Notes under the pieces: generated by a model
Seen by the model: only the letters and a program-made list of their open reading frames with translations
Told to the model about the DNA's origin: nothing
Database searches by the model: none
Shown: positions 1 through 64,000 of the stretch, one piece after another
Numbering within the stretch: position 1 is the first letter of the stretch
Layout: each line of letters begins with the position of its first letter
NCBI RefSeq assembly: GCF_943181435.1
Contig: NZ_OW969598.1
Span: 186,001 to 250,000, forward strand
Origin: Neisseria sp. Marseille-Q6792
Lineage (GTDB): Bacteria > Pseudomonadota > Gammaproteobacteria > Burkholderiales > Neisseriaceae
DNA length: 64,000 nt
Direction: 5' to 3'
Translations under genes and position numbers: made by a program

Positions 1-1018
1 AGGTGCGGCCGATATAGCGGTTTTTAATCAAACCTTCGCGGTAAGGCTTTTTGAGGTGGACGGCAAGCTCCATTGCACTGGGGCGGCTGGTATCGGGGAT
101 GGGCATCACGACATCGATGTCGTCCACGGGCAGCTCGCGTTTGATTTTTTCCGCCAAGGACACGCCCATATCCAAGCGCGATTGGTAAACCGATACGCCG
201 TCAATCACAGAGTCGGGGCGGGCAAAATAAACATATTCAAAAAGGCAGGGGCTGAGTTTGGCCTTATCGCTGCATTGTCGGGCAATCATTGTGCCGTCAA
301 AGCCGACAAATACCGCTTCGCCCGGCCGGATATCGCGTTCCAAATCGTAGGCAAGCGCGTTGAAGGCGACGGATTCGGAGGCGACGGCATAGGATTTCCT
401 GCCTTCGTTGTCGGTTTGCGAACCCAATACCAGCGGGCGGATGCCGTAAGGGTCGCGGAAGGCAAGCATACCGTAGCCCGCAATCATGGCAACCACGCCG
501 TATGCGCCGCGCACCAGGCGGTGGACTTCGGCAACGGCGTTGAAAATATTGTCGGCATTGAGCCGGTGCGGATCGGCGTTTTTGGAGACTTCGCGGCGCA
601 ATTCGTGCGCGAAGACGTTGAGCAAAACTTCGGAATCGGAGCTGGTGTTGACGTGGCGCAGGTGTTTGTTGCACACGTTTTCATACAGTTCGGCAGTGTT
701 GGTGAGGTTGCCGTTGTGCGCCAAAACGATGCCGAACGGCGAGCTGACGTAGAAAGGCTGCGCCTCCGCGCTGCTGCCGGCGTTGCCCGCCGTGGGATAA
801 CGGACGTGGGCGATGCCGGCGTTGCCGGTCAAATCGCGCATATTGCGCGTACGGAACACTTCGCGCACCATTCCTTTGCCTTTGTGCATATGGAAGGTGC
901 CGCCTTCCGCCGTTACAATGCCCGCCGCATCCTGCCCCCTGTGCTGCAACATCTGCAAACCGTCGTACAGAAGCTGGTTCACGGGTTCATGACTGACCAA
1001 ACCTAATACGCCGCACAT
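1..1018 (-). CDS. purF: Amidophosphoribosyltransferase, 3' end cut by window edge
   Basis: This is the first enzyme of de novo purine synthesis; it makes 5-phosphoribosylamine from PRPP and glutamine in the cytosol. The leftward frame starts MCGVLGLVSHEP, so removal of Met exposes the nucleophilic Cys of an Ntn-type glutamine amidotransferase. The N-terminal residues LQHRGQDAAGI, HVRYPTAG and AHNGNLTN are typical of PurF. About 339 of roughly 510 residues lie in the window; the PRPP-binding C-terminal part is outside. It follows cvpA across a gap that contains an inverted uptake-sequence terminator. The cvpA-purF order is the same as in E. coli. Confidence 0.95.
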   Translation of the reverse strand, partial: MCGVLGLVSHEPVNQLLYDGLQMLQHRGQDAAGIVTAEGGTFHMHKGKGMVREVFRTRNMRDLTGNAGIAHVRYPTAGNAGSSAEAQPFYVSSPFGIVLAHNGNLTNTAELYENVCNKHLRHVNTSSDSEVLLNVFAHELRREVSKNADPHRLNADNIFNAVAEVHRLVRGAYGVVAMIAGYGMLAFRDPYGIRPLVLGSQTDNEGRKSYAVASESVAFNALAYDLERDIRPGEAVFVGFDGTMIARQCSDKAKLSPCLFEYVYFARPDSVIDGVSVYQSRLDMGVSLAEKIKRELPVDDIDVVMPIPDTSRPSAMELAVHLKKPYREGLIKNRYIGRT

Positions 1019-1178
1019 ATCGTCTTCTCCGATTCGAGGTTTAAGGGTAAAACGGAATTATAAAGCAAACGGCGGTTTTTTGCCTGAATTGTTGACAATA
1101 TTTGAGCGAAGGACAGATAGGTGGGTTTATGGAGGATAAGATTTAATCTGTGATATGGCTGAGGAAAGGAAAAAACAT

Positions 1179-1210
1179 TTCAGACGGCATAAAAGAGGAT
1201 GCCGTCTGAA
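1179..1210 (-). terminator. Inverted uptake-sequence hairpin between cvpA and purF
   Basis: TTCAGACGGCAT and ATGCCGTCTGAA form a perfect 12-bp stem with an 8-nt loop. It lies after the cvpA stop on the leftward strand and would separate cvpA from purF. It also supplies two uptake words. Confidence 0.75.
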
Positions 1211-1225
1211 ATATCCGTATGGCAA

Positions 1226-1723
1226 TCAATCGCCTTCCAAAGCTCCATCACTGTCGTCCGCATGGTTTAACACTGTTTCGGAAAGCGAAACGAAAAACGG
1301 TACGGTATAGGACCGCCGCCATTCTTCGGTATCGGGCAGGTCGGTTTTTGAAGCAAGCATGACCAGCAGGGTAACAATCAAAACGCCTTTCAATGCACCG
1401 AATACGCCGCCCAAAATGCGGTTGGCAAAGCCCAAGCCGACGGAGGAAACTGCTTGTGTCAGCAGCGAGCGGAGTATTTTCTGTATCAGACAGGCAATGA
1501 CGAATAGGGAAATGAACGACAGAGCCAATGCAAACAGGCGAGGTTGGAACGATGCAAAGGCGATGTCGGCGAAGGATGCGGCAAAGAGTTTGGCGAAAAA
1601 AAAGGCAACCACCCATGCCACCATTGAGCCAGCCTCCGCAATCACGCCGCGCATCGCGGATAGCACGATGCAGGCGGCGATGACGGCGGAGACGAGGAGG
1701 TCGGCAATGGGGAGGCTATTCAT
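1226..1723 (-). CDS. cvpA: CvpA family inner-membrane protein
   Basis: The 165-residue hydrophobic protein has about four membrane segments (near residues 5-25, 30-52, 60-82 and 98-122) and the CvpA-type motif GLGFANRILGGVFGALKG. In E. coli CvpA is needed for colicin V production, and the family is linked to envelope integrity; its biochemical role is not settled. Its start overlaps the end of the upstream SPOR-domain gene by 8 bases, so translation is probably coupled. The family and its place before purF match the E. coli folC-dedD-cvpA-purF order. Confidence 0.88.
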   Translation of the reverse strand: MNSLPIADLLVSAVIAACIVLSAMRGVIAEAGSMVAWVVAFFFAKLFAASFADIAFASFQPRLFALALSFISLFVIACLIQKILRSLLTQAVSSVGLGFANRILGGVFGALKGVLIVTLLVMLASKTDLPDTEEWRRSYTVPFFVSLSETVLNHADDSDGALEGD

Positions 1724-2783
1724 TCGTTACCTGACCGGCGATGCCGTGTACGCGCAATTTGTTCAAATCGCGTTCGGCATCCCTTGCGTTTTTATAGTTG
1801 CTTGATTTGACGCGGTAAACCTTGCCGTTGTCGGTCATGATTTCGGTAATGGTCGAATCGATACCCGCCGCTTTCATTTTGCGCTGGAGGCTCAAAGCGC
1901 GTTCTTTTTCGGCATAACCTGCCTGAATGGCGGCTTTTTTACCGGATTTTTCGGATTTTTCTTTTTCGGCGGTTTTGGTCTTGTCCGCTTTGTCGCTTTT
2001 TTGTGCCGTTTCGTGTTTTTTGCCGTCCGAATGGTCTTTTTCGGCTGTTTTTTTGCCTTCAGCCTTGTCGGCTTTTTTCGCTTCTTTTACCGCGCTGTCG
2101 GATTTTGCCGTATCCGGTTTGGTTTTTTCGGCGGCAGTTTTCGGTTTGTCGGCAACTTTTTCGGCGGTTTTGGTTTCTTTGGCTTTGGGCTTGGCTTCGG
2201 CAGTGCGTTCTGCTTTTTGCGGTTTTGTTTCGGCAGTGCGTTTCGGTTTTTCAACCGCTACCGTATCCGTACTGTCGGCAGTTGTCGGCACTTTTTCGGC
2301 AGCGCGTTGTTTTGCCTGCTTCGGTGCGGTTTTGGCAGTTTCTGCCTGCTGCGGTTTTTCGGCAGCTTCTTCCTGTTTCGGTTTTGCGGATGACTCCAAG
2401 CCTTTGATATTGCTGTCGTCGAGTCGGTCGTTGATGATGACCAATGGTGCGCCTACGTCTTCAGGTTCGCTGATTCCGTTGTCGGCGGCAGGTGCTTGTT
2501 CTTCACTGGCCAGGTCTTGAGGTTTGTCGGCGGCGGGTTCAACACCTTCTGAGGCGGATTTTAAGGTCGGGGTTTGTACCGTGCTTGCCGCTTGGTTTTC
2601 CATGCTGCCTGTTTCGTCAGTCGGTGCGGCAGGGGGATTTTCGGCAGGATCGGAACTGAGGGCGGCCGCCAGCAGCAGGCAGGAGGCGGCAACCAGGCAG
2701 CTTGCCGTTACGAGGCGGCGGCGGTTGCGCCGTTTGAGTTGTTCGTAACCGCTCAGGACTTCGTTTTGTTTGTTTTCGGACAT
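1716..2783 (-). CDS. SPOR-domain membrane protein (DedD position)
   Basis: The 355-residue protein has a short basic N-terminus (KRRNRRR), one membrane segment near residues 23-42, a long low-complexity Lys/Ala/Glu/Thr-rich stretch (about 100-275), and a C-terminal SPOR domain (about 282-355, ending HGIAGQVTNE). SPOR domains bind septal peptidoglycan stripped of stem peptides, so a role in cell division or envelope remodelling is inferred. It occupies the place of dedD in the folC-dedD-cvpA-purF order of E. coli. The middle is probably an extended periplasmic linker; its charged repeats create long false reading frames on the other strand. Confidence 0.85.
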   Translation of the reverse strand: MSENKQNEVLSGYEQLKRRNRRRLVTASCLVAASCLLLAAALSSDPAENPPAAPTDETGSMENQAASTVQTPTLKSASEGVEPAADKPQDLASEEQAPAADNGISEPEDVGAPLVIINDRLDDSNIKGLESSAKPKQEEAAEKPQQAETAKTAPKQAKQRAAEKVPTTADSTDTVAVEKPKRTAETKPQKAERTAEAKPKAKETKTAEKVADKPKTAAEKTKPDTAKSDSAVKEAKKADKAEGKKTAEKDHSDGKKHETAQKSDKADKTKTAEKEKSEKSGKKAAIQAGYAEKERALSLQRKMKAAGIDSTITEIMTDNGKVYRVKSSNYKNARDAERDLNKLRVHGIAGQVTNE

Positions 2784-2795
2784 GGAAGATTCCTT

Positions 2796-4070
2796 TTAAA
2801 GTACCGACATGACATCGGCAACGGTATGAAATGAGCCGAATACGACGATTCTGTCGTTTTCGCCCGCTTTTGAGGCTGCCGCCCGATATGCGTCGCGGAC
2901 GGTGGCAAATGTCTGTATGTTTTCGATGCTGTGTTCGTGCAGTTTGTTTTGCAGGCTCTCGAGCGTCATGCCGCGCGGCACGTCCAAAGGCGCGATATAC
3001 CATTCGTCAAACTGGTCTTTAACGATTTCCAACACGCCGTCTATGTCTTTGTCGGACAACATGCTGAACACGGCGGTGCGTTTCTGCGCAAACGCCAAAT
3101 TAATCAGGCTGCGGCGCAGGGCGCGGGCGGCGTGGGGATTGTGTCCGACATCCAAAACGGTCAGCGGACGGCCGGGCAGGACTTGGAAGCGTCCGGGGTT
3201 TTCAACCAGCAACAAACCGCGCTTGATTGCACCAATGTCCGCCGGCAGTTTGCCGTTCAAGCATTCCAACACGGTCAGCGCGCAGGCGGCGTTGGAAAGC
3301 TGGTATGCGCCGCGCAATGCGGGGAAGGGCAGGGCATTGCGGTTGCGTGCGGGGCCGTCTGAATGCTGCGGCCGGAAGCGGTAGTTCCATTGGATGTTTT
3401 CCATCGCGTGAAACTCGAAATCGCGCTGTACCATCAGCAGTTTCGCGCCTATGGCTTCGGCGTGTGCGACCAACGATTCGGGCGCGGGGTTTTGACCGCA
3501 GATGGCGGGTTTGCCGCTACGGAATACGCCCGCTTTTTCAAAACCGACCTGTTCGACCGTATCGCCCAAAAACGCCTGATGATCCAAATCCACACTGGTA
3601 ACCACCGCGCAATCGCCGTCGAACACATTAACCGCGTCCAAACGTCCGCCCAAGCCGACTTCCAATATCATTACATCGACTTGTTCGCGTATGAAGATGT
3701 CGACGGCCGCTAAGGCATTGAATTCAAAATAAGTCAGTGATATTTCACCGCGTGCGGTTTCGATGCGTTCGAAGGAAGCGGTGATTGTGTCGTCTGAAAC
3801 CGGCTCGGCGTTGACGGCGATACGTTCGTTGTAACGCAATAAATGGGGGCTGGTTAATGTGCCGGTTTTGTAGCCCGCCTGTTTGTAAATCTGTGTCAGA
3901 TAGGCGCAGACCGAGCCTTTGCCGTTTGTTCCCGCGACGACGACGACGGGGCATTGCGGCTCGAGCTTCATCCGTTTTTTCACTTCGCCTACGCGTTCCA
4001 AGCCTATATCGATCAAGCCGCCGCTGTGGGCGGTTTCCAAATGCGAGAGCCAGTCTTGCAGTGTTTTCAT
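2796..4070 (-). CDS. folC: Bifunctional dihydrofolate / folylpolyglutamate synthase
   Basis: FolC joins glutamate to dihydropteroate and then extends folates with glutamate, using ATP, in the cytosol. The P-loop GTNGKGS is near residues 47-53, followed by a Mur-ligase-like core (DLDHQAFLGDT) and the C-terminal GHNPHA motif. I start it at the ATG at 4070 (MKTLQDWL), which has GGAA 7 bases upstream. An in-frame TTG 18 bases earlier gives a longer form without a good ribosome site. The length of 424 residues is normal. It leads the folC-SPOR-cvpA-purF block, with 12 bases to the SPOR gene. Confidence 0.95.
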   Translation of the reverse strand: MKTLQDWLSHLETAHSGGLIDIGLERVGEVKKRMKLEPQCPVVVVAGTNGKGSVCAYLTQIYKQAGYKTGTLTSPHLLRYNERIAVNAEPVSDDTITASFERIETARGEISLTYFEFNALAAVDIFIREQVDVMILEVGLGGRLDAVNVFDGDCAVVTSVDLDHQAFLGDTVEQVGFEKAGVFRSGKPAICGQNPAPESLVAHAEAIGAKLLMVQRDFEFHAMENIQWNYRFRPQHSDGPARNRNALPFPALRGAYQLSNAACALTVLECLNGKLPADIGAIKRGLLLVENPGRFQVLPGRPLTVLDVGHNPHAARALRRSLINLAFAQKRTAVFSMLSDKDIDGVLEIVKDQFDEWYIAPLDVPRGMTLESLQNKLHEHSIENIQTFATVRDAYRAAASKAGENDRIVVFGSFHTVADVMSVL

Positions 4071-4101
4071 TGAGTGTTCCGTGTTCAAATGCCGTCTGAA
4101 A

Positions 4102-4548
4102 TCAGCTTGGCGTATCGGTTTCGGCGGTTTTTTTCGGCTGCCGCCAAAGCACCCAGACTTTCAGCCTGCGGTAGGATTCCGAGTCCGCCATATCGGGGGT
4201 GATGCAGTGGCGGACGGTTTTGCCACCGGTGTCCCATTGTAAGAATAAGGCATAAGGCGTAACCATACTGCTGCCCGAAAGTGCCGCCGCCTTCGCTGTT
4301 TTTTCTTTGCCGGATATGATTTCCGCCCGTCCGTCGCGGTCGATAATGACGGCGGTAACGGCGCGGCGGTTTTTCAGGTTCGTTATCCGCAGCGAGTGGA
4401 TGAAACTTGCAAGCAGCGCGGCAAGCCCGAACCACATCATCCGGCCGTAAAACCAAGTCAGGCAGACGGCAATGGAAGCCGAGTGGAGCGATACGGTCAG
4501 GATGTTCAGAATGCGGGACGGCTTCAATGCCGTCTGAAAGGCGCGCAC
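4102..4548 (-). CDS. YgfX-like inner-membrane protein
   Basis: The 148-residue protein has two adjacent membrane segments (about 18-36 and 40-58), then a soluble domain with IIDRDGRAEI and a C-terminal DSESYRRLKVWVLW segment. This pattern resembles the YgfX (CptA) family, which in E. coli is paired with SdhE and was proposed to affect cytoskeletal proteins; the similarity is by eye. It begins with GTG four bases after the stop of the upstream gene, so the two are probably translationally coupled. A TTG 21 bases downstream is an alternative start. The first codons contain an uptake word read in coding sense. Confidence 0.55.
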   Translation of the reverse strand: MRAFQTALKPSRILNILTVSLHSASIAVCLTWFYGRMMWFGLAALLASFIHSLRITNLKNRRAVTAVIIDRDGRAEIISGKEKTAKAAALSGSSMVTPYALFLQWDTGGKTVRHCITPDMADSESYRRLKVWVLWRQPKKTAETDTPS

Positions 4549-4552
4549 GGCT

Positions 4553-4912
4553 TTACATCATATTGTCGAACACGGGGGTAATGTGCAATTCCGCTTCTTC
4601 CATGTCTAAAACCATATCGTGGATTTCGATGTCGAAAAATTCCCAAAACGCCTTCAGCCCCATATCTTGCGGCCATTTGTCCTTGTCGATGTCCCAGCCG
4701 GCGAGTTCGGCTTCAAAAATCTGCCGGTAGCGTTCGTCGAAGTAGGAAACGACGGCTTCCGGTTCGTCGAACTGCGGAACGAGGAAGACGGAACAGTTGG
4801 CACGAAGCTGCTCTATGGTCAGGTCGGGCATATTTTCGTCGGTGCTTTTGAGCCATTCCAAAAAGCGGACGGTCGGCTTGAGGACGACGGCGGTACGGTC
4901 AACAAAATACAT
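4553..4912 (-). CDS. Conserved acidic protein of unknown function
   Basis: I do not recognise this 119-residue protein. It is acidic (many Asp/Glu, for example DIDKDKWPQD and DIEIHDMVLDMEEAE), has no signal peptide or membrane segment, and ends PVFDNMM. The start at 4912 (MYFVDRTAV) is preceded by GAGAAAG. An upstream in-frame extension to 4981 would run through an uptake-sequence hairpin and is unlikely. It sits directly before the YgfX-like gene, in the position where some bacteria carry the YgfX partner SdhE, but the sequence is not SdhE. Confidence 0.6.
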   Translation of the reverse strand: MYFVDRTAVVLKPTVRFLEWLKSTDENMPDLTIEQLRANCSVFLVPQFDEPEAVVSYFDERYRQIFEAELAGWDIDKDKWPQDMGLKAFWEFFDIEIHDMVLDMEEAELHITPVFDNMM

Positions 4913-4943
4913 GGTATGCTTTCTCGGTGGTAACGGTGGGGCA

Positions 4944-4976
4944 ATGCCGTCTGAACGTTCGGTTTTCAGACGGCAT
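4944..4976 (-). terminator. Inverted uptake-sequence terminator after the ABC ATPase
   Basis: ATGCCGTCTGAA and TTCAGACGGCAT form a perfect 12-bp stem with a 9-nt loop, just beyond the stop of the leftward ABC ATPase gene and before the acidic protein gene. Confidence 0.75.
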
Positions 4977-4980
4977 AGCA

Positions 4981-5718
4981 TCAGTGGGTCATAACCTGCT
5001 GCAGGAATTGTTTGGCGCGTTCGTGTTTCGGGTTGGTAAAAAATGCTTCCGGCGTTTCGTCTTCGAGGATTTGCCCTTTATCGACAAAAAGCACCCGGTC
5101 GGCAACTTCGCGGGCAAAACCCATTTCGTGGGTTACGCACATCATCGTCATCCCGCTTTCCGCCAAGTCTTTCATCACTTTCAACACTTCGCCGACCATT
5201 TCGGGGTCGAGTGCGGAGGTCGGCTCGTCGAACAACATTACGCGCGGTTCCATCGCCAAACCGCGCGCAATCGCCACGCGTTGCTGCTGGCCGCCGGAAA
5301 GTTGGGACGGGAAGGCGTCTTTTTTGTGTGCCAGTCCGACGCGTTCCAAAAGTTCCATCGCTTTTTTCTCCGCCTGTTCCGCATTTTGACCTTTAACCTT
5401 CATCGGTGCGAGGGTGATGTTTTCCAATACGGTCAGGTGGGGGTAGAGGTTGAAGCCTTGGAATACGAAGCCGACTTCTTCGCGGATTTTGTTCAAATCT
5501 GTTTTGGGGTCGGCAACGTTGACACCGTCCACCCAAATCTCGCCGCTTTCAATGCTTTCGAGCTGGTTGACGGTGCGGATGAGTGTGGATTTGCCGCTGC
5601 CCGAAGGTCCGCAGACGACGACCACTTCGCCTTTTTTGATTTCCAAGTTCACGCCGTTGATGACGTGCAGGTCTTTGAAATGTTTGTGTACGTTTTTGAA
5701 TTTAATCATAGTGTCCAT
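4981..5718 (-). CDS. Polar amino-acid ABC transporter ATPase (GlnQ/HisP type), orphan
   Basis: The 245-residue cytoplasmic ATPase has Walker [10 protein letters not shown] at residues 37-45, the signature LSGGQQQR, Walker [14 protein letters not shown] and the switch His in CVTHEMGFA. These are standard for polar amino-acid importers. No permease or binding-protein gene is next to it: the flanks are a lipoprotein and an unrelated acidic protein. It must work with a membrane partner encoded elsewhere or serve more than one importer. The start at 5718 (MDTMIKF) may instead be the Met three codons later. The substrate cannot be told from the sequence. Confidence 0.85.
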
Positions 5719-5750
5719 TCTTTTCAGGCAGTCTGAATCCGTCTGACTGA

Positions 5751-6206
5751 TTAAGGGTAAAACTTATTCAAATCGGCAACCAATTTGGTTAACTCTTCTT
5801 GATTCGGCTTATTCATGCTCCGGTAAACTTTGACGTAGCCTTTGTCGTTTTTTATATTCACGACATAGATGATGAAACGTATGCCGTTGAGTCCTTTTTC
5901 CGCATCGCAGGTGTAGTACGTCACACCCCCGCTTTCCGCTTTTTCCAGTACGCAGTCGTTTTTGCGGTAGCCTTGCTCCTTCGCTATCCAATCCCGCTCA
6001 AATGAAGCCCTGTACGCATCCGGCACGCGGACTTGGTCGACCAATAAATCATGATCGGGATTTTGGGAATAACCGTAATGGAAAATGGCATTTGAACCGT
6101 TCAATTGTGCCTCCAGCATTTGATAACGCCGGTTTTGGAAAAACGCATCGTTCGGGTTCATACAGGCAGTTAAAAGAAAAGTCAGGAGTGCGGCTGTGTA
6201 TTTCAT
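5751..6206 (-). CDS. Small lipoprotein of unknown function
   Basis: The 151-residue protein begins [20 protein letters not shown], a short lipoprotein signal peptide with lipobox LTAC and Cys at residue 15. Lipid anchoring in the envelope follows. The mature part has no domain I recognise; it contains a Cys pair (NDCVLEK and YYTCDAEKG) that may form a disulphide. It lies between a small ORF and the ABC ATPase. Its first 56 bases, including the ribosome site and signal peptide, are repeated in tandem upstream as a dead copy. Confidence 0.7.
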
Positions 6207-6275
6207 GGTTTATTCCCTCAGGCAGTTAAAAGAAAAGTCGGGAGTACGGTTGTGTATTTTATGGTTTATTCTCTT
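6164..6275 (-). repeat. Tandem 56-bp duplication of a lipoprotein start region
   Basis: Two adjacent 56-bp copies (6164-6219 and 6220-6275) carry the ribosome site and signal-peptide codons of the lipoprotein gene. In the upstream copy the start codon reads ATA instead of ATG and the lipobox Cys codon reads TGA, so it cannot be expressed. Confidence 0.8.
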
Positions 6276-6316
6276 ATAAACAGTTATAAACGGTTTCAAT
6301 GCGGCTTGCCAGTAAT

Positions 6317-6520
6317 TCAACGCACAAAATTCCGTTTGCACATCATATGGTTTTCAATATTGGCTTTGGCATCTTTTTCATCCCAAACTTGCAATTCCCA
6401 CGGATAGTAGAAATTGCTGCTGTTTTTGAAATAAATGTGTATGCCGATATAGCCGCCCGCATCGCGCAAATACCAGTTTTTCAAGCCGTATTCTGTTTTC
6501 CAGCCGTCAAGTTTTTTCAA
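6317..6520 (-). CDS. Small hypothetical ORF, possible remnant
   Basis: A 67-residue frame downstream of ksgA begins at TTG (LKKLDGWKTEYG) and contains aromatic-rich text (NFYYPWELQVWDEKDA). I do not recognise it. The frame stays open upstream into the uptake word overlapping the ksgA stop, where it would read [10 protein letters not shown]. Many Neisseria genes begin MPSE from ATGCCGTCTGAA, so here the ATG may have become AGG. It could be a broken gene rather than a functional TTG-started one. Confidence 0.35.
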   Translation of the reverse strand: MKKLDGWKTEYGLKNWYLRDAGGYIGIHIYFKNSSNFYYPWELQVWDEKDAKANIENHMMCKRNFVR

Positions 6521-6536
6521 AATTCCGATAACTGTT

Positions 6537-7316
6537 TCAGACGGCCTTGCCTGCCAAATAATTGCTCAACGCCACGTATTTCTCTGGCGCGATGTGTTCG
6601 GCGCGGTCTTGCGGATTGATGCCGACTGCCTGCAAATCATCGTCGCCTGCAAGCTCTTTCAGATTGTTGCGTATGGTTTTGCGACGTTGGTGGAAGGCGA
6701 GTTTCACAAGTTTGGCGAAATGCTCGAAATCGTCTGCCTTGCCGATGCGGTGTTTCACCGGAATCATACGCACCACTGCTGAATCCACTTTCGGCGCAGG
6801 GTCGAACGATTCGGGCGGCACGTCAATCAGCATTTCCATATCGAAAAAATATTGCAGCATCACGCCCAAGCGGCCGTAGTCGTTGCTTTTCGGCGCGGCA
6901 ACCATACGCTCGACCACTTCTTTTTGCAGCATAAAGTGCATATCGACGACATCGTCCGCCACCTCCGCCAGCTTGAACAAAAGCGGCGTGGAAATATTGT
7001 ACGGCAGGTTGCCGACGATTTTCTTTTTGCCTGCGATGCCGTTGAAATCAAACTGCAATACATCGCCTTCGTGAACCACCAGCTTATCCGCAAACGGCAG
7101 CGTTTTCAGACGGCATACGATGTCGCGGTCGATTTCGATAACGTGCAGGCGGTTCAGTTTTTTCGCCAAAGGTTCGGTAATCGCCGCCAAACCCGGGCCG
7201 ATTTCAATCACGACATCATCCGCCTGCGGGCGCACGGCATTGACGATATCGTTGATGATCCGCGTGTCTTGTAAAAAGTTCTGCCCGAAACGCTTGCGGG
7301 CTTTGTGTTCTTTCAT
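6537..7316 (-). CDS. ksgA: 16S rRNA dimethyladenosine transferase
   Basis: KsgA dimethylates two adjacent adenosines in helix 45 of 16S rRNA late in 30S assembly, using S-adenosylmethionine. The 259-residue protein shows the N-terminal FGQNFLQD, the SAM-binding [12 protein letters not shown], and the NLPYNIS catalytic motif (N-L-P-Y), in the usual order and length. Its stop codon TGA lies inside an uptake word (GCCGTCTGAA). It begins the leftward series of genes running to purF. Confidence 0.96.
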
Positions 7317-7554
7317 CGGGTTTCCTTGACCGGTGCAACCGGTTTTGAGGATACGGGCCGGATTTTTGGGAAGGTGTCCCTTCTGTTTCGAGGGAATCCG
7401 GCAAGCCGTATGGACATCTTGTTCGGCATTTAAATGTGAATATGTTTACAATATCGGTTTGATGTGGACATTGTAACCGAAAACGGCGGGGCTTGATAAT
7501 GCTGTTTTGTTCGGCCTTATCCGTTGGTTTGGTATTTTTACGGTTGGATACTGT
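7317..7554. other. Divergent intergenic region, ksgA / EamA transporter
   Basis: About 240 bases separate the two divergent genes and must hold both promoters. GTTTACAAT and ATTGTAAC near 7444-7476 form a loose inverted repeat that could be an operator. No coding frame is convincing. Confidence 0.4.
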
Positions 7555-8457
7555 ATGAGGACTTATCTGATTCATGTGAAGCTGCTGGGTATGGCGGTAT
7601 TATGGGGTGCGTCTTGGCCTATGGGCAGGATATTGGGACAGTCCCTGCCGCCGTTGACGGGCGGGGCGGTCAGGTTTCTGCTGGCTTCGGTTTTGTTGTC
7701 GGGTTGGTTGTTTGCGCGCAGCAGGTTTGCGGCTTTGTCGGCTTTATCGTCGCGGCAATGGCTGGGTTTGGCGGTTGCCGCTTTGTTCGGCGTGTGCGGG
7801 TATGCCGTATTCTTCATGTTGGGCCTGCAGCAGATGCCAGCCGGCAAAGCCGCGGTCGTCATGAGCGTGAACCCGGTGTTGACGCTGCTGTTGGCGGTGT
7901 GGTTGTTCGGGGAATATTTGAATATGAAAATCCTGACGGGTATGTTGCTGACCGTCGGCGGTGCGGTTACTGCGGTTACGCAGGGTAATCCGGCAGCGGT
8001 GCTGGCGGACGGGCTGGAGCCCGGGGAATGGCTGATTTTCGGATGCGTGGTTTGCTGGTCAGCTTATACGTTGATAGGGCGCAAGGTTTTGCGCGGAATT
8101 GATGCGCTGACGGTTGCCGCGGTTACGTCGATGTCCGGTGCGCTGATGTTGTCCGCCGTGGCATGGTTTGCGGAAGGTTTGCCGCTTGGGGCGGTAGCAG
8201 TCATGGATGGGCGCGGCTGGCTTGCATTGCTGTGGTTGGCGGTCGGTGCGACTGTTTTGGCGTATGCGTGGTATTTTGAAGGCGTGAAAGTATTGGGGGC
8301 GGGCGGTGCGTCTGTTTATGTAACATTGGTACCGATTTTTGGTATGTTGTGTTCGGTCTGGTTTTTGGGGGAACCGCTACATATTTCTTTGGCGGCGGGT
8401 TGTGCGGCGGCAGCCGGCGGCATGATTTTGATACATTTGGGACAAAATGCAGCCTGA
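7555..8457 (+). CDS. EamA/DMT-family inner-membrane transporter
   Basis: The 300-residue protein has about ten membrane segments in two similar halves, as in the drug/metabolite transporter superfamily. The first half has WGASWPMGR and a VMSVNPVLTLLLA segment; the second has WSAYTLIGRKVL and a conserved VYVTLVPIFGML segment. The substrate cannot be read from the sequence. I use the ATG at 7555 (MRTYLIHV); a TTG at 7507 gives a 16-residue extension that looks untranslated. The next gene begins about 30 bases after the stop, so the two may be cotranscribed. Confidence 0.82.
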   Translation: MRTYLIHVKLLGMAVLWGASWPMGRILGQSLPPLTGGAVRFLLASVLLSGWLFARSRFAALSALSSRQWLGLAVAALFGVCGYAVFFMLGLQQMPAGKAAVVMSVNPVLTLLLAVWLFGEYLNMKILTGMLLTVGGAVTAVTQGNPAAVLADGLEPGEWLIFGCVVCWSAYTLIGRKVLRGIDALTVAAVTSMSGALMLSAVAWFAEGLPLGAVAVMDGRGWLALLWLAVGATVLAYAWYFEGVKVLGAGGASVYVTLVPIFGMLCSVWFLGEPLHISLAAGCAAAAGGMILIHLGQNAA

Positions 8458-8486
8458 AGCGGGCGGCCGGGTATATGGGGGTGAAA

Positions 8487-9101
8487 ATGGAAAATAATGC
8501 GGTCGGGTTGGAAATCGAAAGTTATCCGTTCGATCCCGTTTTGCCGAACGGGGCATCGGTCATGATGATGGGGACGTTTCCGCCCAAGGAAGATAAACGC
8601 GCGATGCAGTTTCATTATCCGAATTTCCAAAACGATATGTGGCGCGTTTACGGGCTGGTGTTTTTTAACGATGCGGCGCATTTTCAGATGCCGTCTGAAA
8701 AAGCATTCGACGGATGCAGGATAAGGGATTTCCTGAACAGGGCGGGGATAGCGTCCTGTCCGACCGTGTTGAAGGCAGCAAGGGAACACGGCAATGCGTC
8801 CGACAAGTTTTTAAAGGTAGTCGAAACCGTGGATTTGGCGGCGGTGTTGGCAAAAATACCCCGGTGCCGCCATATTTGTACGACGGGCGGCAAGGCGACG
8901 GAAATCCTGCTCGATATTCAGGGCGGCGGCATCAAAATGCCGAAAACGAGCGAAACCGTGCCGTTTCCGTTTGCCGGACGGGATTTGACCCTGACCCGCC
9001 TGCCTTCGACTTCGCGCGCTTATCCTTTGAGTTTGGCGAAAAAAGCGGCGGCGTATCGGGCGTTTTTCGAAATGGCAGGCTTGTGTGAAAAGCAGTTATA
9101 A
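8487..9101 (+). CDS. Uracil-DNA glycosylase family protein
   Basis: The 204-residue protein shows MMMGTFPPKED followed by FHYPNFQNDMWRV near residues 19-50, a pattern like the GSFP...N.FW segment of mismatch-type uracil-DNA glycosylases. A later ICTTGGKATEIL and a C-terminal LPSTSRAYP fit the second glycosylase motif. It would remove damaged or mismatched bases, but the substrate is not certain. I use the ATG at 8487, with a G-run ending 4 bases upstream; an ATG at 8475 is possible. Its stop is followed by an uptake word split from its partner by a Correia element. Confidence 0.68.
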   Translation: MENNAVGLEIESYPFDPVLPNGASVMMMGTFPPKEDKRAMQFHYPNFQNDMWRVYGLVFFNDAAHFQMPSEKAFDGCRIRDFLNRAGIASCPTVLKAAREHGNASDKFLKVVETVDLAAVLAKIPRCRHICTTGGKATEILLDIQGGGIKMPKTSETVPFPFAGRDLTLTRLPSTSRAYPLSLAKKAAAYRAFFEMAGLCEKQL

Positions 9102-9139
9102 TTGCCGACAATTTCCCGTTCAGACGGCATTTTGAAAAA

Positions 9140-9294
9140 TATAGTGGATTAACAAAAATCAGGACAAGGCGACGAAGCCGCAGACAGTACAGATAGTACG
9201 GAACCGATTCACTTGGTGCTTCAGCACCTTAGAGAATCGTTCTCTTTGAGCTAAGGCGAGGCAACGCCGTACTGGTTTTTGTTAATCCACTATA
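9140..9294. repeat. Correia repeat enclosed element, full length (155 bp)
   Basis: The element is bounded by inverted TATAGTGGATTAAC and GTTAATCCACTATA. It carries the usual inner text, including the GTGCTTCAGCAC hairpin and the IHF-site region. It lies between two opposed uptake words (9119-9130 and 9299-9308), upstream of trpB. Correia ends can supply promoters, so it may affect trpB expression. Confidence 0.93.
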
Positions 9295-9307
9295 AATTGC
9301 CGTCTGA

Positions 9308-10537
<1,230 letters not shown>

Positions 10538-10556
10538 CCTTGTCCGTCTGATAAAA

Positions 10557-10592
10557 ATGCCGTCTGAAGCTTGGTTTCAGACGGCATTTTTA
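10557..10592 (+). terminator. Inverted uptake-sequence terminator after trpB
   Basis: ATGCCGTCTGAA and TTCAGACGGCAT form a 12-bp stem with an 7-8-nt loop followed by a T-run. Confidence 0.85.
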
Positions 10593-10605
10593 CGGATTTT
10601 CCTTT

Positions 10606-12888
10606 ATGACGGCTTTTCTGATTTGCTTTATTATCCGTTTATTTTTGAAATATCGGGGGTGGGGAGACGTGTTCCGTCGTTGGTTTTTGCCGTGTTGGGT
10701 CGTCGGCGTGGCGGCTTCGTTCGCACTGCCGGTTGTACCGCATTGGCCGTTTTGGTTGGCGGCTTTTGCGGTTTTTGCTGTGTCTGCAAGGTGGTTTGGA
10801 TTTGCCGGTTTGATGTTGTGTGTTTTGGCGGGTGCTGCCTACGGTGTGTTCAGGACGGAGGCGGCATTGTCTTCCCAATGGCGGGCAGAGGCGGTTTCGG
10901 GTGTGCCGTTGACGGTGGAAGTGGCGGATATGCCGAGGTCGGACGGGCGGCGCGTGCAGTTTGCGGCAAAGGCTGTGGACAGCGGTGGTCGGACGTTTGA
11001 TTTGCTGCTGTCGGACTACAAACGGCGCGAATGGGCGGTCGGGAGCAGATGGCGGATAACGGCACGTGTGCACCCTGTCGTAGGAGAATTGAACCTTAGG
11101 GGGCTGAACCGTGAGGCGTGGGCATTATCCAACGGGATAGGCGGCGCGGGGACGGTCGGTGCGGACAGGGTTTTGCTGCATGACGGAAGCGGTTGGGGGA
11201 TTGCGGTTTGGCGCAGCCGCATCAGCCGAAATTGGCGGCAGGCGGATGCGGACGGTGGGCTTTCAGACGGCATCGGGCTGATGCGCGCGTTGAGCGTGGG
11301 CGAACAGTCGGCATTGCGCCCCGAATTGTGGCAGGCGTTCCGACCGTTGGGACTGACGCATCTGGTCAGTATTTCGGGTTTGCACGTTACGATGGTGGCG
11401 GTGCTGTTTGCGTGGCTGGCGAAGCGGCTGCTTGCCTGTTCCCCGCGCCTTCCCGCCCGGCCGCGCGTGTGGGTTTTGGCGGCGGGGTGTGCAGGCGCGC
11501 TGTTTTACGCGCTGCTTGCCGGTTTTTCCGTGCCGACGCAGCGCAGCGTTTTGATGTTGGCGGCGTTTGCGTGGGCGTGGCGCAGGGGAAGACTGTCGGC
11601 GTGGGCAACGTGGTGGCAGGCGTTGGCGGCGGTGCTGCTGTTCGACCCTTTGGCGGTCTTGGGTGTGGGAACTTGGCTGTCTTTCGGTTTGGTGGCGGCC
11701 CTGATATGGGCGTGTTCGGGGCGTTTGCACGAGGGGAAACGGCAAACTGCTTTGCGCGGGCAGTGGGCGGCTTCGGTGTTGTCGTTGGTTTTGCTCGGTT
11801 ATCTGTTTGCTTCGCTGCCTTTGGTCAGCCCTTTGGTCAATGCGGTGGCGATTCCGTGGTTTTCTTGGGTGTTGACCCCGCTGGCGTTGCTGGGTTCGGT
11901 CGTGCCGTTTGCGCCTTTGCAACAGTTGGGGGCATTTTTGGCGGAATACACTTTGCGGTTTTTGGTGTGGCTTGCCGATGTGTCGCCCGAGTTTGCCGTT
12001 GCCTCCGCACCTTTGCCGCTGCTGGTGTTGGCGGTGTGTGCCGCTTTGCTGTTGTTGCTGCCGCGCGGCTTGGGTTTGCGTCCGTGGGCGGTGTTGCTGT
12101 TGGCAGGGTTTGTGTTTTACCGTCCGCCCAGCGTGCCGGAAAATGAGGCTGCGGTTACGGTTTGGGATGCGGGGCAGGGTTTGTCGGTGTCGGTTCAGAC
12201 GGCAAATCATCATCTTTTGTTTGACACCGGAACTGCATTGGCGGCACAGACGGGGATTGTGCCGAGCCTGAATGCGGCGGGTGTCCGCCGTTTGGATAAG
12301 CTGGTTCTGTCGCATCACGACAGCGACCACGACGGCGGTTTTCAGGCAGTCGGCAAGATACCGAACGGCGGGATTTATGCCGGACAGCCGGAATTTTATG
12401 AGGGGGCGCGGCATTGTGCGGAACAGCGTTGGCAATGGGACGGCGTAGATTTCGAGTTTTTGAGGCCGTCTGAACGCAAAAACATCGATGATAATGGGAA
12501 AAGTTGTGTTTTGCGTGTTGTGGCTGGTGGTGCGGCACTACTGGTAACGGGCGATTTGGATACGAAGGGCGAGGCGGAGTTGGTTAAAAAATACGGCTCA
12601 AACCTGTACAGCCAGGTTTTGGTTTTGGGACATCACGGCAGCAATACGTCCTCGTCGGGCGTGTTCCTCAATGCCGTCTCGCCCGAATATGCCGTTGCTT
12701 CAAGCGGTTATGCCAACGCCTACAAACATCCGACCGAAGCGGTACAGAACCGTGTCCGCGCACACGGCATCAAGTTGTTGCGGACGGATTTGTCGGGCGC
12801 GCTGCAATTCGGCTTGGGACGCGGCGGCGTGAAGGCTCAACGTTTGAGAGGGTATAAATTCTATTGGCAGAAAAAACCGTTTGAGTGA
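10606..12888 (+). CDS. comEC: DNA uptake channel protein ComEC/Rec2
   Basis: ComEC forms the inner-membrane channel that carries single-stranded DNA into the cytoplasm during transformation (ComA in Neisseria). The 760-residue protein has N-terminal membrane segments, a soluble DUF4131-like section, the competence domain core (SISGLHVTMVAVLF, then many membrane segments to about residue 520), and a C-terminal metallo-beta-lactamase-like domain with SHHDSDHDGG near residues 568-577 and GHHGSNTSSSG. The start is uncertain because the ribosome site before 10606 is weak. Its presence fits an organism that takes up DNA carrying the repeated uptake word. Confidence 0.93.
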   Translation: MTAFLICFIIRLFLKYRGWGDVFRRWFLPCWVVGVAASFALPVVPHWPFWLAAFAVFAVSARWFGFAGLMLCVLAGAAYGVFRTEAALSSQWRAEAVSGVPLTVEVADMPRSDGRRVQFAAKAVDSGGRTFDLLLSDYKRREWAVGSRWRITARVHPVVGELNLRGLNREAWALSNGIGGAGTVGADRVLLHDGSGWGIAVWRSRISRNWRQADADGGLSDGIGLMRALSVGEQSALRPELWQAFRPLGLTHLVSISGLHVTMVAVLFAWLAKRLLACSPRLPARPRVWVLAAGCAGALFYALLAGFSVPTQRSVLMLAAFAWAWRRGRLSAWATWWQALAAVLLFDPLAVLGVGTWLSFGLVAALIWACSGRLHEGKRQTALRGQWAASVLSLVLLGYLFASLPLVSPLVNAVAIPWFSWVLTPLALLGSVVPFAPLQQLGAFLAEYTLRFLVWLADVSPEFAVASAPLPLLVLAVCAALLLLLPRGLGLRPWAVLLLAGFVFYRPPSVPENEAAVTVWDAGQGLSVSVQTANHHLLFDTGTALAAQTGIVPSLNAAGVRRLDKLVLSHHDSDHDGGFQAVGKIPNGGIYAGQPEFYEGARHCAEQRWQWDGVDFEFLRPSERKNIDDNGKSCVLRVVAGGAALLVTGDLDTKGEAELVKKYGSNLYSQVLVLGHHGSNTSSSGVFLNAVSPEYAVASSGYANAYKHPTEAVQNRVRAHGIKLLRTDLSGALQFGLGRGGVKAQRLRGYKFYWQKKPFE

Positions 12889-12890
12889 AT

Positions 12891-13190
12891 GGGAAGGCTG
12901 GTGCCGGAACGGAAAATGTCGTCTAAAAGGACTTCAGACGGCATTTTGGCGTTAACGCCGGTTCGTGCCGGCAAGGCATATCGTTTGATTTTCAGTGTGC
13001 GTCAAAAACAGAAAGGGCGTTGCCGTTAACGGTAGGGAGAACCGTTGGGTGAGCGGAAAGGTTTGCGCCGGAACATAAAATGCCGTCTGAAACGGATTCA
13101 GACGGCATTTCGAGGATGGGCTTAATGCCAGTAACGCCACCAAGGCATATCGTCGGGCTGCCAGGCGTGCGTCAAAAACGGGCTTTTCGG
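12891..13190. repeat. Imperfect tandem duplication of the bamD 3' end and its terminator
   Basis: The stretch 12891-13025 resembles 13056-13190 in order: a GGAA...GCCGGAAC block, an uptake-word hairpin (imperfect in the first copy), and a CAAGGCATATCGT...GTGCGTCAAAAAC block. In the second copy that last block is the coding end of bamD. The first copy is a degraded non-coding duplicate. Confidence 0.65.
13080..13108 (-). terminator. Inverted uptake-sequence terminator after bamD
   Basis: ATGCCGTCTGAA, five bases, then TTCAGACGGCAT. It lies just past the bamD stop and faces the comEC end as well. Confidence 0.8.
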
Positions 13191-13925
13191 AAAGTTGGCT
13201 TCCAAAACGCGGTGTGTGTCGGCGGCAAGCTGGGGCTTGTCCAACTTCTTGTAGGCAAGTTCCAATATGGCCAGTGATTCTTCGACATAGCGTGTATTTT
13301 GATAGCTGCCGATAATTTTTTGGGCGCGGTTGGCGGCGGCGATATATGCGCCGCGTTTCATGTAGTAACGCGCTACCGACATTTCATTGCCGCCCAAAGC
13401 ATCGACCAGTTTGACCATGCGTGCGGTCGCATCGGCGGCGTATTTGCTGTTCGGGAAGCGTTGGACGAGTTCCGCAAAGGCCTGATACGCTTCGCGGTTG
13501 GCTTTCGGGTCGCGGTCGGACCAGTCTTGCGAGGCCAGCTTGTTCAAGAAAGACTGATCTTCGTTGAACAGTACCAAACCGCGCAGGTACAGCGCGTAGT
13601 CCATATTCGGGTGTTGAGGGTGAAGTCGGCGGAAGCGGTCAATGGCGGCCAGCGCCTTATCCTTCTCATCGTCTTTATAGTAGGCGTATGCCGTATCCAG
13701 TTGGGATTGCTGGGCATGGCGGCTGGTAGGGAAGCGCGATTCCAAGATTTCGTATAATTTGACAGCTCGCGTATAATTGCTGCTGTTCAGCTCGTCCTGG
13801 GCTTCGGCATAGAGTTTTTCCACACTCCAGTCTTGGGTAATCTGGGCATCTTTATCTACCGTACCTTTGGTGGCACAGGCACTCAGTGCCAAACCTAATG
13901 AAACCGTTAAAAGAATTTTTTTCAT
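13122..13925 (-). CDS. bamD: Outer membrane assembly lipoprotein BamD (ComL)
   Basis: BamD is the essential lipoprotein of the BAM complex that inserts beta-barrel proteins into the outer membrane; in Neisseria it was described as ComL because of its effect on competence. The 267-residue protein has a lipoprotein signal peptide (LGLALSACATKG, Cys at residue 17) and TPR-like repeats across about residues 30-240. It ends DDMPWWRYWH. Its start codon overlaps the start of the divergent rluD by two bases, so each promoter lies inside the other gene. Confidence 0.95.
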   Translation of the reverse strand: MKKILLTVSLGLALSACATKGTVDKDAQITQDWSVEKLYAEAQDELNSSNYTRAVKLYEILESRFPTSRHAQQSQLDTAYAYYKDDEKDKALAAIDRFRRLHPQHPNMDYALYLRGLVLFNEDQSFLNKLASQDWSDRDPKANREAYQAFAELVQRFPNSKYAADATARMVKLVDALGGNEMSVARYYMKRGAYIAAANRAQKIIGSYQNTRYVEESLAILELAYKKLDKPQLAADTHRVLEANFPKSPFLTHAWQPDDMPWWRYWH

Positions 13926-15048
13926 GCAGAATACTTCCTTTGATAATGAATCCGATTATAGCGATGATTCAGACTTTGTGTCAGCCCCGGAAACCGAAAA
14001 CTGTATTTGTCTGACTGTTCCGCTCGAGCTTGCCGGCGGGCGGTTGGATGCGGTATTGGCAAAACTTCTGCCAGACTATTCGCGCAGCCGGTTGACATCA
14101 TGGATTAGAGAAGGCGCGGTTATTGTAAACGATAAACCTTCGCAACCCAAAGACAAAATGATAGGCGGTGAGCAAATCCGTGTAACCGTCCGTCCGAGTG
14201 AGGAAAATCTGGCGTTTGTTCCAGAGCCTATGGCTTTGGACATCGTCTACGAAGACGATACCGTCATCGTCGTCAACAAACCGGCCGGACTGGTGGTGCA
14301 TCCGGCGGCGGGCAACTGGACGGGGACGCTGCTCAACGGTCTGTTGGCGCATTGCCCCGAGCTGTCCCAAATTCCGCGCGCGGGCATCGTCCACCGTCTC
14401 GACAAGGAAACCAGCGGGCTGATGGTGGTTGCCAAAACCCTGCCGGCGCAAAATTCCCTTGTGCGGCAGCTTCAGGAACGCACGGTCAAACGCATCTACC
14501 GCGCCGTCGCCAACGGCATCGTCCCCTTTGACGGTAAAATCGAAACCCAAATCGGACGCGATCCGCACAACCGCCTGAAAATGGCAGTCGTCAAATTCGG
14601 CGGCAAACCAGCCGTTACCCACGTCAAAGTGTTGGAACGCTATCTTGCCCACAGCTATATCGAATGTTCGCTCGAAACGGGCAGGACGCACCAAATCCGC
14701 GTCCATATGCGCGAGGCCAACCATCCTCTTGCCGCCGACCCGGTTTACGGCAACCTGCGCCATCCCTGCAGCGAACCGGTGAAAGAAGCCGTTAAAAGTC
14801 TGGGCGCGCGTCAGGCATTGCACGCCTACCGCTTAAGTTTCACTCATCCGGAAAGCAGCGAAACCGTTTCGTTTGAAGCACCGATTCCAAACGACATATA
14901 CCATTTGTTGTCCGTCCTCCGTCTTGAAGCCGGTTTGGATTCGTCTTTGAGCAATGAAGAGGAATGGCAGGACAAACTCGGCGCGGACGACGATAACGAT
15001 TGGAACGAAGACGACTACGATGTCGAAGTGGTTTATGTAAGGGAGTGA
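13924..15048 (+). CDS. rluD: 23S rRNA pseudouridine synthase RluD
   Basis: RluD makes pseudouridines in helix 69 of 23S rRNA. The protein of 374 residues has an acidic N-terminal tail (residues 1-30), an S4 RNA-binding domain (LAGGRLDAVL through NDKPSQPKD), and a catalytic domain with IVHRLDKETSGL near residues 156-167 holding the catalytic Asp. The C-terminus carries an unusual acidic tail (DDDNDWNEDDYDVE). I use the ATG at 13924, which overlaps the bamD start on the other strand; a GTG about 18 codons later is an alternative. A nested hairpin terminator follows. Confidence 0.9.
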   Translation: MQNTSFDNESDYSDDSDFVSAPETENCICLTVPLELAGGRLDAVLAKLLPDYSRSRLTSWIREGAVIVNDKPSQPKDKMIGGEQIRVTVRPSEENLAFVPEPMALDIVYEDDTVIVVNKPAGLVVHPAAGNWTGTLLNGLLAHCPELSQIPRAGIVHRLDKETSGLMVVAKTLPAQNSLVRQLQERTVKRIYRAVANGIVPFDGKIETQIGRDPHNRLKMAVVKFGGKPAVTHVKVLERYLAHSYIECSLETGRTHQIRVHMREANHPLAADPVYGNLRHPCSEPVKEAVKSLGARQALHAYRLSFTHPESSETVSFEAPIPNDIYHLLSVLRLEAGLDSSLSNEEEWQDKLGADDDNDWNEDDYDVEVVYVRE

Positions 15049-15127
15049 GGCGGCTTGAAAGGCGGGACGAACGCAGGCAGCCGAACCGGAGCAGCCGGGC
15101 AATCGTCCCCGCCAATTTCAAACAAAG

Positions 15128-15183
15128 GCCGTCTGAAGGGGCAGGGCGGAAACCGCCGGTTTCGTTTGCCCCGTTCAGACGGC
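15128..15183. terminator. Bidirectional nested hairpin between rluD and the symporter gene
   Basis: GCCGTCTGAA and TTCAGACGGC pair outside an inner GGGGCA...TGCCCC pair. The structure separates two converging genes and can serve both. Confidence 0.8.
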
Positions 15184-15200
15184 ATTATGATAAAAGGCGT

Positions 15201-16196
<996 letters not shown>

Positions 16197-16231
16197 TTAA
16201 CCCTAATTTGCAAAATGACCGTGCCTAAACA

Positions 16232-16269
16232 ATGCCGTCTGAAAGTGGAGATTGGTTTTCAGACGGCAT
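16232..16269. terminator. Inverted uptake-sequence hairpin
   Basis: ATGCCGTCTGAA and TTCAGACGGCAT form a perfect stem with a 14-nt loop upstream of the symporter gene. No coding region clearly ends here, so its main role may be DNA uptake. Confidence 0.55.
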
Positions 16270-16505
16270 CGCCCGAGAGGTGTCGGAAATGGACTTTATC
16301 CCCATTCCTTTTCGGTTGAAACCCGTCTGTTTATGGCGATAGAATCTAATCGGAGGGTAGTCTTGTTCGGGCAACACGCAGTGCGGTGCTTGATGTGCCA
16401 TCCCCTGTTGAAACATATAAAGCTCGGAGAAAGTATATAAGGGCATCATTCTTGCACCGGCAAGAATCCAAACCCGAACGTTTGAAAACAATCCCGAATC
16501 TCCGA

Positions 16506-16525
16506 ATTCCCGCCTGTGCGGGAAT
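16506..16525. repeat. dRS3 repeat
   Basis: ATTCCCGCCTGTGCGGGAAT fits the neisserial 20-bp dRS3 consensus ATTCCC-N8-GGGAAT. These repeats are targets for phage and rearrangement events. Confidence 0.85.
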
Positions 16526-16601
16526 GACGAAAAAACAAGCATCCATTTGCCCCGAAGGCAGTTAATCAACCCTTTCCGCCACACACCTATTCCAATATCC
16601 A

Positions 16602-17381
16602 ATGAAAACCATCACAGAAACCCTAAATCTTGCCCCGAAAGGCAAAAACTTCCTGACCGCCGATTGGCCCGCGCCCGCCAATGTGAAAACCCTGATTACC
16701 ACGCGCAACGGCGGCGTGAGCCAAGGTGCGTATCAGAGTTTGAACCTCGGTACGCACGTCGGCGACAATCCCGAAGCCGTGCGCCGCAACCGCGAAATCG
16801 TGCAACAGCAGGTCGGATTGCCCATTGCCTACCTCAATCAAATCCACAGCACCATTGTCGTCAATGCTGCCGAAGCATTGGACGGCACGCCCGATGCCGA
16901 CGCTTCCGTGGACGACACGGGCAAGGTTGCCTGTGCTGTCATGACTGCCGATTGCCTGCCTGTTTTGTTTTGCGACAGGGCGGGTACGGCGGTTGCCGCC
17001 GCACACGCGGGCTGGCGCGGTTTGGCGGGCGGCGTATTGCAAAACACCATTGCCGCGATGAAGGTTCCGCCCGTCGAAATTATGGCGTATCTCGGTCCCG
17101 CCATCAGTGCGGATGCGTTTGAAGTCGGACAGGATGTGTTTGATGCGTTCTGCACGCCCATGCCCGAAGCCGCCGCCGCATTTGAAGGCATAGGCGGCGG
17201 CAAATTCCTTGCCGACCTTTACGCGCTCGCCCGCCTGATTCTGAAGCGCGAAGGCGTGGGCGGCGTGTACGGCGGCACGCATTGTACGGTTTTGGAACGG
17301 GACACTTTCTTTTCCTACCGCCGCGACGGAGCAACGGGGCGTATGGCGAGCCTGATTTGGCTGGACGACAATGCCGTCTGA
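16602..17381 (+). CDS. pgeF: Peptidoglycan editing factor PgeF (laccase-domain, YfiH)
   Basis: PgeF-type proteins hydrolyse wrongly built muropeptide precursors in E. coli; the family was earlier called multicopper polyphenol oxidase. The 259-residue protein has the metal-site motifs: QIHST, TADCLPVLF and AHAGWRG, with a later GGTHCTV. These His and Cys residues form the active site of the family. Length is normal. The last codons and stop (NAV then TGA) are formed by an uptake word. lptE follows after about 50 bases. Confidence 0.9.
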   Translation: MKTITETLNLAPKGKNFLTADWPAPANVKTLITTRNGGVSQGAYQSLNLGTHVGDNPEAVRRNREIVQQQVGLPIAYLNQIHSTIVVNAAEALDGTPDADASVDDTGKVACAVMTADCLPVLFCDRAGTAVAAAHAGWRGLAGGVLQNTIAAMKVPPVEIMAYLGPAISADAFEVGQDVFDAFCTPMPEAAAAFEGIGGGKFLADLYALARLILKREGVGGVYGGTHCTVLERDTFFSYRRDGATGRMASLIWLDDNAV

Positions 17382-17432
17382 ACACGCCGCTGATATAATC
17401 TACCGACTTTGTGCTTTTGAGAAAGGCAAGCC

Positions 17433-17912
17433 ATGAACAAACTGTTTCTTACTGCCGCAGTGCTGATGCTGGGCGCGTGCGGTTTCCACCTGAAAGGTGC
17501 AGACGGCATTTCTCCGCCGCTGACCTACCGGAGCTGGCACATCGAAGGCGGACAGGCATTGCAGTTTCCTTTGGAAACCGCGCTGTATCAGGCTTCGGGC
17601 AGGGTGGACGATGCTGCCGGCGCGCAGATGACCCTGCGTATAGACAGCGTTTCCCAAAACAAGGAAACCTATACCATTACCCGTGCGGCAGTCATCAACG
17701 AATATCTTTTGATATTGACGGTTGAAGCGCAGGTATTGAAACGCGGCGAGCCGGTCGGCAAACCGATGACCGTGTCCGTCCGCCGCGTTCTTGCTTATGC
17801 CGACAACGAAATTTTGGGCAAACAGGAAGAAGAAGAAACCCTGTGGGCGGAAATGCGGCAGGATGCCGCCGAACAAATTGTCCGCCGCCTGACCTTTCTG
17901 AAGGCGGAATGA
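17433..17912 (+). CDS. lptE: LPS-assembly lipoprotein LptE
   Basis: LptE is the outer-membrane lipoprotein that plugs the LptD barrel and helps place lipooligosaccharide on the surface. The 159-residue protein begins MNKLFLTAAVLMLGACGFHL, with lipobox LGAC and Cys16 followed by the GFHLKG typical of LptE/RlpB. The rest has the expected small alpha/beta fold. The stop is one base before the GTG start of holA, the same lptE-holA order as in E. coli. Confidence 0.9.
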   Translation: MNKLFLTAAVLMLGACGFHLKGADGISPPLTYRSWHIEGGQALQFPLETALYQASGRVDDAAGAQMTLRIDSVSQNKETYTITRAAVINEYLLILTVEAQVLKRGEPVGKPMTVSVRRVLAYADNEILGKQEEEETLWAEMRQDAAEQIVRRLTFLKAE

Positions 17913-17913
17913 C

Positions 17914-18912
17914 GTGGTGGCACATATCGGACGCATCGATACGGACACGCCTTTGAAACCGCTGTACGTCATCCACGGCGAGGAAGAGCTGCTGCGTATC
18001 GAGGCATTGGACGCATTGAGGGCGGCGGCGAAGAAGCAGGGTTATCTCAACCGCGAAGCCTATACCGCCGATGCGTCTTTCGATTGGAACGAACTGCTGC
18101 AAACCGCAGGCAGTGCGGGTCTGTTTGCCGATTTGAAGCTGTTGGAACTGCATATCCCTAACGGCAAGCCCGGCAAAACCGGCGGCGAGGCGTTGCAGGA
18201 TTTTGCCGCCCGACTGCCGGAAGATACGGTAACGCTGGTTTTGCTGCCCAAACTGGAGAAAACCCAGCTCCAGTCCAAATGGTTTGCCGCATTGGCGGCA
18301 AAGGGGGAAGTGTGGGAAGCCAAACCGGTCGGCGCGGCGACCTTGCCCCAATGGATACGCGGACGGCTGGACAAAATCGGTTTGGGTATCGAGGCAGACG
18401 CATTGGCACTGTTTGCCGAGCGCGTGGAAGGCAATCTGTTGGCGGCACGTCAGGAAATCGACAAGCTCGCGCTGCTGTATCCGAAAGGGCATACCGTCAA
18501 TATCGATGAGGCGCAAACCGCCGTTGCCAATGTTGCTCGCTTTGACGTTTTTCAGCTTGCCGGCGCATGGATGAAGGGTGATGTGCCGCGCGTATGCAGG
18601 TTGTTGGACGGATTGCAGGAGGAAGGCGAAGAACCGGTACTGTTGCTGTGGGCGGTAGCCGAAGACATCAGGACGCTGATCCGTCTGGCTGCTTCCTTAA
18701 AACAGGGGCAGAGTGTCCAATCCGTCCGCAACAGCCTCAGGCTTTGGGGCGACAAGCAGACGCTCGCACCGCTTGCGGTCAAGCGGATTTCCGTCGTCCG
18801 CCTGCTTGACGCGCTTAAAACCTGTGCCAAAATCGACAGGATTATCAAAGGTGCGGAAGAGGGCGACGCATGGACGGTATTCAAACGGCTTGTCGTGTCG
18901 CTGGCGGAATAA
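17914..18912 (+). CDS. holA: DNA polymerase III delta subunit
   Basis: HolA is the wrench subunit of the clamp loader; it binds the beta clamp and opens it with the DnaX protein. The 332-residue protein begins at GTG one base after the lptE stop (VAHIGRIDTDTPLKPLYVIHGEEELL), with the delta N-terminal LYVIHGEEELL pattern. The DNA pol III delta N-terminal fold is followed by a helical collar. The clamp-loader partner dnaX lies about 37 kb to the right. Confidence 0.9.
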   Translation: MVAHIGRIDTDTPLKPLYVIHGEEELLRIEALDALRAAAKKQGYLNREAYTADASFDWNELLQTAGSAGLFADLKLLELHIPNGKPGKTGGEALQDFAARLPEDTVTLVLLPKLEKTQLQSKWFAALAAKGEVWEAKPVGAATLPQWIRGRLDKIGLGIEADALALFAERVEGNLLAARQEIDKLALLYPKGHTVNIDEAQTAVANVARFDVFQLAGAWMKGDVPRVCRLLDGLQEEGEEPVLLLWAVAEDIRTLIRLAASLKQGQSVQSVRNSLRLWGDKQTLAPLAVKRISVVRLLDALKTCAKIDRIIKGAEEGDAWTVFKRLVVSLAE

Positions 18913-19032
18913 AGCGGCAATCCCTAAAATCCGAAAATACTGTAAAATACCGTTAATCCTGAAAAGTATTCACCAATCCGTCCGAAAACATTTCAGACGG
19001 CACGACCACCTCAATAAAGGAACATCAACCCT

Positions 19033-19452
19033 ATGGACAATAAGACCAAACTGCGCTTGGGCGGTCTGATTTTACTGACTACCGCCGTTTTAAGCCTCAT
19101 TATCGTATTGATTGTCGATTCCTGGCCGCTTGCCATCCTGCTTGCCGCCATCATCGTCGCTGCCGCCGCGGGCGGTTTTGTTTGGACCAGCCGCCGTCAG
19201 CAGCGTCTGTTTATCGAACGTCTGAAAAAATTCGACATTGATCCGGAAAAAGGCAAAGTCAATGAGGCCAACCTGCGCCGTATGTATCATAGCGGCGGAC
19301 AATACCAGAAGGATGTCGTTACTTTAATCTGCCTGTCGCAAAAATGTTCGGTTGACGAGGCGCATGCCATGTTCAAAAAACGTCCGTCTCGTCAGGAAAT
19401 CAACCAAATGGCGGCAAAACAGTCGCGCGGTCAGAAACGTCCGCACCGTTAA
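19033..19452 (+). CDS. Conserved two-TM membrane protein, unknown function
   Basis: The 139-residue protein has two close membrane segments (about 11-28 and 32-50) with a very short turn, then a basic soluble tail (RRQQRLFIERLKKFDID) that ends QSRGQKRPHR. I do not recognise a named family. The tail contains YHSGGQYQKDVVTLI and a helical CSVDEAHAMF section. It stands alone between holA and the RDD gene, with a hairpin terminator directly downstream. Confidence 0.7.
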   Translation: MDNKTKLRLGGLILLTTAVLSLIIVLIVDSWPLAILLAAIIVAAAAGGFVWTSRRQQRLFIERLKKFDIDPEKGKVNEANLRRMYHSGGQYQKDVVTLICLSQKCSVDEAHAMFKKRPSRQEINQMAAKQSRGQKRPHR

Positions 19453-19475
19453 TCGTCCGAGGCATATCTGTATGA

Positions 19476-19511
19476 ATGCCGTCTGAAACCCACCGGTGTT
19501 TCAGACGGCAT
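19476..19511 (+). terminator. Inverted uptake-sequence terminator
   Basis: ATGCCGTCTGAA and TTCAGACGGCAT, with a 12-nt loop, follow the two-TM protein gene. The RDD gene begins 15 bases beyond it. Confidence 0.75.
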
Positions 19512-19526
19512 ATTCCGACTGAAAAG

Positions 19527-20042
19527 ATGATGATACTGAAAACCGCCCCGCTCAAACGCCGCTTTGCCGCCATGCTGTATGAGATGCTGCTGGTCGGTGC
19601 GGCAACCTGTCTGGCAGCATTGCTTGCCGGTATTGCCGCCATTTTTCTGAATCCCGTTTCTATCGCGGTTTCTGCATTGGTAACAAGTATCCTGATAATG
19701 GGATCATGGTGGCTTTATTTCCGTGCCAACTGGCACGGGCAGGGACAGACCTTGGCGATGAGGACATGGAGGATAGGCTTGTGCGATGTTAACGGAATGC
19801 AGCCGTCTCTACACTTGCTCCGCCTGCGTTTTATTTGGGCATGTATATTTATCGTATTCATCCCTATGTTAGCCTATGCCGGATTACGCCACCTGCTCGG
19901 TATTTCACCCAAGGATGCATTCGGTGCGGCATTGATTTGGCTGATTTTACCGTGGGGGTTCGCACTGCTGAATCCCGACCGGCAGTTTCTGTATGATTTT
20001 CTTGCCGGAACAAGATTGGTGGAGGTCAAAGGAAAGCCTTAA
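19527..20042 (+). CDS. RDD family membrane protein
   Basis: The 171-residue protein begins MMILKTAPLKRRFAAMLYEM, with the Arg-x-x-Ala-x-x-x-Asp/Glu region of RDD proteins. It has about three to four membrane segments (19-40, 50-68, 105-125 and 130-150 roughly) and an ending FLYDFLAGTRLVEV, where the Asp of the RDD-type motif lies. Function in the family is mostly unknown; some members affect ion transport. The start at 19527 is chosen because an earlier ATG lies within the terminator hairpin. Confidence 0.78.
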   Translation: MMILKTAPLKRRFAAMLYEMLLVGAATCLAALLAGIAAIFLNPVSIAVSALVTSILIMGSWWLYFRANWHGQGQTLAMRTWRIGLCDVNGMQPSLHLLRLRFIWACIFIVFIPMLAYAGLRHLLGISPKDAFGAALIWLILPWGFALLNPDRQFLYDFLAGTRLVEVKGKP

Positions 20043-20075
20043 GCCTTTATACCGCAAAGGTTTCAAACTGAAAAA

Positions 20076-20105
20076 ATGCCGTCTGAAAGGGCTTTCAGAC
20101 GGCAT
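20076..20105. terminator. Bidirectional inverted uptake-sequence terminator
   Basis: ATGCCGTCTGAA, six bases, then TTCAGACGGCAT. It lies between the converging RDD and yicC genes. Confidence 0.85.
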
Positions 20106-20125
20106 TGGGTTATCGGGGAAACCGA

Positions 20126-21007
20126 TTATTCGATATTTTGCACTTGTTCCCGCATCTGCTCGATTAAGACTTTCAGTTCGACAGAGGCTCGGGTGCATTC
20201 GGCAGCAATAGATTTGCTGCCCAAGGTGTTGGCCTCACGGTTTAATTCCTGCATCAGGAAATCCAAGCGTTTTCCGCTGCTGCCTTTGTGTTCGGTAACG
20301 ATGCGGCGTACTTCGTCGATATGCGTGCGCAGGCGGCTGAATTCTTCGTCGATGTCGGATTTTTGAATAAAGAGGGCAAATTCCTGTTGCAGCCTGTCAT
20401 TATTGATGTCGCCGACTGCTTCGACGAGGCGCAAGCGGATTTTTTCTTTATGTGTTTCCAACAGGGTAGGAAAGAGTTCGCTTAATGCATCTATGATTTC
20501 TTCCATGCTTTGAAGGCGTTGTAACAGGTGCTCGCCTAATTTCTTACCTTCCCGCTTGCGTGCGGCAGTAAAGTCTTTTAACGCTTTTTCGGTCAGTTCG
20601 ATAATGCTTTTTGCCAATTCTTCCGTATTTTCCCTTTGGCTTGCCAATACGCCGGGAAAACGTAAAATATCGGCAACCCCCAATTTTGCCAGGTCATGAT
20701 GTTTACGGAGGGTCTGGTTGATTTCTGCAAGTTGTCCGACCAAGTCGTGATTCAGTTCCAAAGATTGGTTTCTGTTTTCCGTATCTTGAATTTGGATTTT
20801 GCATTCGACTTTGCCGCGCGCGATATGGGATGAAATTTTCTCGCGGATACCGCTTTCCAAATGGCGCAAATCATCTGGCATCCTGATTTGAATATCTAGA
20901 AAACGGTGGTTGACCGCACGCAGGTCGAGATTGATGCGTTTGCTGCCGCATTCTCCTGCCGTATTGGCAAATCCGGTCATACTGTGGATATGGATGGTTT
21001 TGCTCAT
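20126..21007 (-). CDS. yicC: YicC/YloC family endoribonuclease
   Basis: The 293-residue protein begins with the family signature IHSMTGFA and NLDLRAVNHRFLDI, and ends with DFLMQELNREANTLGSKS. These are the two conserved blocks of YicC proteins. E. coli YicC is an RNase acting in sRNA decay, so an RNA-processing role is likely. It stands alone with a terminator shared with the RDD gene. Confidence 0.9.
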   Translation of the reverse strand: MSKTIHIHSMTGFANTAGECGSKRINLDLRAVNHRFLDIQIRMPDDLRHLESGIREKISSHIARGKVECKIQIQDTENRNQSLELNHDLVGQLAEINQTLRKHHDLAKLGVADILRFPGVLASQRENTEELAKSIIELTEKALKDFTAARKREGKKLGEHLLQRLQSMEEIIDALSELFPTLLETHKEKIRLRLVEAVGDINNDRLQQEFALFIQKSDIDEEFSRLRTHIDEVRRIVTEHKGSSGKRLDFLMQELNREANTLGSKSIAAECTRASVELKVLIEQMREQVQNIE

Positions 21008-21456
21008 TTTCTCCTCCGAAGTCCGTTAAAATATAATCAATATATCACATCTGTATGGGACTAAGTGCTTCAGGATGTGAAAAATTAAAGATTTGGCGCG
21101 CTATATGGGCACCATGAGCTCTTGTCGCTGCAAGAAAGGGAAGTGTATCAGGCAAAACTTCCAAAATTGGAACAGGCTATGGGTGTCTTTACCAAAATAA
21201 TTTTGACAAGCCGTTGGTTGAAAGTACTGATTTATACAGACTTGATTGTGGTACAGGCAATTTATCAATTTGGTCAATCTTTCTGAGAAACAGCTTACAT
21301 GGCGGTGCCTGATTCATATTGGTTTTTTAATTTCGGTAATGGCAACGGCGTGGACGGATAAAATCGTGTGCAGCACGACACACAAGCCTCATCAGGGTTT
21401 CTATTATAAAAAAACACCCGACAAGCCGGCTTGTCGGGTGTTTAATTATGTCTATT
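21008..21456. other. Intergenic region, yicC / rpoH, with possible gene remnant
   Basis: About 450 bases hold no complete gene. A rightward open stretch near 21092-21286 reads HHELLSLQEREVYQAKLPKL and has protein-like composition, but it lacks a start and I cannot name it. The rpoH terminator ends the region. Confidence 0.4.
21412..21443 (-). terminator. Rho-independent terminator of rpoH
   Basis: A perfect palindrome AAACACCCGACAAGCC / GGCTTGTCGGGTGTTT lies just after the rpoH stop. On the leftward transcript it is followed by a run of T. Confidence 0.92.
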
Positions 21457-22320
21457 TCAAACCGCTTCGGCTTCTTCGGCAAGAAAACCACGCAGTTTCT
21501 GCATAGCTTTCGCTTCAATCTGGCGGATGCGCTCGGCAGAGACACCGTATTCTGCAGCAAGCTGGTGCAGCGTCAGACCGCCGTCATCTTGAAGCCAGCG
21601 GCTTTCCACAATACGGCGGCTCCTGTCATCCAGTTGCGCCAAAGCATTTTGCAGGCCTTCTGTTTGCAGCGCGTAATGTGCCTGTTTCGACAGTTGGCGG
21701 CTCGGTTCGGAATCGTGGTCGGCAAGCCAGTCGATGGGGGCGAAGCTGTCTTCGTCATCGCTGTTGTCCGCCATGATGGCGATGTCGTGTCCGGTCATGC
21801 GCTGTTCCATTTCCAGTACTTCGGAAAGTTTGACACCCAAATCATCGGCGATTTCCTGTGCTTCTTTAGGAGACAGGGCATTCAGGTTTTTACGCATGCT
21901 GCGCAGGTTGAAAAACAGCTTGCGTTGTGGTTTGGTAGTGGCAACACGGACAAGGCGCCAGTTCCTCAGGATGAATTCGTGAATTTCCGCTTTAATCCAA
22001 TGCACGGCAAATGAAAACAGGCGCGCACCTCGACCTGGCTCGTAGCGTTTGACCGCCTTCATCAGACCGATATTTCCTTCCTGAATCAGGTCGGCCTGAT
22101 TTAGTCCGTAGCCGTCATAGCCGCGTGCAATGGAAACGACCACACGAAGGTGGGACAGGATAAGTTGTTTGGCGGCATTGAGATCGCCTTTGCGTTGGCG
22201 TTCTGCAAGGTGCGTTTCTTCGTCCAAGGTCAGCATGGGGATGCTGTTGACGGTGTGGATATATTGTTCGAGGCTGCCGTTGCCGCTTTGAATGGCAGGT
22301 AATGCAAAAGCGTTATTCAT
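21457..22320 (-). CDS. rpoH: Heat-shock sigma factor RpoH (sigma-32)
   Basis: RpoH directs RNA polymerase to heat-shock promoters. The protein of 287 residues has region 2 (HLRVVVSIARGY, DLIQEGNIGLMKAV, RLFSFAVHWIKAEI), the RpoH-type segment KLFFNLRSMR, and region 4 (RSRRIVESRWL, GVSAERIRQIEAKA). I use the ATG at 22320 (MNNAFALP), which has AAAGGA about 9 bases upstream; an ATG three codons earlier is too close to that site. In Neisseria it acts in heat shock and contact with host cells. Confidence 0.95.
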   Translation of the reverse strand: MNNAFALPAIQSGNGSLEQYIHTVNSIPMLTLDEETHLAERQRKGDLNAAKQLILSHLRVVVSIARGYDGYGLNQADLIQEGNIGLMKAVKRYEPGRGARLFSFAVHWIKAEIHEFILRNWRLVRVATTKPQRKLFFNLRSMRKNLNALSPKEAQEIADDLGVKLSEVLEMEQRMTGHDIAIMADNSDDEDSFAPIDWLADHDSEPSRQLSKQAHYALQTEGLQNALAQLDDRSRRIVESRWLQDDGGLTLHQLAAEYGVSAERIRQIEAKAMQKLRGFLAEEAEAV

Positions 22321-22375
22321 TTGAGGCATTTCCTTTCGGCTGGAACCGCGGGTTTGCGGTTGGGTGTTCGGATAC

Positions 22376-22384
22376 AGTATATCA
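22376..22384 (-). promoter_or_regulatory. Candidate extended -10 promoter for rpoH
   Basis: On the leftward strand TGATATACT matches an extended -10 (TGnTATACT), about 60 bases before the rpoH start. No strong -35 is seen. Confidence 0.4.
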
Positions 22385-22548
22385 CTGCTTGGATTGTGTT
22401 TTGTACGTTTGATAAAAGATATGCGGTAGGGGTTGATAAATAGGGAAATTTTATCTCTGATTTTGATTGATTTTTTAAACTTGATATTTTAGGTCGATTT
22501 GGATATTATATTACATTCGGTTCTGTATGTAAACAGTCTCATGGAAAA

Positions 22549-22572
22549 AACTGTCCGCTTTAGCGGACAGTT
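22549..22572 (-). terminator. Rho-independent terminator of lnt
   Basis: AACTGTCCGC and GCGGACAGTT pair around a short loop just after the lnt stop, followed by TTTT on the leftward strand. Confidence 0.9.
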
Positions 22573-22578
22573 CCAGCA

Positions 22579-24117
22579 TTAGGATTTTTTGTTGCGGAAT
22601 ATGAAAAGTATCAGTGTGATAAGGGTCAATATTCCTATCAACGGCCATGAGCTGCCGGCTTTCATATAGGGCGTTTCACCGGTATAGCCTTTGATGTGTC
22701 CTTCCAATATGGTTTCGGTATCGGGTTGTGCTTGGGCAATGATATTGCCTTTGGGTGAGATGATGGCGGTTGCCCCTGTGTTGGTTGCGCGAACCATATA
22801 ACGGCCGAGTTCCATGGCGCGTGCCTGGGACTGCTGTAGTTGCTGGTACATGGCGTTGGATTTTCCATACCATGCCATGTTGCTGATGTTGGCAAGCAGG
22901 GTGGAATCTTTTGCAGTAGTAATCAGTTCGTCGCCGAAACCGTCTTCGTAGCAGATGTTGAAGGCGACTTTTTGGTCTTTCATTTGAAGGGTGGGTTGGT
23001 TGTCGCCGCCTTTGTGGAAGTCGGAAAGGGGCATGTCCATCATTTTGTAGAGTGGCGTGGTCAGAAAGGGCAGAGGTTTGTATTCTCCAAAGGGGACAAG
23101 GTGGTTTTTGGCATAATAGGGTATGCCGTTCGGATTGTTTTCTTGATAGCCGGTCAGGTTGATGACGGCATTTTCGTAGCCGCTGCCGTCTGAAGTGTAT
23201 TGGCTGATGCCTACGGCGAGTGCGCTGCCGTTGTTTTGTGCCTGTTCAGCAAATTGTGCCAGTATGTTTTCCGGCAGGTTCTGACGCATGACGGGAATGG
23301 CGGTTTCGGGCATGATGACGATGTCGGCAGTGGTTTTGCCGACTTGTTCGTAATATTTTTGTATGGTCGGGATAACTTGGTCTTCACGCCATTTGAGGGT
23401 TTGTACGACATTGCCTTGCAGGAGGGCGACGGTTCGGGTGCTGCCGTCCGGACGGGTAAAGTCGGTTTGCTGCGCGGTATAGCCGACGGTAATCAGAATG
23501 GCAATCAGGATAATCGGAAACAGGCGTTTCCGGTGGGGAATGCTGCCATCGCTTGCCAAAACCAACCATGTGCCGAGGAAGGCGGTTGCCAGCGTAACCA
23601 TATGGATACCGCCCAAAGGGGCAAAACCGGCGAGCGGGCTTTCTGAAACGATTTGCGAGTAGCCCAGTGCGCCCCAGCCGAATCCGGTCAGAAGGCGCTC
23701 GCGGGCAAACTCGGTCAGTGTCCACAAAACCGGCAATGCCAAGCCGGTTTTTATGCTTCGCGGCAGGGTAAATTTTTTCCATAACCAGAAACAGAGTGCC
23801 GGATAGAGGGCAAGGTAGGCGGGGAGCAGGAAGGTCAGCGGTACGGCATAGAGGTTGGGGAGCCCGGAAATGTCGTGGAGGGCGGTGTGTATCCAGTAGA
23901 ATTGTGTTGAATATGCAGTCAGTGCGAACAGGTAGGCGGATGAAACGGCAAAGCGCGGACGCAGTTCGATGAGTCGGACAAATGCACCGAAAATCAAGGG
24001 CATCAGCCAAAAGTGGTAATAGGGTGCGAAGGTAAAGGGGGTGGCGGCGGCAAAGAGGATGAGCAGGGGCCAGTAGAGGGAGGGGTGTTGCCAGTATTTG
24101 TCTAGTTTGGGAAACAT
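22579..24117 (-). CDS. lnt: Apolipoprotein N-acyltransferase
   Basis: Lnt adds the third acyl chain to the N-terminal Cys of lipoproteins in the inner membrane. The 512-residue protein has about six N-terminal membrane segments, then a carbon-nitrogen hydrolase domain with catalytic residues in MPETAIPV (Glu), YAKNHLVPFGEY (Lys) and NICYEDGFGDEL (Cys), and a final C-terminal membrane segment. The ATG at 24117 (MFPKLDKYW) is preferred; a longer frame begins inside an uptake word (MPSEKRS). A strong terminator follows. Confidence 0.94.
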   Translation of the reverse strand: MFPKLDKYWQHPSLYWPLLILFAAATPFTFAPYYHFWLMPLIFGAFVRLIELRPRFAVSSAYLFALTAYSTQFYWIHTALHDISGLPNLYAVPLTFLLPAYLALYPALCFWLWKKFTLPRSIKTGLALPVLWTLTEFARERLLTGFGWGALGYSQIVSESPLAGFAPLGGIHMVTLATAFLGTWLVLASDGSIPHRKRLFPIILIAILITVGYTAQQTDFTRPDGSTRTVALLQGNVVQTLKWREDQVIPTIQKYYEQVGKTTADIVIMPETAIPVMRQNLPENILAQFAEQAQNNGSALAVGISQYTSDGSGYENAVINLTGYQENNPNGIPYYAKNHLVPFGEYKPLPFLTTPLYKMMDMPLSDFHKGGDNQPTLQMKDQKVAFNICYEDGFGDELITTAKDSTLLANISNMAWYGKSNAMYQQLQQSQARAMELGRYMVRATNTGATAIISPKGNIIAQAQPDTETILEGHIKGYTGETPYMKAGSSWPLIGILTLITLILFIFRNKKS

Positions 24118-24186
24118 GGGTGTCTGTCTGTTTGGAGTGGTGCCGTCCGAGCGTTTTTCAGACGGCATGGTGCATCGGAAAGGAGT

Positions 24187-25047
24187 TCAGTGTCTGCGGA
24201 AACAATTTATCAGAGGCAGTACGGCGGCACAGGCAAGGGAACCTGCTGCCAGTCCGATCAAGAGGTCGGACAGGTGGGATATCCATCCGCTGTCCCAATG
24301 GTGTGTGTGGAGGAAGTCATGTAGGAAACCCAGATTGTGGGAAACCAGTCCGCCGCCGACAAGGAACATGGCTATCGTGCCGGCGATGGCCAATCCGCGC
24401 ATAAACCAAGGCATAAAGGAAATAAGTGTACGTCCTGTCCGGCGCAGAAGGTTTTGCGGCCGCTTCATCAGCAGTATGCCTAAGTCGTCAAGTTTGACAA
24501 TGACGGCGACTAGGCCGTATACGAAAACCGTCATGCCGATGCCGATTGCCGCCATAACCAGCGAACGTGTCAGCAGCCCGTATTGTCCGACCGTACCCAG
24601 TGCGATAATGATGATTTCTGCAGAGAGGATGAAGTCGGTACGGATAGCGCCTTTGATTTTTTCCTGTTCGTCCCCGCCTGCGGCTGTTTCTGCTTCAAGA
24701 TGTACGTTACGGTGGAGGAATTTGTGCAGCAGTTTTTCAACGCCTTCAAAACACAGATAAATACCGCCGATGGTCAGGAGCGGGGTGATTGCCTGTGGTA
24801 GGAAGGTGGAAAGCAGCAGCGCGGCAGGAATGAGGATCAGTTTGTTGAACAGTGAGCCTTTTGCCACAGCCCATATGATTGGCAGCTCGCGCTCCGAGGA
24901 TATGCCTGCAACCTGATTGGCATTGAGTGCCAAATCGTCGCCGACCACGCCGACGGTTTTTTTTGCGGCAGTTTTGGTCATAAGTGCGACATCGTCCAGT
25001 ACGGCGGCAATATCATCCAAGAGTGTAAACAGTGAGGCAAAAGCCAT
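24187..25047 (-). CDS. YedI/DUF808 family membrane protein
   Basis: The 286-residue protein begins MAFASLFTLLDDIAAVLDDVALM, the signature start of the DUF808 (YedI) family, followed by KTVGVVGDDLALNANQV. It has several membrane segments, including a C-terminal pair near residues 190-285. The function of the family is unknown. An upstream Met at 25071 is possible but the family start is at 25047. The gene lies behind lnt, about 70 bases downstream, with an uptake word in between. Confidence 0.82.
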   Translation of the reverse strand: MAFASLFTLLDDIAAVLDDVALMTKTAAKKTVGVVGDDLALNANQVAGISSERELPIIWAVAKGSLFNKLILIPAALLLSTFLPQAITPLLTIGGIYLCFEGVEKLLHKFLHRNVHLEAETAAGGDEQEKIKGAIRTDFILSAEIIIIALGTVGQYGLLTRSLVMAAIGIGMTVFVYGLVAVIVKLDDLGILLMKRPQNLLRRTGRTLISFMPWFMRGLAIAGTIAMFLVGGGLVSHNLGFLHDFLHTHHWDSGWISHLSDLLIGLAAGSLACAAVLPLINCFRRH

Positions 25048-25216
25048 GGTTATTCCGAAATGAAGGTACACATCCCGATATTATATAGGAGAATGGCCGG
25101 TGTGAGGTTCGGATGGAATAATGAGGGCTTAAGCAGCCTGGCTGTAATGATGTGGGAAGAGGGCGGAATTTTCGGAAAGGGTCGTGGGATATTGAGTTTT
25201 TTTGAACCCTGATTCT

Positions 25217-25564
25217 ATGGGTTTTAAGGGTGGCTGGTCATTTGGACGGGATATGCAGGCTGCCTTTACTGGGAAGGATACCGTTATTTTTGTGCCGGGT
25301 TTAGAGTACGCTGCCTCCTGTCGGTATGATAACGGTTGGTGGTCTTGTGAGCCTGATTTTGTTACGGCAAATTTTGTCGGCCGGTTTTTATCGGGTGAGA
25401 TTTTGTGCGGGTGGTCGGCGTATGCGGTTTCCCAGTTCGGGATGGGGTTGGTATGTATCTGTATTGCTTTTGGACACGCAGCCATCCTGATGGCGGAATG
25501 GCAATATCGGTTCTGTCAGTTTGAAAGTGCCGTATCGGGATATTTTGGTTTAAATGCCGTCTGA
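25217..25564 (+). CDS. Doubtful hypothetical ORF
   Basis: The frame from ATG 25217 encodes 115 residues (MGFKGGWSFGRD...) with several Cys and Trp and a hydrophobic stretch (MGLVCICIAFGHAAILM). It ends NAV-stop within an uptake word. No ribosome site is clear and the opposite strand is also open. It could be a real small membrane protein, a remnant or a chance frame. Confidence 0.25.
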   Translation: MGFKGGWSFGRDMQAAFTGKDTVIFVPGLEYAASCRYDNGWWSCEPDFVTANFVGRFLSGEILCGWSAYAVSQFGMGLVCICIAFGHAAILMAEWQYRFCQFESAVSGYFGLNAV

Positions 25565-25592
25565 AGTTGGATTGGGGGATTTCAGACGGCAT
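25554..25592 (-). terminator. Inverted uptake-sequence terminator after the cytochrome gene
   Basis: ATGCCGTCTGAA and TTCAGACGGCAT with a 15-nt loop lie directly after the cytochrome c stop on the leftward strand. Confidence 0.75.
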
Positions 25593-25602
25593 CTTACTAA
25601 GG

Positions 25603-26004
25603 TTAAGGTTTTTTGTTTTTTGCCTGTTTGACGTCTTTTTCGGTAATCGTGCCTCCGCCGTTGTCGAAGGCGTTCATGATGTAGGCGGCGACGGCGGCAA
25701 TATCGGTATCGCTGATGGCGGTTGCCGGCATAAAGCCGTTGTAGGTTTTGCCGTTGACCTTAATGGTGCCGTTGATGCCTTTAACCATGCTGTGCAGCAG
25801 GACTTGCGGTTTTTTCATAATAAAATCGGAACGGTAAAGCGGAGGAAACATGACCCCCCGTCCTTCTCCTTTTTTTCCGTGGCAGGCGGCACAATTGGAT
25901 TCGTAGGTTTTTTGCCCATTTGCCGCCTGGGGGGAATCGGCGGCAGAAACGGTGGTATAGAGTAAGCCCAAAACCAGGGCGGGCAGCAGTCGGATTATGT
26001 TCAT
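25603..26004 (-). CDS. Small c-type cytochrome
   Basis: The 133-residue protein has a signal peptide cut near TTVSAADS, a single haem site CAACH (Cys38, Cys41, His42), and a likely axial Met in NGFMPATA. It is a class I mono-haem cytochrome c exported to the periplasm or held at the membrane, where it would pass electrons in respiration. The partner oxidase or reductase is not shown here. The start at 26004 is supported by AAGGACA upstream. A full-length Correia element lies about 40 bases upstream and may carry its promoter. It ends with a Lys-rich tail (KDVKQAKNKKP). Confidence 0.88.
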   Translation of the reverse strand: MNIIRLLPALVLGLLYTTVSAADSPQAANGQKTYESNCAACHGKKGEGRGVMFPPLYRSDFIMKKPQVLLHSMVKGINGTIKVNGKTYNGFMPATAISDTDIAAVAAYIMNAFDNGGGTITEKDVKQAKNKKP

Positions 26005-26041
26005 CGGGTTGTCCTTTTGATGGTTGCGTCCAAAGTCATCA

Positions 26042-26197
26042 TATAGTGGATTAACTTTAAACCAGTACGGCGTTTCCTCGCCTTGGCTCAAAGAGAACGA
26101 TTCTCTAAGGTGCTGAAGCACCAAGTGAATCGGTTCCGTACTATCTGTACTGTCTGCGGCTTCGTCGCCTTCTCCTGATTTTTGTTAATCCACTATA
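26042..26197. repeat. Correia repeat enclosed element, full length (156 bp)
   Basis: Inverted ends TATAGTGGATTAAC / GTTAATCCACTATA flank the standard inner sequence in the orientation opposite to the copy near 9.2 kb. It sits upstream of the cytochrome c gene and after hemH. Confidence 0.93.
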
Positions 26198-26214
26198 CCT
26201 GAAAGTGAGATGAA

Positions 26215-26246
26215 ATGCCGTCTGAAAGATTATTTTCAGACGGCAT
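26215..26246 (-). terminator. Inverted uptake-sequence terminator after hemH
   Basis: ATGCCGTCTGAA, eight bases, then TTCAGACGGCAT, located just past the hemH stop on the leftward strand. Confidence 0.8.
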
Positions 26247-26270
26247 TTGGATGTGGGTCAAACGATTGTT

Positions 26271-27281
26271 TCAATACCAGCCACCAAGGTTCTCTTTTGC
26301 AAGCCCGGCGAGCGCGCCTATCCAGTCGGGATTGTCGTTGAGGCAGGGGATATAGCGGTAGTTTTTACCGCCTGCTTCGTAAAACTGTTCACGCCCCATT
26401 AGGGCAATTTCTTCCATGGTTTCCAAACAGTCGGCCAAAAAACCCGGACAAAATACATCCAGTTCGGTTACGCCTTGTTTGGGCAGTTTGTTAAACAAAT
26501 CCTGAGTGCTGGGTGTAATCCATTTTGCCCTGCCGAATTGGCTTTGGAAAGACACGACATATTCGTCTTCGGTTAGATTTAGTGCTTCGGCAAGCAGTTT
26601 GGCGGTATGGCGGCATTCATCTGGATAGGGGTCGCCGAGGTTGAAGTGCTTTTGCGGAATGCCGTGAAAGCTCAGCATCAGTTTCTTGCTGCGGCCGTAT
26701 TCTGCCCAATATCGGAGGATATGGTTTTTCATTGCATCTATATAGCCCGTGTCGTCATAGAAGCGCGAAACGGTCCGTATGCTCATTTGGTTCCGTTGTA
26801 GCAGTAATTGTTCGCATACCTTGTCCACGGCGGCTCCACTGCTTGATGCGGCATATTGCGGATATAGTGGGATAATCAGCAGCCTACCCACACCCTGTGA
26901 TTTCAGTTCTGACAATACATCCGCCACCGAAGGGTTACCGTAGGTCATGGCATGACGGACAATCAGGCCGGGCATTTGTTCGGCAAGCGCGGCTGCCTGA
27001 CGTTCCGTATAAACTTCTAAGGGGGAGCCTTCTTTAAACCAGATTTTTTCATAGGCGTGCGCACTTTTCTTAGGACGCAGCGTCAGTATCAGGCCACGCA
27101 AGATTGGTTGCCACAACAGCTTCGGCAGTTCCACTACGCGTTGGTCGGATAAAAAGTCGCGCAGGTAAGGTTTGACGGCTTGCGCGGTCGGAGCATCCGG
27201 TGTGCCGAGGTTAAGCAGTAAGACGGCGGTACGGTTTTGGTCGGTGTAGGGAAGGGAAGGTTCTGGCAGGAAGCGGGGCAT
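26271..27281 (-). CDS. hemH: Ferrochelatase
   Basis: HemH inserts ferrous iron into protoporphyrin IX, the last step of haem synthesis. The 336-residue protein has the N-terminal AVLLLNLGTPDAP, the conserved catalytic His in LMLSFHGIPQKH, and the LDVFCPGFLADCLETMEEI motif. These are standard. It ends GLAKENLGGWY. The nearby c-type cytochrome gene, which needs haem, is read the same way but is separated by a Correia element and terminator. Confidence 0.96.
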   Translation of the reverse strand: MPRFLPEPSLPYTDQNRTAVLLLNLGTPDAPTAQAVKPYLRDFLSDQRVVELPKLLWQPILRGLILTLRPKKSAHAYEKIWFKEGSPLEVYTERQAAALAEQMPGLIVRHAMTYGNPSVADVLSELKSQGVGRLLIIPLYPQYAASSSGAAVDKVCEQLLLQRNQMSIRTVSRFYDDTGYIDAMKNHILRYWAEYGRSKKLMLSFHGIPQKHFNLGDPYPDECRHTAKLLAEALNLTEDEYVVSFQSQFGRAKWITPSTQDLFNKLPKQGVTELDVFCPGFLADCLETMEEIALMGREQFYEAGGKNYRYIPCLNDNPDWIGALAGLAKENLGGWY

Positions 27282-27403
27282 GGTCTGTTTCTTTGATGTG
27301 TATTGATGATATTAGATGTCTCTTTGTGCAAAAGGCCGTCTGAAAAACCGAGGGACAATCAAGATAAATGTTTTCAGATGACCTTAATAAGCATGGTCAA
27401 ATC

Positions 27404-28561
<1,158 letters not shown>

Positions 28562-28654
28562 TTAAGGAACTGCATTATAAATGATTTTTTACGGTTTTTT
28601 TATAAGACTCCCTAAATTCTGCAGGCGGCGGCAATGAAGAAACGTACATGCCTC

Positions 28655-28683
28655 TTGCAAAAGACGGAATGAATCGTTACAAT
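28655..28683 (+). promoter_or_regulatory. Promoter of tRNA-Val
   Basis: TTGCAA (28655-28660) and TACAAT (28678-28683) are 17 bases apart. The tRNA begins 16 bases further on. Confidence 0.7.
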
Positions 28684-28698
28684 GCAGAAATTATTTGA

Positions 28699-28775
28699 AG
28701 GCACGTAGCTCAGTTGGTTAGAGCACCACCTTGACATGGTGGGGGTCGTTGGTTCGAATCCAATCGTGCCTACCA
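28699..28775 (+). tRNA. tRNA-Val (anticodon GAC)
   Basis: The 77-base cloverleaf has a 7-bp acceptor stem AGGCACG/CGTGCCT, a D arm starting AGCTCAG, an anticodon stem CCACC/GGTGG around TTGACAT, a GGTTCGAATCC T arm and an encoded CCA. Confidence 0.97.
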
Positions 28776-28782
28776 AATTTCC

Positions 28783-28808
28783 ATAACGGCTTTATGCCGT
28801 TATTTTTT
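28783..28808 (+). terminator. Rho-independent terminator after tRNA-Val
   Basis: ATAACGGC and GCCGTTAT pair around TTTAT, followed by TTTTT. It lies between the tRNA and thrS, and could also act in the thrS leader. Confidence 0.8.
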
Positions 28809-28827
28809 AATGTTTTGGAGCTTTCTG

Positions 28828-30741
28828 ATGTTGAACATTACCTTGCCGGACGGTTCGGTCCGCCAATATGAATCACCCGTTACCGTGGCGCAAATTGCAG
28901 CGTCTATCGGTGCAGGTTTGGCAAAGGCAACGGTAGCGGGCAAGGTTAATGGTAAATTGGTGGATGCTTGCGATCCGATTACTGAAGATGCACATGTTCA
29001 AATCATTACGCCTAAAGACAAAGAAGGCGTGGAAATTATCCGCCACTCCTGCGCGCACTTGGTTGGTCATGCGGTCAAGCAGCTCTACCCAGATGCCAAA
29101 ATGGTTATCGGCCCAGTAATTGAAGACGGGTTCTATTACGATATCGCAACTGAAAAACCATTTACGCCTGATGATGTGGCCGCTATCGAAGCGCGCATGA
29201 AAGAGTTGATTGAACAAGACTATGACGTCATTAAAGTGATGACGCCTCGTGCAGAAACCATCAAAATTTTCCAAGATCGCGGCGAAGAATACAAATTGCG
29301 TCTGATTGAAGACATGCCCGAAGTGGAAGCAATGGGTATGTATCATCATCAAGAATACGTCGATATGTGCCGCGGTCCTCACGTTCCCAATACCCGTTTC
29401 TTGAAAAACTTTAAGCTGACCAAACTGGCAGGCGCATACTGGCGCGGCGACAGCAATAATGAAATGTTGCAACGTATTTACGGTACGGCTTGGGCAAGTA
29501 AAGACGAATTGAAAGCCTATATCCAACGCATCGAGGAAGCAGAAAAACGCGACCACCGTAAGCTGGGTAAACAATTGGATTTGTTCCACCTGCAAGATGA
29601 AGCGCCGGGTATGGTGTTCTGGCATCCTAAAGGCTGGGCTTTGTGGCAAGTGATTGAGCAGCATATGCGCAAAGAGCTGAATGCTGCCGGTTATAAAGAG
29701 GTAAAAACGCCTCAGATTATGGATAAAACCTTCTGGGAAAAATCCGGCCACTGGGAAAACTATAAAGACAATATGTTCGTGACCAGTTCAGAAAAACGCG
29801 AATATGCGGTGAAACCGATGAACTGTCCGGGTCATGTTCAGATTTTCAATAACGGCTTGCGCTCATATCGCGATTTGCCAATGCGTTTGGCCGAGTTCGG
29901 TTCTTGCCACCGCAATGAACCAAGCGGTGCGTTGCATGGTCTGATGCGTGTTCGAGGTTTTGTGCAAGATGATGCGCACATCTTCTGTACCGAAGATCAA
30001 ATCGTTGATGAAGCACGTGCATTCAATGAATTGCTGGTTCGCATTTACAAACAATTCGGCTTCCATGATGTTGCTGTGAAGCTGTCCCTCCGTCCTGAAC
30101 AACGTGCAGGTTCTGACGAAGTTTGGGATAAAGCCGAACAAGGCTTGCGTGATGCATTGACCGCTTGTGGCGTAGAGTGGGAAGAATTGCCTGGCGAAGG
30201 CGCATTCTATGGTCCTAAGATTGAGTACCATGTCAAAGATGCCTTGGGTCGCTCTTGGCAGTGCGGTACCCTGCAGTTGGACTTTGTATTGCCGGAGCGT
30301 TTAAATGCAGAATATGTAACTGAAAATAACGATCGTGCGCGTCCTGTAATGTTGCACCGTGCTATTTTGGGTTCGTTGGAGCGCTTCATCGGTATTCTGA
30401 TTGAAAACCATGCAGGCTCATTCCCATTGTGGCTTGCGCCGGTTCAAATGGTGATTATGAATATCACCGAGAACCAAGCAGATTATTGTCGCGAAGTGGC
30501 TGCCAAATTGCAGGCAGCAGGCTTCCGTGTCGAATTGGATTTGCGTAACGAAAAAATCGGTTACAAAATCCGTGACAACAGCCAATACCGTTTCCCTTAT
30601 CAAATCGTTGTCGGCGATAAAGAGAAACAAGAAAACAAAGTTGCGGTACGCCGCAAAGCAGAAGACTTGGGTTCTTTGAATGTCGATGATTTCATTGCGC
30701 AATTGCAGCAAGAAATCACTGACGCCCTCGTCAATTATTAA
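28828..30741 (+). CDS. thrS: Threonyl-tRNA synthetase
   Basis: ThrRS charges tRNA-Thr. The 637-residue class II enzyme has an N-terminal TGS domain ([10 protein letters not shown]...), an editing domain with [13 protein letters not shown], class II motif 2 ([15 protein letters not shown]), the zinc site including MNCPGHV, and a C-terminal anticodon-binding domain. The ATG at 28828 follows TTGGAG. It opens the conserved thrS-infC-rpmI-rplT-pheS-pheT-ihfA order, and infC begins 17 bases after its stop. Codon use is less GC-rich than many flanking genes, as in other highly expressed genes here. Confidence 0.97.
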
Positions 30742-30758
30742 TTTTTATAGGAGTATTC

Positions 30759-31280
30759 ATCATCGCTCAAGAACGCGAAGCACGAATCAATGGTGAAATT
30801 ACCGCCAAAGAAGTGCGATTAATCAGTGAGTCAGGCGATCAGCTTGGTGTCGTTTCAGTTCGTGAAGCTCTGGCTATGGCCGAAGAGCAGGATGTGGATT
30901 TGGTAGAGATTTCCCCTACTGCCAAACCGCCCGTTTGCAAACTGATGGATTACGGTAAATACAAATACCAACAAGCCAAAAAGCGCGACGAAGCTAAGAA
31001 AAACCAAAAGCAGGTACAAATCAAGGAAATTAAATTCCGTCCGGGTACTGATGAAGGCGACTATCAAATCAAGATGCGCAACATCAACCGTTTCCTTGCC
31101 GATGGTGACAAAGTCAAAGTGACATTGCGTTTCCGTGGTCGTGAGATGGCCCACCAACAATTGGGTGCCCAACTGCTTGAACGCGTAAAAGAAGAGTTGG
31201 CTGAAGTGGCACAAATCGAGTCCTTCCCTAAAATGGAAGGCCGCCAAATGGTGATGATGATTGCGCCTAAGAAAAAATAA
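30759..31280 (+). CDS. infC: Translation initiation factor IF-3 (ATC start)
   Basis: IF-3 checks start-codon and initiator-tRNA pairing on the 30S subunit. The protein has [14 protein letters not shown], then [38 protein letters not shown] and [11 protein letters not shown], all standard. There is no ATG, GTG or TTG at the right place. The frame opens at ATC 30759 (or ATC 30762), 5-8 bases after TAGGAG, giving 172-173 residues. The first GTG in frame (30813) would remove the conserved RINGEIT segment. A rare start fits the self-repression of infC known in E. coli, where IF-3 rejects its own ATT start. Confidence 0.93.
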
Positions 31281-31283
31281 AGC

Positions 31284-31338
31284 TATAATACAAAGCTTAT
31301 TTCGATTGCCGCTCGAAATAAGCTTTAATTAGCGGCAA
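31284..31338 (+). promoter_or_regulatory. Perfect pseudoknot-forming leader between infC and rpmI
   Basis: A 14-bp perfect stem (31292-31305 with 31313-31326) has the 7-nt loop TTGCCGC. The entire loop is complementary to GCGGCAA at 31332-31338, five bases after the stem. A TATAAT lies at 31284-31289. It is placed where L20 controls rpmI-rplT in E. coli, so autogenous control is a reasonable inference. Confidence 0.65.
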
Positions 31339-31423
31339 AAACCGTGGTATTTTGGGTTCCAAGTGTTTGAAATTTATTTCAAAACCCCCTTATGCCTTAT
31401 CTAATAACGAATGGAGTTTTCCA

Positions 31424-31621
31424 ATGCCTAAAATGAAAACCAAGTCTAGCGCGAAAAAACGCTTTAAAGTACTGGGTAACGGTGGTGTAAAACGCGGTCA
31501 TGCGTTCAAAAGTCACATTCTGACCAAAAAAACTACTAAAACTAAACGTCAATTGCGCGGCACCGCTATGGTGGATTCACGCGATTTGGCTTCTGTTGCT
31601 AAAATGTTGCCCTACGCTTAA
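31424..31621 (+). CDS. rpmI: 50S ribosomal protein L35
   Basis: The 65-residue basic protein starts [20 protein letters not shown], the L35 signature, and ends KMLPYA. The ATG at 31424 has TGGAG 6-7 bases upstream; a longer frame from 31352 passes through the leader and is not used. rplT begins 12 bases after its stop. It is controlled with rplT in other bacteria. Confidence 0.97.
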
Positions 31622-31633
31622 GGAGTTTAGAAT

Positions 31634-31993
31634 ATGCCACGCGTAAAACGCGGTGTTACCGCTCGTGCTCGTCACCAAAAAGTCTTCGCGTTAGCCAAAG
31701 GCTACCGCGGTCGTCGTAAAAACGTTTACCGTGTTGCCAAACAAGCGGTAATGAAAGCCGGTCAATACGCATACCGTGACCGTCGCCAACGCAAACGTCA
31801 ATTCCGTCAACTGTGGATCGTTCGTATCAACGCAGGTGCCCGTGAAAATGGTCTGTCTTACAGCAAATTCATGAACGGCCTGAAACGCGCTGCTATCGAA
31901 ATCGACCGCAAAGTATTGGCTGATTTGGCTGTATTCGACAAAGCTGCATTTGCACAATTGGTTGAAAAAGCTAAAGCTGCTTTGGCTGCTTAA
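31634..31993 (+). CDS. rplT: 50S ribosomal protein L20
   Basis: L20 is needed for early 50S assembly and in E. coli represses its own operon by binding the leader. The 119-residue very basic protein starts [20 protein letters not shown], with [17 protein letters not shown] and the conserved [24 protein letters not shown] is at 31620. A terminator follows at 32013. The pseudoknot upstream of rpmI is a candidate L20 target. Confidence 0.98.
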
Positions 31994-32012
31994 TTCGATA
32001 AGATTATTTAAA

Positions 32013-32037
32013 AAGGAAGCTTGTGCTTCCTTTTTTC
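32013..32037 (+). terminator. Rho-independent terminator after rplT
   Basis: AAGGAAGC and GCTTCCTT pair around TTGT, followed by a long T-run. It ends the thrS-rplT transcription unit. Confidence 0.92.
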
Positions 32038-32154
32038 TTTTCTTAAGGAAATTCTATGTAGTTGATTTTCTTTCTTTAAGCTCTATTTTTTTATACTAAT
32101 TTGCGATAAAATAGGCCTCTCTTATCAAACGGATTGGCCGTAGTAAGACAAAAG

Positions 32155-32199
32155 GCCGTCTGAACGGGTTTGCAATCAAATCCAACAGACGGCTTTGTT
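32155..32199 (+). promoter_or_regulatory. Long nested hairpin in the pheS leader
   Basis: GCCGTCTG/CAGACGGC (32155-32162 and 32186-32193) enclose GGGTTTG/CAAATCC with a CAAT loop, followed by TTTGTTGTTT. It could be an attenuator or terminator upstream of pheS. Confidence 0.5.
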
Positions 32200-32235
32200 G
32201 TTTCAGACGGACTGCCATCAACAAACAGACGATAA

Positions 32236-33231
<996 letters not shown>

Positions 33232-33253
33232 ATTTCAGATGGTCTTTTGATAG

Positions 33254-33316
33254 GCCGTCTGAAAAAGTGAATAGATATTACTGATTTCGTCTGATAAAAA
33301 TTTGTTTCAGACGGCC
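33254..33316 (+). repeat. Inverted uptake words between pheS and pheT
   Basis: GCCGTCTGAA (33254-33263) and TTCAGACGGCC (33306-33316) are in inverted order with a long AT-rich loop. The wide spacing makes strong termination unlikely. Confidence 0.55.
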
Positions 33317-33335
33317 TGATAGTAGAGAAAATAAT

Positions 33336-35699
33336 ATGCAATTTCCTTATTCATGGCTGAAAACCCAAGCCAATCCTGATCTTTCTGCCGATAAACTGGA
33401 ACATCTTTTGACCATGGCCGGTTTGGAAGTGGAAGAAATCGATACTGCCGCCCCTGCTTTCAGTGGCGTGGTTGTTGCCGAAGTAAAATCCGTTGAAAAA
33501 CACCCTGATGCAGACCGTTTGAACGTTACCCAAGTTGATGCCGGTACGGGTGAGTTGGTTCAGATTGTTTGTGGTGCGCCGAATGTCAAGCCGGGTATTA
33601 AAGTGCCGTGTTCGTTGCCGGGTGCCGTTTTGCCAGGCAATTTCAAAATTAAGCCAACTAAAATGCGTGGTGTACCATCAAACGGTATGCTGTGTTCGAC
33701 CAATGAACTGGGTTTGCCTGATGATGGTGTAGACGGTCTGCACATTTTGCCTGAAGATGCGCCTGTCGGTACCAATATCCGTGAATACTTGGATTTGGAC
33801 GATACGCTGTTTACGTTGAAAATTACGCCTAACCGCGCTGATTGCTTGAGTGTTAAGGGCATTGCGCGTGAGGTTTCTGCGTTGACTCAATGTGCGTTTA
33901 CGCCTGTCGAAATTCAAACGGCCTCTATCGGCAGTGAGAAAAAACAGGCTGTCCGTATTGATGCACCGGCCGACTGCGGCCGTTTTATCAGCCGCGTTAT
34001 TGAAAATGTCAATGCGAAAGCGGTTACTCCCGATTGGATGAAACAACGTTTGGAACGCAGCGGTATCCGCAGCATTTCCGCATTGGTGGACATCGGCAAC
34101 TATGTGATGCTGGAAATCGGTCAGCCTATGCATGTTTTCGATGCTGACAAGCTGTCAGGCAGTTTAATTGTCCGCCGTGCTCAAAATGGCGAGACTTTGG
34201 CGTGTCTGAATGAGAAGACGGTTACTTTGGCTGATAATACACTGGTGGTTGCTGATGAAAAAGGTGTGTTGAGCTTGGCGGGCTTGATGGGCGGCGAGGC
34301 AAGCGCGGTTTCAGACGGCACACAAAATATCGTGTTGGAAGCTGCTTGGTTTGCCCCGGAGATTATTGCCGGTAAATCCCGTCAATACGGTTTTGGTTCG
34401 GATTCTTCTTTCCGTTTTGAACGTGGCGTGGACTATCGTTTGCAAGCTGATGCCATTGAGCGTGCCACCGAATTGGTGCTACAGATTTGCGGTGGTGCAG
34501 CCGGTGAAATGGTTGAGGCACAAGGAAAATTGCCTGAGGTAAAACAGGTCGAATTGCGTTTAGGCCGTCTGAAAACGGTATTGGGCGTTGAAATCCCTGC
34601 TGAGCAAGTCGAAATTATCTTGCAACACTTGGGTTTGCAGCCTGAGAAAACCGAAGAAGGCTTCCGTGTTACCGCGCCGAGTTTCCGTTTCGACATCGAA
34701 ATCGAAGCAGATTTGATTGAAGAAATCGGCCGCGTTTACGGTTATGAAAATATTCCTGACGACTATACTTCAGGCCGTCTGAAAATGTTGGCTTTGCCTG
34801 AAACCAAACGTCCGCGTTTTGCGGTTTATAACGAAATGGCGGCTCGCGGTTACCGCGAAGTGGTCAGCTATGCGTTTGTGGATGAGCAATGGGAGCAAGA
34901 CTTTGCTGCCAATACCCATCCTATCCGCCTGCAAAATCCGTTGGCGGCGCAGTATGCCGTCATGCGTTCTACGCTTATCGGCGGTTTGGTGGAAGTTTTG
35001 CAAAACAATTTGAACCGTAAGCAAAACCGTGTACGCGTATTTGAAATTGCCCGTGTGTTCAGCAAAGATTCGGCTGCTCAATTTGTTCAAAACGAACGTA
35101 TCGGCGGTTTGTGGTATGGCTCCGTGTTGCCTGAGCAATGGGGCGAGAAAACACGCAACGTGGATTTCTACGATATGAAAGCCGATGTTGAGAGCCTCTT
35201 GAAAAACAAGGAAGTATCTTTTGTTAAGACCGAACATCCGGCATTGCATCCTGGACGTGCCGCTAATATTGTTTCAGACGGCCGAGTAATTGGTTTTGTT
35301 GGCGAGTTGCATCCGAAATGGCTGCAAAAATATGATTTGCCACAAGCACCGCTGGTATTTGAAATCGATATGGATGAGGTATTGGGTCGTAAGAAAACCC
35401 GTTATCAGTCTGTATCCAAATTCCAACCTGCACGTCGAGATTTGGCATTTGTAATGCCTGAGGCTGTAACGCATGATGATTTGTTAAATGCCCTGAAAGC
35501 GGCGGCGAACAAGCTGGTTCAAGAAATCAGCGTGTTTGACGTTTACCGTGGTACGGGCGTGCCTGAAGGCATGAAGAGCGTTGCCGTTAAAATCATTTTG
35601 CAAGATATGGAAAACACGCTGACAGATGAAGTCATCGAGCCGGTTATCGGAAAACTGATTGATGCGGCAACAGCAGCAGGAGCGCAACTGCGCGGTTGA
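33336..35699 (+). CDS. pheT: Phenylalanyl-tRNA synthetase beta subunit
   Basis: PheT binds tRNA-Phe and edits mischarged Tyr. The 787-residue protein has an N-terminal EMAP/OB domain (VAEVKSVEKHPDADRLNVTQVD), the B3/B4 editing domain, B5, the catalytic-like core, and a C-terminal FDX-ACB anticodon-binding domain (KFQPARRDLAFV...). Length is standard. Uptake words in coding sense occur inside the gene (GGCCGTCTGAAAA near 34563 and 34773). ihfA follows 73 bases later with its own promoter-like signal. Confidence 0.96.
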   Translation: MQFPYSWLKTQANPDLSADKLEHLLTMAGLEVEEIDTAAPAFSGVVVAEVKSVEKHPDADRLNVTQVDAGTGELVQIVCGAPNVKPGIKVPCSLPGAVLPGNFKIKPTKMRGVPSNGMLCSTNELGLPDDGVDGLHILPEDAPVGTNIREYLDLDDTLFTLKITPNRADCLSVKGIAREVSALTQCAFTPVEIQTASIGSEKKQAVRIDAPADCGRFISRVIENVNAKAVTPDWMKQRLERSGIRSISALVDIGNYVMLEIGQPMHVFDADKLSGSLIVRRAQNGETLACLNEKTVTLADNTLVVADEKGVLSLAGLMGGEASAVSDGTQNIVLEAAWFAPEIIAGKSRQYGFGSDSSFRFERGVDYRLQADAIERATELVLQICGGAAGEMVEAQGKLPEVKQVELRLGRLKTVLGVEIPAEQVEIILQHLGLQPEKTEEGFRVTAPSFRFDIEIEADLIEEIGRVYGYENIPDDYTSGRLKMLALPETKRPRFAVYNEMAARGYREVVSYAFVDEQWEQDFAANTHPIRLQNPLAAQYAVMRSTLIGGLVEVLQNNLNRKQNRVRVFEIARVFSKDSAAQFVQNERIGGLWYGSVLPEQWGEKTRNVDFYDMKADVESLLKNKEVSFVKTEHPALHPGRAANIVSDGRVIGFVGELHPKWLQKYDLPQAPLVFEIDMDEVLGRKKTRYQSVSKFQPARRDLAFVMPEAVTHDDLLNALKAAANKLVQEISVFDVYRGTGVPEGMKSVAVKIILQDMENTLTDEVIEPVIGKLIDAATAAGAQLRG

Positions 35700-35714
35700 T
35701 AAATAAATATTCGC

Positions 35715-35743
35715 TTGAATTTTAAATAGAAATTGGTAATAAT
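35715..35743 (+). promoter_or_regulatory. Candidate promoter for ihfA
   Basis: TTGAAT (35715-35720) and AATAAT (35738-35743) are 17 bases apart in the AT-rich gap after pheT. A GAAGG ribosome site follows before the ihfA ATG. Confidence 0.5.
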
Positions 35744-35772
35744 CTACACCTGTTACAACAGAAGGTAATCAT

Positions 35773-36075
35773 ATGACACTAACTAAAGCCGAATTGGCCG
35801 ATATTTTGGTAGATAAAGTCAGCAATGTAACCAAAAACGATGCCAAAGAAATCGTCGAACTCTTTTTTGAAGAAATCCGCAGCACTTTGGCTCGCGGCGA
35901 AGAAATCAAAATTTCCGGTTTCGGTAATTTTCAGTTGCGCGACAAACCGCAACGTCCAGGCCGTAATCCGAAAACCGGCGAAGAAGTACCGATTACCGCC
36001 CGCCGCGTGGTAACTTTCCATGCCAGCCAGAAACTTAAAGGCATGGTGGAACATTACTATGACAAACAACGTTGA
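35773..36075 (+). CDS. ihfA: Integration host factor alpha subunit
   Basis: IHF-alpha with IHF-beta bends DNA and acts in transcription and recombination; in Neisseria, IHF binds full-length Correia elements. The 100-residue HU-fold protein begins [16 protein letters not shown] and has the DNA-contacting beta-arm [25 protein letters not shown]. Two full-length Correia elements in this window carry the usual IHF region. Its end overlaps the start of the next gene by 17 bases. Confidence 0.97.
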
Positions 36076-36367
36076 TTTGACGATTCCTGCAAAACGTTAT
36101 TTTACGTTGGATGAGTTGTGCAGGCTGTTGCAAATCGAACCCGAAGAATTTGCACGTTGGCAGCACGATCACGGCGTAGTCGTAGGTTATGGCGGCGAAC
36201 ACTATACCCGTTTGGATGTGGTGAAACTGTTGAAACTGCGAAGTACGTTTGCTCCGTATTCGGCTGATGGGGAGTCCGGTTCGGATGGTAATCCTCAGGT
36301 TACGGTTCAGGAAATCAGAGACAGTCTGAAAGAGCTGTTGGCTGATTTGGATAAGGAACTGGGCTGA
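36059..36367 (+). CDS. MerR-like helix-turn-helix protein
   Basis: The 102-residue protein begins with its ATG inside the ihfA end. The segment [24 protein letters not shown] (split here by spaces: [14 protein letters not shown] and [10 protein letters not shown]) resembles a MerR-type winged helix, followed by [13 protein letters not shown]. The C-terminal part ([16 protein letters not shown]) is a short helix that could dimerise. MerR-like genes often follow ihfA in other proteobacteria. It lacks a clear effector domain, so it could be a small regulator or DNA-binding modulator of the same operon. Translation coupling with ihfA is likely. Confidence 0.75.
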
Positions 36368-36542
36368 TTTGAAACCGGTTGCGGATATGCAGCCGGTTTT
36401 ATTTTTGTATGGTAAGAATAATTTTGCGTGATTTCACGTTTCCTTGCCGGAAGCATATGGTATCGTTTGCGGGAAGACGGTAGTTGCGCGTTCCAGGTAA
36501 AGGGTTTTTTCGGTTATTCAAATATCAAAAGGATGATGGTTA

Positions 36543-37031
36543 ATGAGATTTTTCGGTATCGGTTTTTTAGTATTGCTGTTTTTGGAGATCATGTCGATTG
36601 TGTGGGTTGCCGATTGGCTGGGTGGCGGCTGGGCATTGTTTCTGATGGTTACGGGTTTTGTTGTCGGCGTGCTGATGCTCAGGCATACGGGGATGTCCGG
36701 TATTTTATTGGCGGGAGCCGCAATGAGGAGCGGGGGGAAGGTGTCTGTTTATCAGATGTTGTGGCCCATCCGTTATACGGTGGCTGCGGTCTGTCTGATA
36801 AGCCCGGGATTTGTATCTTCCGTATTGGCTTTGCTGTTGCTGTTGCCGTTTAAAGGTGCTGCCGTATTGCAGCCTGTCGGGCCTGAGCATTTTTTTAATA
36901 TGAACCAATCGGGTGCTAAAAAGGATACTCCCTACGATGATGACATTATCGAAGGTGAGTATACGGTTGCCGAACCTGATGGTGATAAACACCAAAATGC
37001 TATCGAACATAAAAGGGATGAGTCAATATAA
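36543..37031 (+). CDS. fxsA: FxsA family inner-membrane protein
   Basis: The 162-residue protein has three or four membrane segments (about 3-22, 27-46, 74-100) with the FxsA-type LEIMSIVWVADWLGGG and LISPGFVSSVLALLLLLP. FxsA in E. coli relieves exclusion of phage T7 by plasmid F; its own cell role is unclear. The C-terminal tail is soluble and acidic (TPYDDDIIEGEYTV), the conserved end of the family. A hairpin terminator follows. Confidence 0.87.
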   Translation: MRFFGIGFLVLLFLEIMSIVWVADWLGGGWALFLMVTGFVVGVLMLRHTGMSGILLAGAAMRSGGKVSVYQMLWPIRYTVAAVCLISPGFVSSVLALLLLLPFKGAAVLQPVGPEHFFNMNQSGAKKDTPYDDDIIEGEYTVAEPDGDKHQNAIEHKRDESI

Positions 37032-37036
37032 ACCCA

Positions 37037-37066
37037 ATGCCGTCTGAAGATTCAGACGGCATTTTA
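37037..37066 (+). terminator. Inverted uptake-sequence terminator after fxsA
   Basis: ATGCCGTCTGAA and TTCAGACGGCAT are separated by only two bases and followed by TTTT. Confidence 0.85.
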
Positions 37067-37171
37067 CCGTATTGAAAATAAAATGATGCAGGAGTAGGGA
37101 GGAGTGGGTTTGAGGGAGTAGAATACGAATTTCTACGCTTGAATGCAGCAATAAGAAAAGAGAGAAACTTT

Positions 37172-38473
37172 ATGCCGTCTGAACATCAACACATATCATC
37201 ATTGCTCGATTTCGACCGCGCCCACCTGCTTCATCCCTATACATCCATGACCGACCCGTTGCCTGTTTATCCGGTGCGCCGAGCGGAGGGCGTGCACATC
37301 GAATTGGTGGACGGTACGCGGTTGATTGACGGAATGTCGTCTTGGTGGTGTGCGATACACGGTTACAATCATCCTGTTTTGAATCAGGCGGTTGAGACGC
37401 AGATTAAACAAATGTCGCATGTGATGTTCGGCGGTTTGACGCACGGGTCGGCGGTGGAATTGGGCAGGCTGCTGGTGCAGATACTTCCCGAAGGGCTGGA
37501 CCGTATTTTTTATGCGGATTCAGGTTCGGTTTCGGTGGAAGTCGCGTTGAAGATGGCGGTGCAGTACCAGCAGGCGCGGGGTCTGACCGCGAAGCAGAAT
37601 ATTGCGACGGTGCGGCGCGGGTATCACGGCGATACTTGGAACGCGATGTCCGTCTGCGATCCGGAAACGGGGATGCACCATATTTTCGGCAGCGCGTTGC
37701 CGCAGCGTTATTTTGTCGATAATCCGAAAAGCCGTTTCGACGATGAATGGGACGAGGCGGATTTGCAGCCTGTCCGCACCTTGTTTAAAGCGCATCATGC
37801 GGATATCGCCGCCTTTATTTTGGAACCGGTCGTACAGGGCGCGGGCGGCATGTATTTTTATCATCCGCAGTATCTTCGCGGATTGCGCGATTTGTGCGAC
37901 GAGTTTGATATCGTGTTGATTTTTGACGAAATCGCCACCGGATTCGGGCGCACGGGCAAGATGTTTGCCTGCGAACACGCGGAGGTCGTGCCGGATATTA
38001 TGTGTATCGGCAAGGGCTTGAGCGGCGGCTATATGACGCTGGCGGCGGCAATCACTTCGCAAAAAGTTACCGAAACGATTTCGCGAGGCGAAGCGGGCGT
38101 GTTTATGCATGGCCCGACGTTTATGGCGAACCCGCTGGCGTGTGCCGTTGCCTGCGCTTCGGTCAAGCTGCTTTTGTCTCAAGATTGGCAGGCAAATATC
38201 CGCTGCATTGAAAGCATCTTAAAAGGCCGTCTGAAAACTGCATGGGACATTCGCGGCGTGAAAGACGTGCGCGTTTTGGGTGCCATTGGGGTGATCGAGT
38301 TGGAAAAAGGTGTGGATATGGCGCGGTTTCAAGCGGACTGTGTGGCGCAGGGCATTTGGGTGCGCCCATTCGGCAGGCTGGTGTACCTCATGCCGCCTTA
38401 CATCATTTCAGACGACCTCTTGACCGAACTTGCCGACAAAACCGTGCAAATTTTGAAGGGACACAGCAAATGA
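37172..38473 (+). CDS. bioA: Adenosylmethionine-8-amino-7-oxononanoate aminotransferase
   Basis: BioA makes 7,8-diaminopelargonate in biotin synthesis, with pyridoxal phosphate. The 433-residue class III aminotransferase has [14 protein letters not shown], the PLP Asp in [14 protein letters not shown], and the PLP Lys in [14 protein letters not shown]. The start ATG at 37172 is itself part of an uptake word (MPSEHQ). Its stop overlaps the bioD start in ATGA. Both genes make consecutive biotin intermediates. Confidence 0.96.
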
Positions 38474-39117
38474 AAGGCGTTTACTTCGTCAGCGGTATAG
38501 ACACGGACATCGGCAAAACCATCGCCACCGGCGTGTTGGCAAAACAATTGTTGCAGCAAGGCAAAAGCGTGATTACGCAAAAGCCCGTGCAAACCGGTTG
38601 CCAAGACATCGCCGACGACATCGCCGTCCACCGCAAAATCATGGGCATACCCATGCAGGAAGCCGACAAACGGCGGCTGACTATGCCCGAAATCTTCAGC
38701 TATCCCGCTTCGCCCCATCTTGCCGCCCGTCTGGACGGCAGGGCTTTGGACTTGGACAAAATCCGCACCGCCACGCAAGAATTGGCGGCGCAATACGAAA
38801 TCGTCTTGGTCGAAGGTGCGGGCGGATTGATGGTTCCGCTGACGGAAGATTTGTTGACTATTGATTATATTCAGCAACAGGCTTATCCCGTCATCCTCGT
38901 TACCAGCGGACGGCTCGGCAGCATTAATCACACCCTGCTCAGTTTCGCCGCGCTCAAACAATACGGCATCCGCCTGCACAGCCTGATTTTCAACCATATT
39001 CACGACAGTTCCGACGAATGTGTCGCGCAAGACAGCCTGAACTATCTGCAATGCCGTCTGAAAGCCGATTTTTCCGAGGCGGAATGGTTGGAGTTGGATA
39101 AAACAGACGCGGTATAA
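38470..39117 (+). CDS. bioD: Dethiobiotin synthetase
   Basis: BioD closes the ureido ring of dethiobiotin from diaminopelargonate, CO2 and ATP. The 215-residue protein begins [17 protein letters not shown], where GIDTDIGKT is the P-loop. Next come QKPVQTGC and [12 protein letters not shown]. It overlaps bioA by four bases. The sequence is standard. Confidence 0.96.
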
Positions 39118-39131
39118 ATATTAGGAAAGAT

Positions 39132-39608
39132 ATGGAACACCTATTTGGGAAATGGCTGCCCAACTTGCCTGCCTCCGTTTCAGACGGCATCAGCCTGCCG
39201 ATGAGCTGGTTATTGAAAGCCCGGTCGCTGACCGCCGCATTGCGCGCCTTGCCGCATACATTTTCGGTGGAACTGCTGAAACTGGGCGAATTGGAGACGG
39301 AATGCGGAGGAAGGCTGGTGCGCGAAGTTTTGTTGAAGCTGGACGGTATCCCTGTTGTCGCGGCAAGGAGCGAGTGCCGGATAGGTTCGGCGTTTTGGCA
39401 AAACATTTTGGACTGCGGCACGCGCCCTTTGGGCGAGCGTCTGTTTCAAGCCGATTTGGAAGGGGCGCGTTCGGCGTTTGAGTTTGCCGTTTACGGCGAA
39501 GGATGCGGGCGGTACTTTGCCGCTCGTCGTTCGCGGTTTTCCCATCACGGTGAGGAAATGCTGCTGACCGAGTATTTTCTGCCCGAACTGAAACGCTTTA
39601 TCGGATAA
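39132..39608 (+). CDS. ubiC: Chorismate--pyruvate lyase
   Basis: UbiC makes 4-hydroxybenzoate from chorismate, the first step toward ubiquinone. The 158-residue protein has [35 protein letters not shown], a PLGERLFQ segment, and AARRSRF with LLTEYFLP at the end, in the usual UbiC order. The neighbour ubiA uses the product. The match is by eye; the neighbour strongly supports it. Confidence 0.87.
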
Positions 39609-39637
39609 AATACCGTTTTTTCAAGCTGTGCGGTAAT

Positions 39638-40528
39638 ATGAATCTTAAATCCCCTTTATTTTTACGACTGTCCGACCGTTTGGATGTGTACCTGCGCCTG
39701 ATGAGGGCGGACAAGCCCATCGGGACGCTGCTTTTGCTGTGGCCGACCTACTGGGCATTGTGGCTGGCTTCAGACGGCATTCCAGATTGGACGGTATTGG
39801 CGGCGTTTACAATCGGTACGTTTTTAATGCGCAGTGCCGGTTGCGTCATCAACGATTTTGCCGACCGCGATTTTGACGGGGCTGTCGAGCGCACTAAAAA
39901 CCGTCCGTTCGCACAGGGCAGGGTCAAGAAAAAAGAAGCCCTGCTGCTGACGGCATTTTTGTGCCTGCTTGCCGCATTGTGCCTGATTCCGCTGAATCAT
40001 CTGACATGGCTGATGAGCCTGCCCGCGCTGTTTCTTGCGCTGACTTACCCGTTTACCAAACGTTTTTTTCCGATTCCCCAACTCTATCTCGGGCTTGCCT
40101 TTTCCTTCGGCATTCCGATGGCGTTTGCCGCAGTCGTCGGAAACGTACCTTTTGAAGCGTGGATCCTATTTGCTGCCAATGTATTGTGGACGTTGGCTTA
40201 CGATACCGTCTATGCGATGGCGGACAAAGAAGACGATCTGAAAATCGGCATCAAAACCTCCGCCGTCACGTTCGGGCGTTACGACATCGCCGCCGTTATG
40301 CTGTGTCATGGCGGCTTTACCCTGCTGATGACAGTATTGGGGGCGGTTATCAGTGCGACATGGGCATATTGGACGGCAATCCCCATCGTCCTGCTGCTGC
40401 AATACCGCCAATATGCCGCCATCAAAAGCCGCGTCCGGCAAATCTGTTTTGAAACGTTTTTGGCAAACAACAGAATCGGTTGGGTGTGGTTTGCCGCCAT
40501 TTTTGCCCATACGTTTTTCGCGAAATAA
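39638..40528 (+). CDS. ubiA: 4-hydroxybenzoate octaprenyltransferase
   Basis: UbiA joins 4-hydroxybenzoate to an octaprenyl chain in the inner membrane. The 296-residue protein has about nine membrane segments and the two Asp-rich motifs NDFADRDFD and [12 protein letters not shown] that hold the diphosphate through Mg2+. It follows ubiC by 29 bases, so the two probably share a transcript and act in sequence. Confidence 0.96.
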
Positions 40529-40712
40529 GGCAGGGCAATGCCGTCTGAAGAGCCGTAAACTGCTTTGGACGGCATTTCTATCTGTGCCGAAAAGCGTTAA
40601 AATATGTTTTTAAAACGCTGTGTTATGTCAGCCCGTACCGTATGCGGGATTGAGATTTGCCCCGGCAGTCGGTACAATCCTTCTGTTTTGCGATGTCTGA
40701 AAAGAGAAGCTT

Positions 40713-41162
40713 ATGAGCCTTATCGGCGAAATTTTGCCTTTGTCCCATATTGTTTTGGATATGGAGGTGGGCAGTAAAAAAAGGCTGTTTGAGGAAGCGG
40801 GCCTGCTTTTGGAACGCGAATCCTCATTGTCCCATGCTGATGTTTTCGAATGTCTTTTTGCTCGTGAAAAACTCGGTTCGACCGGTTTGGGGCAGGGCGT
40901 TGCCATCCCCCACGGCCGCTACACCGGCGTGAAGCAGGCTACGGGCGCGTTCATCCGCACGCGCGAACCCATCGGATTTGACGCGCCCGACGGCAAGCCG
41001 GTTTCCCTGGTTTTTATTTTGCTGGTTCCGGAAAATGCGACGGGCGAGCATTTGGAGGTTTTATCCAAATTGGCCGGCAAGTTTTCTCAAAAAAGCATCA
41101 GGGAATCACTGATGACTGTTTCCTCTGCGGAAGAAGTCCGCGCCATCCTGACTGAAGAGTAA
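40713..41162 (+). CDS. ptsN: Nitrogen-type PTS IIA protein (IIA-Ntr)
   Basis: The 149-residue protein is a PTS EIIA domain of the fructose/nitrogen type with the phosphorylated His in [11 protein letters not shown]. It has no attached IIB or IIC part. It acts as a regulator, not a sugar carrier. hprK (HPr kinase) follows one base later and rapZ after that. This ptsN-hprK-rapZ set is common in proteobacteria that lack a full sugar PTS. Confidence 0.94.
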
Positions 41163-41163
41163 T

Positions 41164-42126
41164 ATGCCCAGTATTTCCGTCCGCCGCCTCTTTTCCGACA
41201 ACCAATACAAGCTGCAGCTTGCATGGGTTGCCGGTAATTCGGGTGCGGACAACCGTATCGGCGTAGAGGCGGACAAACCCGTCCTCGCTTTGGTCGGCCA
41301 CCTGAATTTTATCCATCCCAACCAAATCCAAGTGGTCGGTTTGGCGGAGTCGGAGTATCTGAACCGTCTCGAATCGGGTGAAGTCTGCTATCGGTTCGGA
41401 GACCTGTTCGATATTTCCATGTCTTTGGTTATCGTGGCAAACGGCTTGCCGGTTTCTCCCAGCTTGCGCGACTATTGCCATAAAAACGATATCCCCTTGC
41501 TGACTTCTAAGCTTGAAAGCCCGTATCTCATGGATGTGTTGCGGATTTACCTGCAACGTACCCTGGCGGCCTCAGCCATCAAACACGGCGTATTTCTCGA
41601 TGTATTCGAGGTTGGCGTACTAATTACGGGGCATTCCGGTTTGGGTAAGAGCGAATTGGCGTTGGAGCTGATTTCGCGCGGACACAGCCTGATTGCCGAC
41701 GATGCGGTTGAGCTGTTCCGTATCGGACCGGAAACGCTGGAAGGTCGCTGTCCACCTATGCTGCGTGATTTTTTGGAGGTTCGCGGCCTAGGGATACTCA
41801 ATATCCGCCATATTTTTGGTGAGACGTCCATACGTCCGAAGAAAGTGCTGCAGCTGATTATCAACCTTGCCGCAGCAGACGATGAGTACATGAAGCAACT
41901 CGACCGTCTGAGTATACGTACGGAGACCGAGTCTATCCTTAATGTCAACATCCGTTCGGTTACACTGCCTGTCGCGGTCGGACGCAACCTTGCCGTATTG
42001 GTTGAAGCGGCGGTGCGCAATTATATTCTCCAGCTGCGCGGCAAAGACAGTACGCGCGAATTTTTGGAGCGTCATCAGACGCAGCTTAAAGAAAACGAGC
42101 AATACAATGAAAATAGTCCTGATTAG
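41164..42126 (+). CDS. hprK: HPr kinase/phosphorylase
   Basis: HprK phosphorylates and dephosphorylates HPr on a Ser. The 320-residue protein has an N-terminal domain, a P-loop [11 protein letters not shown] near residues 155-165, and the HprK signature region [16 protein letters not shown] (split: [16 protein letters not shown]). The HPr protein itself is not in the window. It starts one base after ptsN and overlaps rapZ by 20 bases, so the three are likely cotranslated. Confidence 0.95.
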
Positions 42127-42961
42127 CGGCCTGTCCGGTTCGGGTAAATCTGTCGCCCTCAGGCAGATGGAAGATTCGGGTTATTTTTGCGTAGACAATC
42201 TGCCTTTGGAAATGCTCCCGTCGCTGGTGTCGTATCATATCGAGCGTGCCGACGAAAGCGAATTGGCCGTCAGTGTCGATGTACGTTCCGGCATAGACAT
42301 CGGACAGGCGCGGGAACAGATTGCCTATTTGCGCGGACTGGGGCACAAGGTTGAAGTTTTGTTTGTCGAGGCGGAAGAAAGCGTGTTGGTCCGCCGGTTT
42401 TCCGAAACCAGGCGAGGCCACCCTCTGAGTAATCAGGATATGACCCTGTTGGAAAGCTTAAAGAAAGAACGGGAATGGCTTTTCCCGCTTAAAGAAATCG
42501 CCTATTGTATCGATACTTCCCAAATGAATGCCCAACAGCTCCGCCAAGCCGTGCGGCAGTGGTTGAAGGTCGAACGTACCGGGCTGCTGGTGATTTTGGA
42601 GTCGTTCGGATTTAAATACGGCGTACCGAACAACGCGGATTTTATGTTTGATATGCGCAGCCTGCCCAACCCATATTACGATCTTGAACTGAGGGCGTTT
42701 ACTGGTACGGACCAACCGGTCAAGGATTATTTGGACGGACAGCCGCTTGTACAGGAAATGGTTGACGACATCGAAAGGTTTGTTACGCATTGGCTGCCGC
42801 GTTTGGAGGATGAAAGCAGGAGCTACGTTACCGTCGCCATCGGTTGCACGGGAGGACAGCACCGTTCCGTCTATGTTGTCGAAGAGCTTGCCGGAAGGCT
42901 GCAGGGACGTTACGAGTTGCTGATACGACACCGACAGGCGCAAAACCTGCCGAGCCGTTAA
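42107..42961 (+). CDS. rapZ: RNase adapter protein RapZ
   Basis: RapZ binds RNA and nucleotide and in E. coli targets the sRNA GlmZ for RNase E cleavage to control GlmS. The 284-residue protein begins [19 protein letters not shown] (P-loop at residues 8-15) and has a Walker-B-like segment plus the C-terminal [16 protein letters not shown]. The GlmZ system is not known in Neisseria, so the role here may be different. It overlaps hprK by 20 bases. Confidence 0.95.
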
Positions 42962-42976
42962 TCCCGTTAAATAATT

Positions 42977-43015
42977 ATGCCGTCTGAAACCCCGCTTTTC
43001 TGTTTCAGACGGCAT
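42977..43015 (+). terminator. Inverted uptake-sequence terminator after rapZ
   Basis: ATGCCGTCTGAA and TTCAGACGGCAT flank a 15-nt loop shortly after the rapZ stop. Confidence 0.8.
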
Positions 43016-43042
43016 TTAAAATATTGAGAAGAAAGGAAAGAT

Positions 43043-43984
43043 ATGGCAATCCAATGGTTTCCCGGCCACATGAATAAAGCAAAAAAAGCCATCGCCGAAC
43101 GCGCCAAAAGCGTAGACATGGTGATTGAAATGCTGGATGCGCGAATGCCCGCCTCCAGCGAAAACCCCCTGCTTGCCCAGCTTTCCAAAGGCAAACCCAA
43201 ACTCAAAATCCTCAACAAACAAGATCTTGCCGACCCCGAGCGCACCAAAATCTGGCTCGAACACTATAACAGCCGCCCAGATACCCGCGCCATCGCCCTC
43301 GATTCCTCCGAAACAGGCGCACACGGCAAAATTACCCAAGCCTGCCGCGCCATGATTCCCCACCGCCAAGGCATAGAAAAACCCCTGCGCGTCCTCATCT
43401 GCGGTATCCCCAACGTTGGTAAGTCCACTCTCATCAATGGAATGATAGGCAAAAAATCCGCCAAAACCGGCAACGAACCCGGCATCACCAAAGCCGAACA
43501 ACGCCTTTTCCTTGCCGACGACTTTTGGCTGTACGACACCCCCGGAATGCTGTGGCCGAAAATCATCGTCGAAGAAGGCGGCTACAACCTTGCCGCCGGC
43601 GGCGCAGTCGGACGCAATGCGCTGGACGAAGAAGAAGTCGCCCTCGAGCTCCTAGACTACCTCCGCCGCCACTATCTCCCCATGCTGCAAGAACGCTACC
43701 AAGCCGACAAAGACCCCAGCAGCCACTGGGACGATAACTCATGGCTCGAATGGATAGCCAAAAAACGCGGAGCAGTCCTCAGCGGCGGACGGGTCAACTA
43801 CCAAAAAGCCGCCGAAAACATCCTTACCGATTTTCGCGAAGGCAAAATCGGCAGAATCACCCTCGAAACGCCGAACCAATGGGAAACATGGCTTAAAAAA
43901 GCCCGTCAGAAAGAAGCCGAACTCAAAGCCATTCGCGAAGCCAGAAAAGCGGAACGCAAAGGGCAGAAGCCTGCGGACGAGTAG
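43043..43984 (+). CDS. Ribosome biogenesis GTPase YlqF/RbgA
   Basis: The 313-residue protein begins IQWFPGHMNKAKKAI, the family signature, and has a circularly permuted GTPase order: G4 LNKQDL, then G1 GIPNVGKSTLIN, then G3 DTPG. In Bacillus RbgA it drives late 50S maturation. It ends with a basic Lys/Arg/Glu-rich helix (KARQKEAELKAIREARKAER, residues near 286-305) typical of RNA-binding tails. It is a single gene between a hairpin and a Correia element. Confidence 0.93.
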   Translation: MAIQWFPGHMNKAKKAIAERAKSVDMVIEMLDARMPASSENPLLAQLSKGKPKLKILNKQDLADPERTKIWLEHYNSRPDTRAIALDSSETGAHGKITQACRAMIPHRQGIEKPLRVLICGIPNVGKSTLINGMIGKKSAKTGNEPGITKAEQRLFLADDFWLYDTPGMLWPKIIVEEGGYNLAAGGAVGRNALDEEEVALELLDYLRRHYLPMLQERYQADKDPSSHWDDNSWLEWIAKKRGAVLSGGRVNYQKAAENILTDFREGKIGRITLETPNQWETWLKKARQKEAELKAIREARKAERKGQKPADE

Positions 43985-44080
43985 GGGGGGTATAGAGGAA
44001 TGCCAAAAGAGGTTTCACTATCTTTAGAAAGGTCGTCTGAAACCTTAGACAGATTGTTCAGACGACCTGTTTGTAAAATT

Positions 44081-44187
44081 TATAGTGGACTAACTTTAAA
44101 CCAGTACGGCGTTGCCTCGCCTTGCCGTACTATCTGTACTGTCTGCGGCTTCGTCGCCTTGTCCTGATTTAAATTTAATCCACTATA
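44081..44187. repeat. Correia element with internal deletion (107 bp)
   Basis: The ends TATAGTGGAC and AATCCACTATA are inverted, but about 50 bases between CCTTGC and CGTACTATC are missing relative to the two full-length copies. The missing part contains the IHF region, so this is the short class. It lies between rbgA and scpB. Confidence 0.9.
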
Positions 44188-44264
44188 AAACCAACACATA
44201 AAACTGAAAAGAATCCTTATCTAAGGCTGACTGACCAATATTAAAACAATTAAATCCTGATGTT

Positions 44265-44867
44265 ATGACTAAAAAACTCTCTCCCGACGCGCTCATCGAA
44301 GCCGCGCTTTTGACTCAAGTCGAACCCTTAAACGAAAAGACCATGCGAGAATTGTGTGTACCGCCGCTGTCGCAGGACAAATTAATCGACGTGTTGGCGC
44401 AGTTGAAAACACGTTGGCAGGGCAGGGCGTTGCAACTGGTACATACGCACGAGGGCTGGCGTTTTCAAATCGTGCAGACGGCATTCGAGCGGCTGGGCAG
44501 CCTCCAAGAACAGCGTGCGCCGCGCTATTCCCGCGCTGTGATGGAAACGCTGGCGATTATCGCCTACCAGCAGCCGGTAACGCGCGGCGATATCGAGGGT
44601 ATACGCGGCGTAGCGGTGTCGCAGAACGTGATGCAGACCTTGCAGGATCGGGGGTGGATTGAGGTAATCGGACATCGTGATACGCTTGGCAAACCAGCGT
44701 TGTGGGCGACAACGGCAACGTTCCTCAGTGATTTGAGTTTGGACGGTCTGGAAGAACTGCCTCCGTTGACAGAACTAGGCGAATTGGTTTTGCCCGATTT
44801 AATGGAAATGTCCCCTGCTGATGAAGAAGAATCGGAAACCGTACCATCCGATATGTTGCTTAATTGA
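44265..44867 (+). CDS. scpB: Segregation and condensation protein ScpB
   Basis: ScpB is a winged-helix subunit that, with ScpA, completes the SMC condensin. The 200-residue protein has the ETLAIIAYQQPVTRGDIEGIRG (ETLAIIAYQQP, TRGDIEGIRG) ScpB core and ends with an acidic tail (SPADEEESETVPSD). scpA is not beside it in this window. A short Correia element precedes it and may set its promoter. Confidence 0.93.
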   Translation: MTKKLSPDALIEAALLTQVEPLNEKTMRELCVPPLSQDKLIDVLAQLKTRWQGRALQLVHTHEGWRFQIVQTAFERLGSLQEQRAPRYSRAVMETLAIIAYQQPVTRGDIEGIRGVAVSQNVMQTLQDRGWIEVIGHRDTLGKPALWATTATFLSDLSLDGLEELPPLTELGELVLPDLMEMSPADEEESETVPSDMLLN

Positions 44868-44874
44868 AATCAGG

Positions 44875-44909
44875 ATGCCGTCTGAAATGCATATTGCTTC
44901 AGACGGCAT
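44875..44909 (+). terminator. Inverted uptake-sequence terminator after scpB
   Basis: ATGCCGTCTGAA and TTCAGACGGCAT flank an 11-nt loop and are followed by TTTC. Confidence 0.8.
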
Positions 44910-44985
44910 TTCAACAAATAAGCAGATAAAATAAACTCCATCTAAAAATAAGAAAAAACTTATTTCTAATTTAAAAAATCTTAGT

Positions 44986-44991
44986 TATAAT
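44986..44991 (+). promoter_or_regulatory. Candidate -10 box for recN
   Basis: A TATAAT lies in the AT-rich gap about 58 bases before the recN ATG. A matching -35 is weak. No LexA-type box is seen. Confidence 0.4.
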
Positions 44992-45048
44992 TCGGATATC
45001 TAAAGCTGATATTTCTTTTGTTGGTCGAATTACTAAGGAATCCTCACG

Positions 45049-46707
45049 ATGCTTCTAACACTTTCTTTGCGAGATTTTGTTATTGTCGAAAATCTGAATC
45101 TTGATTTTCAAAGCGGGTTTACTGTATTGACCGGCGAGACGGGTGCGGGAAAATCCATTACCTTGGACGCAATTGGCTTACTGTTGGGCGATAAGGCAGA
45201 TTACAGCCAAGTACGCCATGGTGCAAAAGAGGCTCAATTGTCAGCATTGTTTGATATTTCCCATTTACCTGTTTTAAAAGAAGAATTGTATGAACAGGGG
45301 CTTTTAAACGACGGAGAAGAAGAACTTAGCATCCGCCGTATTATCGATGCCAAAGGCAAAAGCCGAAGCTTTATCAACAATCAGGCAGCTACCTTGGCAC
45401 AACTCAAATCCGTCGGCAGTCAGCTTATCGATATACATGGACAAAATGCCCATCATTCGCTTAATCAGGAAGCCGCCCAACGGAATCTTCTAGATGCATT
45501 TGCAGGCAGCAAAGAGCAGGCGGAAACCGTCAGACAGTTGTATCAAAACTGGGTCAATGCTAAAAAAACACTGCAAGAGGCGCAGGAACATGCCGAGACC
45601 ATCGTTATTGAGCGTGAACGTTTGGAGTGGCAATTCAATGAATTGAGCCAGTTAGACGTAAAAGAAGGCGAATGGGAAGCCCTCAGCCAAAGCCATGATA
45701 GTCTTGCCCATTCTGCTGAGCTGTTGCAGGCTGCCGAAGAAGTCGGAGATAAGATTGACGGTGATAACGGCATCCAACGGCATATTTATCAATGTCAAAA
45801 GCTATTGACCAATCTGCAAAACATCGAGCCGCGTTTTGCCGAGAGTCTGAATATGTTGGCAAGCATCGAAGCTGAATTGGGCGAAATCAGTGCCAATATG
45901 CGCGATGTGGCCGGACGCAGCGACATCAATCCCAATGAATTGGCGGCTCAGGAGCAGCGTATGGGCGAGCTGATGGGAATGGCGCGGAAATACCGTATCG
46001 AACCTGAAGAATTGCCACAAAAGCTGGCTGAAATCGAAGAGCGTCTGCAAAGCCTGCAAGCTGCCGCCGATTTGGAAGCATTGACGCAAACCGTTGCCCG
46101 CAACCTTGCCGAATATCAGGAAGCCGCCTACATTCTTTCCGCTATGCGCCATCAGGCTGCCGGCAGGCTTAGCGAAGAGACGACAGAAAATATGCAGCAT
46201 CTTGCCATGAAAGGCGCGCGTTTTGACATTGCCCTACTGCCGTCTTCCCCGACGGCGCACGGCTTGGAGCAAGTACAGTTTCAAGTTGCCGCTAACAAAG
46301 GTAATCCACCCCGTCCGCTGAACAAAGTCGCATCCGGCGGCGAACTTGCCCGCATCAGTCTGGCTTTACAGGTTGTTACCAGCCAATACACGGAAATCCC
46401 AACGCTGATTTTTGACGAAGTAGATACCGGTATTGGTGGCGGAGTAGCCGAAATGGTCGGTAAGGCGTTACGTACTTTGGGTAAAAAACATCAGGTGCTT
46501 GCCGTTACCCACCTTCCTCAAGTCGCATCCTGCGGAGAAAATCATTGGCAGGTACGAAAACACAGTGAAGGCGAGCAAACTGTCAGTGAAATCAGCGTGT
46601 TGGATGAGGGACAACGGATTGAGGAAATTGCCCGTATGCTGGGCGGAGAAGTAATTACCGAAACGACACGCCTACATGCGGCTGAATTACTTCAGCTTGC
46701 ATCATAA
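45049..46707 (+). CDS. recN: DNA repair protein RecN
   Basis: RecN is an SMC-like ATPase that acts at double-strand breaks; in Neisseria it supports repair and survival of oxidative damage. The 552-residue protein has Walker A TGETGAGKSITL near residues 28-39, a long coiled-coil middle (about 160-370), an ABC signature VASGGELARISLAL, and Walker B TLIFDEVDTGIGG. It ends LHAAELLQLAS. It has its own AT-rich promoter region and is followed by two tRNA genes. Confidence 0.97.
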   Translation: MLLTLSLRDFVIVENLNLDFQSGFTVLTGETGAGKSITLDAIGLLLGDKADYSQVRHGAKEAQLSALFDISHLPVLKEELYEQGLLNDGEEELSIRRIIDAKGKSRSFINNQAATLAQLKSVGSQLIDIHGQNAHHSLNQEAAQRNLLDAFAGSKEQAETVRQLYQNWVNAKKTLQEAQEHAETIVIERERLEWQFNELSQLDVKEGEWEALSQSHDSLAHSAELLQAAEEVGDKIDGDNGIQRHIYQCQKLLTNLQNIEPRFAESLNMLASIEAELGEISANMRDVAGRSDINPNELAAQEQRMGELMGMARKYRIEPEELPQKLAEIEERLQSLQAAADLEALTQTVARNLAEYQEAAYILSAMRHQAAGRLSEETTENMQHLAMKGARFDIALLPSSPTAHGLEQVQFQVAANKGNPPRPLNKVASGGELARISLALQVVTSQYTEIPTLIFDEVDTGIGGGVAEMVGKALRTLGKKHQVLAVTHLPQVASCGENHWQVRKHSEGEQTVSEISVLDEGQRIEEIARMLGGEVITETTRLHAAELLQLAS

Positions 46708-46833
46708 AATAGTTGGTTTTGAAATCATTATGTTGCATAAAATATCTGCTATGAGGTACTGGAAAAGTAGACAAGATACGAATATATCTGTAATATTCCG
46801 ACTTTATAAATCACTTAAACAAGTGATTGTGCT

Positions 46834-46910
46834 GCACCCGTAGCTCAGTTGGATAGAGTATCTGGCTACGAACCAGAGGGTCGGGCGTTCGAATCGCTCC
46901 GGGTGCGCCA
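46834..46910 (+). tRNA. tRNA-Arg (anticodon ACG)
   Basis: The 77-base cloverleaf has acceptor GCACCCG/CGGGTGC, D arm AGCTCAG, anticodon stem TCTGG/CCAGA around CTACGAA, T arm GCGTTCGAATCGC and an encoded CCA. ACG is normally modified to ICG. Confidence 0.97.
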
Positions 46911-46927
46911 GTAAGAAAATACAATAT

Positions 46928-47002
46928 GCGCCCATCGTCTAGCGGTTAGGACATCGCCCTTTCACGGCGGTAACCGGGGTTCGATTCCCCGTGGGCGTGC
47001 CA
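46928..47002 (+). tRNA. tRNA-Glu (anticodon TTC)
   Basis: The 75-base cloverleaf has acceptor GCGCCCA/TGGGCGT (with a G-T end pair), anticodon stem CCGCC-type around CTTTCAC, T arm GGGGTTCGATTCCCC and an encoded CCA. Confidence 0.95.
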
Positions 47003-47006
47003 ATTC

Positions 47007-47038
47007 AAAATGCCTCCGATTATATCGGAGGCATTTTC
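47007..47038 (+). terminator. Rho-independent terminator after tRNA-Glu
   Basis: AAAATGCCTCCGA and TCGGAGGCATTTT form a perfect stem around TTATA and end in TTTT. Confidence 0.93.
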
Positions 47039-47273
47039 AATTTCCGTTTTTATATACGGATATATTCCTTCGTAGTATATATTCTATTTTATCAATTGAT
47101 TACCTATTATCGTTGGGTTTTGGCGTTGTAGTATGTTAAATGTATTGGCATAGATACTAGAATGAAAGTAGGTCTATGGTTGGACATTTAATATGTCTGT
47201 CAGTTGAGGAGAAGATATTACTGGTAAAGTCTGAAATTTAAAAAGGATTTTAGAAACAAAGAGGGTCAAAAAC

Positions 47274-47711
47274 ATGAACACAAACTTAAATGACAAAGAC
47301 AAAGCCTTGGATACCGCAATCAGGTTTCAGAAAAGGATGAGGATTCCGAAATTTTTCTTTTTAATTTTCGGAATCACAATAGTTTTGGCATTTATCCAAG
47401 ACGTGATAACGGGGGCTAACTTTTTGCAAACAACGATTATGCAAATAATATTTGCGATATATTTAGGCTTTGGAGGTATCATAATTGTATTCTACATAAT
47501 TATCGCAGGAATCTGCCCCTATTGCCACGAATTCCAAAAGATGAATTATGGCACCTCCGTCGGTATCGGGTCGGATAGCTTTACTTTCTTTAAAGGCATT
47601 TCCCCTGTTCCAAAAATCGATTACTGCAGCAAATGCGGCAAGCCCCTGTCTCCTGAAGCCGTAAATAAGGTAATGAATGATAAAACCGATGAAGAAAAAT
47701 CTGATATTTGA
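47274..47711 (+). CDS. Membrane protein with zinc-ribbon pairs, unknown function
   Basis: The 145-residue protein has two strongly hydrophobic segments (about 27-45 and 56-80), then a soluble part with two Cys pairs, CPYC and CSKCG, that resemble a zinc ribbon. I do not recognise a named family. It begins the accessory patch after tRNA-Glu and is more AT-rich than nearby core genes. It lies just before the toxin-module fragment, so an immunity or accessory role in a toxin cassette is possible but not shown. Confidence 0.6.
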   Translation: MNTNLNDKDKALDTAIRFQKRMRIPKFFFLIFGITIVLAFIQDVITGANFLQTTIMQIIFAIYLGFGGIIIVFYIIIAGICPYCHEFQKMNYGTSVGIGSDSFTFFKGISPVPKIDYCSKCGKPLSPEAVNKVMNDKTDEEKSDI

Positions 47712-47835
47712 TGTAAGTTGATGCAGAACAAGCCACAATGTAAACAAATCCTCCCTATAGAGTGAGTATGGCACGCACGCTGGCTTGAAGATTCCGCAAT
47801 ACCAATTATGTCTGCATCCCCCATTACTTGACGAA

Positions 47836-47873
47836 AGGCCGTCTGAAAACAGAAAAACCGTTTCAGACGGCCT
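47836..47873 (+). repeat. Inverted uptake hairpin heading cassette 1
   Basis: GGCCGTCTGAAAA and TTTCAGACGGCC pair around a short A-rich loop. The same hairpin, loop included (except a few bases), recurs at 48736-48774 ahead of the next cassette fragment. Confidence 0.85.
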
Positions 47874-47914
47874 TTGTTTAACGCCACTGAGCCAGCGGGT
47901 TAAAAAGCGCAGTC

Positions 47915-48182
47915 AATGCTGCTGCGCCTTATGCTGCCGAGGCAAAGAGAGTTTGATGGTGCTATTACAATCAATCGTTGGTATGAAGCCAAATCTGGTA
48001 ATTTCTGGAGAGATCACACTTCTACACCTCAAAAATTCGAAAAATTTAAATCAGATATGGGTGATAGATTGAAAATTGCAACAAAAAATGGAGCAACATA
48101 TGAATTACATTCAAATACACCAATCCCTAAAGATGTTAAAGAATTTTTGAACAAAAAAGGTATTAAATATTTTGAATATTAA
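47915..48182 (+). pseudogene. Truncated CDI/TPS-type toxin module (nuclease-like C-terminus)
   Basis: A short piece of pretoxin text (NAAAPYAAEAK) runs out of frame into a C-terminal domain reading EFDGAITINRWYEAKSGNFW. ATG 47916 gives an 88-residue frame. The spacing E/D...E-x-K (Asp14, Glu24, Lys26 of that frame) resembles a PD-(D/E)xK nuclease. There is no secretion signal or TPS domain, and the usual VENN segment is missing. This looks like a silent toxin cassette, usable by recombination into a full tpsA/cdiA gene elsewhere. Whether the short frame is translated is unknown. Confidence 0.65.
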
Positions 48183-48202
48183 AAGTTATAGGAGATTTAA
48201 AA

Positions 48203-48637
48203 ATGTCAAGAAGTGTAAGTTTAGATATTGATTTATCCATAAATAATAAGAAATTCTCTCGTTATGAAATACTAGAATGCTTATTGTATGGAGGTTGGAG
48301 TTTTCTAGATGATGGAAATTTTGTTTATTTACCACTTGGCGATGAAGACTATGATTGGAATTCAGCTTCTATGTCAGGAAAAGAAATTTTAGATTTTTTA
48401 AGAATAAAAAGCAATTTAGATGAAGTAATCGGATTTTCAATAACATGGGTTGACACCAATATTGGTGGACAAGTTTTATTTTTCCCTAATTTTGAATTCT
48501 CATTTAACATCACAATTAATATTAAAAATTTTGATAAAGACATAGTTGATGTTAACTGGTATTTGATTAAATTATTACCTATTTTTGATAAGAATGGTAT
48601 TTTATATAATTCTATTAGATATCAGGAATATAGATAA
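48203..48637 (+). CDS. Putative immunity protein for the nuclease-like toxin
   Basis: The 144-residue protein is AT-rich in DNA and acidic in protein (YLPLGDEDYDWN; NFDKDIVDVNWYL). It begins 20 bases after the toxin fragment, with AGGAG 8 bases before the ATG. I know no named family for it. The tight placement, size and acidic charge fit the cognate immunity protein of the nuclease module. It has no signal peptide and would act in the cytosol. Confidence 0.65.
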   Translation: MSRSVSLDIDLSINNKKFSRYEILECLLYGGWSFLDDGNFVYLPLGDEDYDWNSASMSGKEILDFLRIKSNLDEVIGFSITWVDTNIGGQVLFFPNFEFSFNITINIKNFDKDIVDVNWYLIKLLPIFDKNGILYNSIRYQEYR

Positions 48638-48687
48638 ACCATAAATTAGTAAGCTGTAGCCCATATGAAACCTAAACTCAACAAGTA

Positions 48688-48712
48688 GCATGTGTGCGGA
48701 ACGCACGCATGC
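48688..48712 (+). repeat. Hairpin after the immunity gene
   Basis: GCATGTGTGCG and CGCACGCATGC pair (one G-T) around GAA. It could be a terminator-like end of the cassette; no T-run follows. Confidence 0.5.
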
Positions 48713-48735
48713 GGTTCTCAAGGTTTGAGCTAAGA

Positions 48736-48774
48736 GGCCGTCTGAAAACAGAAAAAATGTTTCAGACGGCCTTT
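48736..48774 (+). repeat. Inverted uptake hairpin heading cassette 2
   Basis: GGCCGTCTGAAAA and TTTCAGACGGCC, with nearly the same loop as at 47836-47873, followed by the same TTTGTTTAACG. It marks the start of the second cassette fragment. Confidence 0.85.
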
Positions 48775-48780
48775 GTTTAA

Positions 48781-49233
48781 CGTCACCAAGTCAGTAATGC
48801 CACCGCGCCCTATGCCTCCGAAGCAATAGGCAGAACATTCGGCCACGGTGAAAACAAAAACGAAACCGCCCAAGCCGTCGGACATTTCCTTTTAGGAGCA
48901 GCTATCGCCCGCATCAACGGTGGTAATTTTGCTGCCGGCGGCTCGGCTGCAGTTGCAGCTGAAAAAGCAGCGGAACATCTTGTCCAACGGTATAACGATG
49001 GTAAAACCGCAATCGATCCGCAAACAGGCGAGTTCAATGCCAACCTGCTGCCGGAACATATCAAAGAGGAAATCAAATCAAAGAGCGGGGTGATTGCATC
49101 ACTGACGGGAGCGGCCATAGGCGGCACGCCGGTAGACGCGCAAACCGGAGGGGCGGTCGGACAGAATGGAGTAGAGAATAATTTAGTGGGTATATCATGT
49201 GTTGTATTGACTGATTTTTCGCATACTCACTGA
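48781..49233 (+). pseudogene. Pretoxin-VENN fragment of a TpsA/CdiA-type protein
   Basis: A rightward frame without a start codon reads NATAPYASEAIGRTFGHGEN, then FLLGAAIARINGGNFAAGG and EFNANLLPEHIKEEI, and ends with GQNGVENNLVGIS before a stop at 49233. VENN is the known junction just before the variable toxin part of CdiA/TpsA proteins. After it the frame ends in 11 codons that do not look like a toxin. It is a non-expressed 3' cassette or remnant of a two-partner-secretion exoprotein; no full tpsA gene is in the window. Confidence 0.8.
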
Positions 49234-49376
49234 TTTTTTAAAATCTTTTTACATGGTTATAGAAATCTCGGTGTGGAAGGTAATAAAAGTTTTAGGTTGT
49301 GTATGTGTCGCAGCATTGAGACTTTATCTAAGATATGAATATTAGCTTAGAGTTTCAAAGAGAATGCGGCAAAGGC

Positions 49377-50996
49377 TTAAGGAGTCAGGTTTTGCCTTCT
49401 GACGATGGCGCGGATAACGGTGCGGTTGGGGTGTAGGACGTGGCGCAGGCGTTGTGAAAAGGGATGGGGCAAGCCTAGGATTTCGGCTGCAATGGCGGCG
49501 GCGCATATGGGGGCGGTGGCGAGTCCGCGGGTGCCGTGCGCGGTGTTGACGTAGGCATTAGGCAGATATGGGCATGGGGCGTCGATGCGGTAGTTTTTGT
49601 CCAGTGCAAGTTTGGCGTAAGTTTGTTGCATGGCGGCAATGTCGCCGAGTGCGCCGACGATGGGCAGATGGTCGGGGCTGTCGCAGCGCATGGCGGCGTG
49701 TCCTTGGTATTTTTGAGAGTTTGGGTTGGTCGTAAACAATGATTCGGCAAGGGAGGGCTCAAGATGTGCCAATGCTTGGCGGTTTGAGGTTTCTTCGGCG
49801 TCGTTCCATCCGGTATGGCTGCTGTTGGGAATAAAACTTGCACCGTAGCAGTGCAGCCCATGCCATGACGGGCTGATGTAACTCTCGCCTGAAACGGCGC
49901 AACGCAATTGTTCGGAAAATGGGGTGGATGGTGTGAGGCCGGTTTGTCCGCGTATTTGTCTGAGGGGTAGGGAGGAGAGGTTGGTTTCAGGCAGGTAGGA
50001 GCTGTGCGCACCGGTGCAATAGATGATGTGTGTGGCGGAAAATATGCCGTTTGGCGTGGTCGCAATCCACTTCTCTCCGTTGTGGGAAATGTCGGTTAAC
50101 GGTGTGTTTTCGTGTAGTCCAATGAGCGGATGGTTGAGGAGGGCGTGGACGAATGCGGGCGGATTGAGCCATACGCCGTGCTGCCAGAAGAGACCGCATG
50201 ATGGTTCGGTGTAGGGGGCGCTGAGGGGGATGCCGGCGATTTTTTCGGCTTCTGCAGATGTGATGCTGCGGTAGAGGTGTACATGGTGTTTTTGTAACCC
50301 CAATTCGTGATTGCGACGGTATTCGTCTTGGTTGTAATTGAGGTGGATGATGCCGTTTCCGCCCCATGTGTCGGAGTCGGGCAGGATGTGTTCGAGCAGG
50401 CGTTTGGTGTAACCGTAGCCGGTGAGCAAAAGTTCGGTTTGTTCGGTATCGTGTGGCGAGATTTTGGCATAAAGCAGCCCTTGACGGTTGCCGCTGGCGG
50501 CTTGGGCGGCTTTTCGGGCTTCCAATACGGTAACGGAAATGCCGTGTGATGCTAAGGCGTGGGCGGTTGCCGCGCCGGATATGCCTGCGCCGATAACGAG
50601 AACGTGTTCTGGTTTTTGCCGTTCGGATGTTTGTGGAAGTGCAAACCAGGGTTTGTCGGACTTGCTTTCGGTTTGCGGGATGGCTTCGGTCTGCCAGGAA
50701 ATGTGGTGGAAATGTTCGTGCAGGCGGTGGGTGCGTGAAGGGGGAACCAGCCAGAAACGGACATCGGGCAGGATGTGTTCGATTAGATTGATGCTGTTGA
50801 ATTGTAGGCACTGCAGTGCTTGTTTCAAACGGTGTTTCAGACGGCATTCTCCGTCCGAAGCATCTTGTGCGGTTTGAAAATCGGGAATCTGATTATCGGG
50901 AAGGCAGATAATCAGGTTGAGCGGTTGCGCGCGTTTGTCGATAATATTGTAAAGTGTGCGGATGTCGGGAATGCCGTTCCATGCGAGATTGTCCAT
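49377..50996 (-). CDS. mnmC: FAD-dependent MnmC oxidase (no methyltransferase domain)
   Basis: MnmC acts on the wobble uridine of some tRNAs: its oxidase part turns cmnm5(s2)U into nm5(s2)U. The 539-residue protein has the FAD-binding GAGISGAATAHAL at about residues 136-148 and the oxidase core through CGLFWQHGVWLNPPAFVHALL to the end (AHGTRGLATAPICA). The methyltransferase domain of fused MnmC is not seen; residues 1-130 are of other text, ending near the linker-like DKPWFALP. So the second step must come from another protein, or the product stays nm5U. Confidence 0.8.
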   Translation of the reverse strand: MDNLAWNGIPDIRTLYNIIDKRAQPLNLIICLPDNQIPDFQTAQDASDGECRLKHRLKQALQCLQFNSINLIEHILPDVRFWLVPPSRTHRLHEHFHHISWQTEAIPQTESKSDKPWFALPQTSERQKPEHVLVIGAGISGAATAHALASHGISVTVLEARKAAQAASGNRQGLLYAKISPHDTEQTELLLTGYGYTKRLLEHILPDSDTWGGNGIIHLNYNQDEYRRNHELGLQKHHVHLYRSITSAEAEKIAGIPLSAPYTEPSCGLFWQHGVWLNPPAFVHALLNHPLIGLHENTPLTDISHNGEKWIATTPNGIFSATHIIYCTGAHSSYLPETNLSSLPLRQIRGQTGLTPSTPFSEQLRCAVSGESYISPSWHGLHCYGASFIPNSSHTGWNDAEETSNRQALAHLEPSLAESLFTTNPNSQKYQGHAAMRCDSPDHLPIVGALGDIAAMQQTYAKLALDKNYRIDAPCPYLPNAYVNTAHGTRGLATAPICAAAIAAEILGLPHPFSQRLRHVLHPNRTVIRAIVRRQNLTP

Positions 50997-51114
50997 ATCA
51001 ATGCCGTCTGAAATGTGGGTTTGAATATCGGTATCGGGATAAAGCTGTTAAAATACCCGCCGTTTAAAGGCCGCGTGCGTCTGCCGGATATTGTATGCCG
51101 AATTGAGGTGTTTT

Positions 51115-51474
51115 TTGAATAATATTCCTGTTGAAATCCGGTTGTTGAAAAACCGTACCGTGTTGGTTTTGACTTATGGGAACGAACCTAAAAATCTGCC
51201 TGCCGAATTTTTACGCGTCTATTCGCCGAGTGCGGAAGTGCGCGGACACGGTGTGGGACAGGATGTTTTGCAGACCGGTAAGGCGGATGTGCAAATTACG
51301 GATTTACAGCCTGTCGGTCAGTACGCGCTGAAAATCAGTTTTTCGGACGGGCACGACAGCGGTCTTTACGATTGGGCGTACTTGCACAGACTGGCATACG
51401 GACGTGATGCCATGTGGCAAAAATATCTGGACAGGTTGGCGGCGGCGGGCGCGTCGCGTTTTGAAGAGAAATAA
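51115..51474 (+). CDS. DUF971 / gamma-butyrobetaine-hydroxylase-like N-terminal domain protein
   Basis: The 119-residue protein starts at TTG (NNIPVEIRLLKNRTVLVL) with GAGG upstream. It has the DUF971 core: EFLRVYSPSAEVRGHG, QPVGQYALKISFSDGHDSGLYDWAYL. It is a stand-alone small domain. The function is unknown, although the fold occurs beside iron or Fe-S proteins in some organisms. It is followed about 50 bases later by ubiE, as in many proteobacteria, so the two probably share a transcript. Confidence 0.85.
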   Translation: MNNIPVEIRLLKNRTVLVLTYGNEPKNLPAEFLRVYSPSAEVRGHGVGQDVLQTGKADVQITDLQPVGQYALKISFSDGHDSGLYDWAYLHRLAYGRDAMWQKYLDRLAAAGASRFEEK

Positions 51475-51527
51475 GACCGGTTGGATGGCAATCTGACGGG
51501 CAACGGTATCAGAGAGGTGGTTAGAAT

Positions 51528-52265
51528 ATGGGCGGACAAAAAACGCATTTCGGGTTCAGTACGGTCAACGAAGATGAGAAAGCCGGAAAAGTGGCGGAAG
51601 TGTTCCACTCCGTCGCCAAAAACTACGACATTATGAACGATGTGATGTCAGCAGGGCTGCACCGTGTATGGAAACACTTTACCATCCATACGGCGCACCT
51701 GAAAAAAGGCGATAAAGTGTTGGACATTGCGGGTGGTACGGGCGATTTGTCGCGCGGTTGGGCAAAACGCGTCGGCAAAGAGGGCGAAGTTTGGCTGACC
51801 GATATTAATTCTTCTATGCTGACCGTCGGGCGCGACCGTCTGTTGAACGAAGGCATGATTTTGCCCGTGTCGCTTGCCGATGCGGAAAAACTGCCTTTCC
51901 CCGACAATTATTTCAACTTGGTTTCCGTGGCGTTCGGCTTGCGGAACATGACGCATAAAGATGCCGCGCTGAAAGAGATGTACCGTGTTTTGAAACCGGG
52001 CGGCACGTTGCTGGTGTTGGAGTTTTCCAAAATCTACAAACCGTTCGAAGGCGCGTATGATTTCTATTCGTTCAAGCTGCTGCCGGTCATGGGCAAACTG
52101 ATTGCCAAAGATGCGGACAGCTACCAGTATCTCGCCGAATCCATCCGCATGCATCCTGACCAGGAAACTTTAAAGCAAATGATGCTGGATGCCGGATTTG
52201 ACAGTGTGGACTATCATAATATGAGTGCGGGGATTGTGGCCCTGCATAAAGGCGTGAAATTTTAA
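51528..52265 (+). CDS. ubiE: Demethylmenaquinone / 2-polyprenyl-6-methoxybenzoquinol methyltransferase
   Basis: UbiE methylates the C5 ring position in ubiquinone synthesis (and in menaquinone where made). The 245-residue SAM-dependent enzyme has [17 protein letters not shown], the SAM loop [12 protein letters not shown], and the [12 protein letters not shown] family motif. Length is normal. It is a biosynthetic partner to ubiC and ubiA about 12 kb to the left. A terminator follows. Confidence 0.97.
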
Positions 52266-52285
52266 ACAGACTGCCTGTGCAGCCA

Positions 52286-52319
52286 ATGCCGTCTGAACAC
52301 GTTTCAGACGGCATTTTTG
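52286..52319 (+). terminator. Inverted uptake-sequence terminator after ubiE
   Basis: ATGCCGTCTGAA and TTCAGACGGCAT around a 5-nt loop, followed by TTTTT. Confidence 0.88.
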
Positions 52320-52401
52320 TGTTTTTTAAGACAAAGGTTTTAAATCCTAAAAATTAATTCACATATTTATTAATAAGTTATAAACTTTTTAAAAAATAGG
52401 A

Positions 52402-52440
52402 ACAATTATCATTTGCAAAATATAAAGATGTCTGTATAAT
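52402..52440 (+). promoter_or_regulatory. Promoter with overlapping Fur-box-like site
   Basis: TTGCAA (52413-52418) and TATAAT (52435-52440) are 16 bases apart. ACAATTATCATTTGCAAAAT overlaps the -35 and resembles the Fur consensus GATAATGATAATCATTATC in its ATTATCATTT part. Confidence 0.55.
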
Positions 52441-52484
52441 GCAGTCAATCCAGTAAATAACACAGCAGACAAAAGGAGGGAAAA

Positions 52485-52958
52485 ATGCCGGAAAGTATTT
52501 TTAAACAGATTTCCCTTGATATTTTGAGGCTGCATCGTGATTCTGTTCATTCCCTGCTCGCAACCTCGGGTTGCAACTGTCAGGTGCATGAAGCGGCATA
52601 TGTCAATATTGACGGTAAATATTATATTTCGCTTTCGTGCGAGCCTGAGGTAGGAGAAGTTAAAACAGGGATTTTGCTGATTGAAGATGAAAGCCGCAGC
52701 TTGCGTTTGAGCTGGGTTGGCAGTGCTCGGGAACTTGACCGCAAGGATGGTGTCTATAAGCGTGCCTTGTCTGCGCTATCCAGAAAGATGGAGCGGTGTA
52801 AAGACAAGCTGCATACAGCGGTTCAACCGTTTTTGTTGGAGCTGGTGCCGGAGAAAGGCAGATTTTCTGTCGGTGATGAAGAAGTTTGGATTTCTCAAAA
52901 CGATTTAGTGAGAGCTTTATATCCTGTCGGATACAGTATGCGGCAGGCAATGTTGTAG
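52485..52958 (+). CDS. HugZ/HutZ-like (split-barrel) protein, possibly haem related
   Basis: The 157-residue protein has an N-terminal SVHSLLATSGCNCQVHEAAYV, then GKYYISLSCEPEV and ILLIEDES, a pattern like the flavin-reductase-type split barrel of HugZ/HutZ haem-use proteins. The family usually adds a C-terminal haem-binding part; here the C-terminus is short. It follows a promoter with a Fur-box-like site, which fits iron control. The assignment is by pattern only. RBS AAAGGAGG lies 7-8 bases before the ATG. Confidence 0.5.
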   Translation: MPESIFKQISLDILRLHRDSVHSLLATSGCNCQVHEAAYVNIDGKYYISLSCEPEVGEVKTGILLIEDESRSLRLSWVGSARELDRKDGVYKRALSALSRKMERCKDKLHTAVQPFLLELVPEKGRFSVGDEEVWISQNDLVRALYPVGYSMRQAML

Positions 52959-53053
52959 ATTTAAAGTTTTGGTAGTGGTTTGTGTTCCTTTTGCGCCCCT
53001 TTGTCAAGGGGCGATTTTTTTTGCGTACGGATTGGCGGCAGGATAAAAATGCC

Positions 53054-53190
53054 GAGACCTTTGCAAAATTCCTTTTCCCCAACAGTCGAACCCCAACACA
53101 GGTTGAGACCTTTGCAACCCCCCCAAAAAAAAATCCCCTAAATGTCTTGATGGGAATTTAGGGAATTTTGGGGAATTTTGCAAAGGTCTC
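53054..53190. mobile_element. 137-bp MITE-like element with perfect 19-bp inverted ends
   Basis: The ends GAGACCTTTGCAAAATTCC and GGAATTTTGCAAAGGTCTC are perfect inverses. A second GAGACCTTTGCAA lies inside at 53105-53117, next to C7 and A9 runs. There is no transposase. The ends resemble those of neisserial IS5/IS1106-type elements as I recall them, so it may be a nested deletion remnant. Confidence 0.7.
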
Positions 53191-53233
53191 AGGTCGTCTG
53201 AAAAGTTTGTGAAAAACAGTTACAATCCGCCGC

Positions 53234-54157
53234 ATGAAAAAACGCAATAATCCTCTTCCGCTGTTGAACGGTGTCAAACCCAGTTATTTGGTGCTGCCGC
53301 ATGAAAAGCAGTTTTACGGGCTGCCGCTGCTGCATTTTCTGTGCATCCGCTTTCCTTTTGTGGGCGCGGACAATTGGCGCAGGCGGTTGAACAGCGGTTT
53401 TGTGGTCGGTTCGGATGGTGCGGCGTTGGATGAACATTCTTTGTTCGAGCCGGGTAAGACGATGTTTTATTATCGGGAAACCAGCAGTGAGGATGAGCCG
53501 TGTATTCCGTTTGAAGAAAAGATTTTGCATATTGATGAGCATTTGATTGTGGTGGACAAGCCGCATTTTCTGCCCGTCATCCCCAGCGGGCGTTTTTTGA
53601 GGGAAACGCTGTTGACACGTCTGCGCCTGCGCCCTGAATTGCAGCATTTGAATGTTGAAGACATTACGCCGCTGCACCGCTTGGACAAGGATACGGCAGG
53701 CGTGATGCTGCTGTCGCATAATCCTGCGACGCGCGGAGCCTATCAGACGATGTTTCAAAACAAAACGGTATGGAAAACGTATGAGGCGCTTGCGCCGACA
53801 AGGACGGATTTGCCGTATCCGATCGATGTGGTTTCGCGTTTGGTGAGGGGTGAAAAATTTTTTACGACGCAAGAGGCGGAAGGCGAACCAAACGCACATA
53901 CGACGGTCGAACTGATTGAAAACAGAGGGGAATTCAGCCTTTACCGCCTTACGCCGCATACCGGCAAGAAGCACCAGTTGCGCGTGCATATGATGGGTTT
54001 GGGTATGCCGCTGTTGAATGACGCGCTCTATCCCGTGCCGTCTGAAGCGGGAAGCGAGGATTATCGGAAACCTTTGAAGCTATTGGCAAAAAAGATTGCG
54101 TTTGCAGATCCTTTGTCGGGTCGGGAAAGGGTGTTTTGCAGCGGGTTTTGCCTATAA
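53234..54157 (+). CDS. RluA-family pseudouridine synthase
   Basis: The 307-residue protein has an S4-like N-terminal part (NWRRRLNSGFV), then DKPHFLPVIP and the catalytic ITPLHRLDKDTAGVM with its Asp, and KKHQLRVHM near the C-terminus. These are the RluA/RluC/TruC family motifs. The target RNA cannot be told. The gene lies between the 137-bp element and IS1016. It is separate from rluD at 13.9 kb. Confidence 0.88.
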   Translation: MKKRNNPLPLLNGVKPSYLVLPHEKQFYGLPLLHFLCIRFPFVGADNWRRRLNSGFVVGSDGAALDEHSLFEPGKTMFYYRETSSEDEPCIPFEEKILHIDEHLIVVDKPHFLPVIPSGRFLRETLLTRLRLRPELQHLNVEDITPLHRLDKDTAGVMLLSHNPATRGAYQTMFQNKTVWKTYEALAPTRTDLPYPIDVVSRLVRGEKFFTTQEAEGEPNAHTTVELIENRGEFSLYRLTPHTGKKHQLRVHMMGLGMPLLNDALYPVPSEAGSEDYRKPLKLLAKKIAFADPLSGRERVFCSGFCL

Positions 54158-54211
54158 TGAGAGGGAATGCAAACCCGTATCGGCAGATGCCGCCGATACG
54201 GGTTTTATATT

Positions 54212-54927
54212 AGGGGCTGTACTAGATTAGCAGATATGTTACCCTCAAAGTATGAAGATAACACACTGCAAATTAAAGAAAAAAGTACAGAAAGAACTGC
54301 TCCGTTTTTTTGTGCTGGAAGTTACCGCCCGTTCTGCCGCCGATATTTTGGGTATCCATCCCAATTCGGCAGCACTGTTCTACCGTAAAATCCGCACGGT
54401 TATCAATTATCATTTGGCCTTGGCTGCCGATGAGGTTTTTGGAGGGCTCTATTGAGCTGGACGAAAGCTATTTCGGCGGACGACGTAAAGGTAGACGTGG
54501 TCGCGGTGCAGCAGGAAAAGTGGTTGTCTTCGGCATTCTGAAACTCAACGGACGGGTCTATACTGTTGTCGTAGATAATGCCAAGTCTGAAACGTTACTC
54601 CCTGTCATCAAAAAGAAAATCATGCCGGACAGTATTGTTTATACCGATAGTCTGAGCAGCTACGACAAGTTGGACGTGAGCGGTTTTATTCATTACCGCA
54701 TCAACCATTCCAAGGAATTTGCAGACCGTCAAAACCACATTAACGGCATTGAGAACTTTTAGAATCAGGCAAAACGCGTCTTGCGAAAATACAACGGAAT
54801 CGATCGCAAATCTTTCCCGCTGTTCTTGAAAGAATGCGAATTTCGATTTAACTTCGGCACACCGTCTCAACAGCTTAAAATCCTGCGGGATTGGTGTGGA
54901 ATTTAGGGCTAATCTAGTACAGCCCCT
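54212..54927 (+). mobile_element. IS1016-type insertion sequence, inactive
   Basis: The 716-bp element has perfect 20-bp inverted ends starting AGGGGCTGTACTAG. A 5-bp ATATT is found on both sides and may be part of a target duplication, though I cannot confirm the usual longer one. It lies between the rluA-family gene and ybaB. Confidence 0.9.
54252..54906 (+). pseudogene. IS1016 transposase, frameshifted and with a premature stop
   Basis: The first part (MKITHCKLKKKVQKELL through ALAADEVFGG) moves to another frame near 54434-54450, where it continues as IELDESYFGGRRKGRRGRG. The DDE residues are seen in ELDESYFGG, YTDSLSSYDKL and NGIENF. A TAG at 54760-54762 replaces the Trp codon after NGIENF, just past the catalytic Glu. 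The frame then runs on to 54906. Both changes inactivate it. Confidence 0.9.
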
Positions 54928-54950
54928 ATATTTTTGCAGCGTCAGTCGGA

Positions 54951-55286
54951 TCAGCGGAAGAAGTCGCTCATGCCTGCAGGCAGCCCTTGGGTGAAAGCGC
55001 CCATGGTTTTGCCGGTGGTTTCTTCAGCTTTGTCGGAGGCGGCATTGAACGCAGCAAGTACAAGGTCTTCGAGCATTTCTTTGTCGTCTGCGGCTTCCTG
55101 AATCAGCTCGGGGCTGATGTCGATTTTGCGGACGACGTGGGAGCAGGTCATTACGACTTTAACCAAGCCGTTGCCTGCTTCGCCTTCTACTTCGGTTTCG
55201 GCAAGTTTCGCTTGCGCTTTTTTCATGTTTTCCTGCATTTGCTGCGCCTGTTTCATCAGGCCGCCCAATCCGGCTTTTCCGAACAT
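54951..55286 (-). CDS. YbaB/EbfC family nucleoid-associated protein
   Basis: The 111-residue protein begins [18 protein letters not shown] and has a central [15 protein letters not shown] beta part, as in YbaB. YbaB dimers bind DNA without strong sequence preference. It lies downstream of dnaX, as in most bacteria (dnaX-ybaB), and is separated by about 80 bases. An upstream in-frame extension to 55358 is rejected because the family start is at 55286. Confidence 0.92.
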
Positions 55287-55367
55287 ACTGAATACTCCTG
55301 TTTGTGTTTGAATGAATGAGGGAAACGGCAATGCCGTCTGAAAGTGTTCAGGCAGCATTATATCTGT

Positions 55368-57536
55368 TTACGGTCGGTTTGCAGCCAATTCCAGAGATTC
55401 AGGTTCCCATTCGGCTTCAAAAACCTGCAAAAGCCGACGTGCGGTTTCGTCGGCTTCGAGCAAATCCTGTGCCTGCCGCCTACCTTCAAGTTGGATGCGC
55501 CGGCGGCGCATGTCCGGAGTTTCCCAGCCTGCGTCGTCGCGCCAGGGCTCGGTTTGCAACTTCAACGGCAGGCCGTAGGCTTCGGCAAGCGTGGTTCTGA
55601 TTTTGTCGAGCCGCTCTTTGTTGGTCGTGGCACGGGCTTCATCGGTCAGCGAAAGCATCATCAGATGGCTGCCTGCATCGTATTGTGTCCATGCGGCGTG
55701 TTGCGCCAGCATTTGCGCTGCGCCGAGCTTGCGGGCGAAATGCCGGACGATTGCTGCCCAGTTTTCGGTGGAAAACTCAGGAGGCGGGGCGAATTGCGTA
55801 CCGTCTTCGTCGTTGCTGCCTTCGTCGTCGTTGTTTTCTTCTTCCGCCTCTTCTTCTGCATCGGCAGGGACGGCGTATTCCCAATCCGGCGGCGGGGGCA
55901 TTTCTGCGCCGTCTTCTACGGGGTAGTCATCATCCGGAAAGCCGTAACCGTAGAAAGGTTCTGCAGGGGCTTCGTGCGCAAATGCTTCCGTTTCAACGGC
56001 TTCATCATTCTGTGTTGTCTGAATGGGGTTTTCAGACGGCACTTCGGATAAGGAAGCTCCGGTTTCGTTGTCGGCTGCTTCGTTCTTGGAAACTTGATTT
56101 TCAGCCGATGTTTCGGCTTTGTTTGCGGACGGGCGGTTTGCCTCTGTTGTTTCAGAGTTTGTTTGAATGCTTTCCGCTAACTCTTGCACGGGCACGTCCG
56201 ATACGGTTTCTGCATCGTTCGGCACATCTTCCCAAGGCGGAACATCGTTGTTTTCCTGAGCGGAAGCCGGTTCGGCAACCTTGTTTTCAGACGGCATTGC
56301 AGGCACAGATGCCGTCTGAACGGGTGTTTGGGCGGTTTCCGTCTTAGAGGGAAGCGGCTTTTTTGCGGCCGCCTCCTTTTCGGCGGCTTGTGCCGATGGG
56401 GATTTTAATTCTGTATTTTCAATCACGGCATTTGCCTCACATGAAGTTGCCGCCAACGGTGTAAACGCCAGCATACGCAGCAAGGTCATGACGAAGCCGG
56501 CGTATTCGTCGGGTGCAAGGCTCAAATCCTGTTTGCCGCGGATGGCGCATTGATAATAAAGCTGGATTTGTTCGCCGCTGAGTGTCTGGCTCAGCGGCAA
56601 CAGCACACCGCGATCAGGGTCGTCGTGTGCCAAAGCGGAGGGCACCGCCTGTATCAAGGCGAGGTGTTGCAGCAGCATGGCCAGTTCGCCCAAGGCATTG
56701 TCAAAGCCGACGGCACACGCAGCTATTTCCTGCGCTTTTGCCAGCAGGACTTCGCCGTCTTGGTTGATGATGCCTGTCAGCAGTTCGTAAAGGTATTGTT
56801 TATCGACCGCACCGATCATTTGGCGGACGTCTTGTTCGGCAACGCTGCCCGAACCCATGGCGATGGCTTGGTCGAGCAGGCTCAGGGCGTCGCGCATCGA
56901 GCCTGCGGCGGCGCGTCCCAAAAGTTGCAGGGCGGGGGGTTCGTAGGCGATTTTTTCGCAGTCGAGGACGTAGGCAAGGTGGTCGGCAACCTGCTGCGAA
57001 GTCATGTTACGCAAGACGAATTGCAGGCAGCGGCTCAAGACGGTAACGGGAACTTTGTGCGGATCGGTCGTGGCAAGGATGAATTTGACGTGTTCGGGCG
57101 GCTCTTCCAGCGTTTTGAGCATGGCGTTGAACGCGCTTTTGGAAAGCATATGCACTTCGTCGATGATATAGACTTTGTATTTGCCGGCAGTCGGTGCATA
57201 TTGGGCGTTTTCCAATACTTCGCGGATGTTGTCGATGCCTGTGTTGGAGGCGGCGTCGATTTCCAGCAGGTCGACGTAGCGTCCGGCATCGATTTGGGTA
57301 CAGCTTTCGCATACGCCGCAAGGTTCGCCGTGTTGCGCGTTTTCGCAGTTGAGGCTTTTGGCAAGGATGCGGGCGATGGTGGTTTTGCCCACGCCGCGCG
57401 TACCGGTCAGCAGGTAGGCGTGGTGCAGCCTGCCTTCGTCCAGCGCGTTGCGCAAGGCTTTGACGACGTGTTCCTGACCGACTAAGTCGGCAAAGGTTTT
57501 CGGACGCCATTTTCGTGCAAGAACTTGATAAGCCAT
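55368..57536 (-). CDS. dnaX: DNA polymerase III tau/gamma subunit
   Basis: DnaX is the motor of the clamp loader and ties polymerases together at the fork. The 722-residue tau protein has Walker A GTRGVGKTT (about 44-52), a zinc-type cluster CGVCESC, the sensor region VYIIDEVHMLSKSAFNAMLKTLEEPPEHV (DEVHMLS, TLEEPPEHV) and a collar domain to about 370. An acidic, low-complexity tau tail from about 380 precedes a C-terminal tau domain. At codons 391-393 lies a frameshift cassette that would give a 397-residue gamma. The tail holds two uptake words in coding sense. Confidence 0.96.
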   Translation of the reverse strand: MAYQVLARKWRPKTFADLVGQEHVVKALRNALDEGRLHHAYLLTGTRGVGKTTIARILAKSLNCENAQHGEPCGVCESCTQIDAGRYVDLLEIDAASNTGIDNIREVLENAQYAPTAGKYKVYIIDEVHMLSKSAFNAMLKTLEEPPEHVKFILATTDPHKVPVTVLSRCLQFVLRNMTSQQVADHLAYVLDCEKIAYEPPALQLLGRAAAGSMRDALSLLDQAIAMGSGSVAEQDVRQMIGAVDKQYLYELLTGIINQDGEVLLAKAQEIAACAVGFDNALGELAMLLQHLALIQAVPSALAHDDPDRGVLLPLSQTLSGEQIQLYYQCAIRGKQDLSLAPDEYAGFVMTLLRMLAFTPLAATSCEANAVIENTELKSPSAQAAEKEAAAKKPLPSKTETAQTPVQTASVPAMPSENKVAEPASAQENNDVPPWEDVPNDAETVSDVPVQELAESIQTNSETTEANRPSANKAETSAENQVSKNEAADNETGASLSEVPSENPIQTTQNDEAVETEAFAHEAPAEPFYGYGFPDDDYPVEDGAEMPPPPDWEYAVPADAEEEAEEENNDDEGSNDEDGTQFAPPPEFSTENWAAIVRHFARKLGAAQMLAQHAAWTQYDAGSHLMMLSLTDEARATTNKERLDKIRTTLAEAYGLPLKLQTEPWRDDAGWETPDMRRRRIQLEGRRQAQDLLEADETARRLLQVFEAEWEPESLELAANRP
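56344..56377 (-). promoter_or_regulatory. Programmed -1 frameshift cassette in dnaX
   Basis: On the leftward strand the heptamer A AAA AAG (56364-56358) lies in the correct phase (GCA AAA AAG, codons 391-393). AGGAGG (56377-56372), 7 bases upstream, is an internal Shine-Dalgarno-like site. After a -1 slip the frame reads GCC GCT TCC CTC TAA and stops at 56346-56344. A perfect uptake-word hairpin (56320-56286) begins 37 bases downstream. This matches the E. coli dnaX signal in type. Confidence 0.75.
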
Positions 57537-57623
57537 ATTTTTCTCTTTGATTAAGCGTTTTGTCCGTTCGGGACGTATCCGGGCGCGTATTCTAGCATTT
57601 TTCGAACCGGCTCACGAAGGGGT

Positions 57624-59600
57624 TCACTGTCCGCGTAAAAACAAGGTATCCAATTCTTTTAAAGTCAGTTTGACCCATGTCGGACGGCCGTGATTGCACT
57701 GGTTGCTGCGCGGTGTATTTTCCATATCGCGCAGGAGCGCATTCATTTCCGGCAGGGTAAGCCGACGACCGGCGCGGACGGAGCCATGGCAGGACATGGT
57801 GGCGAGGATGTGGTTTTCGTGTTCTTCGATGGTTTGGCTGCTGCCGACTTGGGCGAGTTCGCCCAATACATCTTTGGCCAGCGAGACGACATCGGCTTTG
57901 CCGAGCATGGCGGGAACTGCACGGACGGCAAGGGTGTTGCCGCCCATGTCGGACAGTTCCAAGCCGAAGCCTGCCAGTGCATCGGCATGGTCGGAGAGGG
58001 CGGCGCATTCTTCGTGGGATGCGGCAAAGGTTACGGGAATAAGCAGGCGTTGGCTTTGCAGCTTGCCGTTTTCCTGACGTTGGCGTTTCATTTTCTCGTA
58101 GTTGACGCGTTCGGCGGCAGCGTGCATATCGATGAGCAGCAGGCTGTCTTCGGCTTGGGCAAGAATGTAGATGCCAAGTAATTGGGCAATGGCAAAACCG
58201 AGCGGCGGCAGTTCGGATTGGGATGAGATGCCGTCTGAAAGTGGCGTATCTGTTTGGGGAATAGGCATTTCAGACGGCATATTGCCGAAATGTGCCTGTT
58301 CGAATTGGCTTAACTCAAGGTCGATGTCGTCGGTTTTTTTGTAAAGCTCGGCGTAAGTATTCATGGCCGCGCGGCTTTCGCGCAGGGACAGGCTGTGTTG
58401 TTGCGGCGCACGCGCGGCTTGGTAAGGCATGGGTGCGGTTTTGCCTGATGAGCCAAAGGCATTGCGCGTATCGGGTTTGTTGCCTGTCGGGTAGTTGGAT
58501 GCGCTATCAAACAGATTTTCGTTGTCGTTTTCAGACGGCATTGGTGCAGGCGTAACGCCGGTAATGTCATGCAACACTTCGCCTGCGTTGCTGACGCTTT
58601 CGGTCAGGTCGGCGCGTGTGTCGGCAAGGGCTTTGTTGAGCGTGTGGAACACGAGTTGGTGTACCTGCTGGCTGTCGCGGAAGCGGATTTCTGTTTTGGT
58701 CGGGTGGACGTTGACATCTACGGCTTCGGGCGGCAGGTCGAGAAAGAGGACGAAAGCAGGCGTCAGTGCGTTATGCAATACGTCTCGGTATGCCTGTTTG
58801 ACAGCATGGAGCATGACTTTGTCGCGCACGAAGCGGTGGTTGACGAAGCAATATTGTTTGTCGGTTTTGCCTTTGGCGAAAGTCGGCTTGGCAATCGCGC
58901 CATAGAGCCGCAGCGCACCATTGCTGCTGTCAATTTCCAATGAGACCGTCTGAAAATCATCGCCGACAATGGCGGCAATACGTTCATGCAGGCTTTGTGC
59001 AGGAAGCTTGAACACTTGTTTGCCGTCGCGTTTGAGTGAGAAGGCAATGTGCGGATGCGCCAGAGCGAGGCGTTCGAGCATGGTGGCGCAGTGGGCGTAT
59101 TCGGTGTTTTCGGATTTGAGGAATTTGCGCCGCGCGGGGGTGTTGAAGAAGAGTTCGGCGGCTTCGATGGTGGTGCCGACGGGGTGGGCGGCGGCGGTGG
59201 GGCTGCTGAGTTTGCCGTCTTCGGCTTTGACTTGGGTCGCGTGCGAACAGTCTTCTTGGCGGCTGGTCAGGGTCAGGCGGCTGACGGAGGCGATACTGGC
59301 CAAACCTTCGCCGCGAAAGCCCATGCTGGCAACGTGTTCCAAATCGTTTAAGGTTTTGATTTTGCTGGTAGCGTGTCGGTGGAGCGCGAGTTCGATGTCG
59401 TCCGGATGGATACCGCTGCCGTTGTCGCTGACACGGATCAGGCGGATGCCGCCGCCGGCCAGCTCGACTTCAATTGCTGTCGCGCCTGCATCGATACTGT
59501 TTTCAACGATTTCTTTCAAGGCGTTGGCAGGGCGTTCTACCACTTCGCCGGCGGCGATTTGGTTGACAAGATGGTCGGGTAGGGCGGCAATGCGTGGCAT
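57624..59600 (-). CDS. mutL: DNA mismatch repair protein MutL
   Basis: MutL links mismatch recognition by MutS to strand cleavage. The 658-residue protein has GHKL ATPase motifs ENSIDAGATAI, DNGSGI and GFRGEGLASI, then a transducer domain (VDVNVHPTKTEIRF). The C-terminal dimer domain ends with CHGSVRAGRRLTLPEMNALL and CNHGRPT. Neisseria lacks MutH, so MutL may carry the nicking activity. A low-complexity linker in the middle contains three uptake words in coding or reverse sense (near 58230-58290 and 58540). Confidence 0.95.
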   Translation of the reverse strand: MPRIAALPDHLVNQIAAGEVVERPANALKEIVENSIDAGATAIEVELAGGGIRLIRVSDNGSGIHPDDIELALHRHATSKIKTLNDLEHVASMGFRGEGLASIASVSRLTLTSRQEDCSHATQVKAEDGKLSSPTAAAHPVGTTIEAAELFFNTPARRKFLKSENTEYAHCATMLERLALAHPHIAFSLKRDGKQVFKLPAQSLHERIAAIVGDDFQTVSLEIDSSNGALRLYGAIAKPTFAKGKTDKQYCFVNHRFVRDKVMLHAVKQAYRDVLHNALTPAFVLFLDLPPEAVDVNVHPTKTEIRFRDSQQVHQLVFHTLNKALADTRADLTESVSNAGEVLHDITGVTPAPMPSENDNENLFDSASNYPTGNKPDTRNAFGSSGKTAPMPYQAARAPQQHSLSLRESRAAMNTYAELYKKTDDIDLELSQFEQAHFGNMPSEMPIPQTDTPLSDGISSQSELPPLGFAIAQLLGIYILAQAEDSLLLIDMHAAAERVNYEKMKRQRQENGKLQSQRLLIPVTFAASHEECAALSDHADALAGFGLELSDMGGNTLAVRAVPAMLGKADVVSLAKDVLGELAQVGSSQTIEEHENHILATMSCHGSVRAGRRLTLPEMNALLRDMENTPRSNQCNHGRPTWVKLTLKELDTLFLRGQ

Positions 59601-59743
59601 AAGGTAGGCTTCCGTTGCAAAAAACGCTTTATTCTATAATAAAACCCCTTATCTTTCTGCCCGTATTCTTGATAAAAGCCGTTTATCCCGTTTGGAAAAT
59701 ACCAGTATAATCACACCATATTCCGTAAAATTGGAGCACAAAG

Positions 59744-59929
59744 ATGTATCACTACCAATCCGATGCCACACAATTCCTCAACCGCCTGATTGAAGAAAAA
59801 CCTGAGTTGGAACAGCAGCGTTTGAAAAACCGGGGGCTTTTGTGGGATGTCGAACTCAATCCCGAAGAACAGGAAAACTTCGAGGCGGCAAAAGTTGCGA
59901 AAAAACCTTATACCTATTACCAAGACTGA
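59744..59929 (+). CDS. DUF3460 family small protein
   Basis: The 61-residue protein reads MYHYQSDATQFLNRLIEEKP, then LWDVELNPEEQENFEAAKVA and ends KKPYTYYQD. This is the pattern of a short conserved beta-proteobacterial family (DUF3460). The function is unknown. GGAG lies a few bases before the ATG. The O-methyltransferase gene begins 10 bases after its stop, so they likely share a transcript. Confidence 0.85.
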   Translation: MYHYQSDATQFLNRLIEEKPELEQQRLKNRGLLWDVELNPEEQENFEAAKVAKKPYTYYQD

Positions 59930-59939
59930 ACCCGCCGAA

Positions 59940-60608
59940 ATGACGACCCATCTGTCCAATGTTGCACCGGACCTGCAAAACTATTTGAACGCCATCGGCG
60001 AACCCGAACATCCCGTTTTGACGCGGCTGCGTGAGAAGACCGAGCACCACCGTATGGGCAAAATGGCGATTGCGCGCGAACAGGCGGCGGTTTTGGTTTG
60101 GCTGGCAAAGCTGATTCGCGCGGAAAAATATCTGGAAATCGGCGTGTTTACCGGATACAGCAGCACCGCGCTTGCATTGGCGTTGCCCGAACACGGGCGG
60201 ATTACCGCCTGCGACATCAATGTAACCTTTACCGATGCGGCGCGTCAGGTTTGGAACGAGGCCGGTGTGGCACATAAAATCAGCCTGCACCTGCAACCCG
60301 CATTGCTGACATTGGATGATTTGATTGCACAGGGTGAAGCCGGAAGCTACGATTTGGCACTGATAGACGCAGACAAACCGCCCACGCCGCAATATTTCGA
60401 GCGTTGCCTCAAACTCGTCCGGCAAGGCGGCATCATCGCCATCGACAATATTTTGCTGAACGGAAGGGTGATGCGCGAAGCGGCTTCCGACGCGCCGCCC
60501 AGTGTCGGCATTCTCAAAGATTTCAATCAAAACCTGCCGAACGACCCGCGCATCGTCCCCATCACCCTGCCCGTCGGCGACGGTTTGACCCTGCTTCTGA
60601 AAAAATAA
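59940..60608 (+). CDS. SAM-dependent O-methyltransferase (CCoAOMT-like)
   Basis: The 222-residue protein has the SAM loop YLEIGVFTGYSSTALALALP, then GRITACDIN, the metal-binding DLALIDADKP and GGIIAIDNILLNGRV. These match bacterial class I O-methyltransferases related to caffeoyl-CoA OMTs. The substrate is unknown. I use the ATG at 59940 (MTTHLSNVAPD), because the longer frame overlaps the DUF3460 gene. Its stop overlaps the cpoB-like start by one base. Confidence 0.9.
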   Translation: MTTHLSNVAPDLQNYLNAIGEPEHPVLTRLREKTEHHRMGKMAIAREQAAVLVWLAKLIRAEKYLEIGVFTGYSSTALALALPEHGRITACDINVTFTDAARQVWNEAGVAHKISLHLQPALLTLDDLIAQGEAGSYDLALIDADKPPTPQYFERCLKLVRQGGIIAIDNILLNGRVMREAASDAPPSVGILKDFNQNLPNDPRIVPITLPVGDGLTLLLKK

Positions 60609-61321
60609 TGAAGACCAAATTACCGCTTTTTATCATTTGGCTGTCTGTGTCCGCCGCCTGTGCTTCCGTTTCACCCGTTCCGGCAGGCAACCAAACCGAA
60701 ATGCTGACACGGGAAAATGCTTCAGACGGCATTCCCTATCCCGTTCCGACCTTGCAAGACCGTTTGGATTATCTGGAAGGCAAAATTGTGCGGCTGTCGA
60801 ACGAAGTGGAAACCTTAAACGGCAAAGTCAAAGCACTGGAGCATGCGAAAACACACCCTTCCGGCAGGACATACGTCCAAAAACTCGACGACCGCAAATT
60901 GAAAGAGCATTACCTCAATACCGAAGGCGGCAGCGCATCCGCACATACCGTCGAAACCGCACAAAACCTCTACAATCAGGCACTCAAACACTATCAAAAC
61001 GGCAGGTTCTCTGCCGCAGCCGCCCTGTTGAAAGGCGCGGACGGCGGAGATGGCGGCAGCATCGCGCAACGCAGTATGTACCTGTTGCTGCAAAGCAGGG
61101 CGCGTATGGGGAACTGCGAATCCGTCATCGAAATCGGAGGGCGTTACGCCAACCGTTTCAAAGACAGCCCAACCGCGCCCGAAGCCATGTTCAAAATCGG
61201 CGAATGCCAATACAGGCTTCAGCAAAAAGATATTGCAAGGGCGACTTGGCGCAGCCTGATACAGACCTATCCCGGCAGCCCGGCGGCAAAACGCGCCGCA
61301 GCAGCCGTACGCAAACGATAG
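60608..61321 (+). CDS. YbgF/CpoB-like TPR protein
   Basis: The 237-residue protein has an N-terminal signal (MKTKLPLFIIWLSVSAACAS, possibly a lipoprotein), a coiled-coil stretch (LQDRLDYLEGKIVRLSNEVE region, residues 40-75), and C-terminal TPR repeats ending AKRAAAAVRKR. CpoB/YbgF coordinates peptidoglycan and outer-membrane constriction with Tol-Pal in E. coli. No Tol-Pal genes are next to it here. An accessory patch starts directly after its stop. Confidence 0.8.
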   Translation: MKTKLPLFIIWLSVSAACASVSPVPAGNQTEMLTRENASDGIPYPVPTLQDRLDYLEGKIVRLSNEVETLNGKVKALEHAKTHPSGRTYVQKLDDRKLKEHYLNTEGGSASAHTVETAQNLYNQALKHYQNGRFSAAAALLKGADGGDGGSIAQRSMYLLLQSRARMGNCESVIEIGGRYANRFKDSPTAPEAMFKIGECQYRLQQKDIARATWRSLIQTYPGSPAAKRAAAAVRKR

Positions 61322-61372
61322 TTTTCCATGCTGCAGCTGATGAACATCTGAAAACCAAAGGAATTCACTAAG
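61322..61372 (+). pseudogene. Tail of a lost toxin gene (about 14 codons)
   Basis: A frame just before the Imm26-like gene reads HAADEHLKTKGIH and stops one base before the immunity ATG. The placement and text look like the 3' end of a toxin gene cut off at the cpoB side. The segment is too short to be certain. Confidence 0.4.
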
Positions 61373-62005
61373 ATGAGAAATATGACAGAAATAAGGTGGA
61401 GGAATAATCAAGTTATCAGCATTGAGACTAAACGAAAGGATGAATCAAGAGAAACTAGGGTGTATGTGCTCGCTCAGATGATAGGGAAGGCTGAACTCCT
61501 GTTTTTCAATCTATTTAACACTGATAACAATTGGGATGATGTAGACTTAACCCAAGTTCCTATTCTTTTCTGCGCCACTGTTGCTCGTCAATTCATTAAA
61601 AGCAGCAATATCTTCAGGCAGAATATTAAGGGGATTGAGAACTATATCTCTCCAAAGCGTAAGATAGACCCCTTAGGTATGGGAAGTAGATGGATTACGC
61701 TCTGGGAAGGAACACCAAACGAAAAGAAAATTCTTATCATAGGAGATGGTGGGGGTAGACTCTTTGAAGTAGATACTTCCTCGGGGAAATACAATGAACG
61801 AGATATCATTGCGTCAATAAATAGAGACGATTTAGAAACGATTAATAGCTATGAATTGAGGAATGTACGAATCTATGCTGAGCTTAATGAACGGCTATAT
61901 TTGTGTTACAAAATGGGGAGAAATGTAGACCCTCTAAAGGATTTGGTGTTTAATCTACCTATCCCCTTAGAATACAAAGAGTATATTGAGATCATATCAA
62001 CCTAG
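61373..62005 (+). CDS. Imm26-like immunity protein
   Basis: The 210-residue protein has a WRNNQVISIE start, then RVYVLAQMIGKAELLFFNLF, a pattern typical of Imm26 immunity proteins of polymorphic toxin systems. It has no signal peptide. The DNA is clearly more AT-rich than the flanking core genes. It lies between a toxin-tail remnant and an Rhs-core fragment, the order seen in arrays of toxin-immunity cassettes. No matching intact toxin is present. The assignment is by pattern only. Confidence 0.55.
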   Translation: MRNMTEIRWRNNQVISIETKRKDESRETRVYVLAQMIGKAELLFFNLFNTDNNWDDVDLTQVPILFCATVARQFIKSSNIFRQNIKGIENYISPKRKIDPLGMGSRWITLWEGTPNEKKILIIGDGGGRLFEVDTSSGKYNERDIIASINRDDLETINSYELRNVRIYAELNERLYLCYKMGRNVDPLKDLVFNLPIPLEYKEYIEIIST

Positions 62006-62052
62006 AATCAACGACTTAAAGGGCTGAAATAATACACTCAAAGCATTTCTCA

Positions 62053-62493
62053 ATGAGAAAGTATACAGGAGGTGTCCTGCAAAGCATGCTGAGTTTTACT
62101 ATAGTATTGTTCGCACATCGTTCCAATTATAGCTTTTGCAGGAAGAGGCTCTTGTCTTTAGTTTTTGGGGCATTCTTACTCGATCTATTGTGCTGCCACA
62201 CGACTTTGAGTGCAAACCAAAGACTCACGGCAGGGACATATACGGCAGAGTTTGACTATGATGTCGTGGGTACTTTGGCCGCCGCTCGTTATGATGAAGT
62301 AGATATACTCTATAAGCTCCCAGATCGAATAGGCAATATCTATCCTGACCGCTTCGGTAAGGAAGCCACTTATGAGCGTGGCGGACGACGCAAGGAGGAT
62401 AAGGAATGGACTTACCACTTTGATGGGGAGGGATTCCTGACGCAGCGCGTCTTTTCCGCTTTTTACCCCATCCGCACCAAGGAGGATTTATGA
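62053..62493 (+). pseudogene. Rhs-core fragment
   Basis: The frame (146 codons) has FDYDVVGTLAAARYDEVDIL, LPDRIGNIYPDRFGKE and [16 protein letters not shown], which look like degenerate YD repeats of the last Rhs-core blocks (YDxxGNL, PDRxGNLY, YHYDxEGNL). The N-terminal part is unrelated and hydrophobic. After QRV the text is probably native purE leader. It ends with the ATGA overlap with purE. The PDRIGN form is common in Bacteroidetes Rhs proteins. Confidence 0.65.
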
Positions 62494-62975
62494 TACAAAT
62501 CGGCATCATCATGGGCAGCAACAGCGATTGGCCCGTTATGCGGCAGGCAGCGCAGTTTCTTGAAGAGTTCGGCGTAGAATATGAGGCGCGCGTCGTTTCC
62601 GCACACCGCACTCCGGATTTAATGTTCCAATACGCCGAAACCGCACGGGCGCGCGGCATCAAAGCTATCATCGCGGGTGCGGGCGGCGCGGCTCACCTGC
62701 CCGGCATGGTTGCCGCCAAGACCACCGTCCCCGTTTTGGGCGTACCCGTCCCCAGCAAATACCTGCGCGGCGAAGATTCGCTTTTATCGATTGTACAAAT
62801 GCCCAAAGGCGTACCCGTCGCCACATTCGCCATCGGCGAGGCAGGCGCGGCCAATGCGGCATTGTTTGCCGTTTCCATGCTGGCCAATGAAAATCCCGAA
62901 CTGGCGCAAAAACTGGCAGACTTCCGAGCCAAACAAGAACAGACTGTTTTGAATATGGAATTGGAACAGATTTAA
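62490..62975 (+). CDS. purE: N5-carboxyaminoimidazole ribonucleotide mutase
   Basis: PurE converts N5-CAIR to CAIR in purine synthesis. The 161-residue protein starts [17 protein letters not shown] and has AHRTPDLM and [13 protein letters not shown], the standard active-site motifs. RBS AAGGAGG is 5-6 bases before the ATG. Its start overlaps the stop of the Rhs-fragment frame, which suggests an insertion just upstream of purE. purF of the same pathway lies at the other end of the window. Confidence 0.97.
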
Positions 62976-62999
62976 AACCTGCCGTCCGCGAATACACAA

Positions 63000-63042
63000 A
63001 TGCCGTCTGAAGCCCTATTTCGGGTTTCAGACGGCATTTTTC
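63000..63042. terminator. Bidirectional inverted uptake-sequence terminator
   Basis: ATGCCGTCTGAA and TTCAGACGGCAT around a 14-nt loop, followed by TTTTT. It lies between converging purE and aroA. Confidence 0.88.
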
Positions 63043-63046
63043 CATC

Positions 63047-64000
63047 CTATTCCGCTGTTTCGGTCAGCGATGAGAACACTTCAAAATAAGTCGGGAAGGT
63101 TTTATGGGTGCATTTCGGGTCGTTGATGACGACGGGTACGCCCAATAGAGAAACCAGCGAGAAACACATCGCCATACGGTGGTCGTCGTAAGTGTCGATG
63201 ACGGCGTCGGGTGTCAGCGTTTCAGGCGGGGTGATGTGAATTGCTTCGGCTTCTTCGGCGACTTTTGCACCGAGTTTGCGCAACTCGTTCGCCATTGCGG
63301 CAATGCGGTCGGTTTCCTTGACGCGCCACGAACCGATATTGCGCAGCGTGCAGGTTTGCCCTGTGGCAAGCGCGACGATGGCGAGGGTCATGGCGGCATC
63401 GGGGATATGGTTCGCATCCAAATCAAAGGCTTGGACGGCACGTTCTTTCGGGCGCGAGACTTCGACGAAGTTTTCGCCCCAAACCACGTCCGCACCGATT
63501 TTTTCCAGTTCGCGGGCAAAGGCGACATCGCCCTGTATGCTGTTTGCGCCGATGCCGGTAACGCGGACGGGCGTGGCGGCAATCAAACCGGCTGCGAGGA
63601 AGTAGGACGCGCTGGAGGCATCGCCTTCGACATATAAATGGTCGGGCGCATGGTAGCAGGCATCGGCGGGGATTTTGAAGACGTTGTAGTCTTCATTGGC
63701 AACCTGTACGCCGAATTGCGCCATCAATTTCAATGTAATGTCAATATAGGGCTTGGAAATCAATTCGCCGACCATACGGATTTCAAATGCCTGTCCGGTC
63801 AGCGGCAACGCCATCAAAAGGGCGGTCAGAAACTGGCTGGACACATTGCCTTTAATCGGAATCACGCGTTCGCCGTTGTCTTGGCGTTCGCCGATATGAA
63901 GCGGCGGATAGTGTTCCTTGCCGAGATATTCGACATCGGCCCCGGCAATCCGCAGTGCATCGGTCAAATCGCCGATGGGGCGTTCGTGCATACGCGCAAC
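63047..64000 (-). CDS. aroA: 3-phosphoshikimate 1-carboxyvinyltransferase, 5' end cut by window edge
   Basis: AroA (EPSP synthase) makes EPSP in the shikimate pathway and is the target of glyphosate. The visible C-terminal 317 or so residues have [60 protein letters not shown] (split: [21 protein letters not shown]), [13 protein letters not shown] and [10 protein letters not shown]. The N-terminal third is outside the window. The stop abuts the shared terminator with purE. Confidence 0.96.

Follow-up and report, generated by a model that had tools for sequence, protein, structure and literature searches.

A probable programmed -1 frameshift site in dnaX of Neisseria and an apparently reversed arrangement in a sister genus

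The heptamer A_AAA_AAG is the site used for recoding in Escherichia coli dnaX (PMC5009743) and ranks among the most shift-prone heptamers in that bacterium (PMC4066793). Other dnaX genes are recoded differently, since PMC3711429 describes both two-ORF dnaX genes, which need a shift for tau, and the dnaX of Thermus thermophilus, in which gamma arises via polymerase slippage on nine As. According to the same source, the Recode-2 database includes Neisseria dnaX, and the 2013 GeneTack dnaX logo was built from nine genera, Neisseria among them. Moreover, the Rfam family RF01843 'neisseria_FSE' is named for a Neisseria frameshift element. The Neisseria site is already known as a prediction; our literature search found no experiment on a Neisseria gamma protein or a reporter, no paper naming RF01843, and none joining dnaX, Neisseriaceae and frameshifting.

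We analysed a window of 64,000 nt from Neisseria sp. Marseille-Q6792 (contig NZ_OW969598.1, positions 186,001 to 250,000), in which dnaX carries the following features, with their basis given in brackets:

55368..57536, minus strand: dnaX, a 722-codon zero-frame ORF for tau of 722 aa and 79.0 kDa (ORF, Pfam, computed mass)
56372..56377, minus strand: AGGAGG, a Shine-Dalgarno-like run 7 nt 5' of the heptamer (sequence, duplex energy)
56358..56364, minus strand: slippery heptamer A_AAA_AAG at codons 391-393, GCA AAA AAG (sequence, conserved phase, codon-level conservation)
56356..56357, minus strand: CC immediately 3' of the heptamer (C in 40/40 and CC in 38/40 Neisseria sites)
56344..56346, minus strand: stop TAA of the -1 frame, with a predicted gamma C-terminus Lys-Lys-Ala-Ala-Ser-Leu (sequence)
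56311..56350, minus strand: match to Rfam RF01843 neisseria_FSE, under the gathering score (34.4 bits, E 3.6e-6)
56286..56320, minus strand: inverted DNA uptake-word pair forming a stable hairpin 37 nt 3' of the heptamer (-20.4 kcal/mol)

The Pfam domains of the zero-frame product are PF13177 and PF22608 (ATPase region and lid), PF12169 (domain III, residues 232-358) and PF12170 (tau domain V, residues 591-714). The heptamer AAAAAAG, running from 56364 to 56358 on the minus strand, stands in exact X_XXY_YYZ phase at codons 391-393, as the initial annotation had read it from the sequence alone. A -1 slip would add Ala-Ala-Ser-Leu before the TAA at 56346-56344 and would give a predicted gamma of 397 aa and 43.0 kDa that ends after domain III; the stop after four codons, this gamma-length product and the uptake-word hairpin at 56320-56286, all of which the annotation had claimed, were likewise recovered.

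The window shares with the E. coli dnaX element (RF00382) an in-phase A_AAA_AAG after domain III, an upstream Shine-Dalgarno-like run, a near -1 stop and a gamma-length product. The two differ in the position of the heptamer (codon 428 in E. coli versus 391 in the window), in the bases that follow it (AG versus CC), in the upstream run (AGGGAG at 10 nt versus AGGAGG at 7 nt) and in the downstream stem: folding 48 nt in both cases gives a stem of -19.1 kcal/mol beginning 5 nt 3' of the heptamer in E. coli and only a weak one of -7.2 kcal/mol from 6 nt in the window. The description of the locus as a complete E. coli-type cassette was therefore too strong, because the Shine-Dalgarno-like run lies nearer, no comparably strong stem-loop is adjacent and the stable hairpin is 37 nt away. 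RF00382 itself was not among the three matches obtained at E up to 10 for window positions 56100-56600, while it scored 96.8 bits at the E. coli locus. With neisseria_FSE and the Recode-2 Neisseria dnaX entry the window shares gene, place and genus, its stem region having diverged. Unlike the two-ORF dnaX genes in PMC3711429, the window has a zero-frame tau, and compared with the nine As that the same source gives for Thermus, it has only A6 together with a fixed G and codon phase.

Taken alone, the heptamer in the window is mildly surprising and weak evidence, because 82 of 5000 synonymous codon shuffles of this dnaX matched it with a heptamer in codons 361-460 and a near -1 stop; an in-phase heptamer appeared anywhere in the gene in 290/5000. 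Across the 23 window ORFs that reach 300 aa or more (10,526 codons), the in-phase A_AAA_AAG occurs twice. The second occurrence, codon 285 of the ORF at 53234-54157, was used as a control for chance; from there the -1 frame stays open to the end of the ORF. We take this ORF to be pseudouridine-synthase-like. That the dnaX heptamer is more than chance follows from its retention in 40 of 45 Neisseria dnaX loci and from the codon controls. We consider the locus a programmed -1 ribosomal frameshift site with a probability of roughly 85%, and on comparative grounds the site in the window is real, conserved and very probably working.

The 45 loci came from 46 Neisseria genomes, with G019 left out as it gave paralogue-like matches only, also with TIGR02397. 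Forty of them have the heptamer in identical phase, between codons 381 and 395, a count limited by the fact that these relatives are not independent of one another. In all 40, a -1 stop follows within 14 codons, stop included (median 6 versus a background median of 12), although 57% of background linker positions likewise reach a -1 stop within 14 codons. The comparison across related dnaX genes which the initial annotation had proposed thus bore out both heptamer and stop. The remaining five loci (L013, L022, L042, L044 and L045) lack the heptamer, and gamma would therefore not be required across the genus.

The flanks are variable, with 33 distinct 30-nt upstream contexts among the 40 sites, and the codon preceding the site is GCA in 24, GAA in 8, CCA in 5, GTA in 2 and CTA in 1, encoding Ala, Glu, Pro, Val and Leu, respectively. 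One alternative is that Lys-Lys-Pro is kept for the protein as a basic linker patch, with the heptamer a by-product of codon usage. The Lys-Lys pair is indeed retained in 40 of the 45 loci, a Pro codon comes next in 38 of the 40 sites, and AAG is preferred before C, a caution that PMC5009743 attaches to 3' context. However, the preceding residue changes and yet its third base is A in 40/40, which makes this third base the most uniform among the 207 columns that show four or more kinds of residue, despite the rarity of A-ending codons in these genes (Ala 20%, Pro 5%, Val 15%, Leu 8.5%). The second Lys is AAG in 40/40. Of the 19 Lys columns with 36 or more rows filled, no other is all AAG, and AAA predominates or is universal in each of the 17 conserved Lys columns outside the site; the first Lys is AAA in 40/40, which is also true of 3 of those 17. 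Lys codons before C are AAG in 30.0% of cases in these genes versus 14.5% overall, so this preference alone is insufficient for AAG in 40/40. Finally, the two followers other than Pro, CTG and CTT, still begin with C. A protein motif as the sole cause was rejected on the ground that third bases are constrained where residues vary; we regard it as very unlikely, and the codon patterns indicate that the constraint acts on nucleotides. Less likely still is slippage of RNA polymerase on the A run in the manner of Thermus dnaX, with shifted messages giving gamma. The A-rich run is suitably placed and the nine As of Thermus are a precedent, but the run is A6 in the window and in 32 of the 40 sites of the relatives, and A7 in the other 8, while at least eight As are usual (PMC3711429). 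This candidate was rejected for so short a run, and slippage by the polymerase would need neither the fixed terminal G nor the codon phase.

A third possibility keeps ribosomal frameshifting and has all three E. coli-type elements at work, the downstream stimulator being either the uptake-word hairpin or the RF01843 stem; we consider it unlikely, though clearly less so than the two preceding alternatives. The RF01843 match in the window (34.4 bits, E 3.6e-6, gathering score 50) speaks for it, as do matches over the cut-off, always within dnaX, in 4 of the 46 Neisseria genomes (G006, G015, G020 and G040). However, the window retains only 7 of the 13 pairs of the model as standard pairs, compared with 10/13 in L023 and 13/13 in L008, from which we judge that the window stretch is homologous with a diverged stem. 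The model also matches weakly elsewhere: besides weaker matches at dnaX in G024, G001, G023 and G027, there are many more at other places, including other uptake-word sites, and below-cut-off matches occur in 3 of 14 control genomes. The uptake-word hairpin is stable, dominates the longer fold of the window and would outcompete the RF01843 stem, being paired in the ensemble; it begins 37 nt after the heptamer, against 5 nt for the E. coli stem, and close to the heptamer the window offers only its -7.2 kcal/mol stem instead of a strong stem-loop. In favour of the hairpin, an inverted uptake-word pair occurs 37-40 nt downstream in 10/40 relatives. However, such a pair lies within 120 nt in only 12/40, and for its distance and this patchy occurrence the hairpin was rejected as a stimulator; it is probably not one. 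Local folds of -18.8 kcal/mol or lower, near the -19.1 of E. coli, are present in 9/40 relatives with varied sequences, and some Neisseria may therefore rely on a stem close to the site. A codon-shuffle z-score of folding was discarded as a negative test for its insensitivity, as the known E. coli stem itself reached only z -0.72.

Returning to programmed ribosomal frameshifting as the preferred reading, the bases directly 3' of the heptamer are its most constant companion. The next base is C in 40/40 sites versus 24.5% of linker codons beginning with C, and the next two are CC in 38/40 versus 11.2% of linker codons. CC is the most shift-prone 3' dinucleotide after A_AAA_AAG in E. coli (PMC5009743). 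In E. coli, A_AAA_AAG that lacks stimulators gives a shift of about 0.3%, or about 3.7% at most in the most favourable 3' context (PMC4066793), and CC alone would thus fall short of E. coli-like levels. Among the best 80 listed outgroup loci, reduced to 78 named loci by leaving out N. elongata and L087, 17 have an in-phase A_AAA_AAG at codons 355-480, and in 14 of these 17 the next bases are CC, TC or CT.

The supply of tRNA-Lys was examined with a 76-nt E. coli tRNA-Lys query in four genomes (G001, G020, G013 and G065), where 15 of 30 loci were scanned. This yielded 2, 2, 2 and 1 tRNA-Lys genes, respectively, all with the anticodon UUU, in a scan that could miss a strongly diverged CUU gene; the remaining scanned hits were tRNA-Thr, -Val or -Asp. 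The UUU-only tRNA-Lys of an E. coli-type cassette was accordingly found in the relatives (six genes in G001, G020 and G013).

The AGGAGG run, which the initial annotation had called an internal Shine-Dalgarno, pairs at -12.2 kcal/mol, and fewer than 0.1% of random dnaX positions are stronger. Its spacing of 7 nt, or 9 nt if measured from the AAGGA core within that purine run, compares with 9-14 nt given for Shine-Dalgarno-like stimulators of -1 shifts in PMC5009743. Across the 40 relatives, the median upstream pairing energy is -5.6 kcal/mol versus -1.9 at 1200 random positions; all 40 lie below the background median, 16 in the strongest 5% and 9 in the strongest 0.5%. Exact AGGAGG stands upstream of the site in only 3/40. 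What held up is the run itself together with a weak Shine-Dalgarno-like bias, which on this comparison is general in Neisseria dnaX; the strong form is not.

We propose that ribosomes at GCA AAA AAG would hold two Lys-tRNAs with UUU anticodons in the P and A sites, and that a share of them would slip one base back to AAA AAA, read Ala-Ala-Ser-Leu and stop at the TAA. These would release the 397-residue gamma, which has the ATPase region, the lid and domain III and lacks the tau tail, while ribosomes that do not slip would continue to tau. The single kind of tRNA-Lys, pairing weakly with AAG, may help, as may the 3' CC by keeping this pairing weak and the upstream Shine-Dalgarno-like pairing, strong in the lineage of the window and weaker elsewhere in the genus. 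The heptamer, its phase, the stop, their conservation, the codon constraint and the 3' C are read directly from the sequences, whereas the slippage itself, its efficiency, and the stability and use of gamma we infer. If gamma is made, Neisseria, like E. coli, would have this clamp loader subunit in two forms, with their balance set in the mRNA. Selection appears to keep the heptamer, its phase and the 3' C across the genus while the strong Shine-Dalgarno run and the hairpin turn over, and the 3' CC is therefore the stimulator to test. What is new here is this conservation of the 3' C rather than of a strong Shine-Dalgarno run or hairpin, and the apparently reversed arrangement in a sister genus.

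Several irregular loci were encountered. Two loci, L046 and L047, have A9 runs in the dnaX linker at codon 383 with near-identical flanks, and L045, one of the Neisseria loci without the heptamer, has an A10 run at codon 420; in all three, shifted-frame stops come soon after, and the runs are candidates for transcriptional slippage. A dnaX of N. gonorrhoeae with a (C)7 tract is tabled among candidate phase-variable genes in PMC1097732. No proper dnaX match was obtained by protein or TIGR02397 in G019, rated 100% complete, or, outside the genus, in G070 (97%); the likely cause is that the sequence is masked or the assembly has a gap.

Beyond Neisseria, 37 genomes of the family gave 34 dnaX loci, with no match in G061 and G074 and only a weak one in G070. 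Two of the loci (L054 and L072) are truncated where a contig or record ends. The frame of a third, L076 in G077, breaks after about residue 359 and the tail continues in another frame, a break that is not found in relatives and is probably a sequencing error or a frameshift at the DNA level. The linker of the 28 single-ORF dnaX loci of the family outside Neisseria (26 scanned by script, L057 and L058 read separately) contained A_AAA_AAG in none. A 77-row tree requires no fewer than five changes of the heptamer label, only one of which is forced by well-supported branches. On this pattern the heptamer may plausibly have been gained in Neisseria and lost later in some loci, and the Neisseria heptamer is likely independent of the enterobacterial site.

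In the sister genus g8, six loci (L060-L065) that form one clade (100/100) show a different layout. Their zero-frame product is 377-381 aa long, and beyond it the -1 frame runs on for 214-383 codons, with tau domain V detected there in five of the six (PF12170, E 1e-4 to 1e-3, under the Pfam cut-off) and not in L064. The heptamer C_CCA_AAA, listed as shift-prone in E. coli in PMC4066793, stands directly before the zero-frame stop in five loci and one codon earlier in L064. In L063, a TGA of the -1 frame lies just 5' of CCCAAAA and the zero-frame TAA just 3' of it, leaving a 7-nt window for the shift. A hairpin of -14.1 to -25.1 kcal/mol (z -3.9 to -5.6) is predicted in all six. Its main stem begins 4-6 nt downstream, and the stem sequences of L063 and L064 are different. 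Nine of ten related proteins, all nine of metagenome or MAG origin, terminate at 377-386 aa; the C-terminus is exactly DPK, SPK or DPKS in seven of the nine. It looks as if tau is made in g8 via -1 frameshifting at C_CCA_AAA, the reverse of the Neisseria arrangement; a restart of translation rather than slippage is a possible alternative. The polarity is that of the two-ORF dnaX genes in PMC3711429, where poly-A runs occur in 12 of 17 genes in place of C_CCA_AAA. If tau in g8 does depend on frameshifting, an essential replisome protein, the coupler of the polymerase, would rely on recoding.

We hypothesize that dnaX of the Neisseriaceae represents a series of recoding designs. In most Neisseria species, gamma would be made by A_AAA_AAG-CC, with the 3' CC and a variable Shine-Dalgarno-like run replacing the E. 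coli stem, and in g8 the order would be reversed, with gamma in the zero frame and tau made by a -1 shift at C_CCA_AAA with a strong hairpin. We advance this broader scheme tentatively and put its chances at slightly under even. If true, the balance of gamma and tau has been rewired at least twice within one family.

Downstream of dnaX in the window, positions 54252-54762 hold overlapping ORFs in two frames that resemble a broken transposase, presumably of the IS1016/IS1595 type. A start sequence similar to that of these ORFs follows dnaX in L064.
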